Positions 1-33,870 of a DNA stretch of 33,870 nucleotides are shown here, piece by piece (positions within the stretch are counted from its first letter, which is position 1; every line of letters starts with the position of its first letter). Under the pieces are notes generated by a model. That model searched no databases and was not told the DNA's origin. It saw nothing but the letters and a program-made list of their open reading frames with translations. The position numbers and the translations under genes are program-made. The DNA comes from Caldilineales bacterium (GTDB lineage Bacteria > Chloroflexota > Anaerolineae > J102): NCBI GenBank assembly GCA_026417535.1, contig JAOADB010000008.1, forward strand, positions 1-33,870. The letters are read 5' to 3'.

Positions 1-1
1 G

Positions 2-700
2 TATGTGCCGAATGCCGACGGTTGGTGGACGGCGGCGACGACGTTCTTTAATCCCGGCGCCAATCCCAACACATCGAACATTGTGGATATGACGATTGAT
101 GGCGATGTGTGGTTGTTGCGCAACACCGGCGCGCTGGTGCAATGGCTGCGCGATAACCTCGACTTCTTCGATTTCTCCAAGCACATCGAGGACTACGCCA
201 AGCAGGTGCCCGACAGCGGTGGTATCTACTTCGTGCCCGCTTTCTCCGGCCTCTTCGCCCCCTACTGGCAGTCCTCGGCCCGCGGCGTCATCGTCGGCCT
301 GACCCGTTACATCAACAAGTACCACATCTGCCGGGCCGCGCTGGAGGCCACCGCCTATCAGACCCGCGAGGTGCTGGACGCCATGGAGAAGGACTCCGGC
401 GTCAAGCTGACGGCCCTCAAGGTGGACGGCGGCATGGTCTACAACGACACGCTCATGCAGTTCCAGGCCGACATCCTCAACGTGCCGGTGGTGCGGCCCA
501 AGGTCGCCGAGACCACGGCGTTGGGCGCGGCCTACGCGGCGGGCCTGGCGGTCGGTTACTGGAGCAACCTGGAGGACCTGCGCCAGAACTGGCAGGTGGA
601 CAAGGTCTACGAGCCGAAGATGGACGAGGCGACCCGCGCCCGCCTGTACAAGGGCTGGCTGAAGGCCGTGCAGCGCTCGATGAACTGGCTGGACGAATAA
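2..700 (+). CDS. glpK: Glycerol kinase, C-terminal part (5' end outside window)
   Basis: Open frame from base 2; motifs [49 protein letters not shown] and [49 protein letters not shown] are typical of the FGGY/glycerol kinase C-terminus. Confidence 0.96.
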
Positions 701-764
701 GCCCTTGCCTTCTCACCGGGGATCGGCGTCGGCCGACGCCGATCCCCATCTTTCCAGTCGAACC

Positions 765-1931
765 ATGGCAACCCAATTCCATGTCGTCGTTATCGGCGGT
801 GGTTCCACCGGCGCCGCCCTGGTTCACGACCTGACCCTTCGGGGTCTGAAAGTCACGCTGGTGGAACGGGGGGAGCTGACATCGGGGACGGCAGGTCGGC
901 ATCACGGTCTCCTCCACAGCGGCGGCCGCTACGCGGTGAACGACCAGGAGTCGGCCATCGAGTGCATTGAGGAAAATCAAATCCTGCGCAAGATCGCGCC
1001 CGGTTCGTTCGAAGAAAACGACGGCCTTTTCGTGGCCATCACCGATGAGGATGTGGCCTATCTCGACAAGTTTCTGGCCGGCTGTGAGGCTTGCCACATC
1101 CCCACGCGGGTGCTGACGGCCGAACAGGTCAAACGGCTGGAGCCGCACATCAACCCCCAGGTCAAACTGGGCGTGCAGGTGCCCGATGCGACGATGGACT
1201 GCTGGCGGCTGCCCATGCGCTTCTTCGCCACGGCCAAACGCAACGGCGCCGACATCCGGCCCTACACCGAGGTCATCGGCATGTTGCGCACGGCGGGCAT
1301 CGTCACCGGCGTGCGTGTTCGCTCCCATGTGACGGGCAAGGAATACGACATCAAGGCCGATATCGTGGTCAACGCCACCGGCGCTTGGGCCGAAAAGGTG
1401 AGCGAGATGGCCGGGGCGCGGGTGCCGGTCAAGCCGACGCCGGGTGTGATGGTGGCCGTGCGAGGGCGCTGGTGCAACATGGTCATCAATCGGCTGAACA
1501 AGCCCTCGGACGGCGATATCATCGTCCCCCAGCGCGGGCTGTCGGTGATCGGCACGACCTCGTGGACGGTCGAGGACCCCGACCGGTTGGGCCTGCCCGA
1601 GGACCACGTGCGGCTCATGTTCGAGAAAGGCGGCGAGCTGATCCCGGCGGTGCGCCATGCCCCCATGCGGGCGGCCTGGTCGGCGGCCCGGCCGCTCATC
1701 GCCGAAGGCGGCGCCCAGGAAGGCCGCGCCCTGCCCCGCACCTTCAAATGCTTCGACCACAAGGTGCGCGACGTCGTCGAGGGCCTGGTGACCATCTCCG
1801 GCGGCAAAGGCACGACCATGCGCGCCATGGCCGAGGCCACGGCCAACGTCGTCTGCGATAAATTGGGGATTGATGCCCCTTGTCGAACGAAAGAAGTCGT
1901 TTTGTTGCCTTATTGGGCTTATTATCAGTAA
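765..1931 (+). CDS. glpA: GlpA-type FAD-dependent glycerol-3-phosphate dehydrogenase, short form without C-terminal BFD-like [2Fe-2S] domain
   Basis: N-terminal HVVVIGGGSTGAALVHDLTLRGLKVTLVERGELTSGTAGRHHGLLHSGGRYAVNDQESAIECIEEN is GlpA-like; ISGGKGTTMRAMAEATANVVCDKLG near the C-terminus. ATG at 765 preferred over 705. Ends at about 388 aa in a repeat tract. Confidence 0.9.
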   Translation: MATQFHVVVIGGGSTGAALVHDLTLRGLKVTLVERGELTSGTAGRHHGLLHSGGRYAVNDQESAIECIEENQILRKIAPGSFEENDGLFVAITDEDVAYLDKFLAGCEACHIPTRVLTAEQVKRLEPHINPQVKLGVQVPDATMDCWRLPMRFFATAKRNGADIRPYTEVIGMLRTAGIVTGVRVRSHVTGKEYDIKADIVVNATGAWAEKVSEMAGARVPVKPTPGVMVAVRGRWCNMVINRLNKPSDGDIIVPQRGLSVIGTTSWTVEDPDRLGLPEDHVRLMFEKGGELIPAVRHAPMRAAWSAARPLIAEGGAQEGRALPRTFKCFDHKVRDVVEGLVTISGGKGTTMRAMAEATANVVCDKLGIDAPCRTKEVVLLPYWAYYQ

Positions 1932-2000
1932 CTGGTAACTGGTTACTAGTTACTGGTTACTAGTGATTGAGAAGCGTTACCAGTTACTAGTCACTGATCA
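1926..2000. repeat. TTACTGG/AGTAACTGGT degenerate repeat array
   Basis: cagtaactggtaactggttactagttactggttactagtg...ttaccagttactagtcactgatcac; same family at 11218, 13513, 15488 and 15685. Confidence 0.85.
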
Positions 2001-2007
2001 CCAATCT

Positions 2008-2751
2008 ATGACCAATAACGGATTCTTCGGCCCCAAAAAGACGATTACGCTCAAAGTTTTGCGTTATAAACCGGGTGCGATCGATCCCCCGCGTTATGAT
2101 ACGTTTCGGGTCGAGGCCAATGCCGTGACGACGGTGTTGGATGCCCTGGAGGAAATCAAGGCAACCCAGGACAGCTCCCTGCTCTATCGGCATTCGTGCC
2201 ATCCCGCCTCGTGCGGGACGTGCGGGATGCGCGTCAACGGTCGCGAGCAATTGGGGTGTGTGGCGCGGCTACTCGAGCAGGGCAGCGATGTGGTGGTGGT
2301 CGAACCGTTGGCCTCGGCGCCGCTCATCGCCGACCTCGTCGTGGACATGACGCCGTTTGCCGAGCGTTTTGCCCCGGCGGGCATGCGCCTGGTGCGGGAG
2401 AGCGAGTTCAATCCCGAGGCCGAGACGCCGGTGGGGGTGGAGACGTTCACCCGTTACGAGGACTGCATCGAATGTAACATCTGCCTGTCGGCCTGCCCGG
2501 TGGCCAATACGAATCCGGCGTTCATCGGCCCGGCCGGTCTGGCCGCGGCCTATCGGGCGCTCGTGACCGGCGAACGTAGCCCGGCCGAGGTCTTTGCCTA
2601 TGTGGACCACGACGACGGCGTATGGCGCTGCCATAGCGCCATGGAGTGCAGCGCCGTGTGCCCCAGCAACGTGGATCCGGGACATAAAATCATGGCGCTG
2701 CGTCGTGAGCTGGTCACGTATAAGGTCAAGCGTTTCTTCAAGCGAGGGTAA
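2008..2751 (+). CDS. Succinate dehydrogenase/fumarate reductase-type iron-sulfur subunit
   Basis: CHPASCGTCGMRVNGREQLGC ([2Fe-2S]), CIECNICLSACP ([4Fe-4S]), CHSAMECSAVCPSNVDPGHKI (third cluster) and GPAGLAAAYR, all SdhB/FrdB signatures. ATG 2008 preferred over the ORF-track start at 1963, which lies in repeat sequence. Confidence 0.92.
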   Translation: MTNNGFFGPKKTITLKVLRYKPGAIDPPRYDTFRVEANAVTTVLDALEEIKATQDSSLLYRHSCHPASCGTCGMRVNGREQLGCVARLLEQGSDVVVVEPLASAPLIADLVVDMTPFAERFAPAGMRLVRESEFNPEAETPVGVETFTRYEDCIECNICLSACPVANTNPAFIGPAGLAAAYRALVTGERSPAEVFAYVDHDDGVWRCHSAMECSAVCPSNVDPGHKIMALRRELVTYKVKRFFKRG

Positions 2752-2759
2752 GAGACATC

Positions 2760-3158
2760 ATGGCCGTCCCCATTCAGCACAAATCGCCTGCCGCCCGCGC
2801 CGTTCAGGCGTGGTTCAATCCCCTCAAGCGCTCGGCCGGTTTTCTGGCCTTCGTGCTGATGCGCATCACCGGCATCGGTTTGGTGGTGTATCTGCTCATC
2901 CACATGGTGGTGATCGGCAACCTGTTGCGCGGACCGGCCGGTTGGGATAGCCTCATCCAAACGATGAAATCGCCGTGGGTGCTGGCGCTGGATGTCGTCC
3001 TCATCGCCGGCATCCTGATCCACATGCTCAACGGCCTGCGCGTGACGATCATCGGGCTGGGTTTTGGCACCCAATCCCACAAAGGCATTTTTTGGACGCT
3101 GATGGCGGTGGCGGTGCTTTTGCTGGCCTATAGCGCCTGGCTGGTGTTCACGAAATGA
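2760..3158 (+). CDS. SdhC-like cytochrome b membrane anchor
   Basis: FLAFVLMRITGIGLVVYLLIHM and ILIHMLNGLRVTIIGLG; three predicted TM helices; directly downstream of the SdhB-like gene. Confidence 0.82.
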   Translation: MAVPIQHKSPAARAVQAWFNPLKRSAGFLAFVLMRITGIGLVVYLLIHMVVIGNLLRGPAGWDSLIQTMKSPWVLALDVVLIAGILIHMLNGLRVTIIGLGFGTQSHKGIFWTLMAVAVLLLAYSAWLVFTK

Positions 3159-3535
3159 GGTGGGTTATGCGCAGCATCGAGGAAAAGCGCCGTTCGGGTA
3201 TCTGGATCTGGCAGGCCGTGACCGGCGTTCTGCTGGTGATCCTGCTTTCGCTCCATATGATCGTCCACCATTTCGTCGTGGAGGGCGGTCTGCGCACCTA
3301 TGAGCAGGTGCTGGCCTACATCGGCAACCCGCTGGTGGTCGTCATCGAGATCGTTTTTCTGATCGTGGTGACCTTCCATGCCATGCTGGGCGTGCGGGCC
3401 ATCCTCTTCGACCTGCCGCTCACCGAACGGCAGAAGACCCTGGTCACGCGGGCCTTGACCGCCGTCGGCCTGGTGGTGGGGGCATGGGGGATCTTCCTGG
3501 CCCTATGGCTGTTCCGCATGGCGCGGATGGCCTGA
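3155..3535 (+). CDS. SdhD-like second membrane anchor
   Basis: ATGA overlap with the preceding gene; WIWQAVTGVLLVILLSLHMIVHHFV...TFHAMLGVRAILFD; three TM helices with conserved-looking His. Confidence 0.78.
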   Translation: MRWVMRSIEEKRRSGIWIWQAVTGVLLVILLSLHMIVHHFVVEGGLRTYEQVLAYIGNPLVVVIEIVFLIVVTFHAMLGVRAILFDLPLTERQKTLVTRALTAVGLVVGAWGIFLALWLFRMARMA

Positions 3536-4119
3536 ATACGGTCGGCGGGCTTGCTTCCCTCGACCCCTGGGAGGCGGCCTGGGCGCCCTATGACGAGGCG
3601 ACTTACCGGGCCGTGCTGGCCGCGGTCGGCCCGGAGGATGTGGTGCTGGAGATCGGGGCCGGGGACTTGCGGCTGGCGCGGCGTCTGGCGGCCGTGGCCC
3701 GCCGCGTCATCGCCTGGGAGCTACGACCCGACATCCTGGCCCTGGCCCCGGCACCCCTGCCGACCAATCTCGAGGTGGTCTGCACCGATGCCCGTCTGGC
3801 GCCTGTGCCGGCCGGCGTCACTGTGGCCGTGCTGCTGATGCGCCACTGTCGGCACTACGGCCACTATGTGGCCCGCTTGCGAGAGGCCGGTTGTCGCCGG
3901 CTGATCACGAATGCCCGCTGGCGGATGGATGTCGAGGTGATTGATCTGGCGCCGGCCCTGCCCTTCGCAGCGCTGCGGACGGGTTGGTATGCCTGCCGGC
4001 GCTGCGGCGCCGTCGGCTTTGTCGGCGCCAATCCCGACGAGGTCACGGCCGAAACGCTGGCCGTGGTGCAGGATGTGGAGGGTTGTCCGCACTGTGCGGA
4101 GTTTTTACCGATTTTTTGA
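3484..4119 (+). CDS. SAM-dependent methyltransferase-like protein with C-terminal zinc ribbon
   Basis: VVLEIGAGDLRLARRLAAVARRVIAWELRP (SAM motif I) and C-terminal YACRRCGAVGF...GCPHCAEF. Overlaps the SdhD-like gene; exact start uncertain. Confidence 0.65.
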   Translation: MGDLPGPMAVPHGADGLNTVGGLASLDPWEAAWAPYDEATYRAVLAAVGPEDVVLEIGAGDLRLARRLAAVARRVIAWELRPDILALAPAPLPTNLEVVCTDARLAPVPAGVTVAVLLMRHCRHYGHYVARLREAGCRRLITNARWRMDVEVIDLAPALPFAALRTGWYACRRCGAVGFVGANPDEVTAETLAVVQDVEGCPHCAEFLPIF

Positions 4120-4139
4120 GAGCGTTCGGAAACGCTCTC
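4118..4139. other. Perfect 9-bp-stem inverted repeat after the methyltransferase stop
   Basis: GAGAGCGTT CGGA AACGCTCTC; no downstream T-tract on either strand. Confidence 0.6.
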
Positions 4140-4264
4140 ACTCGTCTACAAGCGAGAACTGTTGGGTGTCAATGTGCCGGAAAAGCGGAGTTTTTGCAGC
4201 ATAACTGCTCGCAGTTGTGCTATATTGAATGTTTGCAAGATGTGATCTTTGAAAATGCAATCGG

Positions 4265-4579
4265 TCATGAGTCGGGCAAATCGAGAGCCACGCGCAGGGC
4301 CTGTTCGACTTCGGCCAGTTTTCGCGGCGAAAGGACGGCCACGCAGTCGGTCAGCAGCGATTTGGGCAGGCTGGTCAGGGCATCGAGGTGGATACAGCCC
4401 CACGTCGCGCCCGTTTCGGCCCGTAGTTCGACCTGAGTACTCAAGCCGATGCCGGTCTCCAGGATCGGCGCACAGATGACGGTGGCATGGGCCGAATCGC
4501 ACAGTGCCTGCCGGCTGAGCACGACGAACAACGTCGTCCGGCCGTTGTGCTCGACACGATAAATCTCTCCCCGTTTCAC
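4265..4579 (-). CDS. PemK/MazF-family toxin
   Basis: MKRGEIYRVEHNGRTTLFVVLSRQALCDSAHATVICAPILETGIGLSTQVEL...LTSLPKSLL; ATGA overlap with upstream antitoxin. Confidence 0.82.
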   Translation of the reverse strand: MKRGEIYRVEHNGRTTLFVVLSRQALCDSAHATVICAPILETGIGLSTQVELRAETGATWGCIHLDALTSLPKSLLTDCVAVLSPRKLAEVEQALRVALDLPDS

Positions 4580-4809
4580 GTCCCCTCCCTTCGGCCCAGG
4601 GCGGCCATGACGCTACGATTGAGGGCTTCGGCATGAGCGGCGATGCGCATGAGGTCGGCGGCGTGTTGCTCGGCCCGTTCGAGTTGGTGCAAGTAGGCAC
4701 GCAGGGCCATCTCGATGAATTCCGAACGGTTCTGGCCGGCCTGCTCGGCCCGAGCATCCACGGTCATCAACAGGTCATCGGAAAGGGTGATGGAGGTTTT
4801 GATTTTCAT
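4576..4809 (-). CDS. Ribbon-helix-helix (CopG-like) antitoxin
   Basis: MKIKTSITLSDDLLMTVDARAEQAGQNRSEFIEMALRAYL; RHH signature; start at 4809 rather than the 139-aa track ORF. Confidence 0.82.
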   Translation of the reverse strand: MKIKTSITLSDDLLMTVDARAEQAGQNRSEFIEMALRAYLHQLERAEQHAADLMRIAAHAEALNRSVMAALGRREGT

Positions 4810-5038
4810 GCGAGTTCTCCGGATGGGGCTTCCGTGATCGAAGGAAGGGCGAATGACGGAGGACGAAGGGGTTGTCTTCTCGTTCGTCTTCCGTCCCGAA
4901 TGGGGACCGATGACCGACGAGGGACGGAGCCTTTCCGTCCGTCGTCTTTCGTCTTGGCAACGAGCCGAAGCCGAGACGTAGGACGACCCTGCCACATGGT
5001 AATATCCCTCTTCATCATGGTCAACTCAGGAGGTCAAC

Positions 5039-5563
5039 ATGCAACTTGTCGGCAAACGCATTGCCTTTTTGGTGGGTCCGGAGTTCGAGGACCTGGAATT
5101 CTGGGCCGTCTATATGCGCCTGATCGAGGAAGGCGCCGAGGTGACGGTCGTCGGGCTGAAGGCTGGCGAGGTGTATCGCAGCAAGAGTGGCGGCCTGACG
5201 GCAACGGCCGAGGTGGCCGCAGCCGATGTCGGCCCCGATGCGTTCGATGCCGTTGTCATCCCCGGCGGGTGGGCGCCCGACAAGCTCCGTCGTTACGAGG
5301 CCGTCACGGCCCTGGTCAGGGGCATCTACGAACAGGGCAAAATCGTGGGCATGATCTGCCATGCCGGTCTGGTGGGCATCTCGGCCCGCATCGTCGCCGG
5401 GCATCGCGCCACCGGGTCGCTGGGCATCAAGGACGACCTCATCAACGCCGGGGCCACGTGGGTGGACGAACCGGCCTTTCGCGACGGCAACATCGTCTGG
5501 GGCCGCGTGGTGCCCGACATCCCCGCCTTCAATCGTGAACTGGTGAAGGCGCTGACCGCGTGA
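5039..5563 (+). CDS. DJ-1/PfpI family protein
   Basis: KRIAFLVGPEFEDLEFW, AVVIPGGWAPDKLR, GMICHAGLVGISA (nucleophile-elbow Cys), SLGIKDDLINAGATWVDE; RBS-like aggaggtcaac upstream. Confidence 0.9.
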   Translation: MQLVGKRIAFLVGPEFEDLEFWAVYMRLIEEGAEVTVVGLKAGEVYRSKSGGLTATAEVAAADVGPDAFDAVVIPGGWAPDKLRRYEAVTALVRGIYEQGKIVGMICHAGLVGISARIVAGHRATGSLGIKDDLINAGATWVDEPAFRDGNIVWGRVVPDIPAFNRELVKALTA

Positions 5564-5733
5564 GCGCGGGCGCGCACAAAGGCGACGGCGTGCAAGCGCC
5601 GCTCCGGCATTCGTTCCGGCCGTGCCGTCTCGCCATATGGCCTTGCGCCTGCTACAATAGGGGTATCGTCATCTCGCCAATGGCAGCATCGGCTGTACAG
5701 TTGCTTTAGTTGCTTTTGCTCCTTTGCCCACCT

Positions 5734-6252
5734 ATGGGACTTCTCGATCTCCCTCCCATCGCCGCGATGCGGCGCAATCATGCCATCGAGCATGCCACCA
5801 TCCATATCCTCAGCCGGATGCGGCCTGATACGAGCATGGCCGGCCGTGCCAACAGCCGCGGTTTCGTCATCTACGGCGACCTGAGCACCGAGCTCGTCAC
5901 CCAGGCCGTGCACGAGGCCATCCGCCGCATCCACAACGGCGAAGCCCATCTCGCCCTCCATCCCAACTGCGGCACGAACATGGTCACGACGGCCGTCTTG
6001 ACCACGCTGACGGTGTTGCTGGCGAGCATGGGCCGCCGTCGCCACTGGCTGGAGCGCATCCCCACGGCGCTGACGGCGGCCGTCGGTGCCGTGTTGGCGG
6101 CGCAGTTCCTGGGCACGGCCCTGCAACAGCAGGTGACGACGTGCGCCCGGCTGGAGACGGTGGATGTGGTCGAGGTGCGCCGCCACCAATTCGGCCGTCG
6201 CGTGCTCCATTGGGTCGGGCTGCGGCATCGGCCTGCGCCTCCGGCGGCATGA
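5734..6252 (+). CDS. DUF6391-like membrane protein
   Basis: MRRNHAIEHATIHIL (HxxEH) and LHPNCGTNMVTTAVLT plus hydrophobic helices; ATGA overlap with holA. Confidence 0.65.
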   Translation: MGLLDLPPIAAMRRNHAIEHATIHILSRMRPDTSMAGRANSRGFVIYGDLSTELVTQAVHEAIRRIHNGEAHLALHPNCGTNMVTTAVLTTLTVLLASMGRRRHWLERIPTALTAAVGAVLAAQFLGTALQQQVTTCARLETVDVVEVRRHQFGRRVLHWVGLRHRPAPPAA

Positions 6253-7226
6253 TCCACGTCTTCCACGGCGATTCGGAATTCGAGAAGAGCGAGGCCATCG
6301 CCGCCCTGCGCTGCGGCATCGGTGACGACCCTTCCCTGTGGGACCTGAACTGCACCGTGCTGGACGGGCGGACGGTGACGCTAACTGCCCTGCAGCACCA
6401 TTGCGATACCCCGCCTTTCCTGGGCGAATATCGCCTGGTCATCGTCAACGAGCTACCCGGCAAGGACGACGGCAGCGCCGAAACGGGCTGGCTGCAGGAG
6501 CTCAGCGCCTATCTGCCGCACGTACCGGAGACGACCCATCTCGTGCTCAACGTGGGTAAAGCGTTGCCTCCCCGGCACCGACTGCTGACGGCGGTGGCGG
6601 CGCTGGGGCCAAAGGGTGATGTCCGGCTCTTCGCCCTGCCCGCGCTCAAGGGCGGCGAGCTGGCGCATTGGGTCGAACGCCGCGCCCAACGGAAAGGCGC
6701 CCGTTTGGGGCCGGGAGTGGCCGACGATCTGGCCACCTTCATCGGGCCTGACCTGCGCCGGATGGACAACGAGCTCGAGAAGCTGGCGCTCTATGCCGGC
6801 GGCCGCGCCGTCACCCGTGAGGATGTGCGCAAACTGGTACCCTACGCCCAGGAGGCCAGTATTTTCGCCATGGTGGATGCCCTGGCCCTGCGACAGACGG
6901 CCCAGGCGCTGCGCCTGTTGACCCAGCTACATAACGAGGGCGCTCATCCTCTTTATCTGCTGACCATGATCGTGCGCCAATATCGCATCCTGCTGCAGGT
7001 GAAGGAGCTGATGGGCCAGGGCCTGGATCAGGAAGCCATTGCCGCCCGGCTGGGTTTGCACCCTTTCCCGACGGGCAAGGCCATGGCGCAGGCGCAGCGT
7101 TACCGTTTCGAGCAGCTGGTCAACATCTACGACCGGCTGCTGGCCACGGATGTCGCCATCAAAACCGGGCAGATGGAAGCACTGTTGGCGCTCAACGTCC
7201 TGGTCGTCGAGTTGGCGCGGCTTTGA
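6249..7226 (+). CDS. holA: DNA polymerase III subunit delta
   Basis: MIHVFHGDSEFEKSEAIAAL...LPALKGGELAHWVERRAQRKG...LRRMDNELEKLALYAGGR.VTREDVRKLVPYAQEASIFAMVDALALR...LYLLTMIVRQYRILLQVKEL. Confidence 0.92.
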   Translation: MIHVFHGDSEFEKSEAIAALRCGIGDDPSLWDLNCTVLDGRTVTLTALQHHCDTPPFLGEYRLVIVNELPGKDDGSAETGWLQELSAYLPHVPETTHLVLNVGKALPPRHRLLTAVAALGPKGDVRLFALPALKGGELAHWVERRAQRKGARLGPGVADDLATFIGPDLRRMDNELEKLALYAGGRAVTREDVRKLVPYAQEASIFAMVDALALRQTAQALRLLTQLHNEGAHPLYLLTMIVRQYRILLQVKELMGQGLDQEAIAARLGLHPFPTGKAMAQAQRYRFEQLVNIYDRLLATDVAIKTGQMEALLALNVLVVELARL

Positions 7227-7414
7227 ACAGGCGTTATCGCCGCTGCTTTTACGAATTACGCAGATTGGGCCTTGAATAAGACGAAAGACGAACGACGAAG
7301 GACGAAAGCGTAGATTTCACAAATTTTGTGAATTATACAGATCTTGCCTGATAATTCACTTCTTGTAATCTGTGATTCATCCACCGTCCATCGTCCTATG
7401 ACGAGCAAGCCAGC

Positions 7415-8251
7415 GTGATCGGCCCGTTTTCGTTCTATTCCCCACCCTCGCGCTATGCGCGTGTGTCCGACGTGCGCATCCACTATCGGGTGCTGGGCGC
7501 AGGTGAACCCCTTGTCATGTTGCACGGCCTGGGATCGGCCGGCAGCGATTGGTTCCCGGTGACGCCGGGGCTGGCGCCTTACTACCGACTCGTCCTGGTG
7601 GATCTGCGTGGCCACGGGCAGAGCAGTTTGGCGCGCGACTACAGCATCGCCGCCATGGCGCGCGATGTGAAAGCCGTGCTCGACGCCGAAGGCATCGGCC
7701 AAACCCATGTCCTGGGGCTTTCGTTGGGCGGATGTGTGGCCTTGCAGCTGGCCATCGCAGCGCCTGCCCGGGTGATGGGGCTGGTGTTGGTCAATACCTT
7801 TGCCCGTCTGCGGCACGAGGGCATGTGGCGGCGGCGGCTGGCGCGGGTGCGCTATGCCGCCCTGGGCAGCATGGATGACCTGGCCCGGCTGGTGGCAGGG
7901 AGTCTTTTCGGGGACCCGGCGGCGCAGGCCCTCGCCTTCGACCGGTTACGGCGCAATGACCTGGGCGCCATCCGCCGTTGTATGATGGCCGTGGCCCGTT
8001 TCGATGTGCGGCGGCAGCTGTCCCAAATCACGGCGCCGACTCTGGTGCTCATCGGCGACCGCGACCGCACCGTACCACGCCGTTGCGCCGACGAACTCGC
8101 GGCTGGCATCCCTCATGCCCGGCTCCAGGTGATCGCCGACGCCGGACACGCGCTGCCCCACGAGCAACCGGAGGCATTCACGCGGGCCGTGCTCGCTTTT
8201 CTGGCCGCAACGTCAGAAACCCGGCAGGCCACGGTTGAGCCTGCCGGGTGA
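7415..8251 (+). CDS. Alpha/beta hydrolase
   Basis: VMLHGLGSAGSDW, VLVDLRGHGQSS, HVLGLSLGGCVALQLA (GxSxG), LVLIGDRDRTVP, DAGHALPHEQPEAF. Confidence 0.93.
   Translation: MIGPFSFYSPPSRYARVSDVRIHYRVLGAGEPLVMLHGLGSAGSDWFPVTPGLAPYYRLVLVDLRGHGQSSLARDYSIAAMARDVKAVLDAEGIGQTHVLGLSLGGCVALQLAIAAPARVMGLVLVNTFARLRHEGMWRRRLARVRYAALGSMDDLARLVAGSLFGDPAAQALAFDRLRRNDLGAIRRCMMAVARFDVRRQLSQITAPTLVLIGDRDRTVPRRCADELAAGIPHARLQVIADAGHALPHEQPEAFTRAVLAFLAATSETRQATVEPAG
8219..8249. other. Perfect 11-bp inverted repeat overlapping the hydrolase stop
   Basis: ACCCGGCAGGC CACGGTTGA GCCTGCCGGGT. Confidence 0.7.
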
Positions 8252-8299
8252 AGCTGCGGGCAGCCTGCCGACGGGATCCCGAACCGTCGGCCCGGCGAG

Positions 8300-8569
8300 T
8301 CAGTCCGCCTTCGTGTCTTTGCTTTCCGTCTTGGCTGCGCTTTCCGAACCCTCCTTCTTGCCGGCAGGCGCAGCAGCGCTGTTCTTGCTTCGCGAATCGG
8401 TGACATAAAAGCCCGAGCCCTTGAAGACAATGGCCGGGGCCGTGAATTTGCGCCGCACTCTGCCGCTACCGTTGCACGTGGGGCATTGCGGTACGCTCGT
8501 GTCATGGAACGAGCGGCGAACTTCAAAGTCGCTGTGGCAAGTGTCGCAAATGTATTGATAGACTGGCAT
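8300..8569 (-). CDS. FmdB-type zinc ribbon protein
   Basis: MPVYQYICDTCHSDFEVRRSFHDTSVPQCPTCNGSGRVRRKFTAPAIVFKGSGFYVTDSR; start at 8569. Confidence 0.92.
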   Translation of the reverse strand: MPVYQYICDTCHSDFEVRRSFHDTSVPQCPTCNGSGRVRRKFTAPAIVFKGSGFYVTDSRSKNSAAAPAGKKEGSESAAKTESKDTKAD

Positions 8570-8931
8570 AGCTCGAATGCTCCGACTCGCAATGAGGTCA
8601 AGACGGGGAAAGATGATAGTCCATTTGCCTGCCGGCGTCAAATAGCGCCAGCCTGCCTTGCGGGCCGCGCCATCCGGCACAAGAAAGGCTACAGCCAGTT
8701 TGTCTGCGGGGCGTTAACGGAGCATTGGCGAAACGTTAGAATCTCGTGTTCAGGACGATGGACGATAGACGATGGATGAATCACGGACGGCCAAAAATGA
8801 ATCATCAAGCGAAATCGGTGTCATCCATAGAAAAAGGAAGACCCGATCGGCGGGCGGAGCCGCTGCCAGAGCTTGGCAGCAGAGCATAGGGTCGGTTCGA
8901 CGTTGCTGGGGATTCAAGTTCGATAAGCCGG

Positions 8932-8960
8932 TTGTGGAAAGGTTCAAACTGTGCTAGATT
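8932..8960 (+). promoter_or_regulatory. Putative sigma-70-like promoter of the Uma2 gene
   Basis: TTGTGG, 17-bp spacer, TAGATT, upstream of ATG 9003. Confidence 0.4.
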
Positions 8961-9002
8961 GTGTTTGCAACCGACGTTTTTGTACGGGTACGGAGTTGAC
9001 CT

Positions 9003-9776
9003 ATGAGCCTCGACGTGTTGTCGCCCACCCTGTTTGCCGAGGAACGGCCCGATATCGCCCACCTGATCACGGAGGACGACACGCCCGTGGACAATCTTCC
9101 CTCCGAAAAGCAGCAGCGCCTCCTGGTCGAGCCTTTGTACAGCAGCTGGCAGCCGGGACGGCCCTTTCTGGCGGCTGCGAACGTGGGGATTTTTTGGGAT
9201 GTCCACGAGCAGGCGATAGTCCCCGACATGTTCCTCAGTCTCGATGTGGAGGTGGCCCCGGACTGGTGGGCGCCCGAACATCGTTCCTATTTTCTCTGGG
9301 AGTTTCGGAAACCACCCGATGTCGTGGTCGAGATTGTCTCGAACCGACGGGGGCAGGAAGCCAGTACGAAACTGGAAACCTATGCGCGGATGGGGATTCC
9401 CTACTACGTGATCTACGACCCGCAGGGATTCGTGCAACGCACGCCCGTGGTGGTGCATGAGTTGCGAGGTGGGCTCTATCATCCCCGGCCCGACATGCGG
9501 CTGGAGGGGTTGGGACTGGGCTTGACGTTGTGGGAGGGGGTTTTCGAGGGGCGTTCGGACCGGTGGTTGCGATGGTGCACGTTGGAGGGCGCGCTGATAC
9601 CCACCGGGGCCGAACGGGCTGAGGAGGAGCGCCGTCGTGTCAGGGAAGCCCTGCGCCTGGCTGCGGAGGAGCGTCGTCGCGCTGAGGAAGAGGCTCGCCG
9701 GGCCGAAGAGGAGCATCGCCGCGCCGAACGATTGGCCGCCCGTCTCCGCAGCCTGGGCATTGACCCGGATGCCTGA
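9003..9776 (+). CDS. Uma2 (DUF820, PD-(D/E)XK-like) family protein with C-terminal Arg/Glu-rich coiled coil
   Basis: VPDMFLSLDVEV...PPDVVVEIVSNRRGQEASTKLETYARMGIPYYVIYDPQ; tail AEEERRRVREALRLAAEERRRAEEEARRAEEEHRRAERLAARLRSLGIDPDA. Confidence 0.92.
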   Translation: MSLDVLSPTLFAEERPDIAHLITEDDTPVDNLPSEKQQRLLVEPLYSSWQPGRPFLAAANVGIFWDVHEQAIVPDMFLSLDVEVAPDWWAPEHRSYFLWEFRKPPDVVVEIVSNRRGQEASTKLETYARMGIPYYVIYDPQGFVQRTPVVVHELRGGLYHPRPDMRLEGLGLGLTLWEGVFEGRSDRWLRWCTLEGALIPTGAERAEEERRRVREALRLAAEERRRAEEEARRAEEEHRRAERLAARLRSLGIDPDA

Positions 9777-9945
9777 ACAGGACGAAGGACGAACGACGAC
9801 AGACGAAAACTTTGCCGGCCATCAGACCTGAAGGCCGTGTGTTTGCGCAAGGGCCCTCTGCCCGGCCGCAGCCACTGGAGAGGGCGACCGAAGGGGTGAG
9901 GAGCACGATGTCACCGGCCGTTCGCGGGTCTCTCCTTCCAAAACT

Positions 9946-9974
9946 TTGAACCGCACCCACTCCTTGTCTATAAT
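9946..9974 (+). promoter_or_regulatory. Strong sigma-70-like promoter
   Basis: TTGAAC, 17-bp spacer, TATAAT; upstream of ATG 10088. Confidence 0.6.
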
Positions 9975-10087
9975 GGACGTTGCGCCTGGGAGGTACCGCA
10001 GGGCTTGCGCGCGAGGTGGAAAAATCGGGACGAAACGGAGACACGGAGAAGGGGAGAGTTCCCCCTAAGCTCCTCACCGAACCGTTT

Positions 10088-11227
10088 ATGGCCAATGTCG
10101 TCTTGTTGAACCAGGCCGAAACCGAGCTACGCCAGGCGCTGGCGCAGTATGCCCATGCCTCCCGGCAACGGGAGCTGGCGACGGTCGTGCGTCGGTTGCG
10201 CCTGGGCCTGGAGCAGGCCCTGCGCGCGCAGTTCGAGACCGACAGGCCCGAGGCCGATTTTCTGGCCCTGGCCGAGGCTCTCATCCCCACCTATGTCTGG
10301 CGGCTGCAGGCGCTGATACCCGTTTTGGCCGAGCTGGAACGAAAGCCGGGCCGTGTGTCTCCGATGGCGCTGCGGGCGACGGCGGCAAGTCTGGCCAACA
10401 TTGCCGTCAATGTGTGGCCACGGCTTTTCCAGACGGCGCCGCCGCCGCTCGTCCATCCCCCCGCCGCAGGCGCCGCCCTCGGTCGGGTGGAGCGGTCACC
10501 CGTAGACATGCCCACAGCCGCGCATCCGGACTGGGAGGATCTGACCTTGTGGGTGGTGCTGAGCTTGCTCATCCCATGGTTGCTGGGTCTGACGCTCCGC
10601 TGGTGGGCCATCCGCGTGGTCCCGCGTGTGATACCTTTGTTGTTGGCAGTCATGGCGCTGACCTTGGTGTACCTGTGGCTGCGCAGCCTATGGGGGCTGA
10701 TCACCCGGTTTGGCCTTGTCCGGCTGCTGGTCGTAGGCACGTTGACGGCGGCGGCCATCGCCGTGGGGTTGGGCTTTTGGGGCTCTGCGCAGCCGCCGGA
10801 GGACACGGTGCTGACCCGTCTGCGCTATGGCGTGCGCCGGTTGCCGGATGAAGTGACCCGTTGGCCGGGCTATCTGTTCAGCGCCGGGGCCCATACCGGC
10901 GACCGTGTGTTGGCGTTGCTGCTGGCGACATCGCCCCCGGATGCGCGTTCCGTCCCGACGCCGACTGTCCCGATGCCGAATGGGGGCGAGGCTTTTCGCA
11001 TAGGCATTGCGGTCGTCGTTCACACCGGTGGGTCGGTCCTGCGTTGTCGCTCCAGTCCGGGTTTGGACCATCCCCAGGTCGCCCGTTTTGCCGACGGCAC
11101 CCGTCTCACCCTGGTGGCAGGCCCGCGTGAAGCCGATGGTTTGCGTTGGTGGCAGGTGGCGCAAGGCGACTTGCGCTGTTGGAGCGCCGAGACCTTTCTA
11201 CGGCCGGGGGTGGTTGGTGACCGGTAA
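10088..11227 (+). CDS. Membrane protein with C-terminal SH3-like domain
   Basis: ATG 10088 (MANVVLLNQAETELRQAL) preferred over 9980; several TM helices (LWVVLSLLIPWLLGLTL, VIPLLLAVMALTLVYLWL, LLVVGTLTAAAIAVGLGFW); C-terminal VLRCRSSPGLDHPQVARFADGTRLTLVAGPREADGLRWWQVAQGDLRCWSAETFL is SH3b-like. Confidence 0.65.
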   Translation: MANVVLLNQAETELRQALAQYAHASRQRELATVVRRLRLGLEQALRAQFETDRPEADFLALAEALIPTYVWRLQALIPVLAELERKPGRVSPMALRATAASLANIAVNVWPRLFQTAPPPLVHPPAAGAALGRVERSPVDMPTAAHPDWEDLTLWVVLSLLIPWLLGLTLRWWAIRVVPRVIPLLLAVMALTLVYLWLRSLWGLITRFGLVRLLVVGTLTAAAIAVGLGFWGSAQPPEDTVLTRLRYGVRRLPDEVTRWPGYLFSAGAHTGDRVLALLLATSPPDARSVPTPTVPMPNGGEAFRIGIAVVVHTGGSVLRCRSSPGLDHPQVARFADGTRLTLVAGPREADGLRWWQVAQGDLRCWSAETFLRPGVVGDR

Positions 11228-11363
11228 CTGGTCATCAGAGCGGGGGTTGGCCGAGGGCAGGACGAAGGACGAACGACGACGAACGAAAGGGGTTCGCCAT
11301 GCGTCCTTCGTCTCGGCCTCAGGTCAAGGGTCGTTTTGAAAGATAAAGCTCCCCCGAACTCCC

Positions 11364-13514
11364 CTAAACCCCCTCATCTCCCCCCTCCTCGGCGTTGAGT
11401 AGCACGCGGCGCCCGCTGCGCTTGTCCAGCTCCGGGCCGACGATCCCGGCCTCTTCTAGCGCCTCCATCAGCCGGGCCGCACGCGGGTAGCCGATGCCGA
11501 GAAGTCGTTGCAGACCAGAAGTAGTGATCGTCTGGCGGTTGCGCAGTTTGGCGATGGCCTCTTGCAAAAGCGCGTCGCCGTTGCCCTCATCGTCGAGGAG
11601 ATGACTCCAGGGATAGGCCGGCGCATTGGGGTCGGACGGCGGCGCCGGATGGTTCGTGCGCCACCACTCGACCAGGCGGCCGATCTCGGCATCGCTCACA
11701 AAGCAGCCCTGGATACGCCGAGGTTTGGCGCTGTCGGCGGTCATGAGCAGGCCATCGCCGCGGCCGAGCAGCTTCTCGGCGCCGGGACTGTCGAGGATGA
11801 CCCGTGAATCCACCTGGCTGGCCACGGCAAAGGCCAAACGGGCTGGGAAATTGGCTTTGATGAGGCCGGTGACCACATCCACCGACGGCCGTTGCGTGGC
11901 GACGATGAGATGGATGCCGGTGGCGCGAGCCATCTGCGCCAGCCGCACCAGGCGGGCCTCGATGGTCTCCGGCGCGGTGACCATCAAATCGGCCAGCTCG
12001 TCCACGATCATCACCAGGAACGGCAGACGCTGCGATGGGTGTACGGCGGCATTGTAGGCCAGGATGTGGCGGGCGCCGGCCGCGTTGAAGCGCCGATAGC
12101 GTTCGTCCATCTCCAGCAAAAGCCAGCTCATGGCTGCGGCGGCGTGCTCAGATTCGGTGATGACCGGCGCCACCAGGTGGGGAACGCCATTGTACACCGG
12201 CAGCTCGACCCGTTTGGGGTCCACCAGGATGAAGCGGAGGGTATCGGGGGTGTGGTGGAAGAGCAGCGCGCAAAGGATGGCATGCAGGGCCACCGATTTG
12301 CCCGAACCCGTGGCCCCGGCGATGAGCAGATGGGGCAGACGATGGAGGTCTACCACCACCGCCGCGCCGCTCACATCCCGGCCCAGGGGGATAGGCATGA
12401 CGCCGTCGTGGCGGGTGAAGGTCTTGTCTTGGAGCAGGCGGCGCAGGCTGACCAGGGTGGTGTCGGGGTTGGGGACTTCGATGCCGATGTAGGGTCGGCC
12501 GGGGACGGGAGCTTCGATCCGCACCGGGCTGGCCGCTAGGGCCAGGGCCAAATCGTCGGCCAAGGCCGTGATCTGGCTGACGCGCACGCGCACGGTGCGG
12601 TCATGGCGTCGCAGCTCGCCCGGCGCCAGGGCAAAGCGGGTGACGGTGGGACCGATGTGGGTCTCGACCACGCGGGCCGGGATGCCGAACCCGGCCAGGG
12701 TTTCCTCGATGATGGCCGCCTGCACGGCGGCCTGGTCGTTGCGGTTGCCGGTGCGATCCTCGCTGCTCAGGAGGTCGAGCGGAGGTAACCGCCGCGGCGA
12801 ACGTCGCGACGCGGACGGCGTCGTTGGGGGCGTCGGCGGGGCAGGCGTGGTTGGCGGGGGCGGGGCCCCAGTCGGCCGTTGCGACCGGGCCATCTGCCTG
12901 GTGGCCTTCGGCGCGGCGGACGACGATGGTGCCATTGGCGGCGCCGTTGCGGCCGGCGATGGCGACTCCGCCGGTGGGGTGGGGCGCGGTGGCCGTGACG
13001 GCAGCCGTCTTGCCACGCGGTCGCGGATCAGGAGTCCCAGCGCCGCCCAATCGAGCACACGCAGCGGCGAATAGACCACCATCAGCGCCAGGCCCACGAG
13101 GCCCGCGGCGACGGTCACAAGCCAGGCCAGCACCGGACCGAACGCCCGCCGTAGCGTCTCGGCCACCGCCCAACCGACCAGCCCGCCGCCCCGGCCGGTT
13201 TGGGCCACGGTATAGGCGGCGTCGGCCTCATAGGGCAAATGGGCTGTTGCGGCCAGGGCGATGAGGGCCAGGACCAGGCCGAGCAGCAGCTCGGCATACC
13301 AATGGCTCCCCAGCAAGCGGGCCAGGGGCCGCCGCCAGACCAGAAACGCGCCGGTGAGGGTCAGGCTCAGGGCCAGGGGGAGGGCCGCCACGCCCACCAG
13401 AACCTGCAGGGGGCGGTTGCTGCCGGGGCCGGCCAGCCAATCGCCCAAGGCCAGCAAGCCGCCGCTCAGGAGGATGAGGCCCAAGGTCTCGAAGGTGCGG
13501 GTGGGGGAAGACAC
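11364..13514 (-). CDS. ftsK: FtsK/SpoIIIE family DNA translocase
   Basis: N-terminal TM helices, Pro/Ala-rich linker, HLLIAGATGSGKSVALHAILCALLFHHTPDTLRFILVDPKRVELPVYNGVPHL, MVIVDELADLM, ATQRPSVDVVTGLIKANFPARLAFAVASQVDSRVILD, C-terminal winged-helix ITTSGLQRLLGIGYPRAARLMEALEEAGIVGP. Confidence 0.97.
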   Translation of the reverse strand: MSSPTRTFETLGLILLSGGLLALGDWLAGPGSNRPLQVLVGVAALPLALSLTLTGAFLVWRRPLARLLGSHWYAELLLGLVLALIALAATAHLPYEADAAYTVAQTGRGGGLVGWAVAETLRRAFGPVLAWLVTVAAGLVGLALMVVYSPLRVLDWAALGLLIRDRVARRLPSRPPRPTPPAESPSPAATAPPMAPSSSAAPKATRQMARSQRPTGAPPPPTTPAPPTPPTTPSASRRSPRRLPPLDLLSSEDRTGNRNDQAAVQAAIIEETLAGFGIPARVVETHIGPTVTRFALAPGELRRHDRTVRVRVSQITALADDLALALAASPVRIEAPVPGRPYIGIEVPNPDTTLVSLRRLLQDKTFTRHDGVMPIPLGRDVSGAAVVVDLHRLPHLLIAGATGSGKSVALHAILCALLFHHTPDTLRFILVDPKRVELPVYNGVPHLVAPVITESEHAAAAMSWLLLEMDERYRRFNAAGARHILAYNAAVHPSQRLPFLVMIVDELADLMVTAPETIEARLVRLAQMARATGIHLIVATQRPSVDVVTGLIKANFPARLAFAVASQVDSRVILDSPGAEKLLGRGDGLLMTADSAKPRRIQGCFVSDAEIGRLVEWWRTNHPAPPSDPNAPAYPWSHLLDDEGNGDALLQEAIAKLRNRQTITTSGLQRLLGIGYPRAARLMEALEEAGIVGPELDKRSGRRVLLNAEEGGDEGV

Positions 13515-13575
13515 GGTTGGTAACGGGTGACTGGTGATTTGGTTACTGGTTACTAGTAACCAGTAACCAGTTACT
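13513..13575. repeat. TTACTGG-family repeat containing a 30-bp perfect palindrome (13540-13569)
   Basis: TGGTTACTGGTTACTAGTAACCAGTAACCA between ftsK start and the 3' end of the next gene. Confidence 0.85.
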
Positions 13576-15478
13576 TGTTTTCCGTCTCAGCGGCAGCCGC
13601 TTCCATTTCGGCCAGCGTCCGCGCCACCTGGCTGATGGCCACGCGCTGTTTGCGGTAGAGGTCCGATTCGCTCATGGCCAAACGGTGGGCCACCTCGCGC
13701 ACCCGCTTGCCTTGGATGAACTTGAGGTCCAGAATGTTGTACAGCAGCCATTCCGAAGTGGTCATCTGCCGTTCGCCGGGCGGTCGCTGCCGTTCGATGG
13801 CCGCCTGGAGCACGGCGCGCAGGGCGCGGATGGGCGAGTTGTCGTATTCGGCCAGGCGTTGGCGTACCACGCGCAGGCCCAGGAGCGGGCTTTCGCTCAG
13901 TTTGGGGCCGCCCCAGAAGTCGCTGAGCGCGTCGCGCACCCAGTCGGTGAATTCGGGCGCAGCCGGCAGGGCGGTCGTGGGCTTCTCGGTTGGGGTGATC
14001 ACGTAAGGGATGGTGCCGCGCAGGGCCTGCATGGCCTCGATTTCGGGCAGGATCGGCCGCAGGGCCTCGAAGACATCGAGCTGAAGGCGGCGGTCCTCGA
14101 CGGCGATCTCGGCGCGACGCAACAGGTGCTGAATGGTCGGATCGGCGTCCAACGCGGCCGGCGACACGCCTTCTTCCGGCGCCCGCAGGGCCACGATGCC
14201 CATCACCTCGTCGGTATGCCGGTTGATCAGGGGGCAGATCAGGTACGAATCCACGCGGACGAATCGGCTCGTGGGTTCGGTGGTGGTGAGGAGGACCTGC
14301 ACTGCGGGCAAGGAGAGGATGCGCCGGGCTTCCTGCTCGTTGCCCAACACCGCCTCCAACCGGGCGCCGGTCTCGCCGGGCAGAGCGACAAAACCATCCC
14401 CCACCTCGAGGGCATCGGCTAGGGCGATGAGGACGTTTTCCAGGAACTGGCTCAGGTCGCTGCTGGTCATCAACCGCGTTTCCAGTGTCCGCAGCCAGAG
14501 CACCTCTTCGCTTTCGTGGCGGTAGATCAGCCGGTCAATCCAGGGTTGGAGCACCTGAAAGGCCAGGGGCGCCAGGACGATGACGGCGACGACGAAGAGG
14601 GCCAGGGCCGTGTAGGGCGGCAGACCGAGGATGGCTTCGACCTTGGGCACGGTCAGGATGAGGCTGACGACGATGACGGCCACAAACGGCCCCCGCAGCA
14701 AGAAGTAGACCAGCTGGCGTTTGACCACCCGGTCGGGCGAGAGCACGCCGTAGTAGGCCACGCTGTAGGCCATGACGACGAGCAAGATGCCTACGGCGAT
14801 GTTGGCGACGCTGGCCAACAGGAGCACCAGCGCCGGGTCGGCCTTACCGGCGCTGGGCGCCAGCACCAGGTAGGGGAACACCCCCAGGGCCGGCGCGGCA
14901 AAGCTCCAGAGCAGATAGCTCAGCCGCCGTTTCGAGGCTTGCGAACGCACATGCTGTCGGGCGCGCAGCAGCGTCCAGCCGCCCCACAGGGTGGCGATGA
15001 CGAAGTAGAAGGTGAAGGGCAGAAAGAGCGGCCCCGGTCGTAGATAGGTCACCGGAAAGGCGCCGATGGGCGGTTCCACGAGCACATCGGTCGCCAACGC
15101 CAACACGGCAAATGCCGCGCTCAGGGCATAGGCTGCTCGCCCCAGCCAGATCCAGCGACGGCGCTCGCTCTGCAGCCAGGTGGCCAGCAGGACGCTGCGC
15201 GTGAAATGGAAATAGGCAGCCGGCACCAGGGCAATGCCCAGCCATTGGAACCGCAGCCACCACTCCTGCCACTCGACACGCGGCAACACCACATCGCCGC
15301 TATAGACGATGATGACGCCCAAAAGCAGGGCAGCAAAGGACCGTCCCACGCGGCTGTGGAGATTGAAGGTGAGGATATAAGCGAAGAGGGAGAAAGCCAG
15401 GATGAGGATGGCCGAGGCCAGGACCAGGTTGATCAGCTCGACCAGACTCAACCAGTCGGGTAAGGGGATGGTGGGCAT
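13571..15478 (-). CDS. Membrane sensor/regulator: N-terminal 7TM-like region, GAF-like middle, C-terminal HTH-like region; no kinase domain apparent
   Basis: Multiple TM helices in the first ~300 aa; ALADALEVGDGFVALPGETGARLEAVLG GAF-like; C-terminus MTTSEWLLYNILDLKFIQGKRVREVAHRLAMSESDLYRKQRVAISQVARTL looks like an HTH. No HisKA H-box or HATPase N/G boxes seen. Confidence 0.65.
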   Translation of the reverse strand: MPTIPLPDWLSLVELINLVLASAILILAFSLFAYILTFNLHSRVGRSFAALLLGVIIVYSGDVVLPRVEWQEWWLRFQWLGIALVPAAYFHFTRSVLLATWLQSERRRWIWLGRAAYALSAAFAVLALATDVLVEPPIGAFPVTYLRPGPLFLPFTFYFVIATLWGGWTLLRARQHVRSQASKRRLSYLLWSFAAPALGVFPYLVLAPSAGKADPALVLLLASVANIAVGILLVVMAYSVAYYGVLSPDRVVKRQLVYFLLRGPFVAVIVVSLILTVPKVEAILGLPPYTALALFVVAVIVLAPLAFQVLQPWIDRLIYRHESEEVLWLRTLETRLMTSSDLSQFLENVLIALADALEVGDGFVALPGETGARLEAVLGNEQEARRILSLPAVQVLLTTTEPTSRFVRVDSYLICPLINRHTDEVMGIVALRAPEEGVSPAALDADPTIQHLLRRAEIAVEDRRLQLDVFEALRPILPEIEAMQALRGTIPYVITPTEKPTTALPAAPEFTDWVRDALSDFWGGPKLSESPLLGLRVVRQRLAEYDNSPIRALRAVLQAAIERQRPPGERQMTTSEWLLYNILDLKFIQGKRVREVAHRLAMSESDLYRKQRVAISQVARTLAEMEAAAAETENK

Positions 15479-15487
15479 ACGGGGGAT

Positions 15488-15712
15488 GGGTTACTGGTTA
15501 TTGGTAACTGGTAACTGGTTACTGGTTACTGGTGACTTAAGGCGTAAATATCACATAAAATGCTTGTTTTTGAACTTAAAACTTAAAACTTGAAATCTAA
15601 AATTTGAAAACATGAAATCTGGAAACCTGAAAATTGAAACTTGAAAACAAAAATCGTCAAAAATCCGCCTCGCCACGCATGGCTTCTAGTCACCAGTCAC
15701 CAGTTACTAACC
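15488..15712. repeat. Composite intergenic repeat: TTACTGG array, A-rich TTGAAAC-type array, inverted TTACTGG array
   Basis: ttactggttattggtaactggtaactggttactggttactggtgact; then aacttaaaacttaaaacttgaaatctaaaatttgaaaacatgaaatctgg...; then agtcaccagtcaccagttac. Confidence 0.8.
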
Positions 15713-16266
15713 TTTCGCGCAAAATAGAAGACGATTTCGCGATCGCCATAGAAATACTCCTGAAAACCGCTGAAGACAAAACCGTGGGCGGTGTAGAACG
15801 AGAGGGCGGGATGGTTCTTGTGGTTGACGGCCACGCTGAGGCTGTGCAGGTTGTGCTCTTGCGCCCACTCCCACACCCGGCGCAAGAGCGCCGTGCCGAT
15901 CCCTTGCCGGCGATAGGGCGGAGCCACCACGTGGTGCTCGATACGGCCGGTGCGCGTGGTCGGGTCGGGCGCCATGTGGATGAAACCGGCGATGCCGTTG
16001 TTGAGCCGGGCGATGTACATGCAGTCCCCGCGCTGCCAACAGGCGAGCAGATGGTCGCTAAAAGCCGGGCCCGGCAGGGTCAACGGCCGCGGCAGCGGCG
16101 CCAGCTGAAAATGGGCGTGGATGGCATTGGCCTCGACGCTCAGCTGCATCTGCCAGACGCGCTGGGTCGTGTAGGAAGGGTCGAGGCGCACGCACTCGTT
16201 GAGGTCGTGAAGGGTGGGACGGCGGATGTACACGCGGCCGCTCAAACGATCAGGTGGGACGGGCAT
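15697..16266 (-). CDS. GNAT family N-acetyltransferase
   Basis: HHVVAPPYRRQGIGTALLRRVWEWAQEHNLHSLSVAVNHKNHPALSFYTAHGFVFSGFQEYFYG; start MPVPPDRLSG at 16266. Confidence 0.88.
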   Translation of the reverse strand: MPVPPDRLSGRVYIRRPTLHDLNECVRLDPSYTTQRVWQMQLSVEANAIHAHFQLAPLPRPLTLPGPAFSDHLLACWQRGDCMYIARLNNGIAGFIHMAPDPTTRTGRIEHHVVAPPYRRQGIGTALLRRVWEWAQEHNLHSLSVAVNHKNHPALSFYTAHGFVFSGFQEYFYGDREIVFYFARKVSNW

Positions 16267-17527
16267 AGGCGGCCAAGGCATCGCCGATGCCCTGCCCGCG
16301 TTCGAGGAGGTAGGTCGGGACGTTGTTGGCCCACAATTCGGCCAGGATGCGCTGGCGCCGGGTCGGGGCGCCGAAGCTATCGGCGGCCACGACGATGGCC
16401 GTGCTGTGCACCCCGCGGCGACGCAGCTCGCGCAGGGCCAGGGCCCACTCGCGGTCAACGGACGGCGAAATGGCGATCAGGGCGCTGGTGCGGCCGAGGA
16501 AACTGCCCTCGGTTGTCAACACCCGGTCGAAGGGCGGCACGCCTGCGACCGGTTCGAGGACGGCTAACATCTCCAGGATCTTGTTGAGCTGGCGTTCCCC
16601 GCGGTCGGGGTGGATGATCTCGCGGTGGCCGGTGTAGGCGATGAGACCGAGGGCGCGGCGCTGGTTCAGGAAATGGTTCGCCAGCGAGGCCGCCGCCGCC
16701 ACGGCGTACTCGATGGTCGCCGGGATGAGTTCAACCGCGCTCGGCAACTCGCCCGGCAGCAGGGCCGCCCGATCCACAACGGGCGGGGGCTCCCAGGGCA
16801 AGGCGGCATGCCAGCGGGCATCCAGGTCGAGGACGATCCAGATGTCGCTGGCCGGATCCAACTCGAATTCCTTGACCATCAGCCGCCCCGTGCGTGCGGT
16901 CGAGCGCCAGTGGATGCGGTTGAAGCTATCGCCCGGCACGTACTCGCGCACGGTGGCGACATTGGGCGTGACGTAATGGGTACGATAGCGGGGCGCTTCC
17001 CCGCCGACGGCTTGGGCCTCGGACAGGCGGAAGCCGTGGACCGGATACACCGGTGGATAGACCAGAAAGGTCGTCGTGTAGGGAAGCCGTCGCCTGACCT
17101 CGAAGATACCCAAAGGATCACCGCTGCGCAAGGTGAGGGGCCCCAGCAGATAGCGCCCGCGACGATAGCAGAAGGTGCGGATATACCAGCTGCGGCGCTG
17201 ATGCCCGCCCAACGAGCTGACCACGCGCGAGGGATGGTGGCCGGGCAGGGTCGAATGGTCGCGGATCTCCAGCCACAGCTTGGGCAACCGGCTGCGGTTG
17301 ACCACCTCGAACTGCTCTTCGGCCCACTTCCCCACCTGGCTGCGGCGGGCGCGCACCCGTCGGGTCAGGCTCACGCTCTGGATGTTGAGCCAGGCCCATA
17401 GCCACGACCCGACCAGCACGGCCGTGATCAGATAGAAGGTGTTGTAAAGCAAATCGCGACCCGTATTGAGGGCTGCGGCCAGACTCAGCAGCCAGATGGC
17501 CAGGGCTAACCAGGTGTTGCGACGCAT
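16250..17527 (-). CDS. DUF58 domain-containing protein
   Basis: Two N-terminal TM helices; REYVPGDSFNRIHWRSTARTGRLMVKEFELDPASDIWIVLDLD is a DUF58 signature; adjacent to MoxR. Confidence 0.93.
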   Translation of the reverse strand: MRRNTWLALAIWLLSLAAALNTGRDLLYNTFYLITAVLVGSWLWAWLNIQSVSLTRRVRARRSQVGKWAEEQFEVVNRSRLPKLWLEIRDHSTLPGHHPSRVVSSLGGHQRRSWYIRTFCYRRGRYLLGPLTLRSGDPLGIFEVRRRLPYTTTFLVYPPVYPVHGFRLSEAQAVGGEAPRYRTHYVTPNVATVREYVPGDSFNRIHWRSTARTGRLMVKEFELDPASDIWIVLDLDARWHAALPWEPPPVVDRAALLPGELPSAVELIPATIEYAVAAAASLANHFLNQRRALGLIAYTGHREIIHPDRGERQLNKILEMLAVLEPVAGVPPFDRVLTTEGSFLGRTSALIAISPSVDREWALALRELRRRGVHSTAIVVAADSFGAPTRRQRILAELWANNVPTYLLERGQGIGDALAAYARPT

Positions 17528-17559
17528 GGCACCACACCCTGTTGGACGGCAACCCGTGC

Positions 17560-18522
17560 TCAGCGGGCCACGCTGCGCAGGCCGGGCACGGCCACCGTCC
17601 CCAGGGTCTCCTGCACGATCGTCTCGGGGTTGATGTTCTTGATGCGGGCCGAAGGGCTGATGATCAGCCGGTGCGCCAGCGCCGGCACGGCCAGGGCCTT
17701 GACGTCATCGGGAATGACGTAATCACGGCCTTGGATGGCCGCGTAGGCGCGGGCGGTTTTGAACAGGGCCAGGGAACCGCGCGGGCTGGCGCCCAAATAG
17801 ACGTCCGGATGGTGCCGGGTGGCCGTGATCAACGAGACGATGTAGTGTTTGATCTGCTCGTCCACATACACCGTCTTCACGGCGTCCTGGGCCGCAGTCA
17901 GCTCCTCCACGGTCACCACCTGGCCGATGTCCTGGATGGGATGATGGTCGGTCTGGGAATCGAGCATGGCGATCTCGTACTGCCGTTCGGGGTAGCCGAG
18001 ATGGATGCGCATGAGAAAGCGGTCCACCTGCGCCTCGGGCAGGGGAAACGTCCCCTCGTATTCGATGGGGTTCTGGGTGGCCAGCACCAGAAACGGCCGG
18101 GCCATGGGATAGGTGACACCGTCCACCGTCACCTGCCGTTCCTCCATGGCCTCGAGCAGGGCGGCCTGGGTTTTGGGCGTGGCCCGATTGATCTCATCGG
18201 CCAGGGTGATTTGGGCGAAAATGGGACCGGGCCGAAATTCGAAGGTTTGCGTCTTCTGATTGTACACCGAGACGCCGGTGACATCGCTGGGCAGCATGTC
18301 GGGCGTGAACTGGATACGGCTGAAGGTGCAACCGATGGAGCGAGCAATGGCGCGGGCCAGCATGGTCTTGCCCAGGCCCGGCACGTCTTCGATGAGCAGA
18401 TGCCCTTCGCACAACAGCGCCAGCAGGGTGGTGCGGATGGCGTTCCGCTTACCCATGATCACCCGCTCGACATTGGCGGTGACCCGCTCGACCAGGTCTT
18501 GAACGATGGCAAGGTCAGACAT
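17560..18522 (-). CDS. MoxR family AAA+ ATPase
   Basis: [110 protein letters not shown]. Confidence 0.97.
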
Positions 18523-18713
18523 GGGAACTCCAGAAGGCTAAAGATGGCAACCGGACGGCAGCCCGTGGTCGCGATGGCGATTGTACCATAGACCGGCGGC
18601 CGACACAGGGGCGCGCCATGCCATTCTACCTGGGCGTTTTGGCAGAAAAAGGGTCTATGCGCTACTATCGGGGCCGTTGTTGCCCTTTTCGTCGCACATC
18701 CCGGAGGTTCCCG

Positions 18714-20009
18714 ATGGCACGTTTTCTGCGGTATCGTTGGGCCGTTGTCGTTATCTTCTTTTTGTTCATGTTGTTACACCAGTCGGACCGCCTACTGATC
18801 GGCCCCCTAACGACGCCGATCATGGAGACCTTCGGCATTGACGAGGTGCAGATGGGGGCGGTTTCGACCGGCGCCCTCCTCGTCGGCGCCATCATGTACC
18901 CGGTCTGGGGCTTCCTCTACGACCGCTATGCCCGGGCCAAACTCCTGGCCTTGGCCTCGTTCATCTGGGGGTCCACGACCTGGCTCAATGCTCTGGCGCC
19001 GAGCTACCGTGTCTTCCTGGTCACCCGCGCCAGCACCGGCATTGACGATTCCAGCTACCCCGGCCTGTTCAGCCTCATCTCCGACTACTTTGGCCCGACG
19101 ATGCGCGGCAAGGTGTACGGCCTGTTGCAGCTTTCGCAGCCGTTGGGCTATATGACCGGGCTAATCGTCGCCACCGTGCTGGCGGGCACCCTGGGCTGGC
19201 GCAGCGTCTTCTACATCACCGGGTCGTTGGGGGTGGCGTTGGCCATCGTCATCTTCTTCCTCGTGCGGGAGCCTCCGCGCGGGCAGAGCGAGCCGGAAAT
19301 GGCCGGGCTGGAGGAGGTCGGTGTCTATCGCTTCGAGTGGAAGCTGGCGAAAGGGCTGTTCCGCAAGCGCAGCCTATGGTTCCTCTTCGCCCAGGGCTTT
19401 GTCGGCGTCTTCCCTTGGAACGTCATCACCTTCTGGTTCTTCCGCTACCTGGAGACCGAGCGGAACTACGAATCGGGCGCCATCCTGCTCACGATGGCAC
19501 CCGCCATCCTAGTCCTGGCCTCCGGCTATTTCATCGGCGGCTTGCTCGGCGATACCCTGTTCAAGCGGATGATCCGGGGCCGCGTGCTCGTGGCCTTAGG
19601 GGGCGTGCTCACGGGCGCCATCCTGCTCAACCTCACCATGCGCGTGCCCATCGAGGCCCAGGGGCTGTTCATGGGCATGTTGTTGCTCACGGCCCTTGTC
19701 ATCCCCTTCGCCGCGCCCAACGTCATCTCCACCGTGTACGACATCACCCTGCCGGAGGTGCGCAGCACAGCGCTGGCGGTGCAGTACTTCATCGAGAGCG
19801 CGGGCGCGGCGTCGGCGCCGCTGCTGGCCGGGTTCATCGCCCGCGAATCCTCCTTGGGCAATGCCATCATTCTCATCTGCACCACGGCCTGGTTGCTGGG
19901 CGCGTGCTTCCTCGTGCTCACGGCCTATCTGGTGCCCCATGACATCCGCACCCTGCGCCGGCAGATGGCCGAGCGCGCCGAGGCGGAACGCCGCCTGCAC
20001 GGAGGATGA
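18714..20009 (+). CDS. MFS transporter
   Basis: About 12 hydrophobic segments; FLYDRYARAKLLALASFIWGSTTWLNALAPSYRVFLVTRASTGIDDSSYPGLFSLISDYFGPTMRGKVYGLLQLSQPLGYMTG. ATG 18714 preferred (ggaggttcccg upstream). Confidence 0.9.
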   Translation: MARFLRYRWAVVVIFFLFMLLHQSDRLLIGPLTTPIMETFGIDEVQMGAVSTGALLVGAIMYPVWGFLYDRYARAKLLALASFIWGSTTWLNALAPSYRVFLVTRASTGIDDSSYPGLFSLISDYFGPTMRGKVYGLLQLSQPLGYMTGLIVATVLAGTLGWRSVFYITGSLGVALAIVIFFLVREPPRGQSEPEMAGLEEVGVYRFEWKLAKGLFRKRSLWFLFAQGFVGVFPWNVITFWFFRYLETERNYESGAILLTMAPAILVLASGYFIGGLLGDTLFKRMIRGRVLVALGGVLTGAILLNLTMRVPIEAQGLFMGMLLLTALVIPFAAPNVISTVYDITLPEVRSTALAVQYFIESAGAASAPLLAGFIARESSLGNAIILICTTAWLLGACFLVLTAYLVPHDIRTLRRQMAERAEAERRLHGG

Positions 20010-20091
20010 CGTTCAACGCAACGACTCAGCCCTTGCGTTCCGGATAGGTCTTCCCCTGCCCGCCAGCGGCCGCTCGCCAGGACGACGGACG

Positions 20092-20130
20092 AAAGATGTA
20101 GCGCAAGATGCCATCTTGCGCTACATCTTT
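20092..20130. repeat. 39-bp near-perfect palindrome between convergent MFS and eno genes
   Basis: AAAGATGTAGCGCAAGATG C CATCTTGCGCTACATCTTT. Confidence 0.9.
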
Positions 20131-20135
20131 GGCGT

Positions 20136-22546
<2,411 letters not shown>

Positions 22547-22689
22547 GGCAGGCTCGTAGGGCCGTAGCGAGAAGCGCCAATTGTGTCTATGCGCACAATC
22601 GCTGCCAGCATACCAGAATCGGCGATGGGCTGCCAAATGCCGACTCCGCCCTCGGCGCCGGCCGCCGAAAGGGGAAAAACACAGCCTCC

Positions 22690-22715
22690 TTTGGTAGGAT
22701 AAATGTCCTACAAAA
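22690..22715. promoter_or_regulatory. Operator-like imperfect dyad
   Basis: TTTGGTAGGA taaatg TCCTACAAAA (9/10 arm match); related dyad at 22991-23010. Confidence 0.4.
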
Positions 22716-22758
22716 GTAGCCGTTCAGCCTGACGATGGCTCAGGTTCCGACAGGGTTC

Positions 22759-22908
22759 CATCCCAGGCCAACCGAAGGTGTAGCGCAAGATGGCATCTTG
22801 TTCTCCGTCATCCCAGGCCGACCGAGGGTGTAGCACAAGATGGCATCTTGTTCTCTGTCATCCCAGGCCGACCGAAGGTGTAGCACAAGATGGCATCTTG
22901 TTCTCCGT
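22759..22908. repeat. Three tandem copies of a 50-bp unit with CAAGATG-G-CATCTTG core
   Basis: Copies at 22759-22808, 22809-22858 and 22859-22908, consensus catcccaggccgaccgaaggtgtagcacaagatggcatcttgttctccgt. Confidence 0.95.
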
Positions 22909-22990
22909 CTTTCGTCCTTCGTCCTAGCAAACGGCCGATGACGAGAAAGGAAGACCCATCCGAAGCGTAAGGCAGTGGGCCGAGACGTTA

Positions 22991-23010
22991 TGTCCTACCT
23001 TTGTAGGACA
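22991..23010. other. Perfect 8-bp-arm dyad overlapping the galK stop
   Basis: TGTCCTAC CTTT GTAGGACA; galK TAG stop falls inside it. Confidence 0.6.
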
Positions 23011-24137
23011 ATCGTAGCGCCGTCGGCGGCCTGGGTGATGGTGATGTTCGGCTCCAGCCCGGTAGCGGCCCGATAAGCGGCCGCCACATGGGCGGCAAAG
23101 GCATCGGCCTGTTCGGCCTTGACCAGGGCGACGGCGCAACCGCCGAAGCCGGCGCCGGTCATGCGCGCGCCCAGACAGGCAGGATGGGCACGGGCCAACG
23201 TAACCATCGTATCGAGGGCGGGGCTGCTCACCTCGAAGTCGTCGCGCAGGCTGGCGTGGCTGGCGTCCATCAGCCGGCCCAGCGTGAGGGCATCGCCCGC
23301 GCGCATGGCAGTCACGGCGGCCAGGGTGCGAGCGTTTTCGGTGATGACATGCCGCGCCCGGCGGCGGATAACCTCGTCGAGCTCGTGGCCGCGGGCGGCC
23401 AGGTCCGTCTCGCTCACATCGCGCAGGGCCGGGACGCCGAAATGGCGGGCTGCGGCCTCGCATTGGTGGCGTCGCTCGTTATAGGCCGAATCCACCAGGC
23501 CGCGGCGGGTGGCCGTATCGAGGATGACGACTACCACCCCTTCCGGCAGGGGCACGGGTTGGGTTTCCAGGCTGCGGCAATCGATGAGCAAGGCATGGCC
23601 GCGGCGGCCGGCCGCCGCGATCATCTGGTCCATGATGCCGCAGCGGACGCCCACCCAGGCGTTTTCGGCCCGCTGGCCCAAACGGGCCATGGTCGCGGGT
23701 TCCCAGGCAAAGTCGGACACGACCTGGAAGGCCCGCGCCGTGGCCAACTCCAGCGCGGCCGAGGATGAGAGGCCTGCCCCGCGGGGTACATCGCCCGCCA
23801 GGACGCCCTCCCAGCCGCGCAGGGCATAGCCGGCCTCTTGCCAGGCCCAGGCCACACCCTTGAGGTATTCCGCCCAACCGCGCTCCCGACGCAGGTCGGT
23901 CAGGTCGAACTCGGCCCACTCCCCCAGGTCGAGGGCCAAAACCCGCACCCGGCCGTCCGACCGCGGGCGTAAGGCGATCCACACGGCGCGTTCGATGGCC
24001 ATGGGTAGGACGAAACCGTCGTTGTAGTCCGTATGTGCGCCGATGAGGTTGACCCGACCCGGCGCGCGCACGACGACGTCCGGTTCGGCGCCGAAATGTT
24101 CAGCAAAAGCAGCAGTCACGCGAGGGAGAAGCGACAT
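22995..24137 (-). CDS. galK: Galactokinase
   Basis: RAPGRVNLIGAHTDYNDGFVLPMAIE, VPRGAGLSSSAALELA, GVRCGIMDQMIAAAGRRGHALLIDCRSLE, ARMTGAGFGGCAVALV. Confidence 0.96.
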   Translation of the reverse strand: MSLLPRVTAAFAEHFGAEPDVVVRAPGRVNLIGAHTDYNDGFVLPMAIERAVWIALRPRSDGRVRVLALDLGEWAEFDLTDLRRERGWAEYLKGVAWAWQEAGYALRGWEGVLAGDVPRGAGLSSSAALELATARAFQVVSDFAWEPATMARLGQRAENAWVGVRCGIMDQMIAAAGRRGHALLIDCRSLETQPVPLPEGVVVVILDTATRRGLVDSAYNERRHQCEAAARHFGVPALRDVSETDLAARGHELDEVIRRRARHVITENARTLAAVTAMRAGDALTLGRLMDASHASLRDDFEVSSPALDTMVTLARAHPACLGARMTGAGFGGCAVALVKAEQADAFAAHVAAAYRAATGLEPNITITQAADGATIVLQR

Positions 24138-24276
24138 GGCCGATTCGGGAAAAAAGGAACGACGGGATGGCGAAGACTCCGCCAGTATGACACAGGCACC
24201 GCTCGCGGCCCAAGTTGCGCCGCGGCCCCTTGGTCAGCGCATGCCATTGGTGAGCGGTTGGGAGCATTTTCGAGAC

Positions 24277-24306
24277 TTGACAAGTTGTTGCGTCCTGTGA
24301 TACATA
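24277..24306 (+). promoter_or_regulatory. Putative promoter of the lacI-type gene
   Basis: TTGACA at 24277-24282, weak -10 region (gatacata) about 17 bp downstream, just before the operator. Confidence 0.4.
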
Positions 24307-24324
24307 GTGATCTAACCGGTTAGA
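24307..24324. promoter_or_regulatory. LacI-family operator
   Basis: GTGATCTAACCGGTTAGA, containing perfect 14-bp palindrome TCTAACCGGTTAGA with central CG; identical 18-mer at 25412-25429. Confidence 0.8.
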
Positions 24325-24342
24325 CTCGAGGACGACCTCACT

Positions 24343-25374
24343 ATGGCCACCATCCGCGATATCGCCAAGAAAGCTGGTGTTTCGGTAGCCACCGTTTCCT
24401 ATGTGATCAACGGTGGGCCGCGTCCGGTGGCGTCCGCCACACGCGAGCGGGTGCTTCAGGCCATGGAGGAGCTGAACTATCATCCGAACACATCGGCCCG
24501 ACAGCTGGCCCGACAGCGCACTGAGGCCATCGGGGTGGCCATTGCTGGCTTGGGCGAGGATAACTTCTCGAGCGCTTACTTTCTGGAATACATCCGCGGC
24601 ATCAGCTATGCCGCCGAGATGAATGGCTACAATGTCTTGCTCCTGACCAATCAACGTAAAACGGATGGGCTGGTCTTTTATCGGGCGATTGCTCGCTCAC
24701 GGTTGGTGGATGGTCTGCTCTTTCTCGGCAGCTCGATCCCCGACCCGGCGGTGATCGCGCTGGCGCGGGAAGGTTTTCCGGTGGTGATGCTGGCGCGCCA
24801 TATTCCCGGACATGTCGTTTACAGCGTCGAGCAGGACTATTACCAAGGCGCCTACACGGCCACACGCCATCTTCTGGAACGTGGCTATCGCCGGATCGGT
24901 TTTCTCGGCCAGGCCCTCTGTTTCAATTACGGCATCGAGCGCCTGCAAGCCTACCGCCAGGCCTTGAGCGAAGCCCAGGTGCCGTATGAGCCTCGGTGGG
25001 TGAGCATTCCCGAAACGCCCCGCGACAATCCGACCCCGGAGGAAGTTGCGAGCCTGCTCGCCGCTGGCGTGGAGGCGCTTTTGACCGACCGGGAGGCAGT
25101 GGTGTTGGCTCATTTGCGGGCGTTGGGCAGGCGCGTCCCGGAGGATGTGGCCCTGGTGGGTTTGGATGAAAGCGAGCTGGGCGCCGTTCTGGAGGTGCCG
25201 TTGACAACGGTGCGTCCCCCCAAGTTCGAGGTCGGCAAACAGGCTGTCGAGATGCTTCTCCGACTCATCGCCGGTGATCCGCCGGCCACACAACAGGTTC
25301 GTTTGCCAATGGAGCTGATCGTGCGCCAATCGAGTCCTCCTCGCCAGCGCTTAGGGCGCGAGGAGCCCGTGTAA
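24343..25374 (+). CDS. LacI family transcriptional regulator
   Basis: MATIRDIAKKAGVSVATVSYVINGGPRPVASATRERVLQAMEELNYHPNTSARQLARQRTEAIGV; periplasmic-binding-like core. Confidence 0.96.
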   Translation: MATIRDIAKKAGVSVATVSYVINGGPRPVASATRERVLQAMEELNYHPNTSARQLARQRTEAIGVAIAGLGEDNFSSAYFLEYIRGISYAAEMNGYNVLLLTNQRKTDGLVFYRAIARSRLVDGLLFLGSSIPDPAVIALAREGFPVVMLARHIPGHVVYSVEQDYYQGAYTATRHLLERGYRRIGFLGQALCFNYGIERLQAYRQALSEAQVPYEPRWVSIPETPRDNPTPEEVASLLAAGVEALLTDREAVVLAHLRALGRRVPEDVALVGLDESELGAVLEVPLTTVRPPKFEVGKQAVEMLLRLIAGDPPATQQVRLPMELIVRQSSPPRQRLGREEPV

Positions 25375-25411
25375 AGCCGTTCTTCTCCGTCCCCCAAATT
25401 TTTTTGCAATG

Positions 25412-25430
25412 TGATCTAACCGGTTAGATT
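25412..25430. promoter_or_regulatory. LacI-family operator upstream of the ABC transporter operon
   Basis: GTG ATCTAACCGGTTAGAT (16-bp perfect palindrome at 25415-25430); TTGCAA at 25405 and TAGATT at 25426 suggest it overlaps a promoter. Confidence 0.82.
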
Positions 25431-25540
25431 TGTACCGAACGAAAAGGAGGTGGTTGAACGGACAAAATCCCAATGTCTTAACACAAAAACAGTTTTTGTT
25501 TGGTCTATCCGCTCACTCTGCACAACCTGGGAGGTCCATC

Positions 25541-26950
25541 ATGAACCACAACTGGCCACGTCTCCTGCTCGGGCTCCTTTTCGTCAGCCTGGTTCTGGTT
25601 GCCTGTGCGCCGCCGGCGACTCCGGCGCCGACGCCGACGCCTCAGATCGTGGAACGAACCGTGGTCGTGCGGGAAACGGTCGTGGTGCCGGCGACGGTCG
25701 TCGTTGAAAAGGTCGTCACGCCGACGCCTGAGCCTCCGCCGCCCGCTCCCTTTGCCGGAGTGACGCTCACCCTGATTGATAATCCTGAGGGTCAGAGCGA
25801 TAGCATGATTGCGCTGCAAAACCGTTGTCAGGAAAAAACGGGTGTGCAGCTGAAGGTGGAAGTGGTGCCGCATGAGGAGGTCAATACCAAACTGGAGGCC
25901 GCGCTGGCTGCCAAAGCCTCGACCTACGATCTGTTTGCCATTGACATCATTGACTTGGCGAAATACGCGGCCGCCGGGTGGGTCTTGCCTCTGAATGCCT
26001 ATATCACGCCCGAGATCGAGGCCGATATTCTGCCCTTCGCCCGCCAGGGTGTCGTGTATCAAGGCCAGTGGCTCGGTTTGCCCTGGAAGGCGGAATGGAT
26101 GTCCTTCGTCTACAATAAAAAGATGCTGGAAGACGCAGGATATGACCATCCGCCGCGCAGCTGGGATGAGCTGATCGAGATGAGCCTGGCCCTCAAGCAG
26201 AAGGGCATCGTCGAATACCCGATGATCTTCAGCTGGGCCGCCGGTTACGAGCAGATCACGGTGGATTACGTGATGTTGGTCTCCAGCCTGGGCGGTCAAT
26301 TGTTCGACAAGGATGGCCAACCGATCTTCAATCAGGGCGAGGGGGTCAGGGCATTGCAGCTCATGTACGACATGATGAACAAGCACGAGATCGTGGATAA
26401 GGCGGCGCTGACCATCCGCGGTGGCGGCACCCGGCGCGATATCGCTCTGGCCGGCCAGGGCGCGTTCGTTTTCCTCTGGGGTACGCCGCTCCTAGTCATG
26501 AACGATCCAGCCAAGAGCGAACGGGCCGGCCAGTTTGCCATCGCTCTGGCGCCCAACGGCGGTGGCGGCCCGTACTCGGTGGCCGGGCCGATGGGGTGGT
26601 CGGTGACAGCCTACACCCGCCATCCCGATGCCGCCTGGGCCTTCGTCCAATGCCTTGCCGGTCCGGAGGGCGAGAAGTTCATGTTCCTGAACGAGGGCGC
26701 GCCCCCGGGCTGGAAGAGCGTGATCAACGACCCGGAGGTGGCCGTCAAGCTGAAAGAGGCCGGCGGCGATGTGATGGCACAACAGGCGCTCTTCCTGGCC
26801 GTGCGGCCGGCCCTCCCCTATTACGCGGAATGGTCGGCAGCCATCCAGGAGGCGGTGCATTTCGCCCTCACCGACCAGAAGACCGTGCAGCAGGCTCTGG
26901 ACGATGCCGTGGCCATTACGCGTGAGCTGCAGGCCAAGTACGGTCCGTGA
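25541..26950 (+). CDS. ABC transporter substrate-binding lipoprotein (carbohydrate type)
   Basis: Lipobox LVLVACAPP, linker VVERTVVVRETVVVPATVVVEKVVTPTPEPP, then a type-1 sugar SBP fold (YDLFAIDIIDLAKYAAAGWVLPLNAY..., LPWKAEWMSFVYNKKMLEDAGYDHPPRSWDEL). ATG 25541 preceded by gggaggtccatc. Confidence 0.92.
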   Translation: MNHNWPRLLLGLLFVSLVLVACAPPATPAPTPTPQIVERTVVVRETVVVPATVVVEKVVTPTPEPPPPAPFAGVTLTLIDNPEGQSDSMIALQNRCQEKTGVQLKVEVVPHEEVNTKLEAALAAKASTYDLFAIDIIDLAKYAAAGWVLPLNAYITPEIEADILPFARQGVVYQGQWLGLPWKAEWMSFVYNKKMLEDAGYDHPPRSWDELIEMSLALKQKGIVEYPMIFSWAAGYEQITVDYVMLVSSLGGQLFDKDGQPIFNQGEGVRALQLMYDMMNKHEIVDKAALTIRGGGTRRDIALAGQGAFVFLWGTPLLVMNDPAKSERAGQFAIALAPNGGGGPYSVAGPMGWSVTAYTRHPDAAWAFVQCLAGPEGEKFMFLNEGAPPGWKSVINDPEVAVKLKEAGGDVMAQQALFLAVRPALPYYAEWSAAIQEAVHFALTDQKTVQQALDDAVAITRELQAKYGP

Positions 26951-26973
26951 ATGGCGGGTGCCCTCGTCGTGAT

Positions 26974-27010
26974 CGTAGTGCAGGTGGCGAACCAAGCCAC
27001 CTGCACTACG
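26974..27010. other. Perfect 15-bp-stem hairpin between SBP and permease genes
   Basis: CGTAGTGCAGGTGGC GAACCAA GCCACCTGCACTACG. Confidence 0.9.
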
Positions 27011-27033
27011 GTGGGCTCATCCGGGCTGCGATA

Positions 27034-28014
27034 ATGTCGCAAGTCACCCATCCTGTTGTTGAACGCGCGGAACAGGTGATGGAACAAGGCGCACTTTCTT
27101 ATCCGAAAATACTGTATAAAAAGAGAATAATTTTTTCGCCGAGATTTATCGGATTTTTATTCATTTTGCCGTCTATTGTTGTTATTTTTAGTTTGTTATT
27201 TTATCCACTTATTTATTCAATTGTTATCAGTCTATACGATCTTCATGTCCGCGCGCCGTGGATGGGTTGGGAGTTTATCGGATTAGGCAACTATTGGCGG
27301 GCCCTTACCGACAGTCAGGTTCGGCTATCCATCGGCCGGACCCTTTATCTGGCCGGCGTCGGTATCGGTCTGGGCATTCCGCTGGCCTTGGCCTTTGCCC
27401 TCATCCTCAATCGTCCTTTTCCGCTGCGTGGGCTGGTACGGGGACTGTTGATCATTCCCTGGGTTGTGCCCGGTTCGGTGCAGGGCTTGCTATGGGGACG
27501 CATTTTCGATCCGCACGGGTATGGCGCGCTGAACGGCCTCTTGCTCCAGTTCGGCCTGATTGACAAGGCCATTCCCTGGTTGTTGATGCCCCAGCGCGCC
27601 TTGTTTCTGATCGCCCTGGCCAATTTGTGGGCGACCATACCGATGATGACCCTGTTGTATCTGGCAGGGTTACAAAGCATTCCCTCGGAATTGCACGAGG
27701 CCGCCGCCGTGGACGGCGCCGGTTGGTGGGCCCGGTTTCGTTATATCACCTTTCCCCTGTTGTTGCCGATCACGCTGATCAACCTGATTTTGAAGACCAT
27801 CGACGCGTTTGCTCTTTTCGACCTGGTCTTCGTGCTTACGGGGGGTGGCCCAGCCCGGGCAACCGAGGTGATAGGCTACCATCTCTACAAACAGGCCTTT
27901 AGCAACCTCGAATACGGCTATGCTGCGGCACTGGCCTGGCTGATCGCACTGGCCAACATGGCGCTTGCCTATCTGTACAGCCGTCTGACGCGACCGGAAA
28001 CGATAGGAACATGA
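27034..28014 (+). CDS. Sugar ABC transporter permease (MalF-like)
   Basis: FIGFLFILPSIVVIFSLLFYPLIYSIVISLYD; EAAAVDGAGWWARFRYITFPLLLP (EAA motif). ATG 27034 preferred over 26947. Confidence 0.94.
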   Translation: MSQVTHPVVERAEQVMEQGALSYPKILYKKRIIFSPRFIGFLFILPSIVVIFSLLFYPLIYSIVISLYDLHVRAPWMGWEFIGLGNYWRALTDSQVRLSIGRTLYLAGVGIGLGIPLALAFALILNRPFPLRGLVRGLLIIPWVVPGSVQGLLWGRIFDPHGYGALNGLLLQFGLIDKAIPWLLMPQRALFLIALANLWATIPMMTLLYLAGLQSIPSELHEAAAVDGAGWWARFRYITFPLLLPITLINLILKTIDAFALFDLVFVLTGGGPARATEVIGYHLYKQAFSNLEYGYAAALAWLIALANMALAYLYSRLTRPETIGT

Positions 28015-28916
28015 AACCACCCTACAACCCCTCAGCGATGGGCCGCTCCGTGCGTCGGGTAGGCCAAGGGCTGCTCCAAACCCTGTTGGTGCTGGCCGTT
28101 CTGGCGTTCATTCTGTTGCCCATCCTCTGGTTGCTCATCAGCAGCCTTTCTCATAGCCAGGACCTGTTGCGCATCCCACCGCGCTGGTTGCCCTGGCCCC
28201 CTGATTTCTCGCACTATCGGGAATTGCTCGTGGGAACCGGCCAGACGGGCACCACACTCACCCAAGTGACCCTGCGCGCCTTCCGCTATGCCTTGCGGAA
28301 CAGTTTCCTCGTGGCCGCTGGCGTGAGCCTGACGGCGTTGGCCCTGGGTTCGTTGGCCGGATATGCCTTTGCCCGTTTTCGCCTGGTGGGTGGAGCGCAG
28401 CTGATTTACATCTTGCTGTTGGTGCAAATGCTCCCGGTCATCGTGTTGCTGATTCCGCTGTACATGACGATGAACCGCCTGGGAATGCTGGACAAGCTCA
28501 GCACGGTCATCGCGTTGCTTTCGGCGTATCATATGCCTTTCGTGATCTGGATTTTGCGGGGTTATTTTCAGAGCATTCCGGCGGAACTGGAAGAGGCCGC
28601 CCTGGTGGATGGGGCCAATCGTCTGCAGGCGCTTGTGCGCGTGACGTTGCCGCTTTCATTACCGGGCCTTTTTGCCGCAGGCGTTTACACGTTCATGCAG
28701 AGCTGGAACGCTTTTATGATTCCGCTCATCTTCACCTCCAGCGATACGATGCGCACCGTGACCGTTGCCATTGCCTTGTTTGTCGGTCGTCACTATACCG
28801 AGTATGGCCTGATGAGTGCGGCCGGTGTGCTGGCGAGTCTGCCCCCCATTCTCCTGGCCATTTTCTTCCAACGGTACCTGTTGGCTGGGCTGACGGCTGG
28901 CGCTACGAAGGGTTAA
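28011..28916 (+). CDS. Sugar ABC transporter permease (MalG-like)
   Basis: ATGA overlap; NSFLVAAGVSLTALALGSLAGYAFARFRL; EEAALVDGANRLQALVRVTLPLSLPGL (EAA motif). Confidence 0.95.
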   Translation: MKPPYNPSAMGRSVRRVGQGLLQTLLVLAVLAFILLPILWLLISSLSHSQDLLRIPPRWLPWPPDFSHYRELLVGTGQTGTTLTQVTLRAFRYALRNSFLVAAGVSLTALALGSLAGYAFARFRLVGGAQLIYILLLVQMLPVIVLLIPLYMTMNRLGMLDKLSTVIALLSAYHMPFVIWILRGYFQSIPAELEEAALVDGANRLQALVRVTLPLSLPGLFAAGVYTFMQSWNAFMIPLIFTSSDTMRTVTVAIALFVGRHYTEYGLMSAAGVLASLPPILLAIFFQRYLLAGLTAGATKG

Positions 28917-28957
28917 GTGGGGTGTCGTTGCGTGGTTTCGCCGAGCAGGAGGGAACG

Positions 28958-30424
28958 ATGAGCGCGCCTTCGACGACCGGGCAATTGAGTTTGTGGCGTA
29001 AAATCGGCTACGGCCTGGGGGACATCTTCGGGGGTGGTTCGGGTGTCATCATCAGCTTTTACTATCTCTACTTTCTGACCGATGTGGTGCGCATTCCTCC
29101 CGGTCTGGCCGGCACGGTTATCCTGGTCAGCAAGATTTATGATGCCATCACCGATCCTCTCGAGGGCCTCCTTGCCGATCGGACACGCACGCGGTTGGGC
29201 CGTCGTCGTCCCTATTTGCTGGCCGGTATTCCTTTGATCTTTTTGTCGTTTTGGGCGTTGTTTTATCCAAGTGATCTGCCCCAGGAGTGGCAACGTTTTG
29301 CTTTTGCTTTGTTCTCGTATCTGTTCTTTTCGACCGTGATGAGCATTGTCATGCTCAACTACACGGCATTGCAAGCCGAACTGACATTGGATTACCACGA
29401 GCGGGCAACACTGGTCGCTGTTCGTATCTTTTTCTCCACGTTGGCTTCGATTGCCGGCGCCGTTTTGCCGTTGGAAATCGTGCGGCGCTTTCCGGATGTC
29501 TATCAAGGGTATCGGGTCATGGGTTTCTTCTTTGGTCTCGTGTTTGCGCTTCCTTTCGTCGCCACCCTGCTGGCCACCCGCGAGCGCCCTGAGTTCCAGC
29601 GTCCAGCCGCGCCGTTGGCCTGGCGGCGGACGTTTCTCTTTCCGTTCCGTGTGCGGGTCTTCGTCTATACCCTCTTGATGTATCTGCTCGCCTTTGTGAG
29701 CATGGACGTCGTGAGCGGTATTGTCATCTACTTCATGAAGTACTACCTGGGGCGTGGGGAAGAAACCCAGTTCGTCAGCGGCACCCTGTTGGTGACCCAA
29801 GCCCTTTCCTTGCCTGTTTACCTCTGGCTCAGTCGGCGCACGGCCAAACATATCGGCTACGCCGTGGGTGTTCTCATCTGGATGGTCATGATGCTGGTTA
29901 GCCTGCTCTTTGGTCCGGGCCAACCTTCGTTTCTCGTCTATCTTTTCGCTTTTGTGGTGGGTTTGGGCACAGGCGGCATTGTGGTCATGATCTATGCCAT
30001 CTTTCCGGATATCCCGGATGTGGATGAACTGGTTACCGGAGAACGTCGGGAGGGCATCTACGCGGCCTTGTTTACCTTCACGCGCAAGGTCAGCTCGGCG
30101 CTGGCCCTTTTCCTGGTCTCCCAAGCCCTGGCGTTGGCCGGCTATGCGCCGCCGGTCGAGCACATCGTGAACGGGGTGCGGCAGCTGGTCGAGCAGCCCC
30201 AATCGCCGACCTTTATTCTCACCTTGCGTTTGCTCTTTGCCTTGGTGCCCGTCCTGTTGCTGATGCCCGCGCTCTACCTGGCGTGGCGTTTTCCACTCAC
30301 GCCCCGAATCCACCAACGCCTGCAAACCGTTCTGGAGGGGTACCGACGGGGCGACCCAGAATCGGCTTTTCAGCACGACGAGGCCCGTTGGCTCCGACAG
30401 CACCTGATCGGAGGTCAATCATGA
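28958..30424 (+). CDS. Glycoside-pentoside-hexuronide (GPH/MelB-like) symporter
   Basis: LSLWRKIGYGLGDIFGGGSGVIISFYYLYFLTDVVRIPPGLAGTVILVSKIYDAITDPLEGLLADRTRTRLGRRRPYLLAGIPL. Confidence 0.93.
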   Translation: MSAPSTTGQLSLWRKIGYGLGDIFGGGSGVIISFYYLYFLTDVVRIPPGLAGTVILVSKIYDAITDPLEGLLADRTRTRLGRRRPYLLAGIPLIFLSFWALFYPSDLPQEWQRFAFALFSYLFFSTVMSIVMLNYTALQAELTLDYHERATLVAVRIFFSTLASIAGAVLPLEIVRRFPDVYQGYRVMGFFFGLVFALPFVATLLATRERPEFQRPAAPLAWRRTFLFPFRVRVFVYTLLMYLLAFVSMDVVSGIVIYFMKYYLGRGEETQFVSGTLLVTQALSLPVYLWLSRRTAKHIGYAVGVLIWMVMMLVSLLFGPGQPSFLVYLFAFVVGLGTGGIVVMIYAIFPDIPDVDELVTGERREGIYAALFTFTRKVSSALALFLVSQALALAGYAPPVEHIVNGVRQLVEQPQSPTFILTLRLLFALVPVLLLMPALYLAWRFPLTPRIHQRLQTVLEGYRRGDPESAFQHDEARWLRQHLIGGQS

Positions 30425-32304
30425 CGGTTCGTTTTGGGGTTGGACGGCATCGGCCGATGTACCTATGGGCCGGGCCGGGCACGATTCGGATGAATCGGCT
30501 CAAGTTCATGAACGCGCCGGTGGACGAAGCCGTGCATCAGGAGGCCTACACGGCCGTGGGTGCCCACCGTGTCGTGACCGAAACCGGCTGCAATTGGGTT
30601 TACCTGACGTATGACTGGGGGTTCCCACCCGAAATCGAAGCGCACGATTGGGACGCCTTCCGTCAGGCGGTGGAGGTTTTTCATGCGTACGGCGCGCAGG
30701 TCTTCGGATACATCCAAACGTCGAATTACGTGTTTAGTGGCTCGTTTCGACAGAAAGACTGGTATGCCCGCGATCGCCGGGGACGCCCCTTTTACTACTA
30801 CACGGGGCGCTACATGGCCTGCTGGTTGCATCCGGAATGGCGCCAGCACCTTCGGGCCATGGTACAGGGCGTCATAGCGGCAGGCGCCGATGGCGTCTTC
30901 TTTGACAATCCCTGGTATGGCGCGCAACCGTTTTACTTCGGCAAGACTTGGCTGGGTAGCGCCGGTTGTTCCTGCCAGCATTGCCGAGCGGCCTTCCGCC
31001 AGGCGACAGGGCTGGATATTCCAGGCGAACTCGATCTCCAAACCGAAGCGAGTCGCAGGTACCTGCGCTGGCGGAGCCGGGTCGTAACCGAGACCCTCGC
31101 CGAGATGGCAGCGTATGCCCGTGAGCTGAAGCCGGATGTCGTGATCAGCGTCAACGATTTCGATGCCGTAATGCGACCCAGCTTCATCGCCTTCGGCATC
31201 GACTTGGCGGGTCTGGCCACCGTCCAGGATGTCATGATGATCGAGGATTACGGCTTGCCCCGTTGGGAACCCGGCCACGACAACCGGTCGCCGTTGCTGG
31301 TCAATAACGCTCTGACCCTGCGCACCGCCCGCGCGTGGGTCGGCGCCACGCCGATCAGCACCCTTCCCTATGACAAGGGGATCGGCTTCGATCCGGTCTA
31401 TGAGCCGCGCCGGTTTTTGCAGGCCATGGCCGAAGCCGCCGCGTGCGGCGCGGCCACCGTCATCAAGGGCACCGAGTTCGTGGAGGCCGACGGCACCTTT
31501 ACCCTCCTCACGGCAGCGGCTTATGCTCCGCAGCGAGAGGCCATCGGCCGTTATCATCGCTGGTTGGAAGCCCATGCCGACTTGTACGACTCCGCCAATT
31601 GGGAGAACGCCGCGCCCATCGGCCTCATGCATCCGGGCGATGAGCTGGTATGGCGTTGGCCCGACCTGGCGCGGCGCTACTTCGGCGTGGGCCAAACCCT
31701 GACGGCGGCTGCCCTTCCCTGGCGGGTTGTGCGGACCCCGGAGGAAGGCGCCGGTCTCGCCGTGTTGCTGGATGTGCGCTCCGATGCCGACAGGCTATCC
31801 CCAACCCCGCCTGCCCGAATCGCCGTCGCTACCCTGCCCTTGTGGGGCGACGAACGTCCCTCGCCGTTGCAGCGTTGGCGGTGGGCTCGCCGCCTGGCCG
31901 GTGGTGTGCTCGAAGCGCTTTACCGTGCCTACTTTGAACGCCGTTGGGCGCGCCGTCTCATAGACCGCATCGGCCTAGTCCATTTCTTCCTACAAGCGCC
32001 TTACTTTCGTCTACCCCCTCTGCAGGCGCGTACGCATTTGCTCCAGGCTCTCGGGTCCGTCCCCGGCCCGCGTGTACGCGCCGAGGCGCCCGTCTTGGTG
32101 GAGCTGTGGCGACAGCGCCAAAGCGGAGAAATGGCCCTCCACCTGGTCAATTACGCTCCGACCCCTCAAACCGTTGCTGTGACCCTGCCTCGGGCAGGGT
32201 CTGTGCGCCTGCTCTCGCCAGATAGCCCAGAAAGCGGCGTCATACAGACCGACTCCCTCGCTTTTCTTTTGGATATCTACACCGTTCTGCTGATCCAGGC
32301 TTGA
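30421..32304 (+). CDS. Putative glycoside-hydrolase-like TIM-barrel protein, unassigned family
   Basis: ATGA overlap with symporter gene; NWVYLTYDWGFPPEIEAHDWDAFRQAVEVFHAYGAQVFGYIQTSNYV, VIAAGADGVFFDNPWYG, CSCQHCRAAFRQATGLD, MMIEDYGLPRWEPGHDNRS; C-terminal beta-like region. Confidence 0.65.
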   Translation: MTVRFGVGRHRPMYLWAGPGTIRMNRLKFMNAPVDEAVHQEAYTAVGAHRVVTETGCNWVYLTYDWGFPPEIEAHDWDAFRQAVEVFHAYGAQVFGYIQTSNYVFSGSFRQKDWYARDRRGRPFYYYTGRYMACWLHPEWRQHLRAMVQGVIAAGADGVFFDNPWYGAQPFYFGKTWLGSAGCSCQHCRAAFRQATGLDIPGELDLQTEASRRYLRWRSRVVTETLAEMAAYARELKPDVVISVNDFDAVMRPSFIAFGIDLAGLATVQDVMMIEDYGLPRWEPGHDNRSPLLVNNALTLRTARAWVGATPISTLPYDKGIGFDPVYEPRRFLQAMAEAAACGAATVIKGTEFVEADGTFTLLTAAAYAPQREAIGRYHRWLEAHADLYDSANWENAAPIGLMHPGDELVWRWPDLARRYFGVGQTLTAAALPWRVVRTPEEGAGLAVLLDVRSDADRLSPTPPARIAVATLPLWGDERPSPLQRWRWARRLAGGVLEALYRAYFERRWARRLIDRIGLVHFFLQAPYFRLPPLQARTHLLQALGSVPGPRVRAEAPVLVELWRQRQSGEMALHLVNYAPTPQTVAVTLPRAGSVRLLSPDSPESGVIQTDSLAFLLDIYTVLLIQA

Positions 32305-32325
32305 AACTCTCGAAAGGAAATCGAG

Positions 32326-33851
32326 ATGCGTGCCATTCCTGTCGAGGACGGATCGCTACACGTGGCCATGCCCGATGCGCAGACGCGCTACGATATGGGA
32401 AATCGTCGGCTGTTTGTCACGTTCAACGGCAAAGGCGACGTGACGCGCCTGTTGTTGCCGGCGGGCGTGCATCTTGGCGGCTGGGAGATCACCCTCCGGG
32501 TCGGTGGCGGGGAGGTCAGTTTCACCCAAGCCCGCGCCATCGGCCGTTTGTGGGAACTGGAGGGGGAAACCGGGCCTGTGCAGGTATCGCTCCTATCCTT
32601 TGCCGCCGAGGACGCGGCCGTTTACCAGCAATGCCGGATTGCGAACAAGGGTGCCCGCTCCCTTTCGGCCCATATCATCGTGCGTTTTATCCCGGCCCGG
32701 CCGCTGCCGTGGTCGCAGCGTCTGCGGCCCGAACTGCTGGCTTTGATTCCCCGTTTGCCCGGCCTGAGCTTCCTGTGGAGCCGGGGCTGGGCCAAAGGGT
32801 TGCCACCGGAGAGGGCCAGGCTCCACCTCGGCGATAAGACGACGGTAGCCTTTGTCGCTGCGGAGCGATGGCTGTGGTCAGCCGATCAACCTCCCCAAGA
32901 CGTGCGGCGGGAAGGCGATGTCGTCGTGGTCACCTACACGTTGGCAGTACCAGCCGAGGCGATAACCACGCTCGTCTGGGGCGTATGGCCGGCAGCCGCC
33001 GGCCCGGAGGGGCTTTCGCAATGGCCTCAGGCGTTGGCATCGGCAGAGGCCTATGCCCGCTGGCTCCAGGACCAGGCTGCCTGCCGGGAGCCTTTGCTGC
33101 GCTCGCTGATTGTGGCGGGGATGAACGGCGCCATCAGCACATTCAAAACCTTTGACGGGGATTTTGCCGGCTTTTTGGCCGGCCCGGACTACGCCTACCC
33201 TCCGCGTCTCTACTTTCGTGATGGCTACTGGACGGCGCAGGTTTTGTTGTCGCTTCGCCCCGACCTGGTTCGCCAACACCTGTTGAGTCTGGCGCAAGGG
33301 GTCCATGCCGATGGCGAATGTCCTAGCGGCGTCTTCGTGCCAGGCACCCTTGGCCGCATGCCACAGGGAACACGTCCGGACAAGGCCCGCGACTGGTTGC
33401 CCGCCCACATAGACTCCCCGGCTTTTTTCGTGTTGCTCCTGTGGGACTACGTGCGCTCTACCGGGGATGCGAGTCTTTTGCAGGAACGCGTTCCCCCGCG
33501 CCACCGGCGGCTGTGGGACCTGGCCGTGGCGGCCATCGGCTATCTCCGCCGCTGTGATCGCAATGGCGATGGCCTATTGGAGAAACCCTATCGCCCCAAC
33601 GATTGGGCGGACAATGTGCGCCGCAGCGTTTGGGTGACCTATGACCAAGCCCTCTATGGTGCGGCATTACGGGCTGGCGCCGCGTTGGCCCTGCGGATGG
33701 GGGAAACGACCCGCGTCGAAGCCTATGAGCAAGAGGCGCTCAAGGCCCGCGCTGCGCTCAATCGGCATCTTTGGCTGCCCGACCGCGGGCACTACGCCAA
33801 CTACGTCCGGCCCGGCTACACCGAGGCCCATGTTTCCATTGACACTCTGCT
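32326..33851 (+). CDS. Six-hairpin ((alpha/alpha)6) glycosidase-like protein, 3'-truncated; absent from ORF track
   Basis: Own translation from ATG 32326: MRAIPVEDGSLHVAMPDAQTRYDMGNRRLFVTFNGKGDVTRLLLPAGVHLGGWEI...; YPPRLYFRDGYWTAQVLLSLRPDLVRQHLLSLAQGVHADGECPSGVF...DSPAFFVLLLWDYVRSTGD...CDRNGDGLLEKPYRPNDWADNVRRSVWVTYDQALYGAALRAGA. No stop before the adapter. Confidence 0.75.
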
Positions 33852-33870
33852 CTGTCTCTTATACACATCT
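33852..33870. other. Nextera/Tn5 mosaic-end adapter sequence (sequencing artefact)
   Basis: CTGTCTCTTATACACATCT exactly matches the 19-bp Nextera transposase mosaic end. Confidence 0.97.

Follow-up and report, generated by a model that had tools for sequence, protein, structure and literature searches.

The window analysed here is the whole of contig C460 (33870 bases) of the draft assembly G000, which comprises 3.6 Mb in 482 contigs and is 79% complete. An apparent sugar-use cluster occupies its right-hand part (24343-33851, + strand), with a LacI-type regulator, a solute-binding protein, two ABC permeases, an MFS_2 sugar transporter and a putative glycoside hydrolase (30283-32304, with weak Pfam matches below the cut-off) among its members, and ends in a truncated GH116/GH94-like enzyme. 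Just upstream of the cluster, a galactokinase-like GHMP kinase is encoded on the opposite strand (22995-24137). The mechanically called ORFs of the MFS_2 transporter (28922-30424) and of the glycoside-hydrolase-like protein (30283-32304) overlap by 142 bases. Named homologues of the latter match only from about residue 37-54, so that its true start is probably located further downstream. On the minus strand, a 635-codon open frame (13571-15478) adjoins a gene of the FtsK/SpoIIIE type; this frame had no match in Pfam at an E-value of 0.001. The features that concern us lie at the 3' end of the window:

32326 to 33851, + strand: 3'-truncated, genuine glycoside hydrolase gene with GH116/GH94-related catalytic domains (Pfam PF04685 and PF17167; homologues)
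33843 to 33851, + strand: CACTCTGCT, the last nine genomic bases, the expected place of a Tn5 target duplication (position relative to the mosaic end)
33852 to 33870, + strand: 19-bp Nextera/Tn5 mosaic end, a sequencing adapter to be trimmed (19/19 match; 109 copies in the assembly)
33853 to 33870, + strand: six spurious codons, CLLYTS, on the last ORF (translation; comparison with homologues)

According to the original prediction, the window terminates in a Nextera mosaic end (ME) that adds CLLYTS in frame to the last protein, the whole being a contig-end artefact and not biology. The 19 bases at 33852-33870 (+ strand), CTGTCTCTTATACACATCT, are indeed identical (19/19) to the Tn5 mosaic end, being the reverse complement of AGATGTGTATAAGAGACAG. 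This is the only match in the window on either strand with up to three mismatches allowed, where none is expected, and 100 dinucleotide-preserving shuffles of the window gave no match. The ME forms the literal terminus of the contig, with no base beyond it; the opposite end of the window is without adapter, and a search of the window for TruSeq, i5, i7, P5 and P7 sequences found none. Its GC content is 37%, as compared with about 55-70% for the window. Translation of the ORF 32326-33870 places CLLYTS at residues 510-515, as had been claimed.

Of the 650-685 residues expected for the last gene product, about 508 are present and some 140 are missing. Its homologues (647, 662 and 685 amino acids, with identities of 50%, 47% and 44%, respectively) run 130-150 residues beyond the xLLYGL / AIYFGL point. 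Opposite the tip their sequences are IDTLIAIYFGL, IDTLVTLLYGL and IDTLIVLLYGL, where the window reads IDTLL and then CLLYTS. C33852, the first base of the ME, doubles as the third position of the CTC codon for Leu509 (33850-33852); since any third base of this codon gives leucine, the identity of residue 509 holds provided that C33850 and T33851 belong to the genome. The greater length of the homologues implies that the genome would continue beyond the tip of C460. The last 23 genomic bases of the contig have no second occurrence in the 79%-complete assembly, and a search for the missing C-terminus, run with the carboxy-terminal portion of a homologue and without a positive control, gave no match there. 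The tip of C460 thus stays unbridged, unlike the pair of contigs C50 and C34 described below.

The ME 19-mer occurs 109 times across the assembly, in forward orientation at 58 places and in reverse at 51, and a reversed control sequence had no match in the 482 contigs. We examined 101 distinct junctions out of these 109 copies, namely 100 listed places and the window. All 101 are located at contig tips and point outward, the ME stopping 0-17 bases from the tip; none of them lies inside a contig. The tip coincides exactly with the end of the ME in 89 cases, and 12 tips extend 1-17 bases further. Every one of these 12 extensions consists of adapter bases, eight belonging to the i5 arm (GACGCTGCCGACGA...) and four to the i7 arm (CCGAGCCCACGAGAC...); in four of the 12 the extension amounts to merely 1-2 bases, and an identical i7+CA tail is found at two tips. 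As the i5 and i7 arms differ from the very next base, the exact stops could reflect either an assembler that halted at the branch or arms that were trimmed with the ME left behind. A search of the assembly with only the first 12 bases of the ME gives 116 matches, which indicates that few tips carry a truncated ME. Altogether, the ME caps about 11% of the 964 contig tips of this assembly.

The Tn5 target consensus is GNTYWRANC with flanking A. At 96 junctions, the nine bases immediately preceding the ME have a mean score of 3.36 against this consensus, versus 2.53 (sd 0.12) at random positions of the same sequence, and none of 2000 control draws reached 3.36. This preference is visible only over the 96 junctions together; the window's own junction scores 2 out of 8, no better than background. 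In a weak test, no pair of tips with a complementary 9-bp Tn5 duplication was found among the 101.

One gene split by the adapter was detected at another pair of contigs. C50 at its 3' tip (L017) and C34 at its 5' tip (L010) have 32 genomic bases in common that occur nowhere else in the assembly, and both tips are capped by an outward ME. A scripted join of the two contigs yields a 472-codon open frame that crosses the junction, indicating that a gene was cut there by the adapter. Around the join, a stretch of 152 residues gives a weak PALP (PLP-dependent-enzyme) match, just below the Pfam cut-off, which suggests that the gene divided between C50 and C34 is PLP-enzyme-like. Once trimmed, the two contigs could merge via their 32-base overlap.

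It is virtually certain, in our view, that positions 33852-33870 are an untrimmed Nextera adapter, a technical artefact and not bacterial DNA. The exact match, the tip position and outward orientation, the i5 and i7 arms at other tips, the Tn5 bias and one broken gene in another contig pair were all directly observed. The sequenced DNA was very probably prepared by Nextera tagmentation, whereby Tn5 transposase cleaves DNA and attaches the 19-bp ME to every fragment end. Reads longer than their insert would then have passed through it into the reverse-complemented ME, and from there into the i5 or i7 arm. Adapter removal was probably incomplete, so that assembly of the contig would have proceeded into the ME and halted there because nothing genomic lay beyond.

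The same 19 bases could also be genuine genomic sequence whose match to the ME is fortuitous and which encodes part of the glycoside hydrolase. The peptide is plausible in isolation, as CLLY aligns with xLLY of the homologues and is carried along in the BLAST alignment. However, no match to the ME was expected, 108 more exact copies are present in the assembly with none of those examined inside a contig, TTA is a rare codon in the genes of the window (1.8% of Leu codons), and the TS that follows LLY does not fit the GL of the homologues. With 109 copies, located at tips wherever examined, we rejected this reading as extremely improbable. Laboratory DNA bearing the ME, such as a Tn5 mutagenesis construct or a cloning vector in the sequenced sample, would explain the exact ME too. 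Yet 109 different junctions with i5 and i7 tails are unlike a single construct, and these tails refute the idea. Moreover, the neighbouring gene has its nearest named relatives in metagenome-assembled genomes of Chloroflexota (mostly Anaerolineae), which makes laboratory mutagenesis implausible; the probability of such an origin is practically nil.

A further reading is a natural transposon of the Tn5/IS50 type, at whose end, as a repeated element, the contig would have broken. A repeated insertion sequence would likewise terminate many contigs with one outward-facing sequence, and the target bias of the Tn5 family is present at the junctions. The ME, however, is an engineered hybrid of the IS50 ends OE and IE, and both natural Tn5 ends differ from it, OE by 3 mismatches and IE by 4. 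In addition, the bases past the ME are those of Nextera i5 or i7 and never transposon sequence, the overlap between C50 and C34 is 32 bases and not a 9-bp target duplication, and two congeners are without copies. At a natural end, the 19-mer would be that of OE or IE and would lead into transposon DNA; the i5 and i7 extensions refute such an end, and we give it only a minute probability. The untrimmed adapter accounts for the results of all tests, and nothing contradicts it. The claim that the tail is a contig-end artefact was therefore upheld by the 109 copies, the outward-facing tips, the i5/i7 continuation and the Tn5 bias. The proper annotation is to trim 33852-33870 and to label the last gene as 3'-partial.

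The comparison of the terminal peptide with homologues, which had been advised as a check, turned out to be misleading. Of the six residues coded by the adapter, three (LLY) are shared with two of the homologues, and the BLAST alignment runs to residue 513, so that four adapter residues are aligned as homologous; the next two residues, TS in the window versus GL in the homologues, do not match. When the tail is removed, the Pfam GH116 alignment shrinks from 365-509 to 365-496 and its score drops from 33.3 to 32.2 bits. The likeness of CLLYTS to xLLYGL is due to chance, but because CLLYTS resembles the true continuation, homologue comparison alone is falsely reassuring. The peptide comparison would favour the wrong answer, and the decision rests on the nucleotide and assembly-wide evidence. 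A homology check can thus overlook adapter tails. Read forward, the three frames of the ME give LSLIHI, CLLYTS and VSYTH; as none contains a stop codon, an ORF that enters the ME is always left open and spuriously extended. With the ME at about 11% of the tips, genes located there would carry one of these three false tails. On the minus strand of the window, the ME supplies a false ATG (33868-33870) that opens a frame beginning MCIRD and reaching a stop after 36 codons; elsewhere, such an ATG could create a false gene start. A literature search on the adapter-derived peptides MCIRDS, YTSPSPRD, DVYKRQ and SLIHISEPTRPY found no paper on this artefact.

The ME was detected in 15 of the 200 related assemblies searched (our own included), at contig tips among the matches listed; the same-genus genomes G001 and G002 have no copies. 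It is also present in at least 120 stretches of IMG/VR where, among the matches listed, 125 of 127 copies are no more than 100 bases away from a stretch end and 101 run into i5 or i7. A mid-contig copy occurs at position 2168 of a viral stretch of 4734 bases (L142, IMGVR_UViG_3300000510_000121); this stretch may be a chimera whose parts were joined via the adapter.

Adapter-capped contigs are an already known problem, and no biological novelty is left in the terminus of C460. What may or may not be new, with about equal probability, is only the extent of the phenomenon: 15 of 200 drafts and at least 120 IMG/VR stretches, with false tails in public databases that can be mistaken for homology. 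Its importance is one of data hygiene only. The terminus is the same as the Nextera/Tn5 mosaic end in 19 of 19 bases, with i5 or i7 continuation at 12 other tips, and we found no difference between the two. Adapter remnants at the ends of contigs from published microbial genomes were described by Moeller et al. (2024, BMC Genomics 25:1033; PMC11536531), who found adapters concentrated at contig ends (forward) and contig starts (reverse complement), sometimes extending into forward- or reverse-specific adapter sequence, and who could merge contigs after adapter removal. Their counts in MGnify genomes concern the TruSeq 12-mer AGATCGGAAGAG, and Nextera is absent from the main text. The assembly studied here resembles theirs in having adapter at contig tips that sometimes continues into the specific arms, and differs in that the adapter is the Nextera ME instead of the TruSeq 12-mer.
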